In this document: piece by piece, positions 1 to 64,000 of the stretch
Layout of the letters: the number at the start of each line of letters is the position of its first letter
Numbering within the stretch: position 1 is the stretch's first letter
Assembly (NCBI GenBank): GCA_900469625.1
Contig: UBXV01000038.1
Location: 1 to 64,000 of the forward strand
Direction of reading: 5' to 3'
Source: Hyphomicrobiales bacterium
GTDB taxonomy: Bacteria; Pseudomonadota; Alphaproteobacteria; Rhizobiales; Rhizobiaceae
DNA length: 64,000 nucleotides
Position numbers and translations under genes: made by a program
The notes under the pieces: model-generated
Databases searched by the model: none
Told to the model about the DNA's origin: nothing
Seen by the model: only the letters and a program-made list of their open reading frames with translations

Positions 1-20
1 TCAAATTTGCTCTTTGCCAT
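1..20 (-). CDS. tuf: Elongation factor Tu, first six codons only (truncated by window edge)
   Basis: The first 20 bases read leftward as ATG followed by codons for A-K-S-K-F, the conserved start of bacterial EF-Tu (MAKSKFE...). An AGGA ribosome-binding site lies about nine bases upstream. EF-Tu delivers aminoacyl-tRNA to the ribosome. The gene follows tRNA-Tyr and tRNA-Gly on the same strand, an arrangement known in rhizobia and other bacteria (tRNA-Tyr, tRNA-Gly, tuf), which supports the call despite the tiny fragment. Bases 21 to 292 are the intergenic leader and hold no gene I can support. Confidence 0.8.
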
Positions 21-292
21 GGGTACGTTTCCTGTGGTCAAGTATGATTGATCAGCCGGCGGGGCCGGTTTGTGGAGCCGTTTAAGGGTTTCAAGGGATT
101 TGCGCAAGACTTAATTGCGTGCGCCCGGACCGGCCACGGCGGCCATTTCCCAGCAACATGTAAGAACGGAGCAGCAAAGATACAAGCCGCACCGATTCGC
201 GAATCAGGTTGGGGGGCGAATAACGAACAAACAACGGCTTACGCAAAGCAATTGAAGCATTATGTTAGCAAGAGATGGGAGGCTGGCGCAGC

Positions 293-366
293 TGGAGCGG
301 GTAGCGGGAATCGAACCCGCGTATTCAGCTTGGAAGGCTGCTGCTCTACCATTGAGCTATACCCGC
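293..366 (-). tRNA. tRNA-Gly (anticodon TCC)
   Basis: Read on the minus strand this is a 74-nt tRNA with encoded CCA end. The acceptor stem begins GCGGGTA and pairs with TACCCGC; the T arm contains GGTTCGATTCC and the anticodon loop is CTTCCAA, giving anticodon TCC. It lies 23 bases downstream of tRNA-Tyr and about 270 bases upstream of tuf, probably in one transcript. Confidence 0.97.
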
Positions 367-389
367 GGGCCTTCGATCCAGAAGCAGAA

Positions 390-474
390 TGGTGGAGGGA
401 GTTGGATTTGAACCAACGTAGGCGAAGCCAACGGATTTACAGTCCGTCCCCTTTAACCACTCGGGCATCCCTCC
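390..474 (-). tRNA. tRNA-Tyr (anticodon GTA)
   Basis: An 85-nt class II tRNA on the minus strand with a long variable arm and encoded CCA. The acceptor stem GGAGGGA pairs with TCCCTCC, and the anticodon loop CTGTAAA gives GTA for tyrosine. It is the first recognisable gene of the leftward tRNA-Tyr, tRNA-Gly, tuf series. Confidence 0.97.
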
Positions 475-693
475 ATTATTCTGTCGGGATCAAGTCGACC
501 AAGCATTTGAGATCGTGAGACATCCAGCGATTTGTCGTGGCCGCCTCTCGTTCTGCGGGGGGTATATGACGGCCCGCCTTGCTCCTGTCAACACGCCTCA
601 ACGGAATTTTTTGGGAATTTCTCAGCAGGCTCGTTTTATCCACTGCCATCGAATTCCGTTCCCAGGTCACACGAAGCGCTCTATAAGGCCAGC

Positions 694-1569
694 ATGAGCA
701 AAGATGATATCGGCGACAAGAGCGCCAAGAACACCCATTACGCCACTCTCCGACGCGCCCACCGCGATGCCAAGCGCGAGCGCGGGGAAATCCCGACCCC
801 CAAGCAGGATCGCTGGCGCAAGCAGCCGGGCGACTGGAAGCCGCCGACACTGGCACCGGAACAGGTACTGCTCTACGGCCTTCATACGGTACGCGCGGCA
901 CTCGACAACCCGTCGCGCAAGATCGTTCGCCTGTGCGTCACCCAGAACGCCGCTGCACGGCTCGAACTCGGCGAATTGTCCGAACTCCCCTTCCCGGTCG
1001 AGACCGTAGCGCCGCATGATCTCGACAAGATCCTCGGGCCCGATGCAATCCATCAGGGCGTGATGCTCGAAACCAAACCGCTGCCCCTGCGCAAGCTCGA
1101 AGCGCTCAGCGACTGCCGGCTCATCCTCGTGCTCGACCAGGTCACCGACCCGCACAATGTCGGCGCAATCATGCGTTCTGCCGTCGCGTTCGATGCCGGC
1201 GCCCTGATCACCACCATCCGTCATAGCCCGACCGAATCGGGCGTTCTGGCGAAGTCGGCTTCCGGCGCGCTCGAGATGATCCCGTATATCCAGATCACCA
1301 ATCTGTCCGACACGATCGAGGAACTGCATCGTCTCGGGTTCCACACGATTGGGCTTGATTCGGAGGGACCCGAACCGCTCGAAGGCACGTTTGCCGGAGA
1401 AAAGGTTGCGCTGGTGCTCGGATCGGAGGGCAAGGGCCTTCGCCAGAAGACGCGGTCGACAGTCAAGGCCCTCGCCCGTCTCGACATGCCAGGTGCGATC
1501 AAGTCGCTCAACGTGTCGAACGCGGCGGCGATCGCCATGTATGCGGCCTGGCAGTTCCTGGCCAAGTAA
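694..1569 (+). CDS. rlmB: 23S rRNA (guanosine-2'-O-)-methyltransferase RlmB, TrmH/SpoU family
   Basis: A 291-residue SPOUT-class methyltransferase that would 2'-O-methylate a guanosine of 23S rRNA using S-adenosylmethionine. All three SpoU motifs are present: LDQVTDPHNVGAIMRSA (motif 1, near residue 152), LVLGSEGKGLR (motif 2) and SLNVSNAAAIAMY (motif 3, near the C-terminus), which together form the trefoil-knot SAM site. An N-terminal substrate-binding domain (LLYGLHTVRAAL) precedes them. The frame is open upstream to 532, but the basic N-terminus MSKDDIGDKSAKN at 694 is the likely start. It diverges from the tRNA-Tyr transcript. Confidence 0.93.
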   Translation: MSKDDIGDKSAKNTHYATLRRAHRDAKRERGEIPTPKQDRWRKQPGDWKPPTLAPEQVLLYGLHTVRAALDNPSRKIVRLCVTQNAAARLELGELSELPFPVETVAPHDLDKILGPDAIHQGVMLETKPLPLRKLEALSDCRLILVLDQVTDPHNVGAIMRSAVAFDAGALITTIRHSPTESGVLAKSASGALEMIPYIQITNLSDTIEELHRLGFHTIGLDSEGPEPLEGTFAGEKVALVLGSEGKGLRQKTRSTVKALARLDMPGAIKSLNVSNAAAIAMYAAWQFLAK

Positions 1570-1653
1570 GCCTGGCTGCCGGCGCGGCCAAAGATGGAAA
1601 ACGCTCTCCGGCTTTCTGGAGCTGGAGACGGTCGCCGCGTCTGGTGACAAACT

Positions 1654-1944
1654 TCAGAAACGTTCCGCGGTATCGGCCTTGAGCCATCGGCTCTCGTTGC
1701 TCGCCGTCGGGCAACCGTCACGGAGCTTCTTCCAAGTGGTGACGTTGAGGTTCATCTCGCAGCGCGCGAGATAAGCGTTGCCGTCTACGCGCAGGCAGGC
1801 GGTCTGGCCAAGCTCGTATTTTGAGCCGTCGCGATTGCGGCAGGTGCAGCGCGCGTCGGGCGGAGCCGCAAATCCAGCATCGGCGGCCACCAGCGTGACC
1901 ACCGCAGCGATTATAGCCAAAAGCCTTCCTCGCCTGTCGCTCAT
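1654..1944 (-). CDS. Small secreted cysteine-containing protein, function unknown
   Basis: A 96-residue protein with a clear signal peptide (MSDRRGRLLAIIAAVVTLVA, cleavage probably after AGFAA). The mature part is short and polar with five cysteines, in CTCRNRDG, TACLRV, RCEMN and DGCP, suggesting disulfide bonds in the periplasm. I recognise no family with certainty. The start at 1944 is chosen because the signal peptide begins there; an in-frame ATG at 2004 would add an unlikely N-terminal extension. It is convergent with rlmB (84-bp gap) and transcribed in the same direction as azoR upstream of it. Confidence 0.65.
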   Translation of the reverse strand: MSDRRGRLLAIIAAVVTLVAADAGFAAPPDARCTCRNRDGSKYELGQTACLRVDGNAYLARCEMNLNVTTWKKLRDGCPTASNESRWLKADTAERF

Positions 1945-2035
1945 AAGCACATCATAATACAGATGCACGCATCCGAAAACGGACAATGCCGGCTGCATGC
2001 GCAACCGGCACCGTCCGCAATGGGGCCAACGGCCC

Positions 2036-2065
2036 TTTACCGGATCACGGACGCGATCCGGTAAA
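2036..2065 (-). terminator. Stem-loop downstream of azoR
   Basis: TTTACCGGATC and GATCCGGTAAA form an 11-bp perfect stem around an 8-base loop, directly after the azoR stop. There is no T-run after the stem in the azoR direction, so it may stabilise the 3' end or be a weak terminator. Confidence 0.5.
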
Positions 2066-2073
2066 CTTTGTGA

Positions 2074-2694
2074 TTAGCTGGCCAGGCGAAGGACAGTGCC
2101 TTCGGCAATGGTCTTTTCCGCTTCGGCGATCGCCACCTGCTTGGAGTCGGCGCTGAGGTTCAGGCCCTCGGCGCGGACGAACTCGACGTCAGTGATGCCG
2201 AAGAAACCGAAGACCGTCTTCAGGTAGGCTTCCTGGTGGTCCATCGCCGAGGCAGGGCCTGCGGAGTAGTGACCGCCGCGGGTCGAGGCGACGATGACCT
2301 TCTTGCCCTTGGCCAGGCCTTCCGGGCCGGATTCGGTATAGCGGAAGGTCTTGCCGTTGACGGCCAGACGGTCGATCCAGGCCTTCAGCTGGCTCGGAAT
2401 GGAGAAGTTGTACATCGGCGCGCCGACGACGATCGTATCGGCAGCCAGGAATTCCTCAAGCATCTCGCGGCCGATCTTGACTTCGGCGGCCAGGCTGGCA
2501 TCAACACCTGCAAGATCGGCAGGCGCCATGATCTGGGCACCGGTCAGATGCGGGATCTGGCTGGTGGCGAGATCGCGATAGGTAACCTTGGCATCCGGAC
2601 GATCAGCCTTGATCTGGTTGGCAATGGCAGCCGTCAGGCGACGGGAAACCGAGTGATCACCGAGGATACCGGAATCGATATGAAGGACGTTCAT
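2074..2694 (-). CDS. azoR: FMN-dependent NADH-azoreductase
   Basis: A 206-residue flavodoxin-fold quinone/azo reductase that transfers electrons from NAD(P)H through FMN to quinones or azo compounds, usually as protection against electrophiles. The N-terminus MNVLHIDSGILGDHSVSR holds the phosphate-binding loop of the family; PMYNFSIPSQLKAWIDRLA and STRGGHYS are the other conserved FMN-contact segments. The start at 2694 is favoured over the upstream ATG at 2730, because AAGGTG lies just before it and the family begins here. It is divergent from a LysR-type regulator, and a perfect inverted repeat lies between them. Confidence 0.93.
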   Translation of the reverse strand: MNVLHIDSGILGDHSVSRRLTAAIANQIKADRPDAKVTYRDLATSQIPHLTGAQIMAPADLAGVDASLAAEVKIGREMLEEFLAADTIVVGAPMYNFSIPSQLKAWIDRLAVNGKTFRYTESGPEGLAKGKKVIVASTRGGHYSAGPASAMDHQEAYLKTVFGFFGITDVEFVRAEGLNLSADSKQVAIAEAEKTIAEGTVLRLAS

Positions 2695-2777
2695 GTGAAG
2701 CACCTTTGTGTTGGCGTTGCGGTGGTTCACATATGATTGGAAAACAATCGCGCGATAAGTCGGTGGTTATTTGACAT

Positions 2778-2799
2778 ACTGTTTCCAGATGGAAACAGT
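2778..2799. promoter_or_regulatory. Palindromic operator candidate between azoR and the LysR-type regulator gene
   Basis: ACTGTTTCCA, two bases, then TGGAAACAGT: ten-base arms that match perfectly. A TTGACA hexamer, a good -35 match, ends two bases before it at 2771-2776 on the plus strand. The site is 84 bp upstream of azoR and 18 bp upstream of the chosen regulator start, so a protein bound here could control both. Confidence 0.7.
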
Positions 2800-2817
2800 G
2801 ACACCGGTGATCTGGCG

Positions 2818-3777
2818 ATGGGAGACGACAAGCCGATGCAGGACCTCAACGACCTCGCTCTTTTCGCAGCCGTCGTACGCAACAACGGTTTCAGCGCCGC
2901 CGCACGCGATCTGAACATCCCCAAATCCAAGCTCAGCAAGCACGTGGCGCGCCTGGAAGAGCAGCTTGGCGTCCGGCTGCTGGAGCGCTCGACGCGAAAG
3001 CTGCGCGTCACCGAAATCGGCCAGGTCTTCTACGAGCATTGCCAGAGCCTGCTCGACGGCATCGCCGTGGCGGAAGCGGAAATCGCTGCGGTCAAGGCCG
3101 AGCCGACCGGCACTGTGCGCCTCGCCTGCCCGCTCGGCTTCACGCCGATGCTCGCCGACATCCTGCCCGCCTTCCACCGCCGCTATCCCGGCGTTCGGCT
3201 GCTGATCACCGCCACCAATCGACGGATCGATCTGATCGAGGAGCGCATCGACGTGGCGCTTCGCGCCCGCGATCAACTCGACACCGACAACCAGCTGATC
3301 ATCCGCAGGTTCGGAGAGGTGCGCCAGAGGCTGGCGGCGAGCCCTACCCTGCTCACCCGCCTCGACGACATCACGATCGACAATCTGAGCGAAATGCCGA
3401 CGCTGTCGATGAACGAGAACCACGCCACCGATGTCTGGCGCCTCGTCGATACCGATGGAACGACTACAGAGATTTCGCATCGGCCCCTCATCGGCTGTAG
3501 CGATTTCCTGATTCTCGAGCGCGCCGCCATCGAAGGCATGGGCGTGGCGCTGCTGCCAGACCATATTTGCGAACGCGCCTTTCGCGCCGGCGTGCTCGCC
3601 CCGGTACTGCCGGAGTGGAGTTCGGGCGACGTCGTCGTCCACCTCGTCTTCCCATCGCGCCACGGCATGTTGCCGGCGACCCGCGCCCTCATCGAGTATC
3701 TCGCCGACAACCTTCTGAACGCGATGCAGAAATGCCGCGAAGTTGTTCCAAAGGCAGCCGGATCGTTCGAGATCTGA
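2818..3777 (+). CDS. LysR-family transcriptional regulator, probable regulator of azoR
   Basis: A 319-residue LysR-type regulator. The N-terminal winged helix-turn-helix is plain (DLALFAAVVRNNGFSAAARD, then SKLSKHVARLEEQLGVRLLE), followed by a linker helix and a two-lobed effector domain to the end (GTVRLACPLGFTPMLADILP onward). Position next to azoR and the shared palindrome suggest it responds to quinones or other electrophiles, as is known for some LysR proteins paired with azoreductases or quinone reductases; that role is inference. The start at 2818 has GGTGA seven bases upstream. ATG at 2836 (MQDLNDLALF) is a fair alternative. Translation from the far upstream ATG at 2737 would run through the operator and is unlikely. 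Confidence 0.88.
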   Translation: MGDDKPMQDLNDLALFAAVVRNNGFSAAARDLNIPKSKLSKHVARLEEQLGVRLLERSTRKLRVTEIGQVFYEHCQSLLDGIAVAEAEIAAVKAEPTGTVRLACPLGFTPMLADILPAFHRRYPGVRLLITATNRRIDLIEERIDVALRARDQLDTDNQLIIRRFGEVRQRLAASPTLLTRLDDITIDNLSEMPTLSMNENHATDVWRLVDTDGTTTEISHRPLIGCSDFLILERAAIEGMGVALLPDHICERAFRAGVLAPVLPEWSSGDVVVHLVFPSRHGMLPATRALIEYLADNLLNAMQKCREVVPKAAGSFEI

Positions 3778-3921
3778 ACAAGAGACCGCCTCGCGCCAAC
3801 GGCGCCATCACCACAGCGACATCGGGATCCGGGTTGGATGACTGTCCGCCCAATCGGGCGCACCAAAACCTTGGCCGCAGAGGACAGAGGCTAAATAAAA
3901 CAACGATGTTCCTGGAAAAAG

Positions 3922-3997
3922 TGGTGCCCCCAGAGAGACTCGAACTCCCGACCCTCTGATTACAAATCAGATGCTCTACCAACTGAGCTATAAGGGC
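3922..3997 (-). tRNA. tRNA-Thr (anticodon TGT)
   Basis: A 76-nt tRNA on the minus strand with encoded CCA. The acceptor stem GCCCTTA pairs with TGGGGGC using two G-T pairs; the D arm reads AGCTCAGTTGGTAGAGC, and the anticodon loop ATTTGTAAT gives TGT, threonine. Confidence 0.97.
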
Positions 3998-4156
3998 ACT
4001 TTCTGCCGTGGGAGTTATCATAATCTCACGGCGTGTAAAGCAAAATTGCGAATTGTCCCAATTTTTCAGATGCGTTCGGGGTCACTCCGTGCCAGAAACG
4101 AAGCCTAGGCTCGGCCACCGCGGCGATGCCCAACCTGTTGAACGGACTGAAAATTC

Positions 4157-4930
4157 ATGGCCCGCACGTTCACATCTCTCGCGTTCCTGGCGTCCCCTGC
4201 AGAAGAGGCGCAAAAGGCGGCGGCCGATCTGAAGGCGATCTACGGCGATCATGATGCTGAGAAGGCCGATGTCATCGTTGCACTCGGTGGTGACGGCTTC
4301 ATGCTGCAGACGCTGCATCAGACGATGAACACGGGCAAGCTCGTCTATGGCATGAACCGGGGATCGGTCGGGTTTCTCATGAACCGCTACAGCACCGAGA
4401 ACCTGACGGCGCGGATCTGCAACGCGGTGGAAAATGCCTTTCGCCCACTGGAGATGCAGACCACCGACGGCGACGGCGCGACGTTCAAGGCGCTCGCCAT
4501 CAACGAAGTCTACCTGTTCCGTCAATCCTACCAGGCCGCCAAGCTGCGTGTCGTTATCGACGGCAAGACGCGGCTCGAGGAACTGACCTGCGACGGGTTG
4601 TTGCTGGCGACGCCTGCTGGCTCCACAGCCTACAATCTTTCGGCGCATGGACCGATCCTGCCGCTGGAGGCTCCGCTTCTGGCGCTGACACCCGTCAGCC
4701 CCTTCCGCCCGCGACGGTGGCGCGGCGCCCTGTTGCCCAATCACGTGACGGTCGAGATCGAGATCCTTGAGGCGGACAAGCGGCCGGTCAACGCCGTTGC
4801 CGACCACCAGGAGGTCAAATCGGTCGCCAAAGTGCGGATCGCCGAATCGGAAAAGATGACTGCACGCATCCTGTCCGACCCCGATCATTCCTGGTCCGAC
4901 CGGATCCTTGCCGAGCAGTTTTCCAATTGA
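4157..4930 (+). CDS. nadK: NAD kinase
   Basis: A 257-residue ATP/polyphosphate-NAD kinase that phosphorylates NAD to NADP in the cytoplasm. The GGDG motif of the diacylglycerol-kinase-like fold is at residues 44-47 (VALGGDGFML). The NE-D block (INEVYLFRQ) and the glycine-rich NAD-binding segment TPAGSTAYNLSAHGPIL follow. Length matches alphaproteobacterial NadK, which lacks the longer N-terminus of enteric enzymes. It stands alone between tRNA-Thr and a small secreted protein. Confidence 0.95.
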   Translation: MARTFTSLAFLASPAEEAQKAAADLKAIYGDHDAEKADVIVALGGDGFMLQTLHQTMNTGKLVYGMNRGSVGFLMNRYSTENLTARICNAVENAFRPLEMQTTDGDGATFKALAINEVYLFRQSYQAAKLRVVIDGKTRLEELTCDGLLLATPAGSTAYNLSAHGPILPLEAPLLALTPVSPFRPRRWRGALLPNHVTVEIEILEADKRPVNAVADHQEVKSVAKVRIAESEKMTARILSDPDHSWSDRILAEQFSN

Positions 4931-5043
4931 GCCGACGGCTCCGATACGCGATATGCTATGATTGCGGCGACCACCGGTTGCCCAGCCATGGGTCGATTCC
5001 ACAACAAGCACCGCCTCGCGGTTCGAACGGGAAATCAGTAGCG

Positions 5044-5553
5044 ATGCACAAGCCACTCATCCTTGCGCTTCTTCTCGCCTTTAACGGCGCGAGCGCCCAT
5101 GCCGAGGATGCAAACGTGGTTTCGCCCCAAGTGACCTTCGTCACCAGCACCGGCTACTGGGAAGAAAGCGGCGATCCGCTTTCCGGGCTGGATCCCAACA
5201 GCGCGCAGACGGAGCCACCGTCGGAACCGGGCAATGCCGACGTCGCAAGACGCGGCTACTACAAGCTGATCGCGCTCAGGCAACAGGACGGCACAGCGCA
5301 GATCCACCTGCAGCAGATCGAGGCGACGCCTGCCGGACCGGAGGTCGTCTCCTCGGCCGAACTGGAAGAATTCTCGTCGTTGAAGGCCTATGTGACCGAC
5401 ATTAGGCCGGAAACGTCGACCGGGGTGACCGCGCAGCCCGGCATGTTCGCAACCGTTTATCTCAAAACCGATCCCGCCGCCCGCGAGCCGGAAACCTGGA
5501 CGGTGCTGATCGACGACCTCGGCGACATCAAGGTCGAGCGGGCATCGAACTAG
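5044..5553 (+). CDS. Secreted protein of unknown function
   Basis: A 169-residue protein with an N-terminal signal peptide (MHKPLILALLLAFNGASAHA, cleavage before EDANVV). The mature domain starts VSPQVTFVTSTGYWEES and is rich in polar and acidic residues with beta-strand character, ending WTVLIDDLGDIKVE. No catalytic motif or cysteine pair is evident and I do not recognise the family. The start at 5044 is chosen for the signal peptide; the frame is open further upstream, overlapping the nadK stop. It probably acts in the periplasm. Between its stop and ubiA (5554-5729) I see nothing distinctive. Confidence 0.7.
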   Translation: MHKPLILALLLAFNGASAHAEDANVVSPQVTFVTSTGYWEESGDPLSGLDPNSAQTEPPSEPGNADVARRGYYKLIALRQQDGTAQIHLQQIEATPAGPEVVSSAELEEFSSLKAYVTDIRPETSTGVTAQPGMFATVYLKTDPAAREPETWTVLIDDLGDIKVERASN

Positions 5554-5729
5554 GTTTGGATTGACCGGAGACGTGCGTTTCCATCCCTTAATCACGATCA
5601 TACCGCATGGTCGAGTTTAACGGCTGTTGTCCATGCTTCCGGGGCCACCCGGACGTTCGGCATGGGGGCTATCGGGCAACGGCTGGATTTGGCCGGCAAT
5701 CGACTTGGTGGACCGTCGTTATGCGTCCC

Positions 5730-6680
5730 TCATAAACTTCCGATGAGAGCGGCAACTGCCAGAAGCGCCCCGGTCAGGATGTTCGCCAGAAACAGGCGAT
5801 AGCTGATCTCGGGCCGATCAAGGTCGAAACGCCATGCTTGCCAGGCGAGGTGCGCTGCGATCACCAACATGCCGATGGCATAAAATTTGGACATGCCCAG
5901 CATCCAGCCACCGAGAGACCACGCGGCGAGCGTAAGACCGTAGAACAGGGCGATGAAGGCTTTCCCCCGCGAACCGAACAGGATTGCAGTCGATTTGAGG
6001 CCAAGACGCTGGTCGTCGCGCACATCGACATAGGCGTAGGCCGTATCATAACCGATCTGCCATGCGACGGCCCCAGCCCACATCAGCACAGCGCCCGCCG
6101 GAACGTGTCCGGCGACCTGCGCCCATGCCATCAGCATTCCCCAGTTAAAGGCAGCGCCCAAAATCGCTTGCGGCCAATGGGTAAATCTCTTGCAGAAGGG
6201 ATAAAGAAACACCAGCGGCACGACAGCCACCGCGAGCAGGCGCGTATCGGGCGTTAAGAAGACCAGGAGAGACGCGGCGAGCGCAAGCTGCCCGATCAAG
6301 AAGAGAACGGCCGCAGGCATGCCGACCTCGCCATTCGCAAGAGGGCGAAACCGGGTGCGCTCGACATGCCCGTCGAAATTGCGGTCGGCAATGTCATTGA
6401 TTGTGGAGCCGGCGCTTCGCATCAAAAATGCGCCGAGCGTGAATACCAGAAAATCGCGAATTCCGGGGACGCCATGCGCGGCCTGAAAAAGAGCCGCCCA
6501 ACACGGAAAGAGTGTCAGCCAGACGCCAACTGGCCTGTCCAGCCGCGCGAGACGGGTATAGGGCCGGATCGTTTGTGGCAGCCAACGATCCACCCAGTCG
6601 CCTGGATGAATGTCTGTCAGATCGGGGCGGCTCGCTGCGGCCATGAGGCGGGCAATCCAAATTTGGGGCGGATAACTCAT
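5730..6680 (-). CDS. ubiA: 4-hydroxybenzoate octaprenyltransferase
   Basis: A 316-residue integral membrane prenyltransferase that attaches the polyprenyl tail to 4-hydroxybenzoate in ubiquinone synthesis. Both Asp-rich motifs that bind the Mg-prenyl diphosphate are visible: NDIADRNFDGHVERTRFRPL and DVRDDQRLGLKSTA. Hydrophobic segments (about eight) fill the rest, for example FLVFTLGAFLMRSAGSTI and ILTGALLAVAALIGSL at the C-terminus. The start at 6680 (MSYPPQIW) is chosen for length; ATG at 6644 is possible. It stands alone, convergent with the gene at 5044. Confidence 0.93.
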   Translation of the reverse strand: MSYPPQIWIARLMAAASRPDLTDIHPGDWVDRWLPQTIRPYTRLARLDRPVGVWLTLFPCWAALFQAAHGVPGIRDFLVFTLGAFLMRSAGSTINDIADRNFDGHVERTRFRPLANGEVGMPAAVLFLIGQLALAASLLVFLTPDTRLLAVAVVPLVFLYPFCKRFTHWPQAILGAAFNWGMLMAWAQVAGHVPAGAVLMWAGAVAWQIGYDTAYAYVDVRDDQRLGLKSTAILFGSRGKAFIALFYGLTLAAWSLGGWMLGMSKFYAIGMLVIAAHLAWQAWRFDLDRPEISYRLFLANILTGALLAVAALIGSL

Positions 6681-7028
6681 AAAGCTATCGCAAACGTCTT
6701 CGTTATTAGAGCGGGGGGCCTTTCCGGTAAAGAGCGCAGACTCAGGTAAGCCAGACAAGGACGCCGACGTTCGGCGTGGAGATTGGCGCTCAGGCGACGT
6801 GGAGAACGGGACCTGAACATATGAGTTGGCGCATGCCAGGAGCATGCGCGACAACCGCCAAAACCCGTCGATGCGGCATCATCCGGTTGACCGCATCGTG
6901 ATCTGATAACCGCACGTCCTCGGTTGATAGCGAAGGCGAGGTTCCGGGCAACGTCCGCCTGGTCGACACAGCGCAAGCCATCAACGACTGATGACCTCGA
7001 GCAGAGGTGAAGTCCATGTTGCTAACAA
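6681..7028. other. Intergenic stretch between prfB terminator and ubiA
   Basis: About 350 bases with no convincing gene on either strand; the open frames here lack family resemblance and ribosome-binding sites. It should hold the ubiA promoter. One hairpin is clear at 6829-6849: GCGCATGC, five-base loop, GCATGCGC, with GTTG and CAAC able to extend the base of the stem. Its function is unknown. Confidence 0.5.
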
Positions 7029-7062
7029 GAAAAAGGCCGGATGAGTACATCCGGCCTTTTTC
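7029..7062 (-). terminator. Rho-independent terminator of prfB (bidirectional shape)
   Basis: AAAAAGGCCGGATG, loop AGTA, CATCCGGCCTTTTT: a 14- to 15-bp stem flanked by A- and T-runs, 54 bases beyond the prfB stop in the leftward direction. It would work in both directions. Confidence 0.9.
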
Positions 7063-7115
7063 GTCTGGTATTGGCTGCGCCATGCCGGCAGGCAAAGCGC
7101 CCGCTGCAATCGGTT

Positions 7116-8247
7116 CTAGTTCAAGTCGTCCACAGTCGCATCCGCACCACCGCTGACGCGGTGAGCAAGGGCCGCTTCCATGAACTCGTTCAACTCGCCG
7201 TCGAGCACGTCGCCCGGCGCCGTGCTTTCAACGCCCGTGCGCAGATCCTTGACCAGCTGGTAGGGCTGCAGAACGTAGGAACGGATCTGGTGGCCCCAGC
7301 CGATATCGGTCTTCGATGCCGCCTCGGCGTTGGCCGCGTCTTCGCGCTTCTTCAGCTCCGACTCGTAGAGGCGCGCGCGCAGCATGTCCCAGGCCTTGGC
7401 CCGGTTCTTGTGCTGCGAACGTTCCTGCTGGCACTGCACGACGATGCCCGACGGCATGTGCGTGATGCGCACCGCCGAGTCCGTCGTGTTGACGTGCTGG
7501 CCGCCGGCGCCCGACGAACGATAGGTGTCGATGCGGCAATCGCTCTCGTTGATGTCGATCTGGATCGAGTCATCGACGACGGGGTAAACCCAGATCGAAG
7601 AGAACGACGTGTGGCGACGCGCGTTGCTGTCATAGGGCGAGATCCGCACCAGGCGGTGAACGCCCGATTCGGTCTTCAGCCAGCCATAGGCATTGTGGCC
7701 TTTGACGAGCAAGGTCGCCGACTTGATGCCCGCCTCTTCGCCGTCCTGAATTTCCATCAGTTCGACCTTGTATCCCTGGCGCTCGGACCAGCGGGTGTAC
7801 ATGCGCAACAGCATGTTGGCCCAATCCTGGCTCTCGGTGCCGCCGGCACCCGAATGCACTTCGAGATAGGTGTCGTTCTGATCGGCTTCGCCCGACAGCA
7901 TCGCCTCGACCTGCTTCTTGGCCGCTTCGTTGCGCAGCTCGCGCAGCGCCTGTTCGGCGTCGGCGACGATGGCGGCGTCGCCCTCTTCCTCGCCAAGTTC
8001 GATCAGTTCGATGTTGTCGCGCAGTTGCTGCTCGAAGCGGCGCAGGCCGTTGACGCCATCGTCGAGCTGCTGGCGCTCGCGCATCAGCTTCTGCGCTTCA
8101 GTCGCATCATTCCACAGCGACGGATCTTCCGCCTTGTTGTTCAACCAGTCCAGTCGTCTTACCGCCTGATCCCAGTCAAAGATGCCTCCTCAGCAGGCTT
8201 ATGGCCTGCTTGATTTCGTCGACAATGTTCTCGATTTCGCTGCGCAT
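7116..8247 (-). CDS. prfB: Peptide chain release factor 2, made by programmed +1 frameshift
   Basis: RF2 ends translation at UGA and UAA. The gene is in two frames: ATG at 8247 opens 23 codons that end in CTT TGA at 8181-8176. Skipping the T at 8178 gives a second frame that runs from GAC to the stop at 7116, for 376 residues in all, the normal RF2 size. The second segment begins [11 protein letters not shown], which joins the family N-terminus smoothly. The catalytic GGQ is at residues 248-250 ([14 protein letters not shown]). The stop-codon recognition tripeptide at 203-205 is S-P-Y (RISPYDSN), where enteric RF2 has SPF. The feature spans both segments: 8247-8179 and 8177-7116. mrcA lies upstream on the same strand with a terminator-like hairpin between. 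Confidence 0.97.
8175..8190 (-). promoter_or_regulatory. prfB programmed +1 frameshift site
   Basis: Reading leftward: AGG AGG CAT CTT TGA C. The internal Shine-Dalgarno AGGAGG (8190-8185) is three bases before the CTT slip codon, followed by in-frame TGA and C. This is the same arrangement as the E. coli prfB site (AGG GGG TAT CTT TGA C). When RF2 is scarce the ribosome pauses at TGA and slips, so RF2 controls its own synthesis. Confidence 0.96.
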
Positions 8248-8293
8248 GATCCTGCTTCTTGTGAACCCGAATTAACGTGAGCGTCAAATAGCG

Positions 8294-8325
8294 ATGCCCG
8301 CCGCTGATGTAAAGGCGGCGGGCAT
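8294..8325 (-). terminator. Hairpin between mrcA and prfB
   Basis: ATGCCCGCCGC and GCGGCGGGCAT form an 11-bp GC-rich stem around a 10-base loop, just past the mrcA stop in the leftward direction. No strong T-run follows, so it may attenuate rather than end mrcA transcription. Confidence 0.6.
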
Positions 8326-8344
8326 TGCGAGACGAAGGATAGGC

Positions 8345-10798
8345 CTAGAACAGGCCGTTGGAACCGGAGGTGACGGCCTGATTGGCCTGCGGAGAATTCT
8401 TCAAGATCTCCTCCGGCGGCACGTACTGGTCGAGACCGCCGATGACCGAGAAGGTATCGGCCGGACCGGTGCCGGGCTTGAAGGCTTCGATGATGGTGTC
8501 CGGCTCGCCCTCGTAGGCGGCCATGCCGGTCTTGCGGTTGACGGCGATCATGTTCATGCCTTCCGGAACAACGAACTTGCCGGGACGCGAGCCCTTCACG
8601 GCTTCCTGCATGAAATTGTTGAAGATCGGCACGGCAAGGCTGCCGCCGGTGGCACCGCGTCCGAGCGGTGCCGGATTGTCGAAGCCGAGATAGAGGCCGG
8701 CGACGAGATCAGGCGTGTAACCGACGAACCAGGCGTCCTTCTCGTCGTTGGTGGTGCCGGTCTTGCCGGCGACCGGGCGGTCGAGCTTGATCTTGCCGGC
8801 GGCGGTGCCGCGCAGGACCACGCCTTCCATCATCGACGTGATCTGGTAGGAGGTCATCGGATCGAGCACCTGCTCGCGGTTGTCGGTCAGCACAGGCTCG
8901 TCCTGCTCTGCCCAATCGCCCGCATTGCAATTGTCGCAGGTCCGGTCTTCATGACGGAAGATCGTCTTGCCATAGCGGTCCTGGATGCGGTCGATCAGCG
9001 ACGGCTTGATCTGCTTGCCGCCGTTGGCCAGAACCGAATAGGCCGACACCATACGCAGAACCGTGGTTTCACCGGAGCCCAGAGACATCGCCAGAAGCGG
9101 CGGCATCTTGTCGTAGATGCCGAAACGTTCGGCATATTCGGCAACGATGTTCATGCCCATGTCGTTGGCGAGGCGAACCGTCATCAGGTTGCGCGACTTC
9201 TCGATGCCGAGGCGCAGCGTCGACGGGCCGGCCGAGCCGCCGCCGTAGTTTTCCGGACGCCAGACCTGGCCTCCGGCGACGATCTCGATCGGCGCATCGA
9301 GAATGACCGATGCGGGCGTGTAGCCGTTGTCGAGTGCTGCCGCGTAGACGAACGGCTTGAAAGAGGAACCGGGCTGGCGCATCGCCTGAGTGGCGCGATT
9401 GAATTCCGACTGGCCGTAGGAGAAGCCGCCGACCATGGCGAGCACGCGGCCGGTCTGCGGGTCCATGGCGACCAGCCCGCCCTGAACCTTCGGCGGCTGG
9501 CGCAGGCGGTATTCGCCCTTGTCGGCCAGCGGCTCGACATAGACAACGTCACCCGGACCCAGCACGCCTTCGGGCGACTTGGCCGACTTGCGTTCGGCGC
9601 TGGCCGAGCGATAGGCCCATTGCATGTTCTTGGCCGAGATATGTCCGGTCACGCGTTCGGCAATGATCTTGCCGGAGGCTTCCTTGTCCGGCTGGATACC
9701 GATCTCGACACCCTGGCCATCGGCTGAAAGCACAACCGCCAGCTTCCATTCCGGTACGTCGGACAGCGCAACGACCTTGCCGAGCGGTTCGCCCCAGTCG
9801 CCGCCGATCTCGATCGACTTGACCGGACCGTGGAAACCGCGGCGCTCGTCATAGCTGAGCAGTCCATCCTGCAGTGCCTTGCGCGCGGCGACCTGCATGC
9901 GCGGATCGAGCGAGGTGCGAACCGAAAGGCCACCCTCGTAAAGGGCGTTGTCGCCGTATTTCTGGATGATCTGCCGGCGCACTTCCTCGGCAAAGAAGTC
10001 GGAGGCAAAGAGATGCGCGCCACCGCGGCGCGGATTGACGCCGAGCGGCTGCTGCTTGGCGTCCTCGCCATCGGTCTTGGTGACGTAGCCGTTCTCGACC
10101 ATGCGGTCGATGACCCAGTTGCGCCGCTCGATTGCCGCATCCGCCTTGCGGAAGGGATGGTAATTGGCCGGGCCCTTCGGCAGCGCTGCAAGATAGGCAG
10201 TTTCGGCGATCGTCAACTCCGTCACGGACTTGTCGAAATAGGTCAGCGCGGCGCCGGCGATGCCGTAGGAATTGAGGCCGAAGAAGATCTCGTTGAGATA
10301 GAGCTCGAGGATGCGGTCCTTGCTGTAGGCCTGCTCGATGCGGAAGGAGAGGATCGCCTCCTTGACCTTGCGGTCGATCGTCTGGTCCGACGAGAGCAGG
10401 AAGTTCTTGGCCACCTGCTGGGTGATCGTCGACGCGCCGACGGGCCGGCGGCCCGATCCGAAGTTCTGGAGATTGACGGCGATAGCGCGCGCAAGACCGG
10501 TAATGTCGACGCCGGGGTGCTGATAGAAGTTCTTGTCTTCAGCCGAAATGAACGCTGCCTTGACGCGGTCCGGGATCGCCTGGATCGGAAGATAGAGGCG
10601 CCGCTCGCGGGCGTATTCCGCCATCAGCGCGCCGTTGCCGGCGTGAAAGCGCGTGGTGACCGGCGGTGAATACTTCGCCAACACCTCGTAATCCGGCAAA
10701 TCTTTGGTGACGCTGCCGAGATAGATGGCAACGGCCGCGGCGACACCGAGCAGCAAGAACGCACCAATGCCGAAGAAATATCCAATCAGTCTGATCAT
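8345..10798 (-). CDS. mrcA: Penicillin-binding protein 1A (bifunctional class A PBP)
   Basis: An 817-residue bifunctional peptidoglycan synthase anchored in the inner membrane. Residues about 8-28 are a single membrane segment. The GT51 glycosyltransferase domain follows, with catalytic EDKNFYQHPGVD at 87-98 and RRPVGASTITQQVAKNFLL at 117-135. An OB-like insert precedes the transpeptidase domain, which shows SSFK (S478-K481), SRN (535-537) and KTGT (679-682), all intact. The C-terminus is a low-complexity tail. It lies in the leftward amiC-mrcA-prfB block next to another cell-wall gene, an order common in alphaproteobacteria. Confidence 0.96.
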   Translation of the reverse strand: MIRLIGYFFGIGAFLLLGVAAAVAIYLGSVTKDLPDYEVLAKYSPPVTTRFHAGNGALMAEYARERRLYLPIQAIPDRVKAAFISAEDKNFYQHPGVDITGLARAIAVNLQNFGSGRRPVGASTITQQVAKNFLLSSDQTIDRKVKEAILSFRIEQAYSKDRILELYLNEIFFGLNSYGIAGAALTYFDKSVTELTIAETAYLAALPKGPANYHPFRKADAAIERRNWVIDRMVENGYVTKTDGEDAKQQPLGVNPRRGGAHLFASDFFAEEVRRQIIQKYGDNALYEGGLSVRTSLDPRMQVAARKALQDGLLSYDERRGFHGPVKSIEIGGDWGEPLGKVVALSDVPEWKLAVVLSADGQGVEIGIQPDKEASGKIIAERVTGHISAKNMQWAYRSASAERKSAKSPEGVLGPGDVVYVEPLADKGEYRLRQPPKVQGGLVAMDPQTGRVLAMVGGFSYGQSEFNRATQAMRQPGSSFKPFVYAAALDNGYTPASVILDAPIEIVAGGQVWRPENYGGGSAGPSTLRLGIEKSRNLMTVRLANDMGMNIVAEYAERFGIYDKMPPLLAMSLGSGETTVLRMVSAYSVLANGGKQIKPSLIDRIQDRYGKTIFRHEDRTCDNCNAGDWAEQDEPVLTDNREQVLDPMTSYQITSMMEGVVLRGTAAGKIKLDRPVAGKTGTTNDEKDAWFVGYTPDLVAGLYLGFDNPAPLGRGATGGSLAVPIFNNFMQEAVKGSRPGKFVVPEGMNMIAVNRKTGMAAYEGEPDTIIEAFKPGTGPADTFSVIGGLDQYVPPEEILKNSPQANQAVTSGSNGLF

Positions 10799-11153
10799 CA
10801 GTCAGATACCGGTACCTTATTATCGTCCAATCGCCAGACCACTCGAACCGATCGAGACGCTTCCCGTCCCAACGGTCCGCATTCGATCGGCCTGACCAAA
10901 CGCTTCCATCAGAAAACATCTGGCATCGCGGCTATACGCGCCACCCAGCTCCTCATATGGCGAGGGGCACCGGGCATCAACATGTTTCCCAACAAATCCG
11001 GGCGCAACACGGGATAGGTCCCGGATTGTGCGTAAAATAGGGCTTGTTTACGATTATCGAGTGCGCATCCTGTTGAAAAGCATATCGCTGTTACCGGGGC
11101 GACACAAATCACTTCCTATGCCGTGGTGTCGGACGGCGTGCCGTAACCGGTCG
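10799..11153. other. Intergenic stretch between amiC and mrcA
   Basis: About 355 bases with no gene I can support on either strand. It is expected to contain the mrcA promoter and leader. There is an imperfect inverted repeat around 11000-11030 (ATCCGGGCG..., then GTCCCGGAT), but no clean terminator with a T-run. Confidence 0.4.
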
Positions 11154-12401
11154 TCAGCCGCCGTTTGCGACCGCCTGCTCGCGGTAGCGCCTTACCGCGA
11201 CAGCAAGAAGACCGGACACTTTCTTGCGCCATTCGGGGTCCAGCAGCAGCTTCTCGTCGTCCTTGTTCGACATGAAGCCGAGCTCCAGCAGGATCGAAGG
11301 AACATCCGGCGCCTGCAGCACACGGAAGCCCGCGTGCCGGTGCGGATTGTTGATCAGATTGATCTGCCCCTCGAAGGACGAAACCACCGTGCGCGCCATG
11401 TTGACCGAGAAAGCCTGCGTCTCGCGGCGGGTCAGATCGATGAGGATATCGGCGACTTCCGCGGGCTCGCTTTGCAGCGGTACGCCGGCGATCTCGTCCG
11501 AGAGGTTCTCGCGCTGGGCCAGGTCTGCCGCCAGATGGTCGGACGCCTTGTCGGAGATCGTATAGACGGTCGCGCCGCGAATGTCCTTCTGCTTCAGCGT
11601 GTCGGCGTGGATCGAGATAAACAGGTTGGCGCCCTTGTTTCGGGCGATCTGCACCCGCTGCGGCAAAGACAGGAACACGTCCTTGTCGCGCGTCAGAAAG
11701 GCTTCGATGCCGCTTTCGCGATTGAGGGTGGCGACAAGCTCCTGGGCGAAGGCGAGCGTGACGTGCTTTTCCTCAGTCTTGGTGCCGCTGCCGATCGCAC
11801 CGGTATCGATCCCGCCATGTCCGGCATCGATCGCAATCACGAAGGCGCCGCTCTTTTGCGCAGGCGCAACGTTCGGTCGGTCCGTCTTTGCGGCGACGAT
11901 GGAGCCGGTCCACTGCTGTTCTCCCAGAAGGGCATCGAAGCGGGTCTGGTCCACCTTCTCCGCATCGATGACAAGCCGGTAGCTCTTACCGCCCTCCTCC
12001 TCGATCACTTCGGCATGACTGACAGCGACCGGCCCTTTCGAGGTCAAGACGAGGCGGGAACTGCCGGCACCCATGCCTCCGTACCGGATGGTTTCGAACA
12101 GGCCGCGCGGCTCCAGGCTCTCGGCCTTCAGGCCAAACGCTGTTTCGGGCAGATCGACGACAACCCGCACCGGATTTGCGACATAATGTATGGAAAATTC
12201 CGGCTTGCGATCGAACTCCACCACAACGCGCGTGCGCGCATCGTCGCCAGCCACGCGCGCCGCGAATGCCAACAGGGGCGTTGGAGCAGGTTCGGTCGCA
12301 TGCGCAACGGTGCCAGCCACCATCAAGGCACCGGCAACCAGAACCGACGCAACAATACGGCCGCGAAAACGCAGCACTCGCGACAACAGTGAAGCGCACA
12401 T
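11154..12401 (-). CDS. amiC: N-acetylmuramoyl-L-alanine amidase, AMIN + Amidase_3
   Basis: A zinc-dependent periplasmic amidase that cuts between N-acetylmuramic acid and the stem peptide during daughter-cell separation. After an export signal (SVLVAGALMVAGTVAHA) comes an AMIN domain (TRVVVEFDRKPEFSIHYVAN, VVVDLPETAFGL) for septal targeting, then the Amidase_3 domain with IAIDAGHGGIDTGAIG (zinc His), LFISIHAD (second His) and the C-terminal LLELGFMSNKDDEKLL carrying the catalytic Glu. From 12401 the protein is 415 residues; ATG at 12473 would add 24 residues before the signal peptide and cannot be excluded. It is divergent from rne and upstream of mrcA. Confidence 0.92.
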   Translation of the reverse strand: MCASLLSRVLRFRGRIVASVLVAGALMVAGTVAHATEPAPTPLLAFAARVAGDDARTRVVVEFDRKPEFSIHYVANPVRVVVDLPETAFGLKAESLEPRGLFETIRYGGMGAGSSRLVLTSKGPVAVSHAEVIEEEGGKSYRLVIDAEKVDQTRFDALLGEQQWTGSIVAAKTDRPNVAPAQKSGAFVIAIDAGHGGIDTGAIGSGTKTEEKHVTLAFAQELVATLNRESGIEAFLTRDKDVFLSLPQRVQIARNKGANLFISIHADTLKQKDIRGATVYTISDKASDHLAADLAQRENLSDEIAGVPLQSEPAEVADILIDLTRRETQAFSVNMARTVVSSFEGQINLINNPHRHAGFRVLQAPDVPSILLELGFMSNKDDEKLLLDPEWRKKVSGLLAVAVRRYREQAVANGG

Positions 12402-13160
12402 ATGATTAGCCGAAGGCTTCACCCCGGTCTCTCCGTCTATCCACGAAAACAAAGCGGCAAGCGCGCAGGACATTCGCCCGCCATACCGTCACATCCCCCG
12501 ATCAATGAACCCTTACGGTTAACCAAAGCTTGACAGCGCTCCTGAAGCAACGCGACCAAGGCATGCGATTCGCCGCCGTCCGACCTACTCTACGGGGGCA
12601 AGCGAATCGATCATTATTGTGGCAGCGCAGGCTTTTCCCTTGCCAATGTGACATAGAAAACATAAAAGCATCACAAGGAGAAAGTGTTGACGGGATAGAA
12701 TCGTCGGCCGGGCAGCCGGAGCTTTCCAGAGCTTGGCGCCAGGGAGTGGTCGGGCCGGAATTGCCGGTTGTAACCGTATCATCTTTCCGCGGCCGCAAGG
12801 TGTTCATCCGCCGTCGCTGCATTTCCTCCCCGTATACTGGATCGCAAATTTCCGGCGGTGGCCGGAGCTCTTGGCGGTGATTTTTCACCGGAAAGCCCGC
12901 AAGCGGGCGCATTCATCGGGTCTTTATGAGACCTTTGACATTGGCATTCTTGTTTGGTCATTGATGTTGACTCAGCGGTATCGGTCAGAAGTAAAGAGGC
13001 CCCGGAACGACATCGTTCCGGCTGCCATCTGGCTGCTGCACCATCACCTGCACCAGACAGGACCTTTCACATCCGGCGCAACATCCGACGCGAGTGGCAG
13101 TCTTCCCATGGAAGAACGCCTGCCGCCCGTTCCGTTGTCGCGCCGAGGAGCACCATTTAG
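12402..13160. promoter_or_regulatory. amiC-rne intergenic region, long rne leader
   Basis: About 760 bases with no supportable gene. Visible elements: GGTTAACC at about 12518 followed by CTTGAC at 12528 (rhizobial -35-like), a TTGACA at 12935-12940, and a hairpin at 13002-13021 (CCGGAACGA, CA, TCGTTCCGG) about 140 bases before the rne start. A long 5' untranslated region is known for RNase E genes, where the enzyme cleaves its own leader to limit its level; that this region does so is inference. Confidence 0.5.
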
Positions 13161-15989
13161 ATGGCAGAGAAAATGCTTATCGATGCGTCTCATTCAGAAG
13201 AGACGCGCGTCGTTGTCGTTCGCGGGAACCGCATAGAAGAATTCGACTTCGAATCGGAACACAAGAAACAGATCCGCGGCAACATCTACCTCGCAAAGGT
13301 TACGCGTGTGGAGCCCTCGCTCCAGGCCGCCTTTGTCGACTACGGCGGCAATCGCCACGGGTTCCTGGCCTTCGCTGAAATACACCCCGACTACTATCAG
13401 ATCCCGCTTGCCGACCGTCAGGCGCTGTTGAAGGCTGAAGCCGAAGAAGCGCGCCGCGACGATGATATCGAGCATGTCGAAACGGCAACGCCGACGCAGA
13501 CCACGCTCGGCGTTCCCGTCGATCTGGATGTTGCCGTCGAGGCGGTTGAGGCGGAAGTCACAGCCGAGGTTACCGAGGTAGCGCCTGAAGCCGTCGTCGA
13601 GACCGAGGCGTCCGCCGAAAAGACCAAGGCGAAGCCGAAGCGTCCCCGTCGCACCAAGGCAAAGATCGCCGAAGAAGCTGCGGCTGCGGCTGCAGCCGAA
13701 GAGGCCGGCGAAGACGGCAATGGCGGTGAGATGGCCGCCATGGTCGATACCGATTCGATCTCCGAGGATGTCGACAGCCGTCGCCGTCGCGATGACGACG
13801 ACGATGATGACGACAATCACGACGGCGAGAAGGAAATCATCGAGTCCGTCGGCGCCGAAGACGCGATGGAAGAAGTTCCAGATCGGCATGTTCGCAAGCC
13901 GCGCAAGCAGTACCGTATCCAGGAAGTCATCAAGCGACGCCAGATCCTGCTCGTTCAGGTCGCCAAGGAAGAACGCGGCAACAAGGGTGCAGCGCTGACG
14001 ACCTATCTGTCGCTTGCCGGTCGCTACTCGGTGCTGATGCCCAATACGGCGCGGGGCGGCGGCATTTCCCGCAAGATCACCAACTTGCAGGACCGCAAGC
14101 GCCTGAAGGAAATCGCACGTGGCCTCGAAGTCCCGCAGGGCATGGGCGTCATTCTGCGCACGGCCGGTGCAAACCGCACCAAGGTCGAGATCAAGCGCGA
14201 CTTCGAATATCTGATGCGCCTTTGGGAGAACGTCCGCACGCTGACGCTCAATTCCACGGCCCCCTGCCTCGTCTATGAGGAAGGCAGCCTGATCAAGCGC
14301 TCGATCCGCGACCTCTACAACAAGGACATCAGCGAGATCGTCGTTTCCGGCGAAGAAGGTTACAAGGAAGCCAAGGGCTTCATGAAGATGCTGATGCCGA
14401 GCCACGCCAAGGTGGTTCAGCCTTACCGTGACGTGCATCCGATCTTCTCGCGCTCCGGCATCGAAGCGCAGCTTGACCGCATGTTGCAGCCGCAGGTGAC
14501 GCTGAAGTCCGGCGGCTACATCATCATCAACCAGACGGAAGCGCTGGTTTCGATCGACGTCAACTCCGGCCGCTCGACCCGCGAGCATTCGATCGAGGAC
14601 ACGGCACTTCAGACCAACCTCGAAGCCGCCGAAGAAGTTGCGCGCCAGCTGCGCCTTCGCGACCTTGCCGGTCTCGTCGTCATCGACTTCATCGACATGG
14701 AAGAAAAGCGGAACAACCGCTCTGTCGAGAAGCGCCTGAAGGATTGCCTGAAGAACGATCGCGCCCGTATCCAGGTCGGTCGCATCTCGCACTTCGGCCT
14801 GCTCGAAATGTCGCGCCAGCGCATCCGCGCTTCGGTTCTCGAATCGACGATGCAAACCTGCCCGCATTGCAACGGCACGGGTCACGTCCGTTCGCAGTCG
14901 TCGGTCGCGCTGCATGTCCTGCGTGGCATCGAAGAGTATCTGCTCAAGAACACGACGCACAACATCACGGTGCGCACGATCCCGGATATCGCGCTCTATC
15001 TGCTCAACCACAAGCGCTCCACGATCATGGATTACGAGCAGCGCTTCGGCGTCTCGATCATCATCGAGGCTGACGCCCATGTCGGCGCGCAGCACTTCGC
15101 GATCGATCGCGGCGAACCGGTGGAAAACCCGGTCAAGATCGAACAGATCCTGCACTTCGAGCCGGAGCCTGAAGAGGACGACGATATCGTCATCGAAGAG
15201 GATCTCGACGAAGAAGAAGCAGAAGAAGTCGTGGTCGAACAGCGCCAGGAGCAGCCGAAGGCTGCCGCCCAGGCCGACGACCAGAACGGCCGCAAGCGCA
15301 AGCGTCGCCGCCGTCGGCGTGGCAAGGGCAGCCAGCAGGCTGAAGGCGCTGCCGCACAGGACGGCGATACCGCCGATGATGCCGAAGACGCCGCCGAGAC
15401 CGATGGCGACGAGGACGAAAACGATACGGATGCGCTGACCGCCGACGGCGAACAGAAGCGCAAGCGTCGCCGCCGCGGCAAGCGCGGTGGCCGTCGCAAC
15501 CGTCCAGAATTGGGCGAAGGTGAAGTCGAGGGCGAAGAGCAGGCTGCTGCATCTGCCGACGGCGAAGCCGACGAACAGGGCGATGCAGAAGCACCGGCGG
15601 TAGCCGAGGTTGAAGCGGTCGCCGTGGTTGCCGAAGCCGAGATCGTTGCGGAAGCCGTGGAACCGGTCACCGAGAAGGCCGCCAAGCCGAAGCGCACACG
15701 CAAGAAGGCCGTCAAGGCCGAGGAGCCTGTGACGAGCGCCGACGAAGCAGCCCAGAGCGCGGTCGAAGCACAGCCGGAAACGGCAGTCGAAGAGCCGGTC
15801 CCGGAAGCAATCGTCGAGGCTGCCGCTGATCTCGACGAAGGCAAGCCCGCCCGCGCGAACCGCGACATCTCGACGATCGCATCGGAGCCGGTGCTGACGT
15901 CAACGGTCACGAACAAGACCGAAGGCAACGAGGAAGACCAGTCCAAGCCCAAGAAGGGCGGATGGTGGCAGCGTCGCGGGTTCTTCTAA
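13161..15989 (+). CDS. rne: Ribonuclease E
   Basis: A 942-residue endoribonuclease E/G-family protein that starts mRNA decay, processes rRNA and tRNA, and scaffolds the degradosome. The N-terminal MLIDASHSEETRVVVVRGNR and the S1 start RGNIYLAKVTRVEPSLQAAF are typical. The S1 domain is split by a long acidic, Ala/Glu-rich and Asp-rich insert (about residues 100-245), a feature of alphaproteobacterial enzymes. The DNase I-like catalytic site has D466 (VSIDVNSGRSTREHS) and D509 (VVIDFIDM), and the Zn-link is CPHC at 567-570. The C-terminal third is charged and disordered, with Arg-rich stretches (KRKRRRRRRGKG) for RNA and partner binding, ending in KKGGWWQRRGFF. Confidence 0.97.
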   Translation: MAEKMLIDASHSEETRVVVVRGNRIEEFDFESEHKKQIRGNIYLAKVTRVEPSLQAAFVDYGGNRHGFLAFAEIHPDYYQIPLADRQALLKAEAEEARRDDDIEHVETATPTQTTLGVPVDLDVAVEAVEAEVTAEVTEVAPEAVVETEASAEKTKAKPKRPRRTKAKIAEEAAAAAAAEEAGEDGNGGEMAAMVDTDSISEDVDSRRRRDDDDDDDDNHDGEKEIIESVGAEDAMEEVPDRHVRKPRKQYRIQEVIKRRQILLVQVAKEERGNKGAALTTYLSLAGRYSVLMPNTARGGGISRKITNLQDRKRLKEIARGLEVPQGMGVILRTAGANRTKVEIKRDFEYLMRLWENVRTLTLNSTAPCLVYEEGSLIKRSIRDLYNKDISEIVVSGEEGYKEAKGFMKMLMPSHAKVVQPYRDVHPIFSRSGIEAQLDRMLQPQVTLKSGGYIIINQTEALVSIDVNSGRSTREHSIEDTALQTNLEAAEEVARQLRLRDLAGLVVIDFIDMEEKRNNRSVEKRLKDCLKNDRARIQVGRISHFGLLEMSRQRIRASVLESTMQTCPHCNGTGHVRSQSSVALHVLRGIEEYLLKNTTHNITVRTIPDIALYLLNHKRSTIMDYEQRFGVSIIIEADAHVGAQHFAIDRGEPVENPVKIEQILHFEPEPEEDDDIVIEEDLDEEEAEEVVVEQRQEQPKAAAQADDQNGRKRKRRRRRRGKGSQQAEGAAAQDGDTADDAEDAAETDGDEDENDTDALTADGEQKRKRRRRGKRGGRRNRPELGEGEVEGEEQAAASADGEADEQGDAEAPAVAEVEAVAVVAEAEIVAEAVEPVTEKAAKPKRTRKKAVKAEEPVTSADEAAQSAVEAQPETAVEEPVPEAIVEAAADLDEGKPARANRDISTIASEPVLTSTVTNKTEGNEEDQSKPKKGGWWQRRGFF

Positions 15990-16016
15990 GCGACCCGCTC
16001 ACCTTCGAAAGAACAG

Positions 16017-16043
16017 AAAAGCCCGGACATGGTCCGGGCTTTT
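16017..16043 (+). terminator. Rho-independent terminator of rne
   Basis: AAAAGCCCGGAC, loop ATG, GTCCGGGCTTTT: a 12-bp stem ending in a T-run, 28 bases after the rne stop. The rest of the gap up to 16292 holds no gene or motif I can support. Confidence 0.92.
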
Positions 16044-16292
16044 CTCGTTTGGGGCGTTTTCGATTTATCAGGGAAAATCGAAATGCTCGGTGTGTCCGTC
16101 TCGACGCCCGTCTGACGCAAGACTGCTGCGCATTTTTTTCCGGGAAATGCGAGGGTCGACGACGCGCGGCTCGTCTGCGCGCAAGCCTGCGCCCGGCGAC
16201 GAGACCAGAGTGCCGGTCTGCCTGACAATTTGAATCAAGGGCTTCTCAACGAGAATCCGGTGACGGACCCAAGCCGTTGAAATGACTGCCGA

Positions 16293-17450
16293 TCAGGAAA
16301 TCCAGCGGGCAATGCGGTCCATGGCCTCGCTCATGTCCGCGGTCGACCCGGCATAGGAGAAACGCATCGTCCTATGACCTTCAAGCGGATCGAAATCGAA
16401 GCCGGGTGTCGCCGCCACATTGATTTCCGCCAGCATGCGGCGGGCAAACGCCATGCTGTCATTGGTAAAGCGGCTGACATCCGCATAGGCGTAGAAGGCG
16501 CCATCCATCGGCGAGGCGATCGTGAAGCCGATTTCCGGCAGGCGCTTCAGCAGTATGTCGCGATTGGCGGCATAGGCGGCCTTATAGCCGTCGAGTTCGA
16601 CCTGTGCGCCGAGGGATGCCTCTGCAGCAATCTGCGACAATTCCGGCGGCGAGATGTAGAGGCTCTGGGCGATGCGCTCGAAGCCGCGGACCTGCTGCTC
16701 CGGTAACACCATCCAGCCGATCCTCCAGCCGGTCATGCAATAATATTTCGAGAAGGAGTTGATCACGACGACGTCGTCCGTCACCTCCAGGGCGCTTGCC
16801 TCCTCGCCGGCAAACGTCAGGCCGTGATAGATCTCGTCGGAGATGAAGGCGATGTCTTCGGCGCGACAATAGTCGGCCAGCGCCTTCAGACCCGCCCTTC
16901 CCGTCACTGTTCCGGTCGGATTGGCCGGGCTCGCCAGCAGCACGCCCTTCAAGGGGCGCCCAACCCTGGCGGCGGCCCGCGTCAGGTTTTCCGGTGTCAG
17001 CGTAAAGCCACTCTCGGCATTGGCTTCCACCTCCACGACCGTCAGGCCGAGGGCTGCAAGAATGTTGCGATAGGCGGGATAGCCCGGCCGCGCGATCGCC
17101 ACGCAATCGCCCGGGTCGAACAGAGCAAGGAAAGCAAGATTGAACCCGGCCGACGAGCCGGTGGTCACGGCGACACGTTGCGGGTCGAGCGCAATGCCAT
17201 GGCGATTTTGATAATGCCTGGCGATCGCGGTTCGAAGCGAAAGCGTGCCGAGCGCATCGGTGTAACCCAGCCGGCCATGCTCGAGCGCCTTGCGCGCCGC
17301 ATCCAGCGCAGCCTTCGGCGCAGGGTGCGCCGGTTGGCCAACAGCCATAGAAATCACCGGATGGCCGGCGTCGCGCCGGCGTGTCGCCTCGGCAAGGACA
17401 TCCATGGCGTGGAAAGGTTCGACGGCGCTGCGGTTCGACAATTCTACCAA
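16293..17450 (-). CDS. PLP-dependent class I/II aminotransferase
   Basis: A 385-residue fold-type I aminotransferase of the aspartate-aminotransferase superfamily; the amino acid used cannot be told from sequence. Lys235 in NSFSKYYCMTGWRIGWM is the Schiff-base lysine. SPANPTGTV (174-182) and SDEIYHGL (204-211) are the substrate/PLP contacts, and the C-terminus has the carboxylate-binding Arg (GHRTMRFSYAGS). No ATG fits the family N-terminus. A TTG at 17450 with GAGGAA seven bases upstream gives the expected start (LVELSNRSAVEPFHAMDVL) and is chosen. It is divergent from a DsbA-like gene. Confidence 0.88.
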   Translation of the reverse strand: MVELSNRSAVEPFHAMDVLAEATRRRDAGHPVISMAVGQPAHPAPKAALDAARKALEHGRLGYTDALGTLSLRTAIARHYQNRHGIALDPQRVAVTTGSSAGFNLAFLALFDPGDCVAIARPGYPAYRNILAALGLTVVEVEANAESGFTLTPENLTRAAARVGRPLKGVLLASPANPTGTVTGRAGLKALADYCRAEDIAFISDEIYHGLTFAGEEASALEVTDDVVVINSFSKYYCMTGWRIGWMVLPEQQVRGFERIAQSLYISPPELSQIAAEASLGAQVELDGYKAAYAANRDILLKRLPEIGFTIASPMDGAFYAYADVSRFTNDSMAFARRMLAEINVAATPGFDFDPLEGHRTMRFSYAGSTADMSEAMDRIARWIS

Positions 17451-17703
17451 GGCGATTTCCTCAAGAAGCGGCGCGGAGCAACCTGCGCTGATACCCAGGG
17501 AGCCCCTTTGCCCGATCACCCGAAGCTTCACAAGTCCGCGAGCGCCGTATTTCCGCCGATTTTGCCGTTTCGTTTCCCCGGGTGCCACCCTATGCTGCCG
17601 CCGTGTTGCGGGGCTGGAGATTCCTGTCGTCTTTTAAAGCACGCATTGACCGTGTATCGCGACATGGACGACAGACAGGGCAAGCAGAGACAACGAGGAC
17701 GAT

Positions 17704-18471
17704 ATGAATTTCAGCACGAAAATGATTGCCGCGGGAACGCTGGCCGCGTTCCTGGCAGGCGTCAGCTTGCCGCAAAGCGCTCTCGCGCTCGACCAGAAGC
17801 AGAAGGACGAATTTGGCGCCTTCATCAAGGAATACCTGCTGGCCAATCCCGAGATCATGCTCGAGGTCCAGGAAGCATTGGCCACCAAGCAGCGCGCCAA
17901 GCAGCAGGAAGCGGCAGAAGGCGCGATCACCGAGAACAAGAAGGCGATCTTCAATTCCCAGTACGACATGGTGCTTGGCAACCCGGATGGAGACGTCACG
18001 GTCGTCGAGTTCTACGACTACAACTGCGGCTACTGCAAACGTGCACTGACGGACATGGAAGACATCCTTGCCAAGGACAAGAACGTCCGCTTCGTGCTGA
18101 AGGAACTGCCGATCCTCGGCCCGGATTCGCTGGCCGCCCATAAGGTCAGCGCCGCATTCCGTCTGGTGGCGCCCGAGAAGTTTGGCGAATTCCACCGGGC
18201 CCTTTTGGGTGGCGAGGACCGCGCGACCGAGGAAACCGCGATTGCCGTTGCCGGCAAGCTCGGCGTGACCGAAAAGCAGCTCCGCGCCAAGATGGAGAAG
18301 GAGCCGCATGACGCGGCGGTGCGCGAGGCCTATACCCTCGCCAACGACCTCGGCATCACCGGCACGCCCTCTTACGTGATCGGCAACGAGGCCGTGTTTG
18401 GCGCCGTCGGCGCCGAGGAAATCAGCAGCAAGGTTGCCAATATGCGCAGCTGTGGCAAGACCGCCTGCTGA
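17704..18471 (+). CDS. DsbA-family thiol:disulfide oxidoreductase (exported)
   Basis: A 255-residue periplasmic thioredoxin-fold protein. A signal peptide (KMIAAGTLAAFLAGVSLPQS) is followed by a helical N-terminal extension (DQKQKDEFGAFIKEYLLANP to about residue 80), as in ScsC/BdbD-like relatives, where this part can mediate oligomerisation. The thioredoxin domain has the redox motif CGYC at 108-111, an inserted helical bundle, and the cis-Pro loop GTPSYVI. Two further cysteines lie at the C-terminus (RSCGKTAC), which is unusual. It likely oxidises or isomerises disulfides in exported proteins; direction of the reaction is not evident. Confidence 0.9.
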   Translation: MNFSTKMIAAGTLAAFLAGVSLPQSALALDQKQKDEFGAFIKEYLLANPEIMLEVQEALATKQRAKQQEAAEGAITENKKAIFNSQYDMVLGNPDGDVTVVEFYDYNCGYCKRALTDMEDILAKDKNVRFVLKELPILGPDSLAAHKVSAAFRLVAPEKFGEFHRALLGGEDRATEETAIAVAGKLGVTEKQLRAKMEKEPHDAAVREAYTLANDLGITGTPSYVIGNEAVFGAVGAEEISSKVANMRSCGKTAC

Positions 18472-18510
18472 CCTGCGCCCCTGGACGATCTGTCCCAACT
18501 GTGGACAAAT

Positions 18511-18543
18511 CCCGCGAGGACCCAAAGGGCTTTTCCTCGCGGG
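18511..18543 (+). other. Stem-loop between the DsbA-like gene and aroQ
   Basis: CCCGCGAGGA and TCCTCGCGGG form a perfect 10-bp stem around a 13-base loop, 40 bases after the DsbA-like stop and 47 before aroQ. There is no T-run after it, so it is a weak terminator or an attenuating leader structure for the aroQ-accBC-aat operon. Confidence 0.6.
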
Positions 18544-18589
18544 ACCATCAGTCTATAGGTAACCCACCATCACCGGACCGGAATCCCGC

Positions 18590-19036
18590 ATGCCAACCAA
18601 AATTTTCGTGCTGAACGGCCCCAACCTGAATGCGCTCGGCAAGCGTGAACCGGGGATCTATGGCGGCCAGACACTCGCCGACATCGAGGCGATGTGCACC
18701 ACGGAAGGCAAGACGCTGGGGCTCGCGGTCGATTTCCGGCAATCCAACCACGAAGGCACGTTGGTCGACTGGCTGCACGAGGCCGGCGAAAAGGCTAAAG
18801 GCGTCGCGATCAATCCGGCCGCCTACGGCCACACGTCGATCGCGCTGCATGATGCCGTCCGCGCCATCGGCATTCCGGTGGTCGAGTTGCATCTTTCCAA
18901 CATCCATGCGCGTGAAGAATTCCGCCACAAGTCGATGATCGCGCCCGCGGTCAAAGGCGTGATCTGCGGTTTCGGTGCGCAGAGTTACATTCTGGCGCTG
19001 CATGCGCTAAAGAACCTGACAGAAACGTCGAAATAA
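18590..19036 (+). CDS. aroQ: 3-dehydroquinate dehydratase, type II
   Basis: A 148-residue type II dehydroquinase (shikimate pathway, 3-dehydroquinate to 3-dehydroshikimate). Signature segments are FVLNGPNLNALGKREPGIYG with the catalytic Tyr in the flexible loop, NPAAYGHTSIALHDAV (residues around 75-90) and VELHLSNIHAREEFRHKS with the catalytic His region. Length fits the dodecameric family. It heads a tight rightward operon aroQ-accB-accC-aat (gaps of 23, 12 and 9 bases); pairing of aroQ with accBC is common in proteobacteria. Confidence 0.96.
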   Translation: MPTKIFVLNGPNLNALGKREPGIYGGQTLADIEAMCTTEGKTLGLAVDFRQSNHEGTLVDWLHEAGEKAKGVAINPAAYGHTSIALHDAVRAIGIPVVELHLSNIHAREEFRHKSMIAPAVKGVICGFGAQSYILALHALKNLTETSK

Positions 19037-19059
19037 AAAGAACACGAGGCTCATATCCC

Positions 19060-19524
19060 ATGGCTGACAAGAAACCCGGTATCGACCAGGCGCTGATCCG
19101 CGATCTCGCCAATATCCTGAACGACACGGATCTCACAGAGATCGAAGTGGAACAGGAAGATCTCCGCATCCGCGTATCGCGCGCCGGCACGCCGGTCGCT
19201 GTCTCGATGCCGACCTACCAGGCCCAGCCGGCTGTCCATGCCGCACAGCCAGCCGCTGCCGCCGCCCCGGCGGAGACCAGCCGCACTTCCAAGAACGCTG
19301 TCACGGCCCCCATGGTCGGCACGGCATACCTCGCACCCGCTCCAGGCGCCCGCCCCTTCATCGAGGTCGGCACCGTGGTCAAGGAAGGCCAGACGGTTCT
19401 GATCATCGAAGCGATGAAGACCATGAACCAGATCCCTGCCCCGCGTTCGGGCAAGGTGACCGAAATCTTCGTCCAGGACGCAGCCCCCGTCGAATATGGC
19501 GAGCCGCTGATCGTAATCGAATAA
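19060..19524 (+). CDS. accB: Biotin carboxyl carrier protein of acetyl-CoA carboxylase
   Basis: A 154-residue BCCP. An N-terminal dimerisation region (ALIRDLANILNDTDLTEIEV) is followed by an Ala/Pro-rich flexible linker (about residues 45-80) and the C-terminal biotinyl domain, with the biotin-accepting Lys120 in EAMKTMNQI. It carries carboxybiotin between AccC and the carboxyltransferase in fatty acid synthesis. It sits 12 bases upstream of accC. Confidence 0.97.
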   Translation: MADKKPGIDQALIRDLANILNDTDLTEIEVEQEDLRIRVSRAGTPVAVSMPTYQAQPAVHAAQPAAAAAPAETSRTSKNAVTAPMVGTAYLAPAPGARPFIEVGTVVKEGQTVLIIEAMKTMNQIPAPRSGKVTEIFVQDAAPVEYGEPLIVIE

Positions 19525-19536
19525 GGCGGCGCTGCG

Positions 19537-20880
19537 ATGATCTCGAAAATTCTCATTGCCAATCGCGGCGAAATCGCACTTCGCGTACTGCGCGCCTGCA
19601 AGGAACTCGGCATCGCCACGGTGGCCGTGCACTCCACGGCCGACAGCGACGCCATGCACGTGCGTCTCGCCGACGAAAGCGTCTGCATCGGCCCTCCGCC
19701 GTCGCGCGATAGCTATCTGAACATTCACCAGATCGTCGCGGCCTGCGAAATCACCGGCGCCGATGCCGTGCATCCGGGCTACGGCTTCCTGTCGGAAAAC
19801 GCCAAGTTCGCCGAAATCCTAGAAGCGCACGACATCACCTTCATCGGACCGACTGCGGAACATATCCGCATCATGGGCGACAAGATCACCGCCAAGAAGA
19901 CGGCGCAGGAACTTGGCATCCCCGTGGTTCCGGGTTCCGACGGCGAAGTGCGCCCGGAAAATGCGCTCGAAGTCGCACGCAAGATCGGCTTCCCTGTCCT
20001 GATCAAGGCAACCGCCGGCGGTGGCGGCCGCGGCATGAAGGTGGCCAAGAGCGAAGCCGATCTCGAAGAAGCCGTGTCGACCGCTCGTTCCGAGGCGCTT
20101 GCCGCATTCGGCAATGACGCCGTCTACATGGAAAAGTATCTCGGCAAGCCGCGCCATATCGAAATCCAGGTCGTCGGTGACGGTCAGGGCAACGCGATCC
20201 ATCTCGGCGAACGCGACTGCTCGCTGCAGCGTCGTCACCAGAAGGTATGGGAAGAGGCAAACTCCCCCGCCCTCAACGTCGAACAGCGCATGAAGATCGG
20301 CGAAATCTGCGCCGACGCCATGCGCAAGCTGAAATATCGCGGTGCCGGCACGGTCGAGTTCCTCTACGAGAACGGCGAGTTCTATTTCATTGAAATGAAC
20401 ACCCGTCTTCAGGTCGAGCATCCGATCACCGAGGCGATCACCGGTATCGATCTCGTGCACGAACAGATCCGCGTCGCATCGGGCGGCGGGCTCTCGGTCA
20501 AGCAGGAAGACATCGTGTTTTCCGGTCACGCGATCGAGTGCCGCATCAATGCCGAGGACCCGCGCACCTTCGTCCCCTCGCCGGGCACGATCACGCATTT
20601 CCATGCACCGGGCGGCCTCGGCGTTCGCGTGGATTCAGGCGCCTATCAGGGCTACCGGATCCCGCCCTACTATGACAGCCTGATCGGCAAGCTCATCGTT
20701 CACGGCCGCACGCGCGTCGAATGCATGATGCGCCTTCGCCGCGTGCTCGACGAGTTCGTCATCGACGGCATCAAGACGACGCTGCCGCTGTTCCAGGACC
20801 TGATCAACAATCAGGATATCGCGAATGGCGAGTATGATATCCACTGGCTGGAGAATCATCTGGCCTCCACGTCCGAATAG
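19537..20880 (+). CDS. accC: Biotin carboxylase subunit of acetyl-CoA carboxylase
   Basis: A 447-residue ATP-grasp enzyme that carboxylates biotin on AccB using ATP and bicarbonate. The N-terminal domain starts [20 protein letters not shown]. The ATP-grasp glycine loop is [12 protein letters not shown], followed by [17 protein letters not shown], the [14 protein letters not shown] catalytic segment and the C-terminal domain. Length matches E. coli AccC (449). Third gene of aroQ-accB-accC-aat. Confidence 0.98.
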
Positions 20881-20889
20881 GACCGTGCA

Positions 20890-21504
20890 TTGAAAGGGAC
20901 GCGCAGCAAGCAACCCGACGTAACACCGGACATGCTGCTGCGCGCCTATTCCATAGGCCTGTTTCCGATGGCCGATTCGGCCGACGACCCGGAACTTTTC
21001 TGGGTCGAGCCGGAGATCCGCGGCGTTATCCCGCTCGATGGATTTCACGTCTCGCGCAGCCTCGCCAAAACAATCCGCAAGAGCCAGTTCGACATCCGCT
21101 TCAACACCGCCTTCGAAGCGGTCATGGAAGGCTGTGCTGCGCCGGCGCCCGATCGTCCGACCACCTGGATCAACGGCAAGATCCGCACCCTCTACGCCAC
21201 CCTCCACGCGATGGGCTACGCCCACAGCGTCGAAGCCTGGAAGGATGGCGCTCTGGTCGGCGGTCTCTACGGTGTCTCGCTCGGCTCTGCATTCTTCGGT
21301 GAAAGCATGTTTTCCCGGCGGACCGATGCCTCGAAGATCTGCCTTGTGCATCTGGTGGAGCGCCTGCGCGCACGCGGCTTCGAACTGCTGGACACACAGT
21401 TTACGACAGAACATCTGAAGTCGTTCGGCGCGGTCGACGTGCCGAAGGCCGAGTATGAGATCATGCTCGCCAATGCGATGAATTCACCTGATTTGACGTT
21501 CTGA
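20890..21504 (+). CDS. aat: Leucyl/phenylalanyl-tRNA--protein transferase
   Basis: A 204-residue transferase that adds Leu or Phe to proteins with N-terminal Arg or Lys, marking them for ClpS-ClpAP degradation (N-end rule). Conserved blocks include [54 protein letters not shown] and [12 protein letters not shown]. The start is TTG at 20890, nine bases after accC and preceded by TAGGA; ATG at 20932 (MLLRAYS) would cut the usual N-terminus short. Last gene of the operon. Confidence 0.95.
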
Positions 21505-21835
21505 GCACAACGCCGGATCGCTGGTTTTGCGGCAGCTATCACAAAGCAGGCGCCGTCCATTTTTGCGCGCCTTCGCGGCATATGGGGCCAGCGTCAGCAT
21601 TCGCAAACTGAATCATGCCGACGCTCTATCTCTTTGTATTGACCCGTTTTCCGACGCTACGCTCGTTCGCCCGGCGCGAGCGCGCTGCACCCGCGCCCGA
21701 CGTCGTCCGACAAGAGGATATCGCCTGCCTTGCCGGGGTCACCGGCACGGTGGTTCCATTTTCCCTGCCAGGATGAGCGCGCAACGACACGCAGAACCTT
21801 TGCTGCGCGCCGACAAGCGTGTCCGTTAGGGCTCG
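21505..21835. other. Intergenic stretch between convergent aat and DUF2155 gene
   Basis: About 330 bases between two 3' ends. No gene, T-run terminator or repeat stands out; the region is GC-rich with several short inverted repeats such as CGCTCGTTCGCCCGGCGCGAGCG at about 21660, which could form a hairpin. Confidence 0.4.
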
Positions 21836-22288
21836 TTACTTCTTGGACGCTGTATCGGGTGGAGGCAGATCCGAAGTCGCCTTGCAGGACTGCAACCAGA
21901 CGTCATAGACCGGGTGCTCGACTGCATTGAGACCCGGGCTGTCGGCAAACATCCAGCCAGTAAAGATCCGCCTGATCTTGCGATCGAGGGTGATCTCGTC
22001 GACCTCCACGAAGGTGGTGATCTTCTGCGCTTCGGTATCGTCCCTGTTGTAACAGACGCGCGGCGTTACCTGCAGCGCGCCGAACTGCACAGTCTCGCCG
22101 ATGTAGACGTCGAAGGTCGTGATACGGCCGGTGATCTTGTCGATGCCGGAAAAGACGGCGACGGCGTTGTTGATACGCGCGGCTTCGGCAGTGCCGATCG
22201 AGGAAACCATCGGCAGCGCAGCAAGCGCGGCAACACAGAGCCGGCGCGATGTCTGGCCGATTGATTTCCGCAGATAAGAACCCGCCAT
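21836..22288 (-). CDS. DUF2155 domain protein, exported
   Basis: A 150-residue protein with an N-terminal signal sequence (RRLCVAALAALPMVSSIGTA) and a mature domain typical of DUF2155: AVFSGIDKITGRITTFDVYI, FGALQVTPRVCYN, and IFTGWMFADSPGLNAVEHPVYDVWLQSC. The family is restricted to alphaproteobacteria and its biochemical role is unknown; two cysteines in the mature part may form a disulfide. It lies downstream of the NDUFA12-like gene on the same strand, a pairing seen in other alphaproteobacteria. Confidence 0.88.
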   Translation of the reverse strand: MAGSYLRKSIGQTSRRLCVAALAALPMVSSIGTAEAARINNAVAVFSGIDKITGRITTFDVYIGETVQFGALQVTPRVCYNRDDTEAQKITTFVEVDEITLDRKIRRIFTGWMFADSPGLNAVEHPVYDVWLQSCKATSDLPPPDTASKK

Positions 22289-22417
22289 TCCCGCCTGTCT
22301 CCCGCGCGCCTTGCATTCACTGTTGATGAGTATCAGGCGCTAAACATGAAATGTGGCCGCCCCGTGGTCACCGGACCATTTGGCGAAGCGGCGCACGCTT
22401 GTCCGAGAACAAGTGTC

Positions 22418-22813
22418 TCAGGAACCCGGCGTCCAGGCGTCGTAGTCGCCCGTCACACGCGGACGAGCCCCGGCACCTGCGATCGAACCCTGCGGCCTGT
22501 AGGCGTTGGCGGTGCCGGTCGGGTTCGGGCGATGTGGCTTCTGCCACTCGCGAGCGACATACTTTTCGTCAGCCGGCGATACGTCGGTGCGGTGATGCAT
22601 CCAGCCATGCCAGCCAGCCGGAATCGCCGAGGCTTCGGCGTAGCCGCTGTAGATCACCCAGCGGCGCGTGCGGCCTTCTGAGTCCTTGCCGCCCTGATAA
22701 TAGACGTTGCCGAGCTCGTCTTCGCCGACACGCTGACCGTTACGCCAGGTGTGGAAGCGCGTTCCGATCGTCTGTTGGTTCCACCAGGTGAAAATCTGCA
22801 GCAGGAGCTTCAT
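22418..22813 (-). CDS. NADH:ubiquinone oxidoreductase accessory subunit, NDUFA12/B17.2 family
   Basis: A 131-residue supernumerary complex I subunit shared by alphaproteobacteria and mitochondria. Recognisable features are TWWNQQTIGTRFHTWRNGQR, VGEDELGNVYYQGG, RWVIYSG and the WHGWMHHRTD block. It is peripheral on the membrane side of the respiratory complex. The start at 22813 (MKLLLQIFTWW) fits the family; ATG at 22858 would add 15 unrelated residues. The tail is Pro/Gly-rich. Confidence 0.92.
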   Translation of the reverse strand: MKLLLQIFTWWNQQTIGTRFHTWRNGQRVGEDELGNVYYQGGKDSEGRTRRWVIYSGYAEASAIPAGWHGWMHHRTDVSPADEKYVAREWQKPHRPNPTGTANAYRPQGSIAGAGARPRVTGDYDAWTPGS

Positions 22814-22921
22814 GGATGCCGTCCTCAACCGACCGTTGGGAAGGCGGCCGGATACCAAAACTATGTCCCCGCTTATGCCCCGCCACTCCGGCCTTGTCCA
22901 GTGTTTCCGAGGTGTGGCCGG

Positions 22922-23392
22922 TCATTTCAACGGCATGTGAAAGCCGAAATGGCTGCGCACGAAACCGAGACGCTCATAGAACCGATGAGCAGCTGCCCGC
23001 GTCGCATTCGAGGAGAGCTGCACTTTTGCAGCGCCCCTCTCGCGCGCCCGCTCGATCGCATAGAGCATCATGCGTTCGCCGATACCGCGCCCGCGCGCAT
23101 CCTCGCGGGTTTGCACCGCCTCGACCAACAATCTCGGCTGACCACGTCCTGGAAGCGACGTCAACAAAGTCGTCTGGAACGTGCCGACCACGTCGTCGCC
23201 AAGCCGGGCAACGTACAGGGTTTGCAGCTCGGATGCCTCTATGCGCTCAAAAGCTGCGAGATAATCGGAAAACGCCTCGGTCGCGGTCGTGTCGTCATGT
23301 CCGCCAACGCTGTCGGCGGCAAAAAGCGCGATGATGGCGGGAAGATCGGTCCGAGCGGCCTTGCGAATTTCCAGGTCGGTCGTCGCGTCCAT
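22922..23392 (-). CDS. GNAT-family N-acetyltransferase (1)
   Basis: A 156-residue single-domain GNAT. The acetyl-CoA pyrophosphate loop is RGRGIGERMM, preceded by the beta-4 strand LLVEAVQTRE, and the C-terminal motif is AHRFYERLGFVRSHFGF. Substrate unknown. Same strand as a second GNAT and gatB further upstream. E. coli YjhQ, the partner of toxin YjhX, is also a GNAT, but this gene is not adjacent to the YjhX-like gene at 26159, so a link is speculative. Confidence 0.88.
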   Translation of the reverse strand: MDATTDLEIRKAARTDLPAIIALFAADSVGGHDDTTATEAFSDYLAAFERIEASELQTLYVARLGDDVVGTFQTTLLTSLPGRGQPRLLVEAVQTREDARGRGIGERMMLYAIERARERGAAKVQLSSNATRAAAHRFYERLGFVRSHFGFHMPLK

Positions 23393-23522
23393 ATCGTCCT
23401 CCGCAAGTGACCATCAGCACCAACCGTCAATCATCACGAGGCTACGGCTTCGTGACAACCAATCGCGAACGCGGTCTTTTCCACAAAGAAAGGCGAAGGC
23501 ACCAGCTCCAAGGGAACGCGGC

Positions 23523-24017
23523 TCAGACCAACGGTTTTTCGAGAATGAGTGCCGGAAGTCCTGACGCGTCGCCGCAATCGCTTGTCCGGCCGACTTCGGA
23601 AAAGCCATGAGCGCGATAAAAGGCAAGCGCGTGAAGGTTCTGCGGCTCGACTTCGACGCGCATGCGCTCGGCGTCCGGAAAACAGGTTTCCAATTCAGCG
23701 AAAATATCCCGGCCGATCCCCTGCCGCTGCAATTTCGGCAGGACGTAGAGCTGATGGAGCACGACGGTCTTCTTCAATGTGTCGGACATCGCCGCATAGC
23801 CCATGCCGCCGATGTTACGGCCGTCGTCGGCCACGAGAAACTCCGCGTTCTTGCGTTCCAGCCGGCTCTTCAGCGCCGGCAGTGAATGCCAGCGCCCTGT
23901 AAGCTCGTTGACTTTCTCGACACCATAGAAGGTGTCGTAGGTCGCGTGCCACGTCTCGGCGAGCAACACGCGAACCTTTTCCAGATCACGCTCACTCGCC
24001 GTGCGGACGAAGAACAT
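23523..24017 (-). CDS. GNAT-family N-acetyltransferase (2)
   Basis: A 164-residue GNAT. It begins VRTASERDLEKVRVLLAETW, has the strand LHQLYVLPKLQRQGIGRDIF with the acetyl-CoA loop QRQGIG, and ends with NLHALAFYRAHGFSEVGRTS, a layout of RimI-like acetyltransferases. Substrate unknown. Its start is three bases from the gatB stop, so it is very likely co-transcribed with gatB. Confidence 0.9.
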   Translation of the reverse strand: MFFVRTASERDLEKVRVLLAETWHATYDTFYGVEKVNELTGRWHSLPALKSRLERKNAEFLVADDGRNIGGMGYAAMSDTLKKTVVLHQLYVLPKLQRQGIGRDIFAELETCFPDAERMRVEVEPQNLHALAFYRAHGFSEVGRTSDCGDASGLPALILEKPLV

Positions 24018-24020
24018 CGA

Positions 24021-25523
24021 TTATTCCTCGATACCGAGCTTGGCCTTGACCAGGGCTTGAACGGCCTGCGGGTTGGCCTTGCCGCCAGTCGACTTCATCA
24101 CCTGGCCGACGAACCAGCCGGCGAGCGACGGCTTTGCCTGCACCTTGGCGACCTGATCCGGGTTGGCGGCGATGATCTCGTCGACGGCCTTCTCGATGGC
24201 GCCGGTGTCCGTCACCTGCTTCATACCGAGCGCCTCGACGATCTCAGCAGGATTTCCGCCTTCGTTCCAGACGATTTCGAAAAGATCCTTGGCGATCTTG
24301 CCGGAGATGGTCTCCGCCTTGATGAGATCGATGATACCGCCGAGCTGGGCGGGGGAAACCGGAGTCTCCTCAATGGCTTTGCCGGCTTTGTTCAAGGCGC
24401 CAAGCAGGTCGTTGATCACCCAGTTCGCGGCGATCTTGCCGTCACGCCCCTCGGCCACAGCCTCGAAATAGTCAGCGATCGACTTCTCCGAAACGAGCAC
24501 GGAGGCATCGTAGACCGACAGACTCAGGGAACTGACGAAGCGCTCCTTCTTGTCATCGGGCAGCTCCGGCAATTCGGCCTTGAGCGCATCGACGAAGGCC
24601 TGGTCGAATTCGAGCGGCAGCAGATCCGGATCCGGGAAGTAGCGATAGTCGTGCGCATCTTCCTTGGAACGCATCGAGCGCGTTTCGCCCTTGTTCGGGT
24701 CGAACAGGCGGGTTTCCTGATCGATCGAACCACCATCTTCCAGAATGCCGATCTGGCGACGCGCTTCATACTCGATCGCCTGGCCAATGAAGCGGATGGA
24801 GTTGACGTTCTTGATCTCGCAACGCGTGCCGAAAGCCTCGCCGGGGCGGCGAACCGAGACGTTGACGTCAGCGCGCATCGAGCCCTCGTCCATGTTGCCG
24901 TCACAGGTACCGAGATAGCGCACGATCGAGCGCAGCTTGGTCATGTAGGCCTTGGCTTCGTCAGACGAACGCATATCGGGCTTGGAGACGATTTCCATGA
25001 GCGCAACGCCGGAGCGGTTGAGATCGACGTAGGACATCGACGGGTGCTGGTCGTGCATGGACTTGCCGGCATCCTGCTCCAGGTGCAGGCGCTCGATGCC
25101 AATCTCGACATCCTCGAACTGGCCCTGGCGATCCGGCCCGACAGAAATGACGATCTGTCCCTCGCCGACGATCGGGTCCTTGAACTGCGAGATCTGATAG
25201 CCCTGCGGCAGATCGGGGTAGAAGTAGTTCTTGCGGTCGAAGATCGAGCGGTTGTTGATCACGGCCTTGAGGCCGAGGCCGGTGCGCACCGCCTGCTTGA
25301 CGCATTCCTCGTTGATGACGGGCAGCATGCCTGGCATGGCCGCGTCGACGAGCGACACGTTTGCATTCGCCGGCTTGCCGAATTCGGTCGACGCACCCGA
25401 GAACAGCTTCGAATTGGAAAGCACCTGGGCATGGACCTCCATGCCGATGATGACTTCCCAGTCGCCTGTGGCGCCGGGGATGAAGCGTTTGGAATCGGGG
25501 GTACGGACGTCGACAATGCTCAT
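24021..25523 (-). CDS. gatB: Aspartyl/glutamyl-tRNA amidotransferase subunit B
   Basis: A 500-residue GatB, the kinase/transamidation subunit of GatCAB, which turns Glu-tRNA(Gln) and Asp-tRNA(Asn) into Gln- and Asn-tRNA. Signature segments are [54 protein letters not shown], and the C-terminal YqeY-like tail ending [18 protein letters not shown]. The start at 25523 ([10 protein letters not shown]) gives the usual length. It is about 3 kb away from gatA and gatC with unrelated genes between. Confidence 0.97.
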
Positions 25524-25671
25524 ATCATGCTCTTCTTTGAAGCCTGAATTCTTGGTTTCTCGGTAGAGCAATTGCCGCAATGGTGCAAGTTGTTAGGCGC
25601 AATCGCCCGGCGTGCGCCGACGTGTTGCCCGGTTTAACCGACGCTTAGCGTCCCGCGTGCAAAAATCGAAC

Positions 25672-25983
25672 ATGCCCGCCACCACCATCATCGCCCTGTA
25701 CGCCCTTGCAGCGATCAACGTCACGAGCTTTTGCCTGTTCTGGTACGACAAGCACGCCGCACGCAAAGGCTGGCGCCGTATCCGTGAACGCACATTGCTG
25801 CAATCGGCGTTTTTCGGCGGTAGCATCGGTGCCATGGCGGGCCGGAAGGTCTTCAGACACAAGACGCGCAAGGAACCGTTTCGCACACGTCTGCTTCTGA
25901 TCGTCCGGCTTCAGACGATTGCGACAATCGCTTTCGCAATCCTTGCGAGCGGCGCTCTTGACACCTTCGCTCGCCTCTTCTAG
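25672..25983 (+). CDS. DUF1294 small membrane protein
   Basis: A 103-residue inner-membrane protein. A hydrophobic N-terminal segment (IIALYALAAINVTSFCLF) is followed by the family signature WYDKHAARKGWRRIRERTLL, a second segment (FFGGSIGAMAGRKVFRHKT) and a third hydrophobic stretch at the end (TIATIAFAILASGAL). DUF1294 is widespread and uncharacterised. The start at 25672 matches the family; the frame is open 60 bases further upstream. Divergent from gatB. Confidence 0.85.
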   Translation: MPATTIIALYALAAINVTSFCLFWYDKHAARKGWRRIRERTLLQSAFFGGSIGAMAGRKVFRHKTRKEPFRTRLLLIVRLQTIATIAFAILASGALDTFARLF

Positions 25984-26123
25984 GTCAGACCCGTTCGAAT
26001 GGAGTTTTGATGTTCTCATCGTCTGAGTCCCGGTAAGGGCCCCTGCCCGCTTTCTTCTAAAGACTGCGCGCACGGGCCGGAAACGTAACCCCGCTTTTCC
26101 CAAGATTTGCGGAACGTTTTTAT

Positions 26124-26149
26124 GCGTTCTTACGAACGCTATTCCGGAA
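26124..26149. promoter_or_regulatory. Inverted repeats upstream of the YjhX-like gene
   Basis: GCGTTC, four bases, GAACGC (26124-26139) followed at once by the palindrome TTCCGGAA (26142-26149), ending 10 bases before the start codon. A further GAACG lies at 26112. The repeated GAACG/CGTTC half-sites suggest binding of a small regulator, as expected for autoregulated toxin genes; this is inference. Confidence 0.4.
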
Positions 26150-26158
26150 CATTCAGAA

Positions 26159-26413
26159 ATGGATATCTCACGCGCTGAGCAGCGCATCCTTCATCATTTG
26201 GCCCAGGGCGGCCGCATCGAAATCACCCGCGACGGCAAGGCGATCATCGACATCCGATGCTTCACCCGTGACGGATGGGTCTATCCAAGCCTTGACCTCG
26301 AGCTTTTCCGCAAACTGAAGCGGAAGAAGGCGATCTCGTCATCGTCAGGCAAGCCCTACCGCATCACCCAGCAAGGCCTGCTTCTCGTCCGCTCCGAACT
26401 CAACAATCGGTAA
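26159..26413 (+). CDS. YjhX (TopAI)-family toxin-like protein
   Basis: An 84-residue protein that lines up along its length with E. coli YjhX: MDISRAEQRILHHLAQGGRI against [20 protein letters not shown], then CFTRDGW, FRKLKRKKAI, GKPYRITQQGLLLVRS. In E. coli YjhX inhibits topoisomerase I and is countered by YjhQ, a GNAT protein. Here no YjhQ-like gene is adjacent; three GNAT genes lie within 3.3 kb but on the other strand. The fold is probably a winged helix. Whether it is toxic is unknown; it may serve as a chromosomal topoisomerase regulator. A set of inverted repeats abuts its start. Confidence 0.82.
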   Translation: MDISRAEQRILHHLAQGGRIEITRDGKAIIDIRCFTRDGWVYPSLDLELFRKLKRKKAISSSSGKPYRITQQGLLLVRSELNNR

Positions 26414-26526
26414 CCGGGCACATCAGAGAAGATGCCGGGCCGCAGCCTGGCATCTTCGCACCTGCCTTCCCACGCATGCGGAAGGCCCCCTTGCTTCACG
26501 CCCGAATGGCGGGGCGGCACTGCGCG

Positions 26527-28011
26527 TTATCGCTGGCGTGCAGCATCGAGCCGCGCGACCGTCGTATCGGCTGCCGGCGTGCCGTCGGCAAAGGTGCGGA
26601 TGCAATCGCGCCCCTCCGCCTTGGCGACATAGAGCGCCCTGTCGGCCTGCGACAGCATGGCCTCCAGTCCGGAACCGGCTGGCAGCCGCTCGGCAATGCC
26701 GATGCTGGCTGTCACCGAGAGCGTCTCGCCGTTCTCAAGCTCGACACCGAGTGCACGGATGGCGGACAGGACCCGCTCGGCAACGCGATCCGCATTCGCC
26801 GGCGCCTGTCGGACAAGAAGTATCGCGAACTCTTCGCCGCCGAACCTGCCGAAGAGGTCGTCGGAGCGCAGGGTCATGCGGACGGTCCGTGCCACCGCCT
26901 GCAGCACACGATCGCCTGCTGCATGACCGTAGGTATCGTTAATCACCTTGAAGCGATCGATATCCAGCATCATGGCGAAGATCGGTGTTTTCCGATTTTC
27001 GGCTTCGATCGAGGCGGACGCCCGCACCATGAAAGCGGCGCGGGCAAGACATTGCGTCAGGAAATCATAGTCGACCGCATGGGAAAGCCGGGCGATCAAG
27101 GTTCGGCGCGCCGCATCGATGCTTGCCACGGTCAGCGGCCCGAGCGCCAGAAGCGTGATGCCGAGGCGCGTCGATATGAGTGTCGCCTCGGCGAGACGAT
27201 CGCCGCCGAGATGCAAGGCGCCTGATGCAACGGCGACCTGGGCCAGCATGCAGACGATTGCCATCAACACGGCGACGGCAAACAAACGATAGGTCAAGGC
27301 GCACCACAGCAACGATGGCACGGGAAAGGCAATTGCGCCCGGACCACCGATCAAAAGCGCTGCAGCGCATGACGCCACCAGGGAGACGATCGGCCAGGGA
27401 TTGACGCCCGCCGCAGGCGGCGTCCCAACCGCAGGAACAATCCGCTCCCGGTCGACCATCCCCGGCATTGCCAGAAACACCGGCAGGATGACGACGTAAT
27501 TGACCAGCTCGGTCATCAGCCAAGCGACAAGGGCGCGCGAGGCCGGTTCACCGAAATAATGCACAACCGCGAGCGCGCCGACAATCGACGCGCTGCCGCC
27601 GGCCATGACCGCGATCGAAAACATGTAGAGCACGGCCAGGGGCCGGCGCAGATGACGATGCTCGGTCGACAGACGCATGAAGAGGATGTAGCCGACACCG
27701 ACGCCGATCAGATTGGCGGCATTGAGCGCCACGGCTGCGCCGAGCCCCGAACCGGTCAGAAGGTCAGCCAGAAGGTAGGCCAGGGCTGCGCAGGTCCAGG
27801 CGGTCGGCGTGCTCAACGCGGGATGACGCACCAGCAGGCCGAGCAGGATGGCATTGGCCGGCCACACGGAAGCGAGCATGCCGAAAGGGCGACTGAAAAT
27901 ACCGAGCAGGCAGGCTGAGAATATCGCCAGGCCGAAGCCGACAAGCCATAGCGGGCGAACGGATGACCTATAAGACGCGGATTGCTCTACGGTATTTTGG
28001 AGGATCTGCAA
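26527..28011 (-). CDS. Membrane-bound diguanylate cyclase, MASE1-GGDEF
   Basis: A 494-residue protein. Residues about 20-300 hold eight or so hydrophobic helices of the MASE1 sensory type (ASVWPANAILLGLLVRHPAL is characteristic). The C-terminal GGDEF domain starts near 315 (DYDFLTQCLARAAF), has DIDRFKVINDTYGHAAGD and an intact active site GGEEF at 391-395. RSDD at 382-385 is an inhibitory RxxD I-site at the right spacing, so product inhibition by cyclic di-GMP is expected. No EAL domain is present. It likely links an unknown membrane signal to cyclic di-GMP. Monocistronic, leftward. Confidence 0.93.
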   Translation of the reverse strand: MQILQNTVEQSASYRSSVRPLWLVGFGLAIFSACLLGIFSRPFGMLASVWPANAILLGLLVRHPALSTPTAWTCAALAYLLADLLTGSGLGAAVALNAANLIGVGVGYILFMRLSTEHRHLRRPLAVLYMFSIAVMAGGSASIVGALAVVHYFGEPASRALVAWLMTELVNYVVILPVFLAMPGMVDRERIVPAVGTPPAAGVNPWPIVSLVASCAAALLIGGPGAIAFPVPSLLWCALTYRLFAVAVLMAIVCMLAQVAVASGALHLGGDRLAEATLISTRLGITLLALGPLTVASIDAARRTLIARLSHAVDYDFLTQCLARAAFMVRASASIEAENRKTPIFAMMLDIDRFKVINDTYGHAAGDRVLQAVARTVRMTLRSDDLFGRFGGEEFAILLVRQAPANADRVAERVLSAIRALGVELENGETLSVTASIGIAERLPAGSGLEAMLSQADRALYVAKAEGRDCIRTFADGTPAADTTVARLDAARQR

Positions 28012-28130
28012 CGAACGTCCCCTGCGTCGCCACGTAGTTTCAATACCCCTAATATTTCATGGGTCGAATGAATGCGAGGTGAATATTCGGCAGGGAGCCT
28101 TATCGCGCAAAAAACATCATGCCTTTCAGC

Positions 28131-28634
28131 TCAACGGCCGTAGAGATCGGGAGCGGCGACCGCCAGCAACTTGCTCAGGCCGATGAACTCGACGTCCCGA
28201 TCGAGCCTCGGCGCATAGGCAGTCGACAGCCAGCTGACGCCATAGCCCTGCTTGCGGAAGAAGCCGATGGCTGCCGTGTTCTGTGCATGTGTCTTTATTT
28301 CCACGGCCTCGAAGCCGTCACTTGCGATGCGACGCTCGAGATCTGCGAGCAGGAGACCGCCGAGCCCCCGCCGCTGCGCCTCGGGCTCGATCCAGAGGTC
28401 GGAAATGCTTTCGTCGAAATTTTCCCGCGCTGCCCAGCCACGCGGTCTGCCGTCAAGCTCGACCAGGGAAACGGAAAGCCAGTGGGCGGCAAGAAAATCG
28501 GCGAAGGCGTTTTCTGCCAGGCGTCGCATCCGATTGACGTCGGCAAGGCCAGTGATCGCGCCTTCCCAGGCGCGCAGGCCGATCGCGATCAGAGCGCCGA
28601 CCTCATCCCGGCGGGCATGTCGGATCAAAGGCAT
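28131..28634 (-). CDS. GNAT-family N-acetyltransferase (3)
   Basis: A 167-residue GNAT. IRHARRDEVGALIAIGLRAW begins the fold; DLWIEPEAQRRGLGGLLLAD contains the acetyl-CoA loop QRRGLG; NTAAIGFFRKQGYGVSWLS is the C-terminal motif. Substrate unknown. It lies downstream of gatA on the same strand, separated by a hairpin. Confidence 0.88.
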   Translation of the reverse strand: MPLIRHARRDEVGALIAIGLRAWEGAITGLADVNRMRRLAENAFADFLAAHWLSVSLVELDGRPRGWAARENFDESISDLWIEPEAQRRGLGGLLLADLERRIASDGFEAVEIKTHAQNTAAIGFFRKQGYGVSWLSTAYAPRLDRDVEFIGLSKLLAVAAPDLYGR

Positions 28635-28695
28635 GGCGCGGTCCCCCTCTCCGCGTCACTAGATCATGCGGCCGCCGGGTTTGCCAGACGGCGTC

Positions 28696-28727
28696 GAAGG
28701 CGCAGCCGCCTGGGGCGCTGCGCCTTC
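28696..28727 (-). terminator. GC-rich hairpin after gatA
   Basis: GAAGGCGCAGC and GCTGCGCCTTC form an 11-bp stem around a 10-base loop, starting six bases after the gatA stop. No T-run follows, so it may be a weak terminator or a stabilising 3' structure. Confidence 0.55.
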
Positions 28728-28733
28728 AGTTTC

Positions 28734-30215
28734 TTACCACCACTTGGTGGGCGTGAAGCGGCCGGCTGCCTGTTCGATCACATGTGCGGTCTTGAACAGG
28801 GTCTCTTCCTCGAACGGCTTGCCGATCAGCTGCAGGCCAAGCGGCAGGCCCTTGTGGTCGACGCCGCCCGGAACGGCGATGCCCGGCAGACCGGCCATGT
28901 TGACCGTCACCGTGAAGATGTCGTTGAGGTACATCTTGACCGGATCGGATGCGAGATCCTCGTCGGCGATGCCGAAGGCGGAAGACGGTGTCGCCGGCGT
29001 CAGGATCGCGTCGACACCGGCGTGGAAGGCCAGCTCGAAGTCGCGCTTGATCAGCGTGCGAACCTTCTGGGCGCGCAGATAATAGGCGTCGTAGTAGCCA
29101 GCCGAAAGCACGTAGGTGCCGATCATGATGCGGCGCTTGACCTCCTGGCCGAAGCCCGCGGCCCGGGTCTTTTCGTACATGTCGACGATGTCCTTGCCGT
29201 CGACGCGCAGGCCGTAGCGGACACCGTCATAGCGGGCAAGGTTCGACGACGCTTCGGCCGGAGCGACGATGTAATAGGCCGGCAGCGCATATTTCGTGTG
29301 CGGAAGGGTGATGTCGACGATCTCGGCACCGGCGTCCTTGAGCCAGGCAATGCCCTGCTGCCACAGGGCTTCAATTTCCTCGGGCATGCCCTCGACACGA
29401 TACTCGCGCGGAATGCCGATCTTCATGCCCTTGATCGACTGGCCGATCGAGGCTTCGTAGTTCGGCACCGGCAGATCGACGGAAGTCGTATCCTTGGCGT
29501 CGACGCTTGCCATAGACTGCAACAGGATCGCGGCGTCGCGCACGTCACGCGCGATCGGGCCGGCCTGGTCGAGCGACGACGCGAAGGCGACGACACCCCA
29601 GCGCGAGCAGCGACCGTAGGTCGGCTTGATGCCGACGGTGCCGGTAAAGGCTGCCGGCTGACGGATGGAGCCGCCGGTATCGGTTGCGGTGGCACCCGCG
29701 CACAGATGGGCAGCCACGGCTGCCGCAGAACCACCGGACGAGCCACCCGGAACGAGATCGAGGTTGGAGCCCTTGGCCCGCCAGGGGTTTTTCACGGCGC
29801 CGTAATAGGACGTCTCGTTGGAGGAGCCCATGGCGAACTCGTCCATGTTGAGCTTGCCGAGCATGACCGCGCCGTCGTTCCAGAGGTTCTGGGTGACAGT
29901 CGATTCGTAACGCGGCGCGAAGCCATCGAGGATGTGGCTGCAGGCTTGCGTGTGCACGCCTTCGGTTCCGAAGAGATCCTTGATCCCGAGCGGAATGCCT
30001 TCGAGCGCGCCGGCGTTGCCGGCGGCGATGCGCGCATCCGAAGCCTTGGCCATTTCGCGCGCCTTGTCGGGCGTGACTGCGATATAGGCGTTGATCGCTT
30101 CGTTGGCGCCATCGATCGCGGCGATATAGGCGTCGGTCAGTTCAACGGCGGTGATTTCCTTGCCGGCAAGCTTGGTGCGGGCTTCGGCGATCGTCAGGCT
30201 GGTGAGTTCGGTCAT
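28734..30215 (-). CDS. gatA: Aspartyl/glutamyl-tRNA amidotransferase subunit A
   Basis: A 493-residue amidase-signature enzyme that releases ammonia from glutamine for GatB. The catalytic Ser-cisSer-Lys set is visible: the Lys in [14 protein letters not shown] (near residue 80), the cis-Ser in [14 protein letters not shown] and the nucleophile in [14 protein letters not shown]. The start at 30215 ([14 protein letters not shown]) gives the family length. It is 51 bases downstream of gatC; together gatC-gatA form the operon, with gatB elsewhere. Confidence 0.97.
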
Positions 30216-30266
30216 GGTGAAATCGGGCTTTCGCAATCAGGGACGTCGGGGCGGCAGGCAGTCGGA

Positions 30267-30554
30267 TTATTCGACGACCTTCGGGACGAGGAAGAAGTTG
30301 CGATCGGTATTGGGAGCATTGGCGACGATGTCGTCGGCCTTGCTGCCATCGGACACGACGTCCAGGCGCTTTTTCATCTCCATCGGCGTTACCGACGTCA
30401 TCGGCTCCACGCCTTCGACATTCACCTCGGAGAGTTGCTCAACGAAACCAAGGATGCCGTTGATTTCGCCCACCATCCGCGTGGCTTCATCTTCACTGAC
30501 GGCGATGCGTGCGAGGCGCGCGACGCGCTTCACGGTGGCAAGGTCTACGGACAT
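30267..30554 (-). CDS. gatC: Aspartyl/glutamyl-tRNA amidotransferase subunit C
   Basis: A 95-residue GatC that wraps round the GatA-GatB interface and stabilises the complex. The family start [20 protein letters not shown], the middle [20 protein letters not shown], and VEPMTSV are all typical. The start at 30554 is chosen because the frame open upstream to 30668 shows no family match. Confidence 0.96.
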
Positions 30555-30664
30555 GGTCGTCTCCGGTCTCTGGAACTTTCCCCCGCTATAATGGTGCGCG
30601 GCGAGGCGCGCAACGGGGGAATCGCCCGATCGCTCGCCTGCCAATGCCCCGACGGCATTTGCCG

Positions 30665-31369
30665 TCAAACGGTGACGACGCCGCCGACCGCAGGTGTCGC
30701 GACCTTGGTCGAGGCGCTATCCATGCCGACGATGAAATTTTCCGGCGTCTGGTCGATGATCGGGAAGGAACCGTAGTGACAGGGAATGGCGGTCGAGAAC
30801 TTGAAATAGCGCTGGCAGGCGAGCGCGGCCACGGCACCGCCCATGGTGAAACGGTCGCCGATCGGAACGAGGCCAATCTCGGGCTGGTGCAGCTCCTCGA
30901 TCAGCGCCATGTCGGAGAAAATGTCGGTGTCGCCCATGTGATAGAGCGTCGGCTCGTCCTCGAAATGCAGGACGAGACCGTTGGCACTGCCGAGCGAATG
31001 CGACACGCCGTCTTCGGTGATCTGTGCCGACGAATGCAGCGCATTGACGAAGGTTGCGGAAAAGCCCGGGAGATGGATGGTGCCGCCGGTGTTACCGGGC
31101 TCCATCGCCGAAACACCCTGGCGACCGAGCCACATGCAGAGATCGAAGTTGGCAACGACCACGGCTCCCGTTTCCTTGGCAATGGCGACGGTGTCGCCGA
31201 CATGGTCGCCGTGCCCATGCGTCAAGAGAATATGGGTGAGCCCGGAGGTTACCTCCCGGCGCTCGCTGTCGAGGAACGCGGGATTGCCCGTAAAGAAGGG
31301 ATCGATCAGGATCTTCGACGCTGCCGTTTCGACGTGAAAGGCGGAATGGCCAAGCCATTTGATCTTCAT
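30665..31369 (-). CDS. Metallo-beta-lactamase-fold metal-dependent hydrolase (UPF0173 type)
   Basis: A 234-residue hydrolase of the YtkL/UPF0173 group. [20 protein letters not shown] is the family N-terminus, [11 protein letters not shown] follows, and the zinc-binding HxHxDH motif is [11 protein letters not shown]. Further ligands are expected in [14 protein letters not shown] and the C-terminal [12 protein letters not shown]. Substrate unknown. The start at 31369 fits the family. It is divergent from ruvX with an 82-bp gap. Confidence 0.9.
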
Positions 31370-31451
31370 GACATTCTCCCAGATGATTTGTGCGTTGATC
31401 CAGCTATATGGAACGAAACGAGCCCCTGCAAAGATCGAATCGGCAAACCAA

Positions 31452-31940
31452 ATGACAATTCTGACCATCGAAGAGCTTGCGAGCCATCTGCAGCCCAACC
31501 AGGCCATCGCCGGCCTCGATCTTGGCACCAAGACGATCGGCATTTCGGTGTCAGACCTTGGACGCCGGATCGCCACGCCGCGTGAAGTCATCAAGCGGGT
31601 CAAGTTTGGCATCGACGCCATGACGCTTCTGGCGGTTGCCGAGAAGGAACGGGTTTCGGCCTTCGTCATCGGCCTGCCGGTCAACATGGACGGCAGCGAG
31701 GGGCCCAGATGCCAGGCGACCCGCGCCTTCGTTCGAAACATGGTCGAGAAGACACCCCTGCCCTTTGTCTACTGGGACGAGCGACTGTCGACGGTCGCGG
31801 CCGAGCGGGTGCTGATCGAGATGGACGTCTCACGCAAGAAGCGGGCCGAGCGCATCGACTCGGCCGCCGCATCCTTCATTCTTCAGGGTGCGCTCGACAG
31901 GCTGGCGTCCCTTGCCAGGGACGGCGCATCGCGCGACTGA
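31452..31940 (+). CDS. ruvX: Putative Holliday junction resolvase RuvX/YqgF
   Basis: A 162-residue RNase H-fold protein. [20 protein letters not shown] gives the first metal-binding Asp; [20 protein letters not shown] and [16 protein letters not shown] supply the other conserved acidic residues, and [15 protein letters not shown] is the C-terminal motif. In E. coli the homologue helps process 16S rRNA 5' ends and has been proposed as a resolvase. Its last 58 bases overlap the 3' end of the convergent gene at 31883. Confidence 0.93.
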
Positions 31941-32227
31941 GCGCCGGATGTCACGAAGCGTCGGCGATACCAGGCGGAAAGCTCACGCCGCTTGCGAAAG
32001 GCAATGATGCCGAGAACGATGAAACTGTCGACGATGATGGCGCGCGCAACAAGCGGCGGAATGCTCTCGGGCGGAATGCCGAGCACGTTGCCATAGACCT
32101 GAAAGACCATGTCGTGGGTCTGGCGCGTCAGCATGAAGAAGCCGAAGCTCATGTCGTAGTAGGAAAGGCCGTACCAAGCGGCCAGAAGCATGACGGGACA
32201 AGCCCACAGGATCAGAAACCACTTCAT
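31883..32227 (-). CDS. DUF6105-like small membrane protein
   Basis: A 114-residue protein, first segment [20 protein letters not shown], then [20 protein letters not shown] and [20 protein letters not shown], and a second hydrophobic helix [18 protein letters not shown]. The pattern matches what I recall as DUF6105, a rhizobial family of unknown function. The ATG overlaps the stop of an upstream 51-codon gene (ATGA), indicating translational coupling. Its 3' end overlaps ruvX by 58 bases on the opposite strand. Confidence 0.75.
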
Positions 32228-32379
32228 GCGGCCCCCCTTTCCGATAGGCGCCTGGACAACAGTGGATAGAGTGCACGGTCTGCCAATACCAAGGCAAGCA
32301 GAACCGTCGCGGGGACCACGATATCGAGCGCCAGTCCGGCGAAAAACATCATCATGATGATCAAAAGACCAGTTCTCAC
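32224..32379 (-). CDS. Small membrane protein, 51 codons, coupled to the DUF6105-like gene
   Basis: A short frame: GTG at 32379, TGA at 32226-32224. GGAG lies about eight bases before the GTG. The product is mostly hydrophobic (LLIIMMMFFAGLALDIVV, then PATVLLALVLADRALYPLL) and ends in a basic tail [11 protein letters not shown], suggesting two short membrane helices. Its stop overlaps the ATG of the following gene, a good sign of real translation. No family recognised. Confidence 0.6.
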   Translation of the reverse strand: MRTGLLIIMMMFFAGLALDIVVPATVLLALVLADRALYPLLSRRLSERGAA

Positions 32380-32449
32380 CGAACCGCTCCATTCCGGATT
32401 TCATTGCGTTACCCGACCACTGTCCACGCTCGGCTCCGATCGCGCAATG

Positions 32450-32470
32450 TAAACCATTTGTTAAGGTTAA
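32450..32470. promoter_or_regulatory. CtrA-like binding site candidate
   Basis: TAAA-CCATTTG-TTAA followed by GGTTAA. The CtrA consensus of alphaproteobacteria is TTAA-N7-TTAA; one base differs here. It sits between the leftward small membrane genes and the rightward AEC transporter gene. Confidence 0.35.
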
Positions 32471-32619
32471 TTTTCACAGGCCGCCTGCCGCTGACGGTCC
32501 TTCCGGCCTTGCGAAAAGACCGCAGGACCAAGATGTCTCCTCACGAATTTCATCTGAAGTGGATTCCGATCCGGGGCATTATGCAGTAACGGTGAGGCCC
32601 TCTCCCGAGCGGGCCCGCC

Positions 32620-33555
32620 ATGATCATCGTTTTCGAAAGCATCCTTCCCATCTTCCTTCTGCTCCTGCTCGGCGTGTGGCTGAAACGCACGACGCTTGTC
32701 GATCAGAACCTGTGGCTTGGCCTCGAACAGTTCGGCTATTACATCCTTTTCCCCGCCCTCCTGTTTTCGACGCTGGCCCAGGCCGATTTTTCCGGCATGA
32801 AGGCTGATGCAACCGCCATCGCCACCATCGGTAGCGTCAGCCTGATGTCGATCTTCGTGCTTGCGCTCTGGCCGCTGTTTCGCAACAGGCAGGTTTCCGG
32901 CGCTTCCTTCACCTCGGTTTTCCAGACGGCGACGCGCTGGAACGGCTTCATGGCACTGGCGATCGCCCAGAAACTCTATGGTCCGATCGGGTTGACGCTG
33001 ACGGCGCTGGTGATGACCCTCGTGATCATCCCGATCAATCTCTACAACGTCGGCGTGCTGGTTTGGTTCGGCGGCGGCAATCGAGATTTCCGGCGTTTCT
33101 TTGCCAAGATCGTCACCAATCCGTTAATCGTCGCATCGGTGCTCGGCATCCTCTTCAACCTCGCGGCCATCAAGGTCTATGGGCCGGTGATGACGACGAT
33201 CGACATGCTGGCGAGCGCGTCGCTCAGTCTCGGGCTGGTGATGGTCGGTGCCGGTTTGCGGGTGTCCGACGCCTTGAAGCCGACCGGTTCCGCGTTGCTC
33301 GCGGTTTTCCTGAAGCTGATCGTCATGCCGGTGTTCATGGTCGGCGCCAGCTTCCTGCTCGGCATCCGCGGCGACGCGTTGTGCGTCATCGCGCTCGGCG
33401 CTGCCGTGCCGACAGCGATGAACGGCTACCTGCTTGCCAAACAGATGGGCGGAGACGCCGAGCTTTATGCGGCGGTGGCGACGGTCCAGACCGTCGTCTC
33501 CTTTTTCACGATACCGCTGGTGCTTTCGGTGACGGCTTACGTCGCAGCCGGATAG
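32620..33555 (+). CDS. AEC-family (auxin efflux carrier type) transporter
   Basis: A 311-residue inner-membrane transporter with about ten hydrophobic helices in two inverted halves. Typical segments are ESILPIFLLLLLGVWLKRTT at the start, FGYYILFPALLFSTLAQADF and the second-half MLASASLSLGLVMVGAGLRV. Family members include malonate and other organic-anion exporters; substrate cannot be assigned. The start at 32620 has a purine-rich stretch upstream. The last 19 bases overlap the 3' end of the opposite-strand acyl-CoA dehydrogenase gene. Confidence 0.9.
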   Translation: MIIVFESILPIFLLLLLGVWLKRTTLVDQNLWLGLEQFGYYILFPALLFSTLAQADFSGMKADATAIATIGSVSLMSIFVLALWPLFRNRQVSGASFTSVFQTATRWNGFMALAIAQKLYGPIGLTLTALVMTLVIIPINLYNVGVLVWFGGGNRDFRRFFAKIVTNPLIVASVLGILFNLAAIKVYGPVMTTIDMLASASLSLGLVMVGAGLRVSDALKPTGSALLAVFLKLIVMPVFMVGASFLLGIRGDALCVIALGAAVPTAMNGYLLAKQMGGDAELYAAVATVQTVVSFFTIPLVLSVTAYVAAG

Positions 33556-35189
33556 AGCAGGTCGAGAATGTAGGCCGAATCGAAGCGAGAATCGAGCATG
33601 CCATAGGTCGAGCGCCAACCGGCGGCCAGGCGCGATTCGAGGAAGGCATCGGCAATGCGGCCGGCACCGAGCCGATAGAGTTCGGCGGCAGCGGCGGCGA
33701 GCGCAAGTTGCTCGACCAGCATGCGGGCGGCGCCCTCGTCGCGCTCACACAGCGACATCGCCGCGCGCAGCACGTCGATGGTCTTGCGACCGGCCGGGCC
33801 GAGATCGCGGCTCAGAACCGCGAACAGTTGCTCGAACAGGTCCTTGCGCTTGAGAAGCACGCGCAGGACATCGAGCGCCATGACGTTGCCCGAGCCTTCC
33901 CAGATCGCATTGACCGGTGCCTCGCGATAGTGCCGCGCCAATGCCCGTTCCTCGACATAGCCATTGCCGCCGAGGCACTCCATCGCTTCATAAATGAGCG
34001 CCGGTGCGATCTTGCAGCACCAGTACTTGGCGACCGGCGTCATGATGCGGGCGTAGGCTGCCTCTTCCGAACTGCCATGCGCCTTGTCGAAGGCATCGGC
34101 AAGGCGAAACGACAGGGCGCTGGCGGCGGCAACGTCGAGCGCCATGTCGGCCAGAACCCGGGTCATCATCGGCTGGCTGACCAGCGGCTTGCCGAACACT
34201 TTTCTTCCACGCGTGTGGTGCACCGCTTCGGCGAGCGAAGCCCGCATGATGCCGGCGGACGCAAGTGCACAATCGAGACGGGTCAGCGTCACCATGTCGA
34301 GAATGGTGCGGATGCCGGCATCCGGGGCGCCGAGCACGAAACCGAACGTGTCGGAAAACTCGACTTCGGAGGATGCGTTGGACCGATTACCGAGCTTGTC
34401 CTTCAGCCGCTGGAAGCGCAGGCCGTTGGCGGCACCGTCTTCGAGCAGTCGCGGCACGAGGAAACAGCCAAGGCCGTCGCGGGTCTGCGCCAGCATCACG
34501 AACGCGTCGCTCATCGGCGCCGACATGAACCATTTGTGCCCATTGAGACGATAGATGCCCTCGCCCACGCGCTCGGCGGTCGAGGTGTTGGCGCGCACGT
34601 CGGTGCCGCCCTGCTTTTCCGTCATGCCCATGCCGACGGTGACGGCGGATTTCTGCATCCAGGGCTTGTTCGACGAATCGTACTTGCGTGACAGGATTTT
34701 CGGCGCCCATTCCTTCTGGACGGCTGGCGATGCGGTGATCGCGGCCAGCGAAGCGCTCGTCATCGTCAGCGGGCAGAGATGTCCGCATTCCAGCTGTGCC
34801 GTCAGATAGAAGCGGATCGCGCGCGTCTTGTGCGACTGGTTGCGCTCGTCGGGCAGGTTTTCCCAGGCGGACGCGTGCAGGCCCGAGGTCATCGAGCGCC
34901 GCATCAGTGCATGCCAGGCCGGATGGAATTCGACGACATCGAGGCGCTCGCCCCGCGGACCGTGCGTCTTCAGCTTCGGCGCGCCTTCATTGGCCATGCG
35001 CGCCAGTTCCTGCGCCTCCGGTGAGGTCACGTAGCGGCCGAGCGTGTCGAATTCGTCGCGCAGCGCCTTCGTCATGCCCGAGGTGATGTCCACGACCAGC
35101 GGATCGGAACGATAGGCATTGATGCCGGACCAGGGCTTGGGCTGGTTCAGCTCGGCGAGTTTCTGTTCGGTCCGGTTCATCTGATTCAT
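33537..35189 (-). CDS. Acyl-CoA dehydrogenase family protein, AidB-like
   Basis: A 550-residue flavoprotein of the acyl-CoA dehydrogenase superfamily. Length, the N-terminal extension (NQPKPWSGINAYRSDPLVVD) and GMGMTEKQGGTDVRANTSTA and GHKWFMSAPMSDAFVMLAQT resemble E. coli AidB, an alkylation-response protein with isovaleryl-CoA dehydrogenase activity in vitro. The C-terminal half includes EAMECLGGNGYVEERALARHYRE and VNAIWEGSGNVMALDVLR. Whether this copy is alkylation-inducible cannot be told. ATG at 35180 is an equally possible start. Confidence 0.9.
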   Translation of the reverse strand: MNQMNRTEQKLAELNQPKPWSGINAYRSDPLVVDITSGMTKALRDEFDTLGRYVTSPEAQELARMANEGAPKLKTHGPRGERLDVVEFHPAWHALMRRSMTSGLHASAWENLPDERNQSHKTRAIRFYLTAQLECGHLCPLTMTSASLAAITASPAVQKEWAPKILSRKYDSSNKPWMQKSAVTVGMGMTEKQGGTDVRANTSTAERVGEGIYRLNGHKWFMSAPMSDAFVMLAQTRDGLGCFLVPRLLEDGAANGLRFQRLKDKLGNRSNASSEVEFSDTFGFVLGAPDAGIRTILDMVTLTRLDCALASAGIMRASLAEAVHHTRGRKVFGKPLVSQPMMTRVLADMALDVAAASALSFRLADAFDKAHGSSEEAAYARIMTPVAKYWCCKIAPALIYEAMECLGGNGYVEERALARHYREAPVNAIWEGSGNVMALDVLRVLLKRKDLFEQLFAVLSRDLGPAGRKTIDVLRAAMSLCERDEGAARMLVEQLALAAAAAELYRLGAGRIADAFLESRLAAGWRSTYGMLDSRFDSAYILDLLYPAAT

Positions 35190-35346
35190 GGGCCGGTTCT
35201 AGCGCAAGTTTGCCGGCCACGAAACGGGGCCCGGGAAAGATAGGATGCCGCACCCAAGTTTTCTGCGGACGGGCATGCGCACCGCTTGCCGTGCCGGGGG
35301 TCACGTCTTATAGAGCGAGCCACATTCCAGAGCGCAAGGGCGGCCC

Positions 35347-36288
35347 ATGACCACTTTCTCGCATCGCCACCTGCTCGGCATCAAAGGTCTCACGGAGCAG
35401 GATATCACGCACCTGCTCGATCGTGCCGATGAAGCCGTCAAGATCTCCCGTCAGCGAGAGAAGAAGACGTCCACCCTCCGTGGACTGACGCAGATCAATC
35501 TCTTCTTCGAAGCGTCGACGCGGACACAATCCTCCTTCGAACTCGCCGGCAAACGGCTTGGCGCCGACGTGATGAACATGTCGGTCGGCAATTCCTCGGT
35601 GAAGAAGGGCGAAACGCTGATCGACACGGCGATGACGCTGAACGCCATGCACCCGGATGTGCTGGTCGTGCGTCACTCTTCGGCAGGTGCCGCAGCCCTC
35701 CTGGCGCAGAAGGTATCCTGCTCGGTGGTCAATGCCGGAGACGGTCAGCACGAGCACCCGACCCAGGCGCTGCTCGACGCGCTGACGATCCGCCGCATCA
35801 AGGGCAAGCTCTCGCGCATCATCGTGGCGATCTGCGGCGACGTGCTGCATTCGCGGGTTGCCCGCTCCAACATCCTTCTTCTCAACCAGATGGGTGCACG
35901 GGTACGCGTCGTCGCACCGGCGACATTGCTGCCGTCGGGCATCGCCGACATGGGCGTCGAGGTCTACCACTCGATGGCCGAGGGGCTGAAGGATGCCGAC
36001 GTGGTGATGATGCTGCGCCTGCAGCGCGAGCGAATGGCCGGTTCCTTCGTGCCTTCGGTGCGCGAATACTTCCACTATTACGGCCTCGACGCCGAAAAGC
36101 TGAAAGCTGCCAAGGAAGACGCACTCGTGATGCATCCGGGCCCGATGAACCGCGGCGTGGAGATCGCCTCCGAGATCGCCGATGGTCCGCAGAGCGTGAT
36201 CGAACAGCAGGTCGAGATGGGTGTCGCCGTGCGCATGGCAGTGATGGAAACGCTTCTTCTTTCGCAGAAACAGGGGCCGCGCACATGA
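35347..36288 (+). CDS. pyrB: Aspartate carbamoyltransferase catalytic subunit
   Basis: A 313-residue ATCase (carbamoyl phosphate + aspartate to carbamoyl aspartate). The carbamoyl-phosphate loop is [19 protein letters not shown], the second conserved block is [20 protein letters not shown], and [11 protein letters not shown] is in the aspartate domain. No pyrI regulatory gene follows. Instead pyrC' overlaps its stop by four bases (ATGA), as in the class A ATCases of pseudomonads, where PyrB needs an inactive PyrC' for assembly. Confidence 0.97.
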
Positions 36289-37574
36289 CCAGACCGCTCG
36301 TTCTTAGAAACCTCCGCATCATCGACCCCTCGCGCAATCTCGATGAAACCGGCACGGTTATCGTCGGTGACGACGGCCGGATCCTCGCTGCAGGCAAGGA
36401 TGCCCACAACCAGGGCACGCCGGACGGCGCCTTCGTCAAGGACTGCGACGGGCTGACGGCCGTACCGGGCCTCGTCGATGCGCGTGTCTTTGTCGGCGAG
36501 CCGGGTGCCGAACATCGCGAAACGATCGAATCGGCGTCGCGGGCGGCCGCGGTCGGCGGCGTGACGTCCTTCATCTCGATGCCGGACACAGACCCCGTCA
36601 TCGACGACATCGCGCTCGTCGAATTCATGCAGAAGACGGCGCGCGACAAGGCGCTGGTCAATGTCTATCCGGCAGCTGCGATGACCAAGGGTCTCGCCGG
36701 CGAAGAGATGACCGAATTCGGGCTGCTGCGCGAGGCAGGCGCGGTCTGCTTTACCAACGGCCGCCGGGCGATCCACGACACACTGATGCTGCGCCGTGCG
36801 ATGACCTATGCCCGCGAGTTTGGCGCCGTCATCGCGCTCGAAACACGCGACAAGTATCTCGGCAACGGCGTGATGAACGAGGGGCTGCTTGCAAGCTGGC
36901 TCGGTCTTGCCGGCGTGCCGCGCGAGGCGGAGATCATCCCGCTCGAACGCGACCTGCGCATCGCCAGCCTCACCAAGGCCGCCTACCACGCCGCCAAGAT
37001 CTCGGTTCCCGAATCGGCCGACGCCGTGCTGACGGCCCGCAACCGCGGCGCCAACGTTACCTGCGGCATCTCGATCAACCATCTTGGGCTCAACGAGAAC
37101 GACATCGGCGAGTACCGGACATTCTTCAAGCTCTCGCCGCCCCTGCGCCGAGAGGACGACCGGGTCGCGATGGCGGAAGCCCTTGCCAACGGCACCATCG
37201 ACATCATCGTTTCCTCGCACGATCCCCAGGACGTCGACACCAAGCGCCTGCCGTTTTCCGACGCCGAGAACGGCGCGATCGGGCTCGAGACGATGCTTGC
37301 GGCCGCCCTGCGTCTCTACAACAGCGGTCAGGTGCCCCTGATGCGGCTTATCGATGCGATGTCGACGCGCCCCGCCGCGATCTTCGGACTGGACGCCGGC
37401 ACGCTGAAGCCGGGTGCCAAGGCCGACATCACGGTCATCGACCTCGAAGAGCCCTGGGTCCTCCACAAGGAAGCGATCGTTTCGCGGTCCAAGAACACGC
37501 CATTCGAAAATGCGCGCTTTACCGGGCGGGTTGTGCAAACCTATGTTGCCGGCAAGCTCGTGCATTCGGCATAA
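36285..37574 (+). CDS. pyrC: Dihydroorotase-like PyrC', probably inactive structural partner of PyrB
   Basis: A 429-residue amidohydrolase-fold protein of the dihydroorotase family. Active dihydroorotases have Asp-x-His-x-His-x-Arg (typically PGLIDIHVHLREPG) as metal ligands; here the same place reads [14 protein letters not shown], with R67 and F69 instead of the two His. The catalytic-Asp motif usually TDHAPH is SSHDPQ. The rest of the scaffold is kept ([40 protein letters not shown]). This fits PyrC' of Pseudomonas, which lacks activity but assembles with PyrB. An active pyrC should be elsewhere in the genome. Translation is coupled to pyrB. Confidence 0.9.
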
Positions 37575-37601
37575 GCGACAGCGGTCGCGCGGGAGGAACC
37601 G

Positions 37602-38213
37602 GTGGATCTATTTTCCTGGCAGCTCGGGCTGCCCCTGACAGCCTTGAGCCTCGCCTTCGGCTACCTGTTGGGCTCGATCCCCTTCGGGCTCATCCTGACG
37701 CGCATGGCCGGCCTTGGCGACGTTCGAAAGATCGGCTCGGGCAATATCGGCGCCACCAACGTCCTGCGCACCGGCAACAAGAAGCTTGCCGCGGCAACGC
37801 TTCTTCTTGATGCCCTGAAAGGCACGGCGGCGGCCGCGATCGCATCGCACTGGGGTGTCGAAGCCGGCATCGCCGCCGGCCTTGCAGCCTTCCTCGGCCA
37901 CCTCTACCCGGTCTGGCTCGACTTCAAGGGCGGCAAGGGCGTGGCCACCTATATCGGCGTGCTACTCGGCCTCGTGCCGTGGATGGTTCTCGTCTTTGCC
38001 GCGATCTGGCTGGCGATGGCGAAACTCAGCCGCTATTCCTCGCTTTCGGCCCTGGTTGCAACGGCGGTCATTCCGGTTGTACTCTACTTTGCAGGACACG
38101 AGAAAGTCGCTCTGCTGTTCGCGGTCATGACCCTGATCACATGGGTGAAGCATCGCGCCAACATCAAACGGCTGCTCGCAGGTACCGAGAGCAGGATCGG
38201 AGACAAGGGATAA
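37602..38213 (+). CDS. plsY: Glycerol-3-phosphate acyltransferase PlsY
   Basis: A 203-residue polytopic membrane enzyme that acylates glycerol-3-phosphate from acyl-phosphate in the first step of phospholipid synthesis. Family motifs: [20 protein letters not shown] with the SIPFG loop, [19 protein letters not shown] and [20 protein letters not shown]. Start is GTG at 37602, with GGGAGGAA just upstream. Its TAA overlaps the ATG of dprA by one base. Confidence 0.96.
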
Positions 38214-39364
38214 TGTTGGATGTCAGCGCACGACGAACCGGAGTTGCGCTGACCGATCAACAAAAGATGTCCTGGCTGCGGCTCATCCGCAGCGACAATG
38301 TCGGCCCGGTCACCTTCCGCGATCTGATCAATCATTTCGGCACCGCCGACGCTGCACTCGACGCGCTTCCGGAACTCTCCAGGCGCGGCGCCGGCGCGCG
38401 AACCTTCCGTGTCGCAACAACCGCCGAAGCGGAACGCGAATTCGAAATCGCCCACCGTCTCGGCGCGACCTTCATCGCCATCGGCGAACCGAACTACCCC
38501 TTCGCTCTGCGCCAGATCGACGGCGCCCCTCCTCTTCTTGCAGTTAAGGGCAACCTCGATGCCGCAAGACGTCCGTCGCTCGGCATCGTCGGCTCGCGCA
38601 ATGCCTCGGTCAGCGGCGCGAAATTTGCCGGCATGATGGCGCGTGACGCCGGACAGGCCGGTTACACGATCACGTCGGGACTTGCGCGCGGCATAGACAC
38701 CGCCGCCCACAGAGCAAGTCTTGCGAGCGGAACGATCGCCGTGCTTGCGGGCGGTATCGACCGGCCCTATCCGCCCGAAAACATCGGGCTCCTCGACGAC
38801 ATCATGGCTGGCGAAGGCCTGGCCGTCAGCGAGATGCCGTTCGGATGGGAGCCGCGTGCGCGCGATTTCCCGCGACGCAACCGCCTGATCGCCGGCATCA
38901 GCCTTGGCGTGGCGGTCGTCGAGGCGGCCAACCGCTCCGGTTCACTGATTACGGCGCGTTATGCCGCCGACTTCGGCCGCCTGGTGTTTGCCGTTCCCGG
39001 ATCGCCGCTTGACCCGCGTTGCCACGGCACCAACGACCTTCTCAAGCAGGGGGCCATCGTCACGACGACATCGCACGATGTACTCGATGCCCTCGCCCCG
39101 CTCAGCCAGCCTACCTTGCCTTTTCCGACGGGAGCCAGTGAGCCGGCCCAGGAATTCCCCTCGAGACAACCGCAACCGCTCGCTGACCGTGACCGCGTGA
39201 CCATCACCGATGCGCTCGGCCCGACGCCCGTCGATATAGACGACGTCATTCGCCATACCGGGCTGCCCGCGGCCGAGGTTTACCTGGCACTGATCGAGCT
39301 CGACCTCGCCGGCCGCCTCAACCGCCATGCGTCGGGCCTCGTGTCGCTCGAAGGCGAGCAATAA
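38213..39364 (+). CDS. dprA: DNA processing protein DprA (Smf)
   Basis: A 383-residue DprA. A SAM-like N-terminal region ([20 protein letters not shown]) leads into the Rossmann fold with [20 protein letters not shown] and [19 protein letters not shown], then [16 protein letters not shown] and [20 protein letters not shown]. The C-terminal winged-helix (about the last 60 residues, [20 protein letters not shown]) is the DML1 domain. DprA loads RecA on incoming single-stranded DNA in transformable bacteria; the role in rhizobia is unclear. The start overlaps the plsY stop (TAATG). Confidence 0.95.
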
Positions 39365-39624
39365 AACTTCTTGTTTGCGCACGATCCTGTCGACAACCGG
39401 CAACACAAAAGTACATTCGCAGATACGAAGAAAATGCGTCCGGCTCAATTAAAACGCGATGTGTTTACCCGTTCCCGCGATGGCTGCATAACGCCGCCCT
39501 GTCGCTATTTTGAAGGAAACCCCTTGACCGCGCTCGAATCCCTGTCCATTTCGGGGCATCGATATTCGGCGACGCTCGGTGCGAACAGCGCTGGTGCAGT
39601 GCCAAACCCGGTTGTCTCAGAAAA

Positions 39625-42309
39625 ATGACGATGAATGTTGTAGTGGTGGAATCGCCTTCGAAGGCAAAGACGATCAACAAGTACCTCGGCCCCGGCTACA
39701 AGGTTCTTGCATCGTTCGGCCATGTGCGGGATCTGCCTGCCAAGGACGGCTCCGTGCGTCCTGACGAAGATTTTGAGATGTCCTGGGAGGTCGACGCCGC
39801 GTCGGCCAAACGCATGAAGGATATCGCAGATGCCGTGAAGGCATCCGATGGCCTGATCCTCGCGACCGACCCGGATCGCGAAGGTGAAGCGATTTCCTGG
39901 CATGTGCTCGATCTTCTGCGCAAGAAGAAGGTGCTCGGCGACAAGCCGGTCAAGCGGGTGGCGTTCAACGCCATTACCAAGAAGGCCGTTCTCGACGCCA
40001 TCGCCCATCCGCGCGAACTCGACATCCCGCTGGTCGATGCCTATCTGGCACGGCGCGCGCTCGACTATCTCGTCGGCTTCAACCTGTCGCCGGTGCTGTG
40101 GCGCAAGCTGCCCGGAGCGCGCTCCGCCGGCCGCGTCCAGTCGGTGACGCTGCGGCTGGTCTGCGACCGCGAATCGGAAATCGAACGGTTCGTCTCCGAA
40201 GAATACTGGAACCTGTCAGCGCTCCTGAAGACGCCGCGCGGCGACGAATTCGAGGCACGCCTCGTCTCGGCGGACGGAAAGCGTCTGGCCCCGCGTGCCA
40301 TCGGCAATGGCGAGGAAGCCAACCGGCTGAAGAGCCTGCTCGATGGCGCGACCTATGTGGTCGACAGCATCGAGGCCAAGCCGGTCAAGCGGAACCCCTC
40401 ACCGCCATTCACCACATCGACCTTGCAGCAGGCGGCCTCGTCGAAGCTCGGCTTCTCCGCGTCGCGCACCATGCAGGTCGCACAGAAGCTCTACGAAGGC
40501 GTCGATATCGGCGGGGAAACCGTCGGTCTGATCACCTATATGCGTACCGATGGCGTGCAGATGGCGCCGGAGTCGATCGAAGCCGCCCGTGAGGCGATCG
40601 GAAGCCAGTTCGGCAACCGCTACCTGCCGGAAAAGCCGCGCATCTATTCGACAAAGGCGAAAAACGCCCAGGAAGCGCACGAGGCCATCCGTCCGACCGA
40701 CTTCAACAGGACGCCGGATCAGGTTCGCCGTTTCCTCGATGGCGACATGCTGAAGCTTTACGATCTCGTCTGGAAGCGCGGTATCGCCAGCCAGATGGCC
40801 TCTGCCGAGATTGAGCGCACGACCGCCGAAATTACCGCCGACAACGCCGGCAACAAGGCCGGCCTGCGCGCCACCGGCTCGGTCATTCGTTTCGATGGCT
40901 TCATTGCCGCCTATACCGATGCAAAGGAAGACGGCGAGCAGACCGACGACGGCGACGAAGACGGCCGCCTGCCGGAGATCAATGCCCGCGAAAGCCTGGC
41001 CAAGCAGAAGATCAACGCCTCCCAGCATTTCACCGAGCCGCCGCCGCGCTACTCGGAAGCAACGCTGATCAAGAAGATGGAAGAGCTCGGCATCGGCCGT
41101 CCTTCCACCTATGCGGCGACTGTCACCACCCTGCTCGATCGCGACTACATCTCCAACGACAAGCGCAAGCTCGTGCCCCAGGCCAAGGGACGGCTCGTCA
41201 CGGCGTTTCTGGAGAGCTTCTTCACGCGTTATGTCGGCTACGACTTCACCGCGTCGCTCGAGGAAAAGCTCGACCAGGTCTCGGCCGGCGAGGTCAACTG
41301 GAAGGATGTCCTTCGCGATTTCTGGAAGGATTTCTTCGCCCAGATCGAGGAAACCAAGGAACTGCGCGTTACCAACGTGCTCGACGCGCTGAACGAGGAA
41401 CTGGCACCGCTGGTCTTCCCCAAGCGCGAAGACGGCAGCGATCCGCGCATCTGCCAGGTTTGCGGCACGGGCAAGCTGTCGCTGAAGCTCGGCAAGTACG
41501 GCGCCTTCGTCGGCTGCTCGAACTACCCTGAATGCAATTTCACCCGCCAGCTTTCCTCCGACGGCAACAGCGACGCCGAGGCTTCGGTCTCGAACGAACC
41601 GCAGGCGCTGGGCAAGGATCCGCATACGGGCGAGGAAATCACGCTGCGAAGCGGCCGCTTCGGCCCCTATGTCCAGCGCGGCGACGGCAAGGAAGCCAAG
41701 CGCTCAAGCCTGCCCAAGGGCTGGACGCCGTCCACCATCGACCACGAGAAAGCCGTGGCTCTGCTCTCGTTGCCGCGCGACATCGGCGCACACCCCGAGA
41801 CCGGCAAGATGATCTCGTCGGGCCTTGGCCGCTACGGGCCATTCGTGCTGCATGACGGCACCTATGCCAATGTCGAATCGATCGAAGACGTGTTCTCGAT
41901 CGGCCTGAACCGCGCCGTGTCGGTGCTTGCCGACAAGCAGTCGAAGGCCGGCGCCGGTCGTGGCCGTGCGGCTGCCGTCGCACTGAAGGAACTGGGCGAG
42001 CACCCGGAAGGTGGCCCGGTCACCGTCCGCGACGGTCGCTACGGACCCTATGTCAACTGGGGCAAGGTGAACGCGACCCTGCCGCAGGGCAAGGACCCGC
42101 AGTCCGTGACGGTCGAAGAGGCGCTCGCGCTCATCGCCGAACGCGCGGCCAAGAGCGGCACCGGCAAGGGCAAGGCAACGAAGGCCAAGGCAAAAACGGC
42201 GACGAAGTCGACGAAGGCTGCGGCTGACGGTGCGACCAAGAAGGCCACCAAGGCCAAGGCGCCCGCCAAAGCAAAACCAAAGACGGCCGCGAAGGCCAAG
42301 AAGGACTGA
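39625..42309 (+). CDS. topA: DNA topoisomerase I
   Basis: An 894-residue type IA topoisomerase that relaxes negative supercoils. The Toprim domain starts VVVESPSKAKTINKYLG and contains ATDPDREGEAISWH. The nucleophile is Tyr305 in GLITYMRTDGVQ. One C4 zinc ribbon (CQVCGTGKLSLKLG...GCSNYPEC) is followed by repeated C-terminal modules (RSGRFGPYVQRGD, GLGRYGPFVLHDG, RDGRYGPYVNWGKV) and a Lys/Ala-rich tail that binds DNA. It is the target of YjhX in E. coli, and a YjhX-like gene is 13 kb away. The 260-bp gap upstream (39365-39624) has no clear promoter match. Confidence 0.97.
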   Translation: MTMNVVVVESPSKAKTINKYLGPGYKVLASFGHVRDLPAKDGSVRPDEDFEMSWEVDAASAKRMKDIADAVKASDGLILATDPDREGEAISWHVLDLLRKKKVLGDKPVKRVAFNAITKKAVLDAIAHPRELDIPLVDAYLARRALDYLVGFNLSPVLWRKLPGARSAGRVQSVTLRLVCDRESEIERFVSEEYWNLSALLKTPRGDEFEARLVSADGKRLAPRAIGNGEEANRLKSLLDGATYVVDSIEAKPVKRNPSPPFTTSTLQQAASSKLGFSASRTMQVAQKLYEGVDIGGETVGLITYMRTDGVQMAPESIEAAREAIGSQFGNRYLPEKPRIYSTKAKNAQEAHEAIRPTDFNRTPDQVRRFLDGDMLKLYDLVWKRGIASQMASAEIERTTAEITADNAGNKAGLRATGSVIRFDGFIAAYTDAKEDGEQTDDGDEDGRLPEINARESLAKQKINASQHFTEPPPRYSEATLIKKMEELGIGRPSTYAATVTTLLDRDYISNDKRKLVPQAKGRLVTAFLESFFTRYVGYDFTASLEEKLDQVSAGEVNWKDVLRDFWKDFFAQIEETKELRVTNVLDALNEELAPLVFPKREDGSDPRICQVCGTGKLSLKLGKYGAFVGCSNYPECNFTRQLSSDGNSDAEASVSNEPQALGKDPHTGEEITLRSGRFGPYVQRGDGKEAKRSSLPKGWTPSTIDHEKAVALLSLPRDIGAHPETGKMISSGLGRYGPFVLHDGTYANVESIEDVFSIGLNRAVSVLADKQSKAGAGRGRAAAVALKELGEHPEGGPVTVRDGRYGPYVNWGKVNATLPQGKDPQSVTVEEALALIAERAAKSGTGKGKATKAKAKTATKSTKAAADGATKKATKAKAPAKAKPKTAAKAKKD

Positions 42310-42311
42310 TC

Positions 42312-44681
42312 TTGACCAGAATACCGCGCGACCCGACCCAAAGATCCGGAAAAGGCTCCGGCAGGAAAGAGGGCCGCGCGGCAAAGGCCGCGCCGGCACC
42401 GGAGAAAACCGCGATCATCCACGGCGCGGTGCCTCCGCGCGACGTGCTGATGCGGTTCATTGCCGAGAATCCGGACCGCGCCTCCAAGCGGGAAATTGCC
42501 AAGGCTTTCGGCCTCAAGGGCGACACCCGCGTCGAACTCAAGGCATTGCTGCGCTCGCTGGAAGCGGACGGGCTGGTCGAGAAGAAGCGCAAGTCGCTTG
42601 TGCGCCCCGGCGCCCTTCCGCCTGTGGCCGTTCTCGATATCACCGTGCGCGACGTCGATGGCGAATTGATCGGCCGTCCGGCCGAGTGGCTGGATGAGGA
42701 CGGCGTTGCGCCGGCCGTACTGATCAAGCAGTCGACGGTTGGCAAGGAAAAAGGCAAGACGCCGGTCGGCGGCCTTGGCGACCGTGTGCTTGCCAAGATC
42801 TTCCCGGCCAAGGACCGGGGTGGTCCTGCCTATACCGCACGCATCATCAAGGTGCTCGACAAGCGCAAGGACGCGGTCCTCGGCGTTTTCCGCGCGACCC
42901 CCGGTGGCGGTGGCCGACTGATGCCGATCGAGAAACGCGGCGAGGAAATCCTTGTCGATCCTGATTTCGTCGGCGATGCCAAGGACGGCGACCTGATCGA
43001 GGTTCAGCTGACCCGCCTTGGCCGCTACGGCCTGCCGCGTGCCCAGGTTCAAAACGTCGTCGGTTCCGTCGCATCGGAAAAGGCGATTTCGATGATCGCC
43101 ATCTATGCCCACGGGATACCGCACGTCTTCCCCGAGCGCGTCATGCAGGAAGCCGCGGACGCCGGCCCCGCCACGATGGCGCACCGGGAAGACTGGCGCT
43201 CACTGCCGCTGATCACCATCGACCCTGCCGATGCCAAGGACCACGACGATGCGGTCCATGCGGAGCCGGACACCTCCGAGGACAATCCGGGCGGCGTCAT
43301 CGTCACCGTCGCGATCGCCGACGTTTCCTGGTATGTCAGGCCGAAGTCGGCGCTCGATCTCGAGGCGCTGAAGCGTGGCAATTCCGTCTATTTCCCCGAT
43401 CGAGTCGTTCCGATGCTGCCCGAGCGGATCTCCAACGATCTCTGCTCGCTGAAGGAAGGCGTCGACCGGCCGGCGCTCGCCGTTCGCATGCGCTTTTCCA
43501 AGGAAGGCCGCAAGGCGGGCCATACCTTCCACCGCATCATGATGAGAAGTGCTGCCAAGCTCTCCTATCAGCAGGCCCAGGCGGCGATCGACGGCAACCC
43601 CGACGACAAGACCGGCCCGATCCTCGAAACGATCCTGAAGCCTCTGTGGGAGGGATACCGCATCCTGACGCGCGGTCGTGACCGCCGCCAGCCGCTCGAA
43701 TTGAACATGCCCGAGCGCAAGATCATCCTGAAGCCCGACGGCACGGTCGATCGCGTCTTCGTGCCCGACCGCCTCGACGCGCACAAGCTCATCGAAGAGA
43801 TGATGATCCAGGCGAACGTCGCTGCCGCCGAGACGCTCGAACAGAAGCGCCAGGTGCTGATCTACCGCGTGCACGACCAGCCCTCGCTGGCCAAGCAGGA
43901 GAGCCTGCGCGAGTTCCTCGCCACGCTCGACATCGCGCTGGTCAAGGGCGGTAACATGCGCTCCAACCACTTCAACGGCATCCTGTCCAAGGCAGAGGGC
44001 AAGCCGTTCGAGACCATGGTCAACGAGATGGTGCTGCGCTCCCAGAGCCAGGCGATCTACAGCCCCGAGAACATCGGCCATTTCGGCCTGAACCTTTTGA
44101 AATACGCGCACTTCACCTCGCCCATCCGGCGCTACGCCGATCTCATCGTGCACCGGGCGCTCGTGTCCTCGCTCGGGCTCGGCGAAGGCGGCCTGACGCC
44201 GCAGGAAGAAGCTGTTCTCGACGATATCGCCGCCGAAATCTCAACCTTCGAGCGCCGCGCCATGGCTGCCGAGCGCGACACCGTCGACCGGCTGATCGCC
44301 CATCACCTCAACGGCCGCATCGGCGAGGAATTCGAGGGACGTGTCGCCGGCGTGACCAAGGCGGGACTTTTTGTCACCCTGCCCGCCTATGGCGCCAACG
44401 GCTTCGTGCCTATATCCACGCTCGGGCGAGACTATTTCATCTATGATGAAGCCCATCAGGCCCTTTCCGGCGAAAAGACCGGGCTCGGCTTCCGTCTTGG
44501 CGATCAGGTCGAGGTCAAGCTGGTCGAAGCGGTGCCGCTTGCCGGCGCGCTTCGCTTCGAAATGCTCAGCGAAGGGCGCAAGATGCCGACCGCCACGCGC
44601 TCTTTCCACAAGTCGGGGCGTCGTGATCGCTCGGGCCCGCGCAAAAAGCCGGGAACACGACCGCCACGCGGAAAGCGCTAG
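42312..44681 (+). CDS. rnr: Ribonuclease R
   Basis: A 789-residue 3'-5' exoribonuclease of the RNase II family that digests structured RNA. An N-terminal winged helix (DVLMRFIAENPDRASKREIA) precedes cold-shock-like domains, the RNB domain with the metal site TIDPADAKDHDDAVHAEP and ADLIVHRALVSSLGL, and a C-terminal S1 domain (GRVAGVTKAGLFVTLPAYGA) with a basic tail. Start is TTG at 42312, two bases after the topA stop, with AAGGA seven bases before it inside topA, so translation is probably coupled. Confidence 0.95.
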   Translation: MTRIPRDPTQRSGKGSGRKEGRAAKAAPAPEKTAIIHGAVPPRDVLMRFIAENPDRASKREIAKAFGLKGDTRVELKALLRSLEADGLVEKKRKSLVRPGALPPVAVLDITVRDVDGELIGRPAEWLDEDGVAPAVLIKQSTVGKEKGKTPVGGLGDRVLAKIFPAKDRGGPAYTARIIKVLDKRKDAVLGVFRATPGGGGRLMPIEKRGEEILVDPDFVGDAKDGDLIEVQLTRLGRYGLPRAQVQNVVGSVASEKAISMIAIYAHGIPHVFPERVMQEAADAGPATMAHREDWRSLPLITIDPADAKDHDDAVHAEPDTSEDNPGGVIVTVAIADVSWYVRPKSALDLEALKRGNSVYFPDRVVPMLPERISNDLCSLKEGVDRPALAVRMRFSKEGRKAGHTFHRIMMRSAAKLSYQQAQAAIDGNPDDKTGPILETILKPLWEGYRILTRGRDRRQPLELNMPERKIILKPDGTVDRVFVPDRLDAHKLIEEMMIQANVAAAETLEQKRQVLIYRVHDQPSLAKQESLREFLATLDIALVKGGNMRSNHFNGILSKAEGKPFETMVNEMVLRSQSQAIYSPENIGHFGLNLLKYAHFTSPIRRYADLIVHRALVSSLGLGEGGLTPQEEAVLDDIAAEISTFERRAMAAERDTVDRLIAHHLNGRIGEEFEGRVAGVTKAGLFVTLPAYGANGFVPISTLGRDYFIYDEAHQALSGEKTGLGFRLGDQVEVKLVEAVPLAGALRFEMLSEGRKMPTATRSFHKSGRRDRSGPRKKPGTRPPRGKR

Positions 44682-44722
44682 GCAATGATGTGGCCGGCGA
44701 CGGCGACAAGGAGAGAATTCAC

Positions 44723-45178
44723 ATGACGGCAACGGACAAGGAAACGCTTCATCTCGGAGGTCATGCCACCGAGGAACGTCCTGTCGGCCGCGCCATGCGC
44801 CGCGGCTTTCTCGGCGCCTGCCCTGCCTGCGGCAGCGGCAAGCTATTCCGCAGTTACGTCAAGGCGGTCGATGCGTGCGCGGCCTGCGGCGAACGCATGG
44901 ATCACCAGCGCGCTGACGACTTTCCGCCCTATATCGTCGTCACCATCGTCGGCCACCTGGTGCTCGTCGGCTACATGATGACCGATATGATCCTGCCGTT
45001 GAACTCGTGGCAGCATCTTGCCATCTGGACACCGATCACGGTGATAAGCTCGCTGGCGCTGCTGCAGCCGATCAAGGGTGCCGTTATCGGCCTGCAGTGG
45101 GCGCTGAAGATGCACGGCTTCGGCGGCCAGGAAGATGCCCCCGAGGATGTCCTACCGGCACGAGACCCCTCCGCATGA
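44723..45178 (+). CDS. DUF983 membrane protein
   Basis: A 151-residue protein of the DUF983 family of unknown function. It has an N-terminal zinc-ribbon-like CPACGSGKLFRS...ACAACGERMDH, then two membrane helices (VVTIVGHLVLVGYMMTDMIL and IWTPITVISSLALLQPIKGA). Start at 44723 has AAGGAGAG upstream. It overlaps the next gene by four bases (ATGA). Confidence 0.9.
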   Translation: MTATDKETLHLGGHATEERPVGRAMRRGFLGACPACGSGKLFRSYVKAVDACAACGERMDHQRADDFPPYIVVTIVGHLVLVGYMMTDMILPLNSWQHLAIWTPITVISSLALLQPIKGAVIGLQWALKMHGFGGQEDAPEDVLPARDPSA

Positions 45179-45879
45179 CGCAAGGACGCCAAAGCGTCCC
45201 TCCGGCATCAAACGGCCCCGAGCGGCGCGTGAGGCCACGAGACGCAGCGTCGATCATGCTGCTCGACCGCTCTGGAAGCGGCGTGCGGGTGTTGATGGGA
45301 CGCCGCAGCAGCGCCCATGCCTTCATGCCCGACGTATACGTCTTTCCCGGTGGCCGAAGAGATCCGACCGACCACCGTCTGGCATTTTCGAGCGACCTCA
45401 ACCCCGTTGTTCTCCAGTCGCTGAAAAGCGTTGTGGGGCAACCGGTCAGTGACGCCCGTGCCAGGGCGCTGGCGCTGGCAGCGCTGCGGGAGCTTTACGA
45501 GGAAGCGGGTGTTCCCCTTGGCTTGAGCCACATGGAAACGGAAGCGCCCCTGCCCTTTCTTCCAGATCTTGCAAACTTGCGCTATATGGCTCGTGCCATA
45601 ACTCCTCCGGGGCACTCGAGGCGGTTCGATACACGCTTTTTCGCGATCTTCGCGGACGAAGCCGACGTCGATACGTCGAGCGTTCTGGAAAGCCGGGAGC
45701 TCCAGGATTTGCAGTGGATCGATGTCAACGACCTGCCCTCGCTCCGGATACCGGAGATAACCGCCATCATCCTCGCGGATCTGAGAAGCGGCCTTAATGC
45801 GGACCCGACGCTTCCCTATGAGCGCTCCGTGCCTTTCTATTTCACGCGCCGTGGGCGGTTCATCCGCACGCTTCTCTAA
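45175..45879 (+). CDS. NUDIX hydrolase
   Basis: A 234-residue NUDIX protein. The Nudix box is present around residues 95-115 (ALAALRELYEEAGVPLG, matching RE-x2-EE-x-G), after VFPGGRRDPTDHRL. The family hydrolyses nucleoside diphosphates linked to another group; the longer form resembles those related to human NUDT19-like enzymes and may act on CoA or nucleotide derivatives, but I cannot assign a substrate. ATG at 45175 overlaps the DUF983 stop. Confidence 0.87.
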   Translation: MTQGRQSVPPASNGPERRVRPRDAASIMLLDRSGSGVRVLMGRRSSAHAFMPDVYVFPGGRRDPTDHRLAFSSDLNPVVLQSLKSVVGQPVSDARARALALAALRELYEEAGVPLGLSHMETEAPLPFLPDLANLRYMARAITPPGHSRRFDTRFFAIFADEADVDTSSVLESRELQDLQWIDVNDLPSLRIPEITAIILADLRSGLNADPTLPYERSVPFYFTRRGRFIRTLL

Positions 45880-45892
45880 GGACCACAGCCGC

Positions 45893-47077
45893 ATGTCACA
45901 GCCGACGCCCGGGTGCCCAGCACCGGTTGAGGAAATTCACTGGCCGTCGCTGATTGCCGCGGTCTCCGCCATCAGCGCCGTCGGCATCGCCATCGGTCTT
46001 GGGCTGCCGCTGCTGTCGATCATCATGGAAAAGCGCGGCATCTCGTCGACGCTGATTGGCCTCAATTCGGCCATGGCGGGTCTCGCCTCCATGGTGGCAG
46101 CCTCGTTCACCACCAAGTTCGCCCATCGCCACGGCGTCGCGCCCACGATGCTCTGGGCCGTGCTCCTGGCCGCCATCAGTGCCTTCGGCTTCTACTACAT
46201 CACCAATTTCTGGCTCTGGTTTCCGCTGCGCGTCCTTTTTCACGGCGCGATCACCGTCCTGTTCATCCTGTCGGAGTTCTGGATCAACGCCACGGCCCCG
46301 CCGGCAAGACGTGGCTTCGTGCTTGGCATCTATGGCACTGGCCTGTCGCTGGGCTTCCTCACCGGGCCCCTGCTGTTCTCCATCCTTGGCAGCGAAGGCG
46401 TCCTGCCTTTCGTCGTCGGCGCTGGCGTCATCCTGCTTGCAGCCGTGCCGATCGTCATCGCGCGCAATGAGAGCCCCGTGATCGACGAGAAGCCGGACCG
46501 GCACTTCGTGCGCTATATATTCCTCGTGCCCACGGCCACCGCTGCCGTCTTCATCTTCGGCGCGGTCGAATCAGGCGGACTGTCGCTCTTTCCGATCTAC
46601 GGAACGCGATCGGGCTTCACCGAATCGCAGGCCGCATTGCTGCTGACGGTCATGGGGATCGGCAACTTCATCTTCCAGATTCCGCTCGGCATGTTGTCCG
46701 ATCGCGTGAAGGACCGGCGCACATTGCTGTCGGCGATGACCGTCATCGGCCTTATCGGCGCCCTCTGCCTGCCGATGCTGGCGGAAAGCTGGTTCCTGAT
46801 GGCGGTGGTGCTGCTGTTCTGGGGCGGTTGCGTCTCGGGGCTCTATACGGTCGGCCTCAGCCATCTCGGCTCCCGCTTGCAGGGTTCAGACCTTGCGGCT
46901 GCCAACGCCGCGTTCGTCTTCTCCTATGCGGTCGGCACAGTCGCCGGCCCGCAGGTCATCGGCGCGTCTATGGATGTGGCCGGCAACAACGGCTTTGCCT
47001 GGGCAATTGCCGGGTTTTTCGGCCTTTACGTCGCGCTTTCGGTTGTAAGGATCGTTTTGAATCCAAAACGGCCTTGA
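45893..47077 (+). CDS. Major facilitator superfamily transporter
   Basis: A 394-residue transporter with twelve predicted membrane helices, from LIAAVSAISAVGIAIGLGLP to GFFGLYVALSVVRIVLN. The MFS motif between helices 8 and 9 is seen as GMLSDRVKDRRTLLSAMTVI. Substrate unknown. The start at 45893 is 13 bases after the NUDIX stop, suggesting the same transcript. A promoter for rpmG overlaps its stop codon. Confidence 0.88.
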   Translation: MSQPTPGCPAPVEEIHWPSLIAAVSAISAVGIAIGLGLPLLSIIMEKRGISSTLIGLNSAMAGLASMVAASFTTKFAHRHGVAPTMLWAVLLAAISAFGFYYITNFWLWFPLRVLFHGAITVLFILSEFWINATAPPARRGFVLGIYGTGLSLGFLTGPLLFSILGSEGVLPFVVGAGVILLAAVPIVIARNESPVIDEKPDRHFVRYIFLVPTATAAVFIFGAVESGGLSLFPIYGTRSGFTESQAALLLTVMGIGNFIFQIPLGMLSDRVKDRRTLLSAMTVIGLIGALCLPMLAESWFLMAVVLLFWGGCVSGLYTVGLSHLGSRLQGSDLAAANAAFVFSYAVGTVAGPQVIGASMDVAGNNGFAWAIAGFFGLYVALSVVRIVLNPKRP

Positions 47078-47101
47078 CTTTTCGGCCGCGATTTGTAGTT
47101 T
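47073..47101 (+). promoter_or_regulatory. Candidate sigma-70 type promoter of rpmG
   Basis: CTTGACT (-35, at 47073-47079), 16-base spacer, TAGTTT (-10, 47096-47101). The CTTGAC core matches the rhizobial housekeeping consensus. It overlaps the end of the MFS gene and lies 70 bases before rpmG. Confidence 0.45.
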
Positions 47102-47170
47102 CGCGCCAACCTTGCCCGTGGCCCGCAACCGGTTGTCCACGGCTTTCAATTTCATAAAGGCAGGACGACC

Positions 47171-47338
47171 ATGGCAAAAGCCACCACCATCAAGATCAAG
47201 TTGCTGTCGACAGCCGACACGGGTTTCTTCTACGTCACGACCAAGAACAGCCGTACCATGACGGACAAGATGACGAAGACCAAGTATGATCCGGTCGCCA
47301 AGAAGCACGTCGAATTCAAGGAAACCAAGATCAAGTAA
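47171..47338 (+). CDS. rpmG: Ribosomal protein L33
   Basis: A 55-residue bL33 of the large ribosomal subunit: [20 protein letters not shown] begins it and [20 protein letters not shown] follows, ending [11 protein letters not shown]. It lacks the four cysteines of zinc-binding L33 paralogues, so it is the zinc-independent form. It has its own likely promoter and a strong terminator. Confidence 0.97.
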
Positions 47339-47359
47339 GATCTGACGTTTCGTGGGATC

Positions 47360-47393
47360 AAGGGGCGCCGACCGCAAGGTTTGGCGCCCCTTT
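47360..47393 (+). terminator. Rho-independent terminator of rpmG
   Basis: AAGGGGCGCC, loop of 13 bases, GGCGCCCCTTT: a GC-rich stem followed by T residues, 22 bases after the rpmG stop. Confidence 0.9.
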
Positions 47394-47988
47394 CCGTTGG
47401 TGCACCGTCACGCCACAGCGACAGTCGCGGGACCCTGCCCTGCCGCGTTTACGGCTCAAACAGGCTCAAGGAAACGCGCCACATCCTTGCCTCGCCTCGA
47501 GCGAGAAAGATCACATTTCGTCCTCTCCATAAGCTCTGAGTCGGCGCGGCAGCGGGAATACCTGGTCACGAATCAAAAAACGCCGCCCCTTGCGGAACAG
47601 CGCTGTGAATTGGGGGTCGGCTGGCTTCTAACCGCGGCACGAGGATTCCGCAGGTGTCAAAAGCCAACCGACCGACCCCACGACCCAGGAGATGCGGCGG
47701 ACCTGAGCATCATGGGGTAACCGATACTGATGGAAGCTATGCCCCCGTATTTATCAGCATCACCTGAAAATAGAAAAAAATCAATGAATTCTTAATGCGC
47801 TAAGCGGTCTCGCTCAGCGCATGGTTAATTCTGTATCGTACCGGTACATCTGAAAGCCTGCGCGCCACTGCTACCAAACCCCTCGGTAGCATCGGCGCGT
47901 CGAAGAATACAACTTTAAGGTCACTCCGCAAGAGGCGGCCTTAAAAATCTGTCCGGGTTTGCGTTGACGGCGGAAACGCAGTCAGGTG
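47394..47988. other. Gene-free stretch between rpmG and pleD
   Basis: About 600 bases between two 3' ends with no convincing gene. Composition drops to AT-rich around 47730-47900. Two structures stand out: a stem-loop at 47795-47822 (ATGCGCT-a-AGCG, loop GTCT, CGCT-c-AGCGCAT) and the 10-bp palindrome GTACCGGTAC at 47838-47847. The stem-loop could end leftward pleD transcription, although T residues are not immediately after it. A small RNA is possible but not shown. Confidence 0.45.
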
Positions 47989-49356
47989 TCAGGCGGCGGC
48001 CGCGACCACCCTGTTTCGCCCCTCGTTCTTCGCCTGATAGAGCGCCATATCCGCCCGCTTCAGCAGCGCCTCGGCGCTATCGCTTTCGGGCTTGAGCCCG
48101 GCGATACCCATCGATGCGGTGATGACCAGGGCACCGTCGACGTGCGGTATCGAGAACGGTTGGCTCTCGATAATGTGACGCAGCCGCTCGGCGACAGTCG
48201 CGGCCATCTCCGGCGATGTATCGGGCATGACCACGACGAACTCTTCGCCGCCGAAGCGGCAGGCGAGATCTGCGCCGCGCACGGTCGAGCGGATGCGGCT
48301 GGCAAATTCGCGCAGCACCTCATCGCCGACATCGTGGCCATAGGTGTCGTTGACCTGCTTGAACCGGTCGATGTCGGTCATGCAGATCGACAGCGGGCGC
48401 CCACGCGCTGCCGCCCGGTCGAGCAACAGCTTCAGATGATTGTCCAGGTAGCGACGGTTGTGCAGGCCAGTCAGGCCGTCGGTAACCGCCAGCTCGATCG
48501 TCTGCTGCACGCTCTTTCGCAGCATGTCGTTGCAATGCTTGCGCCGGATTTGCGTCAGCGAGCGGGCGACCAGTTCATTGGGGTCAACCGGACGGATGAT
48601 GTAATCGGTGACACCCAGATCGAGTGCCCGCACGATCATCTCATCATTGGCCTGTTCGGTGATCAGCAGGATCGGAATGAACCGCGTGCGCTCGAGCGAG
48701 CGCAGCTGCGAGGACAGTCGCAGTGGATCGTAGTCGTCGAAATTGGCGTTGACGATGACCAGGTCGAAATTGTTCTCCGCAGCCTCGAACAGTGCCGCCT
48801 GAGGGTCCGAGATGACGGAGACGTCGGCGATCGGCTTCAGCGTGCGCTGCAGCCGCTCCTGCGACGAACCGCGGCCATCGACCAGGAGGATATTGCCCGG
48901 CTCGTCCGGGCGGTCCTGGCGCGCCAGCTCCTGCAAGCCGATGGTCTGCGCGGTCTGAGCCCGCAGCCGCAACTCGTCGCTGACGTTCTTCAGACGGACG
49001 AGGCTCTTCACCCGCGACATCAATTGCAGATCATTGACCGGTTTCGTCAGAAAATCGTCGGCACCGGCCTTCAGACCACGGACCCGGTCGGACGGCTGGT
49101 CGAGTGCGGTCACCATGACGACAGGGATGTGGGCGGTGCGCGGATTGGCCTTCAGACGCTCACAGACCTCGAACCCGTCGATGCCTGGCATCATGATGTC
49201 GAGCAGCACCAGATCGACCGGCGTCGTCTCGCAGAGCGACAGAGCCGCATAGCCGTCGTTCGCGGTCAGTACGTCGAAATACTCTGCGAGCAGACGCGCC
49301 TCGAGAAGCTTAACGTTGGCAGGCACGTCGTCGACAACAAGAATGCGCGCAGTCAT
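47989..49356 (-). CDS. pleD: PleD-type response regulator diguanylate cyclase, REC-REC-GGDEF
   Basis: A 455-residue cyclic di-GMP synthase of the cell-cycle and polar-development pathway. The first receiver domain (residues 1-120) has acceptor D53 in LVLLDIMMPGID. The second (about 155-275) reads LVIVNANFDDYD where the acceptor should be, so it is a non-phosphorylated adaptor, as in Caulobacter PleD. The GGDEF domain has DIDRFKQVNDTYGHDVGDEV, active site GGEEF (369-373) and inhibitory RGAD (360-363). It is downstream of divK with a 17-base gap, the conserved divK-pleD pair. Confidence 0.97.
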   Translation of the reverse strand: MTARILVVDDVPANVKLLEARLLAEYFDVLTANDGYAALSLCETTPVDLVLLDIMMPGIDGFEVCERLKANPRTAHIPVVMVTALDQPSDRVRGLKAGADDFLTKPVNDLQLMSRVKSLVRLKNVSDELRLRAQTAQTIGLQELARQDRPDEPGNILLVDGRGSSQERLQRTLKPIADVSVISDPQAALFEAAENNFDLVIVNANFDDYDPLRLSSQLRSLERTRFIPILLITEQANDEMIVRALDLGVTDYIIRPVDPNELVARSLTQIRRKHCNDMLRKSVQQTIELAVTDGLTGLHNRRYLDNHLKLLLDRAAARGRPLSICMTDIDRFKQVNDTYGHDVGDEVLREFASRIRSTVRGADLACRFGGEEFVVVMPDTSPEMAATVAERLRHIIESQPFSIPHVDGALVITASMGIAGLKPESDSAEALLKRADMALYQAKNEGRNRVVAAAA

Positions 49357-49373
49357 ATCAATTTTCCCGCCAA

Positions 49374-49745
49374 TCAGGCATCGCCAAGGTAGGTCTTGAT
49401 CGTCTCAATGAACTTTGGCACAGAAATCGGTTTGGAAACATAGGCTTCGCATCCACCCTGGCGGATACGCTCCTCATCGCCCTTCATCGCGAAGGCCGTG
49501 ACGGCAATGACCGGAATGACGTGCAGCTCATCGTCTTCCTTCAGCCACTTCGTCACTTCGAGACCGGAGACCTCCGGCAGCTGGATGTCCATCAAAATCA
49601 GATCGGGACGATACTTCCGCGCCAGCTCGAGCGCCTCCATCCCGTTGCGCGTCTGGATCGTCGCGTAACCGGAAGCCTCAATCAGGTCTCGGAAGAGCTT
49701 CATGTTCAGCTCGTTATCCTCAACAATCATTACCTGTTTGGGCAT
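49374..49745 (-). CDS. divK: Single-domain response regulator DivK
   Basis: A 123-residue receiver protein with no output domain. D53 ([16 protein letters not shown]) is the phospho-acceptor, with acidic pocket E9/D10 ([13 protein letters not shown]) and Lys in YVSKPISV. In alphaproteobacteria DivK, phosphorylated by PleC/DivJ-type kinases, controls CtrA via DivL-CckA. The start at 49745 ([10 protein letters not shown]) is the family start. It heads the operon with pleD. I see no TTAA-N7-TTAA CtrA site in the 156-bp upstream gap. Confidence 0.97.
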
Positions 49746-49901
49746 GTCGATCCCTTGTTGTCCGTCGTCTTCTTGCAAGTCTTCTCAAGACATCTAAGTT
49801 GCAGAGCAAACGACTCGACCCATTTCCTCGAGTTCAACGATAATCCTATTTGGTTGAAAAATAGGTAATTCCGGGCGTAAAAACAGTAGGAGGCCAATAC
49901 A

Positions 49902-50174
49902 TTGAAGAGCGCCGACGAAATCGCCATCGACATTCTTTCCTGGCTTGCCGGTGAGCCGGACCTCCTGTCCCGATTTCTGGCGCTGACCGGCACGGATCCA
50001 TCTTCGCTGCGCAATGCAATCGGCGAACCGGGCTTCATGGGCGGGCTCATCGCCTTTCTCATGGACCACGAGCCGACACTGATTGCTTTCTGCGAGGCAA
50101 CGGGGACGGCACCCCAGGATGTCGTGCGGGCGCATGAGAAACTGTCCGGCGCCGCCGACCTGCAGGACAGCTGA
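49902..50174 (+). CDS. DUF3572 family protein
   Basis: A 90-residue all-helical protein, MKSADEIAIDILSWLAGEPD at the start and FLALTGTDPSSLRN following, with AIGEPGFMGGLIAFLMDHEP. This matches DUF3572, an alphaproteobacterial family of unknown function. The start is TTG at 49902 preceded by TAGGAGG about eight bases upstream. Two bases separate its stop from the next gene. Confidence 0.88.
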   Translation: MKSADEIAIDILSWLAGEPDLLSRFLALTGTDPSSLRNAIGEPGFMGGLIAFLMDHEPTLIAFCEATGTAPQDVVRAHEKLSGAADLQDS

Positions 50175-50176
50175 CC

Positions 50177-50818
50177 GTGAGCGATACCATCCTCGAAAGC
50201 GACATCCGGCTTGGCGATCGCCCGCTCGTCGTCAGCGACATCGACGAGGTGGTGCTCGAATTCCTCAGCCCATTCCAAGCCTACCTCGAAAGCTGCGACC
50301 ATGTTCTGCTGCCGCGCTCGTTCCGGCTGACGGGCAACGTCGTCCACCGGGAAACGCAGGAGGCCGCGAGCGAGGCGGCGGTCAACGAGTTGCTCGAAAC
50401 ATTCTATGCGACGCAGGATCGCTGGCAGACGCCGACACTCGGCGTTGTCGAAACCCTGCGCGGCCTGTCGCGCGACGCGGATATCGTCTTCCTCACGGCC
50501 ATGCCGCCGCGCCATGCGACCGTGCGTCGGGCCCTGCTCGACCGGCTCGGCCTCCCCTACCCGTTGCTCGCGTCCGAGGACCCGAAAGGACCGATCGTTC
50601 AGCGACTGCATGCCGGGCGCGCGCTTCCTGTCGTTTTCATCGACGACATCGCGCGCAATCTGGAATCCGTGCAGACCCACGCGCCGTCCTGCCTGCTGAT
50701 CAATCTGATGGCGAACAAGGCGTTTCGCGCGCTCGCGCCCGCTCCGGCGGACTGCGTTCACGTCGCTGCCGATTGGACCGACGCCGCCAACGCCATTCGC
50801 GCGCATTTTCAGCGCTGA
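50177..50818 (+). CDS. HAD-like protein of unknown function
   Basis: A 213-residue protein with a HAD-like start: PLVVSDIDEVVLEFLSPF carries the D-x-D pair at residues 21 and 23, and DIVFLTAMPPRHATVRRALL resembles HAD motif II (T in LTAM). VVFIDDIARNLESVQTH is motif IV. So a phosphatase or phosphotransferase fold is likely, substrate unknown. GTG start at 50177, close to the DUF3572 gene and probably in the same transcript. Confidence 0.75.
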   Translation: MSDTILESDIRLGDRPLVVSDIDEVVLEFLSPFQAYLESCDHVLLPRSFRLTGNVVHRETQEAASEAAVNELLETFYATQDRWQTPTLGVVETLRGLSRDADIVFLTAMPPRHATVRRALLDRLGLPYPLLASEDPKGPIVQRLHAGRALPVVFIDDIARNLESVQTHAPSCLLINLMANKAFRALAPAPADCVHVAADWTDAANAIRAHFQR

Positions 50819-50939
50819 GGAAAAGGCCGCCCAACAGACCGGAACCGTCCGGCGGGTGGTCATCGGCAAGTGCAAATGCAAGGCAATTTCCAATGCCGCC
50901 TCCCTTGAGACTCGCCAGAGTAGAGCGTAAGCTCGCAAT

Positions 50940-50954
50940 GTTCAACATTTGTTC
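50940..50954 (+). promoter_or_regulatory. LexA box of dinB
   Basis: GTTC-AACATTT-GTTC, an exact match to the alphaproteobacterial LexA operator GTTC-N7-GTTC. It ends five bases before the ATG of dinB at 50960. Confidence 0.85.
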
Positions 50955-50959
50955 CAGAT

Positions 50960-52252
50960 ATGCTCGACAGTGGTTCTCAGACTCCAGGCTTCTGCCGTGA
51001 TTGCCTCAGGGACCAGACCGCGACCGCGCGACGCTGCCTTGCCTGTGGCAGTCCGCGTATCCTGCGCCATGCGGAACTCTTCGATCTGACGCTCGCCCAT
51101 ATCGATTGCGATGCGTTCTACGCTTCCGTCGAGAAACGCGACAATCCCGAGCTTGCCGACAAGCCGGTGATTATCGGCGGCGGCAAGCGTGGCGTGGTTT
51201 CTACCGCCTGCTATATCGCCCGCATCCACGGGGTGCGCTCGGCCATGCCGATGTTCAAGGCGCTCGAAGCCTGTCCGCAGGCCATCGTCATCAAACCCAA
51301 CATGGAAAAATACGTTCACGTCGGCCGCGAGGTTCGCACGCTGATGCAGGAGCTGACGCCCCTGGTGCAACCGCTCTCCATCGACGAGGCGTTCCTGGAG
51401 CTGAGCGGTACGCAGAGGCTGCACCACGATCCCCCGGCCCGAACGCTCGCACGCTTTGCCCGCCGGGTCGAACAGGAAATCGGCATTACCGTCTCCGTCG
51501 GCCTTTCCTATTGCAAGTTCCTCGCCAAGGTCGCGTCGGATCTGCAGAAGCCACGCGGCTTTTCAGTGATCGGCCAGACCGAGGCACTCGAATTCCTGAG
51601 AGAGAAGCCGGTGACCTTGATCTGGGGTGTCGGCAAGGCGTTCGCTGCCACGCTGGAGCGTGATGGCATCCGCACGATCGGCCAGTTGCAAACGATGGAG
51701 GAGGCCGACCTCATCCGCCGCTACGGCACCATGGGTCAAAGGCTCTTTCGCCTGTCTCGCGGCCTGGACGAAAGGGCGGTAGAGATAGATGGCGAAGCGA
51801 AAAGCGTGTCGTCGGAGACGACATTCAACGACGACCTAGCCCGTCACGACGATCTCGTGACGCACCTGCGCCGCCTGAGCGAGAAGGTCGCGCACCGGCT
51901 GCGCAAATCCGAGCTCGCCGGGCAGACGGTGGTTTTGAAGCTGAAGACGTCCGACTTCAAGACCAGGACCCGCAACCGGCGCCTCGACAGCCCGACGCGG
52001 CTCGCAGACCGGATCTTCCGCACCGGCCTGCAATTGCTGGAAAAAGAGGTCGATGGCACGAAGTATCGACTGATCGGCATCGGCGTCAGCGATCTTTCGA
52101 GCCCTGATCTCGCCGACCCGCCCGATCTCGTCGATCCGGCGGCGACCCGGCGCGCTGCCGCAGAAGACGCCATCAACAGGCTGCGCGACAAGTTCGGCAA
52201 GGCAAGCGTCGAGACCGGCTACACGTTCGGCAGCCGCAAGCGCGATCAATAG
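50960..52252 (+). CDS. dinB: DNA polymerase IV (Y family) with N-terminal zinc-finger-like extension
   Basis: A 430-residue error-prone translesion polymerase. [20 protein letters not shown] gives the first catalytic Asp; [17 protein letters not shown] gives the SIDE motif. The little-finger domain lies in the C-terminal third ([20 protein letters not shown]). The N-terminus adds [19 protein letters not shown], a C-x2-C...C-x2-C pattern seen in rhizobial DinB. The only suitable start codon upstream of these cysteines is ATG 50960, five bases after a LexA box, so the mRNA leader must be very short or absent. SOS control is strongly suggested. Confidence 0.95.
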
Positions 52253-52356
52253 TGCGTTACCGGCGCCCCCTTGACGCTTCCTGCGCCGGGTGCGGACGAA
52301 TTCTTTAAAGTTTGCAGGCTAGGCTCGCCGGCCAGTTTACGTGTTGGGATGAGTGT

Positions 52357-53595
52357 ATGGTATCGCGTTTCGCTCTCACGGCCAGCGTCGTCGTCTTCCT
52401 GTTTTCGCCTGCAGCCGGAGTTGCCGGCAACGGCGCTCCGCTGCAAATCATCGTCTCGAAGAACCAGCAATCCCTCGTCGTCTATGACGGCGACGCGGTG
52501 ATCGCGACGTCGGCGGTTTCGACCGGCAAGGCCGGGCATTCGACCCCGACGGGCATCTTCTCGATCCTGGAAAAGCGACGTCACCATAAGTCCAATATCT
52601 ATTCCAACGCTCCGATGCCGTTCATGCAGCGGCTGACCTGGTCGGGCATCGCCTTGCACGGTTCAAACCACGTCCCGGCCTACCCGGCCTCGCACGGTTG
52701 CGTGCGCCTGCCGAGCAAGTTTGCAGCCGACCTCTTCAAGATGACATCGCGCGGCATGCACGTGCTCGTGACGGACCGGCAAGTCAGCCCCGTCGAAGTG
52801 TCGAGTACAATGCTGTTTCAACCGGAACCGGCGCCGGGCGAAACGCCCGCGCCGCTGTCGGACGTGCCGCTCCGGCCGACAATCAGCCAGGCGGAGAACG
52901 GGCCCGTCGAAGTGGCAATGACGGAGGCCCCGACCGGGATGCCGGCCGTCGTTGCGGAAGACCGCGAGCCGATCCGCATGCTGATCACCCGGCGCGGCGA
53001 GCGCGACATCCGACGCAACGTCCAGTCGGCTCTGAACGAACTCGGCTACATCGCCGGTGTCGCCGACGGCCACGTCGGCCCGGACACGACCGCCGCCATT
53101 CGTGCCTTCCAGACGGGCGAGAAGCTGACCGTTGATGGCAAGCTGTCGCCAGAGTTGACGCAAGCCATCTTCAAGAAGGCGGGGCGCGATGCACCCGCCA
53201 ATGGCGTCATCCTTGTTCGCCAGGGTTTCAAGCCGATTTTCGAGGCGGATGTGTCGATCGACGGACCGGAACAGGCTCTCGGCACCCACTTCCTGCAATT
53301 TCATGATGTTGGCGGCAACGGGGACGAAGGAAAATGGTACGGCGTAGCGCTTGAAAACCACCTGCCGACCGCCGCGAAAAACCGCCTTGGCATTACCACG
53401 GACGCCGACCCCTCCGCTTTCAACGCCATCCAGCGCACGCTCGGACGTCTGGCTGTTGCCGACGACGTGCGCAAACGGATCGGCCATTTGCTTGCGGATG
53501 GCTCTTCCCTGTCGATTTCCGACATGGAGAGCGGGCTTGAAACCGGTGACGGCACGGATTTCATCACCATTACGCGGGCATCGCCGCGGGGGTGA
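52357..53595 (+). CDS. L,D-transpeptidase (YkuD) with peptidoglycan-binding domain
   Basis: A 412-residue exported protein. A signal peptide (MVSRFALTASVVVFLFSPAA) leads to a YkuD catalytic domain (residues 30-150: LQIIVSKNQQSLVVYDGDAV) with the active-site motif SHGCVRLP, Cys115. A proline-rich linker and a peptidoglycan-binding-1-like domain (NVQSALNELGYIAGVADGHV, residues about 220-280) follow, then a less conserved C-terminal region. It would cross-link stem peptides in 3-3 fashion or attach proteins to the wall. Between dinB and it, the gap shows TTGACG at 52271 as a possible -35. Confidence 0.9.
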   Translation: MVSRFALTASVVVFLFSPAAGVAGNGAPLQIIVSKNQQSLVVYDGDAVIATSAVSTGKAGHSTPTGIFSILEKRRHHKSNIYSNAPMPFMQRLTWSGIALHGSNHVPAYPASHGCVRLPSKFAADLFKMTSRGMHVLVTDRQVSPVEVSSTMLFQPEPAPGETPAPLSDVPLRPTISQAENGPVEVAMTEAPTGMPAVVAEDREPIRMLITRRGERDIRRNVQSALNELGYIAGVADGHVGPDTTAAIRAFQTGEKLTVDGKLSPELTQAIFKKAGRDAPANGVILVRQGFKPIFEADVSIDGPEQALGTHFLQFHDVGGNGDEGKWYGVALENHLPTAAKNRLGITTDADPSAFNAIQRTLGRLAVADDVRKRIGHLLADGSSLSISDMESGLETGDGTDFITITRASPRG

Positions 53596-53708
53596 GCCCG
53601 CAAAGCCCAACGACGCCGTCCCCAGGGGCGGCATCACTGGACCACAGTGCTTTCAGGCCGTCCAAGCACGTTGCCGGGGCGAGCCCCATGCATTGGGGCC
53701 GATGCGGG

Positions 53709-57206
<3,498 letters not shown>

Positions 57207-57210
57207 TGCC

Positions 57211-57234
57211 ACACCCTGATTCCGTTCAGGGTGT
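57211..57234 (-). promoter_or_regulatory. Hairpin over the dnaE ribosome-binding site
   Basis: ACACCCTGA and TCAGGGTGT form a perfect 9-bp stem with a six-base loop, ending four bases before the dnaE ATG (57206). The probable Shine-Dalgarno AGGG lies inside the stem, so translation of dnaE could be limited by this structure. Confidence 0.65.
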
Positions 57235-57368
57235 CAGGATATCCCGTTTCTCACCCGCCATGTCCAGTTTTGCGTCGTGAGCCAGCGTTCTTTTCAACGC
57301 TGCGATACCGGGATGGGATCACGCGACCCCGCAACGGGATCGCATCAATTCGCATATATGCCCGGGGA

Positions 57369-57455
57369 TCAAAGACCGAGCGCGATAAAGGCTACGCTTG
57401 CGACGAACAGGCCCATCGATGTGAAGGCGGCGAGGTCACGAACAAAATCAGTCAT
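57369..57455 (-). CDS. LexA-controlled 28-residue membrane protein, SidA-like candidate
   Basis: An 87-base gene: ATG at 57455, TGA at 57371-57369. AAGGAG lies about seven bases upstream. The product begins MTDFVRDLAAFTSMG and continues with a hydrophobic stretch LFVASVAFIALGL, so a short polar N-terminus and one membrane helix. A LexA box is 34 bp upstream. In Caulobacter, SidA is a 29-residue, LexA-regulated inner-membrane protein that blocks division through FtsW. Size, topology and control match; sequence homology has not been tested and I do not claim it. It is transcribed toward dnaE, 162 bp downstream. Confidence 0.65.
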   Translation of the reverse strand: MTDFVRDLAAFTSMGLFVASVAFIALGL

Positions 57456-57488
57456 AACATGGCTCCTTTTCCGTTATGTTTTTACTTT

Positions 57489-57503
57489 GTTCTATTTTTG
57501 TTC
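57489..57503 (-). promoter_or_regulatory. LexA box upstream of the small membrane gene
   Basis: On the plus strand GTTC-TATTTTT-GTTC, an exact alphaproteobacterial LexA operator. A TTGACG -35-like hexamer lies just upstream on the minus strand at 57512-57507, so the box would sit in the leftward promoter of the 28-residue gene (34 bp to its ATG). The rightward gene at 57652 is 148 bp away and a less likely target. Confidence 0.85.
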
Positions 57504-57651
57504 CGACGTCAATCGCTGTTGAACACAGCGCCCGCTTTCCACTGCGCATGGTTAACCGCGGCCAGACGGACCGATCGAGGCAATTAACCGAACGCTTGAG
57601 CGCATCGTTCAACCCGCTTAGAACCGGAGCATCACACGGAGCACAAGCGAC

Positions 57652-58224
57652 ATGACCGCACGCCTGATTCTGCCTCTGCTTTGCCTGCTTCCTTCCCTGG
57701 CGCTTGCCGCCGAGGCAATCGACCCCAGCCGCATCGTTTCGGCCGCAACCGGCGACTGGAACAAGGACGGCGCAAGCGACCTGGCTCTGCTCGTCAAACC
57801 AGAAGACGGGATCGATGAGGACAATGGGGTCTACATCTACCTTGCTGGTGAGGACGGTCCACTGACGCTCAAGTCGGCGATCCCAAACAAGGTCTGGGGT
57901 CAATACGGAATGGCCGGCCAGGCGCCGACCATCACCGCGCTTGCCAATGGCTCGCTGGTGATTACCACCCATAACGACGCGATCGGCCGCGATCGCTGGG
58001 AACAGAAACTGACGGTTGCCTACCGCAACTTCGACTTCGTTGTCGCCGGCTACACCTATGCCTCCTACGACACGCTCGAGCCGAAAAACACCGCGCAATG
58101 CGACCTGAACGTGCTCACCGGAAAGGGCAAGGCGAACGACAAGCCCGTCATCGCAAAAGGTCAACTGGTGCTGCTCAAGGACTGGACCGACGACCGCGGT
58201 CAGCGCGCCTGCGGGATCCAATAA
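57652..58224 (+). CDS. Secreted protein of unknown function
   Basis: A 190-residue exported protein. Signal peptide MTARLILPLLCLLPSLALAA; mature part starts EAIDPSRIVSAATGDWNKDG. The segment TGDWNKDGASDLALLVKPED resembles an FG-GAP/Ca-binding DxNxDG repeat. No catalytic motif seen; two cysteines (AQCDL, QRACGIQ) may form a disulfide. The 196-bp gap before it contains the LexA box and the motif GGTTAACC. Function unknown. Confidence 0.7.
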   Translation: MTARLILPLLCLLPSLALAAEAIDPSRIVSAATGDWNKDGASDLALLVKPEDGIDEDNGVYIYLAGEDGPLTLKSAIPNKVWGQYGMAGQAPTITALANGSLVITTHNDAIGRDRWEQKLTVAYRNFDFVVAGYTYASYDTLEPKNTAQCDLNVLTGKGKANDKPVIAKGQLVLLKDWTDDRGQRACGIQ

Positions 58225-58234
58225 TCGTAGCCTT

Positions 58235-58249
58235 GTTCTCTTTTTGTTC
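58235..58249 (+). promoter_or_regulatory. LexA box upstream of the DUF5680-like gene
   Basis: GTTC-TCTTTTT-GTTC, exact LexA operator and only one base different from the box at 57489. It lies 53 bases before the chosen ATG at 58303 and ten bases after the stop of the preceding gene. Confidence 0.85.
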
Positions 58250-58302
58250 TTTACATCATTGCGATGTCGCGGCATGCTCCAAGGGAACAAGCAGGGTGTC
58301 CC

Positions 58303-58770
58303 ATGGCCAGCATCGAACAGCTCAAAGACTTCATCGTGGAAGCGAAATCGAAGACCTATATCGGTGGCGGCACGGCCAGTCCGGCATCACGCGCCGGCGC
58401 ACGCGATATCGGCTACCAGCGCGACCGGTGGCAATATCTCGACAGCTATTTCGGTGGGACGGATTTCGCCGGGCAGGAAACCGTCTGGCTCGACGGCGAT
58501 ACCCGTTGGGTCATGAATTATTTCGGCCGCGTCGTCCGTCCGGATCTGATCGATGGCGAACGCGCCGGCATCGTCATCAAGGCTGCGCTCGAGACCATGT
58601 ATCGCGAGAAGCGGCATTTCCTCGGGGGCATGGAGTATCGACACGCCTTCGGCACCTACATCGACAGCAGCCGCGGTGACACGGGGCACTTTTCGGGCCG
58701 CGAGGTCATCTTCGTCGACGGCGACGAAGCCTACGAGCTCGACTATCGCGGCGGTCTTATCGTGCCATAG
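58303..58770 (+). CDS. DUF5680-like protein, predicted SOS-regulated
   Basis: A 155-residue soluble protein: MASIEQLKDFIVEAKSKTYI at the start, SYFGGTDFAGQETVWLDGD, then VMNYFGRVVRPDLIDGERAG and the tail EVIFVDGDEAYELDYRGGLI. The pattern matches what I know as DUF5680, a domain that stands alone or follows an XRE DNA-binding domain; its function is unknown. No catalytic motif is certain. ATG at 58264 is an alternative start in frame, but MASIEQL is the family start. It has its own LexA box and converges on lolD. Confidence 0.82.
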   Translation: MASIEQLKDFIVEAKSKTYIGGGTASPASRAGARDIGYQRDRWQYLDSYFGGTDFAGQETVWLDGDTRWVMNYFGRVVRPDLIDGERAGIVIKAALETMYREKRHFLGGMEYRHAFGTYIDSSRGDTGHFSGREVIFVDGDEAYELDYRGGLIVP

Positions 58771-58842
58771 GCCAAGGCCGGCATGGGTCGTCGATATCGA
58801 GTTGCGATCCCATCACCTGATGCCCGGAGTCGATACCAGGTG

Positions 58843-58876
58843 AAAAAGTGCTTTTGCGGCTCAGCCAAAAGCGCTT
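58843..58876 (-). terminator. Terminator after lolD
   Basis: On the minus strand AAGCGCTTTTG, loop, CAAAAGCACTT followed by TTT: an 11-bp stem with one G-T pair plus T-run, seven bases after the lolD stop. Confidence 0.75.
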
Positions 58877-58882
58877 GGCGCG

Positions 58883-59569
58883 TTATTTCAGCTCGACGAC
58901 CTTGCCATCTTCGATCGTCACCCGCCGGTCCATGAGCGATGCAAGCTCGTGGTTGTGCGTGGCGATCAGGGCTGCAAGCCCCGACTGGCGCGCCAGCGCT
59001 TCGAGCGCCTCGAAGACATAACCTGCAGTTTCCGGATCGAGGTTGCCGGTCGGCTCGTCGGCCAGCAAGACCAGCGGCGCGTTGGCAACGGCACGGGCAA
59101 TCGCCACGCGCTGCTGTTCGCCGCCTGAAAGCTCCGACGGGCGATGCTCGGCTCGATGGCCGATGCGCATGTAGTCGAGCAGTGCCCTCGCCCGCTCGGC
59201 GGCCTCCGCCTTCCCCAGGCCGGCGATCAACTGCGGCATCATGATGTTTTCCAGCGCAGTGAATTCCGGAAGCAGATGATGGAACTGGTAGACGAAGCCG
59301 ATCTCGTTGCGACGAATAGCCGTTCGACGGTCATCGTTTAGACCGTCGCAGGTCAGACCGTTGACCACGACCTTCCCGCCATCCGGGCGCTCCAGTAGCC
59401 CGGCGACGTGCAAGAGGGTCGACTTGCCGGTGCCGGAGGGCGCCACCAGAGCGACCGTCTCGCCGCTCATGAGCGTGAAGTCCGCCCCCTTGAGGATCGA
59501 GAGGAACGTATCCCCTTGCCCATAGTTACGCTCGATGCCCGAAAGCTGCAGTGCCACACGCGCATTCAT
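58883..59569 (-). CDS. lolD: Lipoprotein-releasing ABC transporter, ATP-binding subunit
   Basis: A 228-residue ABC ATPase. Walker A is [11 protein letters not shown], the signature is [20 protein letters not shown] and Walker B is [14 protein letters not shown]. It powers release of lipoproteins from the inner membrane to the carrier LolA. It follows lolC on the same strand after 16 bases. Confidence 0.96.
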
Positions 59570-59585
59570 TCAGATGATGTCCTTG

Positions 59586-60896
59586 TCATTCGTAACGCAG
59601 GGCCTGCACGGGATCGAGACGCGAGGCGCGCCATGCCGGAAAGATGGTGGCAAGGAACGACAGTCCGAGCGCCATGACGATCACGAGGATCGTCTCGTCG
59701 GCATTCATGTCTGCCGGCAACTGGCTCAGGAAATAGAGTTCCGGGCTGAACAGCGTGGTGCCTGAAATCCAGGAGAAGAACTGCCGGATGGATTCGATGT
59801 TGAGGCAGACGACAACGCCGAGCAACACGCCGGCAACGGTTCCGGCCGTACCGATCGCAGCCCCGGTCATGAAGAAAATCCGCATGACGGACCCGGCCGT
59901 CGCGCCCATCGTCCTCAGAATGGCGATGTCGCTTCCCTTGTCCTTCACCAGCATGATGAGGCCGGAGATGATGTTCAGCGCCGCGACCAGCACGATCAGC
60001 GTCAGGATCATGAACATCACATTGCGCTCGACCTCGAGCGCAGAGAAGAAGGTCTTGTTACGGTCGCGCCAGTCGGTGATGAAGATCTGCCGCTGGGCGG
60101 CATCCTCGACCGGTTGTCGCAGTTCGTCGACCAGATCGGGATGCTCGACGAAGATCTCGATCTGCTGCGCCAGCCCCTCGGCGTTAAAGTAGAGCTGAGC
60201 CTCCTCAAGCGGCATGAAGATAATCGACGAATCGTATTCCGACATGCCGATCTCGAATACCGCCGAGACCGTATAAGCCTTGACCCGCGGATTCATGCCC
60301 AATGGGGTAACGTCGCCGTTGGGCGATGTCAGCGTGATGGTGCCGCCCACCTGGATGCCGAGCTGATCGGCCATGCGCGAACCGATCGCGACACCGGTGC
60401 CTGCGGCAAAGCCGACGAGGTCGCCGGACTTGATGTGCTCGGAGACCGACTTCATCTTGCCAAGATCATCGGCGCGGATGCCCCGCACGAGCGCGCCGGT
60501 CGAGCTGTCGCCGACCCCCTGCGCCAGGACCTGCCCCTCGATGAGCGGGATCGCCATCGTCACGCCCTTCACGCCGGAAAAGCGGGTGGCAAGATCGGCA
60601 TAGTTGTTGAGCGGACCATCGATAGGCTGGACGATCATGTGACCGTTGATGCCGAGGATGCGCGAGATGAGTTCGGTGCGAAAACCGTTCATCACGGCCA
60701 TGACGATGATCAGCGTGGCAACGCCGAGCATGATGCCGATGAAGGAGAAGCCGGCGATCACCGAAATGAAGGCTTCCTTGCGCCGCGAGCGCAGGTAGCG
60801 CCAGGCGACCATGCGCTCGAAGGCGGAAAAGGGGCGGCTGGCGGACTTTGCGGACTGGCCAGCGGCCTGAACCTGATCTTCCGTCACGGCGGTCAT
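59586..60896 (-). CDS. lolC: Lipoprotein-releasing ABC transporter, permease subunit LolC/E
   Basis: A 436-residue FtsX/MacB-type permease. The N-terminal FERMVAWRYLRSRRKEAFIS and first helix (IMLGVATLIIVMAVMNGFRT) precede a large periplasmic domain (about residues 70-270) and three C-terminal helices (FMILTLIVLVAALNIISGLI, IGTAGTVAGVLLGVVVCLNI, ILVIVMALGLSFLATIFPAW). Only one permease gene is seen, so the transporter is probably a homodimer, as described for alphaproteobacterial LolF-type systems. proS lies upstream with a 20-base gap. Confidence 0.93.
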   Translation of the reverse strand: MTAVTEDQVQAAGQSAKSASRPFSAFERMVAWRYLRSRRKEAFISVIAGFSFIGIMLGVATLIIVMAVMNGFRTELISRILGINGHMIVQPIDGPLNNYADLATRFSGVKGVTMAIPLIEGQVLAQGVGDSSTGALVRGIRADDLGKMKSVSEHIKSGDLVGFAAGTGVAIGSRMADQLGIQVGGTITLTSPNGDVTPLGMNPRVKAYTVSAVFEIGMSEYDSSIIFMPLEEAQLYFNAEGLAQQIEIFVEHPDLVDELRQPVEDAAQRQIFITDWRDRNKTFFSALEVERNVMFMILTLIVLVAALNIISGLIMLVKDKGSDIAILRTMGATAGSVMRIFFMTGAAIGTAGTVAGVLLGVVVCLNIESIRQFFSWISGTTLFSPELYFLSQLPADMNADETILVIVMALGLSFLATIFPAWRASRLDPVQALRYE

Positions 60897-60916
60897 CCTG
60901 CCTCCCCTTGCCTCAC

Positions 60917-62245
60917 TTACTTCGTCGCGATCAGCTTGTTGAGGGCCGCCTCGACAGTCATGGTTTCACGCTCACCGGTCTTGCGATCCTTGAGCTCGAC
61001 TTCGCCGTTGGCGATCGAACGCGGCCCGACGATGATCTGGACCGGCACGCCGATCAGATCCGCGGACGCGAACTTTGCGCCGGCGCGGTCGTCGGTGTCG
61101 TCGAGCAGCGCATCGAATCCGGCGGCGCCGAGCTTCGAATAGAGCGTCTCGGAGGCTGCGTCGCAAGCGGCATCGCCCGCTTTCATGTTGATGATCACGC
61201 CATCGAACGGCGAGATCGACTTCGGCCAGATGATGCCGTTGTCGTCATGCGAAGCCTCGATGATCGCCGGAACCAGCCGTGTCGGGCCGATGCCGTAGGA
61301 TCCCATGTGGACCGCGTGCTCCTTGCCGTCGGGTCCCAGAACCTTTGCGCCCATCGCGTCGGAGTATTTGGTGCCGAAGTAGAAGATGTGGCCGACTTCG
61401 ATGCCGCGCGCCGAAACGCGGTCGCCTTCGGCGACTTCGTTGAAAGCAGCCTCGTCGTGCATTTCAGAGGTGGCGGCGTAACGCGAGGTCCACTTGTCGA
61501 AGATCGTCTTCAGGCCGGCGACATCGTCGAAATTGGTATCTTCTCCGGGAATGTCGAAGCCGAGGAAGTCCTTGTGGCAGAACACTTCGGACTCGCCGGT
61601 TTCGGCGAGAATGATGAATTCGTGGCTGAGATTGCCACCGATCGGACCGGTGTCGGCGCGCATGGGAATGGCGCGCAGTCCCATGCGCGAGAAGGTGCGC
61701 AGATAGGCCGCGAACATCTTGTTATAGGCGTGTTCTGCGCCTTCGCGATCGAGGTCGAAGGAATAGGCGTCCTTCATTAGGAACTCGCGCGAGCGCATGG
61801 TGCCGAAGCGCGGACGGATCTCGTCACGGAACTTCAGCTGGATATGGTAGAGGTTGAGCGGCAGATCACGATAGGACTTCACGTAGGAACGGAAGACGTC
61901 GGTGATCATCTCCTCGTTGGTCGGACCGTAGAGCATCGGCCGGTCCTGGCGGTCCTTGATGCGCAGCATTTCCTTGCCGTATGCATTGTAGCGGCCGCTT
62001 TCCTGCCAGAGCTCGGCCGACTGCAACGTCGGCATCAGCAGCTCGTTTGCGCCAGTGCGGTTCTGCTCTTCACGAACGATCGCATTGACCTTGTCGAGAA
62101 CCCGCTTTCCGAGTGGCAGCCAGGTATAGATGCCCGAAGACTGCTGCCGGATCATACCCGTCCGGAGCATAAGACGGTGGGAAACGATTTCCGCTTCCTT
62201 CGGATTTTCCTTCAAGATGGGCATGAAAAAGCGGGACAGGCGCAT
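60917..62245 (-). CDS. proS: Prolyl-tRNA synthetase (short form)
   Basis: A 442-residue class II synthetase that charges tRNA-Pro. Start [20 protein letters not shown]; motif 2 is around [20 protein letters not shown]; motif 3 near [16 protein letters not shown]; the anticodon-binding domain is C-terminal. It lacks the large editing insertion of E. coli ProS (572 residues), as usual in alphaproteobacteria. It heads the leftward proS-lolC-lolD group. Confidence 0.97.
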
Positions 62246-62653
62246 GACGGGTTCCAGAACTTGATGAACGTCGCACTATCGACGGATTCGGGCGAAATGA
62301 CGTTGAGCGCAGGCACGCCGGTCTCACCGAAAACAGGCAAAGGCGACCATTGCTTCTTGGGGTCGGCTCTCAAATTTCCGTCGCCGACAAATCGGCAGGA
62401 ACCTTTCCGAGCCCTGCGTTCATAGCCGCTTCGCGCCCCGATGAAAACCCTGCCTGAGGCAAGAACAGCGCAGACCCAAATGGAGAGATCGGAGGAAGCG
62501 ACAGCAAGCGAAAGCTGCGTCAAAAGAGCACGCTAGTAACAGGATTACGACGATGCTTGTCAACGGAGAAATTTTATCCAACTGTAGCAAAAATGCAAAA
62601 AAACAGGGTGACATCGCCCAATGTTTGGGCTAATTTCGGCTCACAAAACAGGC

Positions 62654-62793
62654 ATGAAGTCTAAATTCTTGCCGACTTTCGCGGTCAAGTCTTGGGAGGA
62701 TAAGATCTTAGGCGCGCTTCGCCGCTGCCGCCGGAAACGGATTAAAGATCACGCGATACTTGAAAAACAAGGCTTTTAGCCTTGTTTTTTTTT
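62654..62793 (+). ncRNA. Candidate small RNA or 41-codon small ORF ending in a strong terminator
   Basis: ATG at 62654 opens 41 codons that end with TAG inside the loop of a terminator at 62777-62779. The product would start MKSKFLPTFAVKSWEDK and be very basic in the middle (LRRCRRKRIK). No ribosome-binding site is evident, so a small RNA is at least as likely. AT-rich sequence at 62560-62640 could hold a promoter. No strand-specific evidence beyond the terminator. Confidence 0.4.
62763..62793 (+). terminator. Strong Rho-independent terminator
   Basis: AAAAACAAGGC, loop TTTTA, GCCTTGTTTTTTTTT: an 11-bp stem with nine-T tail on the plus strand and an A-run on the other side. No annotated rightward gene ends here, which suggests an unrecognised short transcript; it may also stop leftward transcription from the DUF1467 gene. 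Confidence 0.88.
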
Positions 62794-63027
62794 GCCTTTC
62801 AGCAAGCGCGACAGTGACGAAGCAGTCATGCGTTCTTGAAATATGTCAATTTAGAGGCGGTCAATCGTAGGAATGCCCGGGTTTCACTCCGAGGGCTGTC
62901 CGAAGCCCTTCGGCGAGACTTCCAGCTGAGAATTCGCGGATGTTTAACTGGGGATTGTTGGCAGTCGAACGCTGGCGCTCCATCCCGACCGCTGCCGGGC
63001 AGGTCTGGACCCGCCTTGGCAGATGCC

Positions 63028-63297
63028 TCAGTAGAACTTCGGGTAAAAGCGCGGGATGCTGTCGATGCCGTAGCCGAGCCGCACCGATACGATGTACCAG
63101 GCGAGTTGAATGACAGCGGCAATCGCTGTCGTCAAAAGCAGGACGCGCTTGGCGCGGAACCGCGCTGGAGCACTTTCGACGGTGCCGGGCACCACTTCGT
63201 TCTCTTCCGCCTGTGTGCGCACGCCGAGCGGCAGCACGGCAAACAGCGTCAGCCACCAGATAATGAAGTAGATGGCAAAGGTGGAAAAAATCGGCAT
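63028..63297 (-). CDS. DUF1467 small membrane protein
   Basis: An 89-residue protein with two hydrophobic helices (FSTFAIYFIIWWLTLFAVLP and VLLLTTAIAAVIQLAWYIVS) and the family motif PLGVRTQAEENEVVPGT between them. DUF1467 is alphaproteobacterial and of unknown function. AGGAG lies eight bases before the ATG at 63297. It follows mce on the same strand. Confidence 0.9.
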   Translation of the reverse strand: MPIFSTFAIYFIIWWLTLFAVLPLGVRTQAEENEVVPGTVESAPARFRAKRVLLLTTAIAAVIQLAWYIVSVRLGYGIDSIPRFYPKFY

Positions 63298-63412
63298 TTC
63301 CGGCTCCTGATGAAGATCATTTCCTGCAGAGGGAAACGATCCTCTCGACATTCTCGCAGTGCTTATAACGCCAAGGGCGCGATCACACAAATCCGCGCCA
63401 CGCGATCAACTG

Positions 63413-63817
63413 TCACACCTGTTCAAGCTCGATCAAAGTGCCCTGAAAATCCTTCGGGTGCAGAAACAACACCGGCTTGCCATGGGCGCCGATTTTCGGT
63501 TCTCCGTCGCCCAGGACGCGTGCGCCGGACGCCTTGAGAGCATCGCGGGCGGCAAGGATGTCCTCGACCTCGTAGCAGATGTGATGCATGCCGCCGGAGG
63601 GGTTCTTGGCGAGGAACGCCGCGATCGGCGAAGTCTCGCCGAGTGGCTCGAGCAACTCGACCTTGGTGTTGGGCAGCGTGACGAAGACGACGGTCACGCC
63701 ATGTTCCGGCAGGGCCTGGGGCTCCGTTACCGTTGCGCCGAGCGTCGCGCGGTAGCTTGCCGCGGCGGATGCCAGATCCGGTACGGCGATTGCCACGTGG
63801 TTGACCCGTCCAAGCAT
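63413..63817 (-). CDS. mce: Methylmalonyl-CoA epimerase
   Basis: A 134-residue vicinal-oxygen-chelate fold enzyme that interconverts (R)- and (S)-methylmalonyl-CoA in propionate metabolism. MLGRVNHVAIAVPDLASAAA carries the first metal His, VTVVFVTLPNTKVELLEPLG, GGMHHICYEVEDILAAR and VLFLHPKDFQGTLIELEQV the rest. ATG at 63817 has GGAGG six bases upstream; GTG at 63820 is too near that site. Confidence 0.94.
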   Translation of the reverse strand: MLGRVNHVAIAVPDLASAAASYRATLGATVTEPQALPEHGVTVVFVTLPNTKVELLEPLGETSPIAAFLAKNPSGGMHHICYEVEDILAARDALKASGARVLGDGEPKIGAHGKPVLFLHPKDFQGTLIELEQV

Positions 63818-63835
63818 CACGATCCTCCAACCTGC

Positions 63836-63874
63836 AAAAAGAGAGCCCCCGCGCGTCTACGACGGCGGGAGCTC
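63836..63874 (-). terminator. Rho-independent terminator between rnj and mce
   Basis: On the minus strand GAGCTCCCGC, a 12-base loop, GCGGGGGCTC then TCTTTTT: a 10-bp stem with one G-T pair and a T-run, nine bases past the ribonuclease J stop. It is 19 bases upstream of mce, so mce depends on read-through or a promoter inside this gap. Confidence 0.8.
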
Positions 63875-63882
63875 CGAGAAAA

Positions 63883-64000
63883 TCAGACTTTGGTGACAAA
63901 CACCGTGACCACGGGCTTTTTGCCCCAGATCTGGTTGACCGTGCTGCGCACCGCGCGACGCACCGCCTCCTGCAGCATGGCCAGATCCTTGCGCTTGGCG
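63883..64000 (-). CDS. rnj: Ribonuclease J, C-terminal 39 codons (truncated by window edge)
   Basis: The last 38 residues read AKRKDLAMLQEAVRRAVRST followed by VNQIWGKKPVVTVFVTKV and TGA. VNQIWGKKPVV is the typical C-terminus of alphaproteobacterial ribonuclease J, a metallo-beta-lactamase-fold 5'-3' exo/endoribonuclease acting on mRNA and rRNA. The order rnj, mce, DUF1467, proS is usual in rhizobia, which supports the call. Confidence 0.85.
   Translation of the reverse strand, partial: AKRKDLAMLQEAVRRAVRSTVNQIWGKKPVVTVFVTKV

Follow-up and report, generated by a model that had tools for sequence, protein, structure and literature searches.

A 28-residue membrane peptide encoded behind a LexA box ahead of dnaE1 in Rhizobiaceae is probably a diverged orthologue of the Caulobacter division inhibitor SidA

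Does the small open reading frame (ORF) that lies ahead of dnaE1 in the 64-kb window (the whole 64,000-nt stretch of DNA analysed here) encode an inhibitor with which rhizobia hold back cell division when their DNA is damaged? The question arises from Caulobacter, where SidA is described as a 29-residue inner-membrane protein that is induced by the SOS response and blocks division via FtsW, and that also touches FtsN and leaves Z-rings undisturbed (PMC4211646). The portions of the open-licence literature available to us contained neither a named SOS division inhibitor for rhizobia nor a report of SidA outside Caulobacter or of a dnaE-leader ORF tied to the SOS response. The first-pass annotation of this DNA had put the ORF forward as a candidate of the SidA type, and we consider it quite probable that the window gene is a diverged SidA orthologue that inhibits division in the SOS response of rhizobia, and that its place next to dnaE is an old one.

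The 28-codon gene with its single helix, the AAGGAG motif and the exact GTTC-N7-GTTC box were found as the first-pass annotation had claimed, at the coordinates given in Table 1. The TTGACG hexamer had been described as overlapping the LexA box, and here the description failed, since the hexamer ends before the box begins. Read along the minus strand, the order is TTGACG, LexA box, AAGGAG, 28-codon ORF and dnaE1. The dnaE1 gene starts with a GTG at 57212, with an alternative ATG at 57206. The hydropathy of the peptide reaches a Kyte-Doolittle maximum of 2.17 over 16 residues, indicating one helix, and both this and its length agree with the approximately 29 residues and single helix of SidA. 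A consensus scan of positions 57150-57600 found no sigma-70 promoter pair, and no good -10 hexamer follows TTGACG. The position of the weak third half-site carries GAAC or AAAC in several relatives, an observation at the level of the sequence. In the relatives L019, L022, L233 and L235, LexA half-sites stand in tandem or overlap in an 11-nt register, for example GAACGTAATAAGAACATAGTGGGAAC in L019, a sign that two or more LexA dimers may bind one promoter. A further element is a two-codon ORF, ATG-TTA-TGA (57453-57460, minus strand), which overlaps the start of the 28-codon ORF (ATGA); ATGTTATG is present in 16/16 same-genus loci, and the two-codon ORF could couple or tune initiation of the 28-codon ORF.

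Table 1. Features of the small ORF-dnaE1 locus, with positions in the 64-kb window.
Feature	Position	Strand	Remarks
28-aa single-helix membrane protein, SidA-like, MTDFVRDLAAFTSMGLFVASVAFIALGL	57369..57455	-	28 codons; conservation and profile tests
AAGGAG ribosome-binding site	57463..57468	-	7 nt ahead of ATG; kept in 16/16 same-genus loci
LexA (SOS) box GAACAAAAATAGAAC	57489..57503	-	exact GTTC-N7-GTTC on plus strand
AAAC, weak third half-site	57478..57481	-	11-nt register with two GAAC half-sites; sequence only
TTGACG, -35-like hexamer	57507..57512	-	3 nt upstream of LexA box
Leader from small ORF to dnaE1, 156 nt	57213..57368	-	hairpins; no terminator-like site
dnaE1, replicative DNA polymerase III alpha subunit	53709..57212	-	Pfam PF07733, PF17657, PF02811, PF14579

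Matches to GTTC-N7-GTTC occur five times in the 64-kb window, where 2.3 would be expected, and at least five turn up in 10 of 100 shuffled sequences, so that the number of boxes in the window, which is not significant, was rejected as evidence. Because five boxes in 64 kb are within chance, the case rests on comparison. The exact box is in place in 16/16 same-genus genomes searched, as is fitting for a relative of SidA with a LexA box in its promoter, and in the same 16 loci TTGAC is followed by the box within 6 nt. A loss of the box in near relatives, which the first-pass annotation had named as a sign against its proposal, was thus not seen. The recA and lexA genes of the source genome are preceded by the same form of box (GAACATGAATCGAAC and GTTCCATATGTGTTC, respectively). 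Elsewhere in the window, a second LexA-like box, GTTCTCTTTTTGTTC (58235-58249), lies ahead of a DUF5680 gene at 58303-58770 on the plus strand (PF18931, E 5.7e-22), and near this place an exact box in the same orientation was found in 14/16 same-genus loci; the DUF5680 protein may be the product of an SOS gene in the source genus. Another box, GTTCAACATTTGTTC (50940-50954), stands directly ahead of a gene for a Y-family (DinB-like) polymerase at 50960-52252 on the plus strand (PF00817, E 1.6e-46). The profile accessions used for HfaB, RecA, LexA and FtsW, and PF07733, agreed with the names given by the database.

A tblastn search of 61 genomes (the source genome and 60 relatives) with the window peptide matched 16/16 same-genus genomes at 82-100% identity, and matched other genera as well, at lower identity. 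In all 16 same-genus genomes dnaE is the next gene on the same strand. The variation among these 16 loci is skewed, with a pN/pS of 0.17 (pS 0.258, pN 0.043) and with 5, 0 and 13 variable sites at codon positions 1, 2 and 3, and the other two frames of the same strand are interrupted by stops in all of them. The 28-residue peptide is under purifying selection. Both comparisons that the first-pass annotation had suggested, the search for frame and box next to dnaE in relatives and that of synonymous with non-synonymous change, came out in its favor. They also bear on the reading that the ORF is a product of chance and that the box alone matters, dnaE1 itself being the SOS gene. The box would serve dnaE1 too if the transcript runs through, but a chance ORF is at odds with an ORF, a start and a ribosome-binding site that are present in 16/16 same-genus loci and change in a synonymous-biased manner.

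Beyond the near relatives, the single peptide fades fast in sequence search, and in 289 genomes of the class, at E ≤ 0.1, it retrieved its own genome only. The gene was therefore searched for by synteny at dnaE, which was located via its N-terminus, after which the upstream sequence was read for small ORFs. Besides the tblastn loci, 34 genomes of the order or family were included, together with a class sample (a draw of 142 genomes gave 117 others that matched dnaE, and 66 of these were used) and non-random samples of two families, f30 (the best 30 of 75 loci) and f89 (the best 30 plus 20 chosen of 94 loci). Six places that had been fetched twice were removed before the tallies. An ORF was called a member when it scored at least 10 bits with one HMM, for which the best of 3531 opposite-strand ORFs scored 7.3. 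A related small one-helix ORF is located at dnaE in 146/225 alphaproteobacterial dnaE loci scored, a number that, like the box counts below, is non-independent, since many loci are close relatives, f30 and f89 were sampled non-randomly, and most of the peptides had gone into training the HMM. Six peptides (L032, L036, L060, L066, L111 and L143) were omitted from this full HMM; because it was trained on most of the peptides scored, the member counts lean on the leave-family-out tests described below. Members were found in 16/16 same-genus loci, at dnaE in 15/21 loci from other genera of the own family (6/21 without), in 12/23 from other families of the order, in 9/62 from the other families of the class that were sampled (53/62 without), and in 25/31 and 48/50 loci of f30 and f89, respectively. 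The named contig records had a member in 18/18 scored, one record (L225) being left unscored with 42 nt of upstream sequence, and the named plasmid-collection records in 3/4. Outside Rhizobiaceae, f30 and Caulobacteraceae, many lineages lack the gene at dnaE.

Of the 146 family members, 118 have an exact box just upstream, where mononucleotide shuffles predict 0.7, and 144 have a box with one mismatch or none, where shuffles predict 12.6. In a control window 400 nt further upstream the corresponding numbers were 0/144 and 8/144. It is conservation that raises the box above chance. TTGAC was found anywhere in the 125-nt upstream window in 96/146 members. The chance-ORF reading could draw on the loci without a scored member, as an exact box is present within 760 nt in 5/79 of these (L032, L060, L066, L109 and L143); in four of the five (L032, L060, L066 and L143) another small helix ORF follows the box. 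Across the class, the ORF and the box occur together, and a frame lost where the box is kept, the other sign against its proposal that the first-pass annotation had named, was encountered neither as the rule in the genus nor in the class. With the frame conserved in this way, we find it hardly credible that the ORF is a chance one.

The family f89 is Caulobacteraceae, as the stretch from genome G501 (L195) is letter-identical within the record of Caulobacter vibrioides DSM 9893 (L214). The ORF before dnaE in the latter strain encodes 29 residues and is the cell division inhibitor SidA according to NCBIfam NF033228 (E 2e-20, 72.4 bits, cut-off 35). The window gene thus occupies the place of sidA, directly upstream of dnaE and under the same kind of box; that this position is a feature of SidA was found in the present analysis and is not a published criterion. 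In the available parts of the published Caulobacter work, dnaE is CC1926 and recN CC1983 (PMC1839093), recN is ccna_02062 (PMC12700426) and sidA is CCNA_02004 (PMC10769358). From these gene numbers, with the numbering offset calculated here, sidA lies next to dnaE or very close to it.

The peptides of the two families are homologous. An hhalign comparison of 17 Rhizobiaceae with 17 Caulobacteraceae sequences gave 93.9% and an E of 1.5e-7 over 21 ungapped columns. When all columns but the first two were permuted, 0/200 permutations reached the score (best 14.9 versus 28.4), and the same was true when the hydrophobic columns alone were permuted (0/200, best 21.1 versus 28.4). The families share an ungapped register, [RK][DE]xxAxxSxxxF, which is a majority pattern and not an invariant one. 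With Caulobacter sidA at the same place and the two peptide families aligning as profiles beyond column-permuted controls, the proposal of a SidA-type candidate gained ground.

Leave-family-out HMM tests used 335 TM ORFs and the peptides' own shuffles as decoys, and three ORF-picker outputs (L053, L071 and L205) were dropped as noise beforehand. With an HMM built from Rhizobiaceae only, 48/48 Caulobacteraceae peptides scored higher than 95% of the TM-ORF decoys (AUC 0.986). With an HMM from 44 non-Caulobacteraceae peptides, the 48 Caulobacteraceae peptides had a median of 25.0 bits and a lowest score of 6.4, and 45/48 scored above 9.8, the maximum among 960 shuffles of these peptides. In the other direction, 20/21 Rhizobiaceae peptides scored higher than 95% of the decoys with the Caulobacteraceae model (AUC 0.948). 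The f30 family has a weak link under the Rhizobiaceae model (AUC 0.75 versus TM ORFs and 0.67 versus own shuffles), does not rise above shuffles under the Caulobacteraceae model (0.65 and 0.53), and reached AUCs of 0.965 and 0.968 once intermediate families were added. No left-out family beat the best decoy ORF, except for 8/21 Rhizobiaceae and 7/23 other peptides with the f30 model. The high-scoring decoys are family members missed by the picker (L026, L095/L030, L177, L202, L205, L213 and L045), and the best remaining decoys scored 6.3 bits with the Rhizobiaceae model, 7.6 with the Caulobacteraceae model and 8.6 with the Rhizobiaceae-plus-other model. Since helix peptides are short and biased, sequence statistics would be thin without synteny.

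NF033228, whose cut-off is 35 bits, gave no match for the window peptide or for the Sinorhizobium meliloti peptide described below. At E ≤ 10 it matched 8/39 peptides of a mixed set, which equals the number of Caulobacteraceae in that set, and 17/17 Caulobacteraceae peptides given. Out of six Caulobacteraceae scores, 72.4 and 59.6 pass the cut-off and 34.0, 26.5, 20.5 and 18.3 fail. The cut-off is narrow and misses the tested forms outside Caulobacteraceae and some within, and so will annotation pipelines that use this model. The window peptide resembles SidA of C. crescentus/vibrioides in size (28 versus 29 residues), in having one helix, in its LexA box, in its position upstream of dnaE and in the common register. 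It is unlike SidA in lacking the FVWM(M/V)C block, which rhizobia do not have, and in not being recognised by the SidA model, and its inhibitory activity is predicted. In Caulobacter, the FtsW substitution A31K is reported to relieve inhibition by SidA but not by DidA (PMC4211646). The FtsW of the source genome, with 179/397 aligned residues identical to Caulobacter FtsW, has T in place of A31 and retains F145 and A246. Published AlphaFold 3 models put SidA on TM7 of FtsW, at less than high confidence (PMC13396833). Given the absent block and the T at this position, the contact with FtsW may have drifted along with the partner.

In S. meliloti Ak57, an orthologue, MADFVRDLAAFASMSLFIVSISVIALGL, is located before dnaE and carries two overlapping boxes. 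It lies in a gap without listed genes on a 3.7-Mb record filed as a plasmid; as the PLSDB gene table is incomplete, the missing annotation says little. The dnaE1 5'-UTR of S. meliloti 2011 contains sORF25, which was reported to be translated and was read as a possible uORF, and for which the main text, in the part available, gives no function and does not mention LexA or SOS (PMC10117765). Both sORF25 and the Ak57 orthologue lie in the same place as the window gene, and by position sORF25 would correspond to the orthologue of the window gene. Lack of a translation signal had been listed by the first-pass annotation among the findings that would speak against the ORF, and the S. meliloti ORF, as reported, is translated. 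From the same publication it follows that one transcript can carry both the small ORF and dnaE1.

Such an arrangement would suit a leader peptide or uORF whose translation tunes dnaE1, the peptide itself being inert in the membrane. Apart from the published reading of sORF25, this is consistent with the leader, whose fold (stretch 57200-57370) is stronger than that of shuffles (z = -2.68), with a hairpin just ahead of the dnaE start and 0 terminators found between small ORF and dnaE1, and with the many Caulobacteraceae loci in which the ORF ends at about the dnaE start. However, it is the amino acids that are under selection, and the spacing between the stop codon and dnaE varies from about -20 to 549 nt around a median of 56 nt (152 loci, with duplicates among them and with an approximate dnaE start), which is too variable for attenuation at a fixed short distance. 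Moreover, Caulobacter has SidA in this place, a division inhibitor acting on FtsW in the published account (PMC4211646), and in one genome of the same family (G023) a related ORF lies away from dnaE. We therefore regard a mere tuning role as improbable.

The G023 genome has no member at dnaE (L105), and its related ORF, MRDLVQDTCSFVAMGLFLISAAFWIGAL, is located elsewhere (L026), on the minus strand with its start at 1572. Under the Rhizobiaceae model, trained without this ORF, its score is 32.8 bits; as it is not beside dnaE, it was excluded from the tallies. There is no LexA box within 140 nt of this ORF, and an exact box, GAACATTTCAAGAAC, is present on its strand ~390 nt upstream. An upstream ORF ends just before the ATG of the peptide, and a DUF5131 gene follows. 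This looks like a relocated gene, second in an apparent operon, that has retained SOS control, a reading that comes from one locus and from an exact box that in 3 kb can arise by chance.

The kind of system is known, and what is new is the membership, the breadth and the lasting dnaE neighbourhood. YneA, SosA, ChiZ and other SOS division inhibitors are larger. TisB is a small one-helix peptide under LexA control, and acts on the membrane as a toxin with an antisense RNA. The window gene might likewise encode a LexA-controlled membrane toxin of the sort of E. coli TisB and DinQ, lowering the membrane potential instead of inhibiting the divisome. Small size, one helix and LexA control, by which it is likened to these peptides by description, would fit DinQ, in the available account a membrane-acting toxin with an antisense RNA (PMC3567139), but the profile match and the dnaE synteny are those of SidA, and the conserved D7, S13 and F17 suggest a protein partner, which makes a toxin of this sort an unlikely explanation. 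YneA, SosA and ChiZ are also similar by description, as SOS-induced small membrane proteins with late-divisome targets such as FtsW (PMC13396833), and differ in belonging to other phyla.

Returning to the window gene as a diverged SidA, its predicted mode of action can be outlined as follows. With LexA on the box, which closely follows the -35 hexamer, the promoter of the small ORF would be kept off. Upon DNA damage, RecA would trigger LexA cleavage and the promoter would open, so that the 28-residue inner-membrane peptide could be made, with its one helix and a short N-terminal stretch that includes the conserved [RK][DE] pair. The peptide may then contact the FtsW/FtsI/FtsN complex and restrain septal wall synthesis until repair is done, and by orthology the rhizobial peptide would most likely block division as SidA does. 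As the mRNA would continue into dnaE1, the same switch may raise the replicative polymerase too. From the comparison with Caulobacter we infer that damage induction, division arrest, FtsW contact and dnaE1 co-induction would apply to rhizobia.

For rhizobia, the outcome is one named gene; the target is 87 bp long, and the model species S. meliloti carries an orthologue. SidA, until now a Caulobacter gene, becomes part of a family that sits at dnaE in Rhizobiaceae, in other families of the order, in Caulobacteraceae and elsewhere, and the SidA checkpoint looks older and wider than known. The lasting neighbourhood poses the question whether the SOS response raises the replicative polymerase together with a division brake. 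We lean, with some reserve, toward the view that SidA represents, in Caulobacter, a checkpoint peptide that is old in the Alphaproteobacteria and shares one LexA switch with dnaE, so that damage would halt septation and boost DnaE1 at once, and that this peptide would be the SOS division brake of rhizobia.
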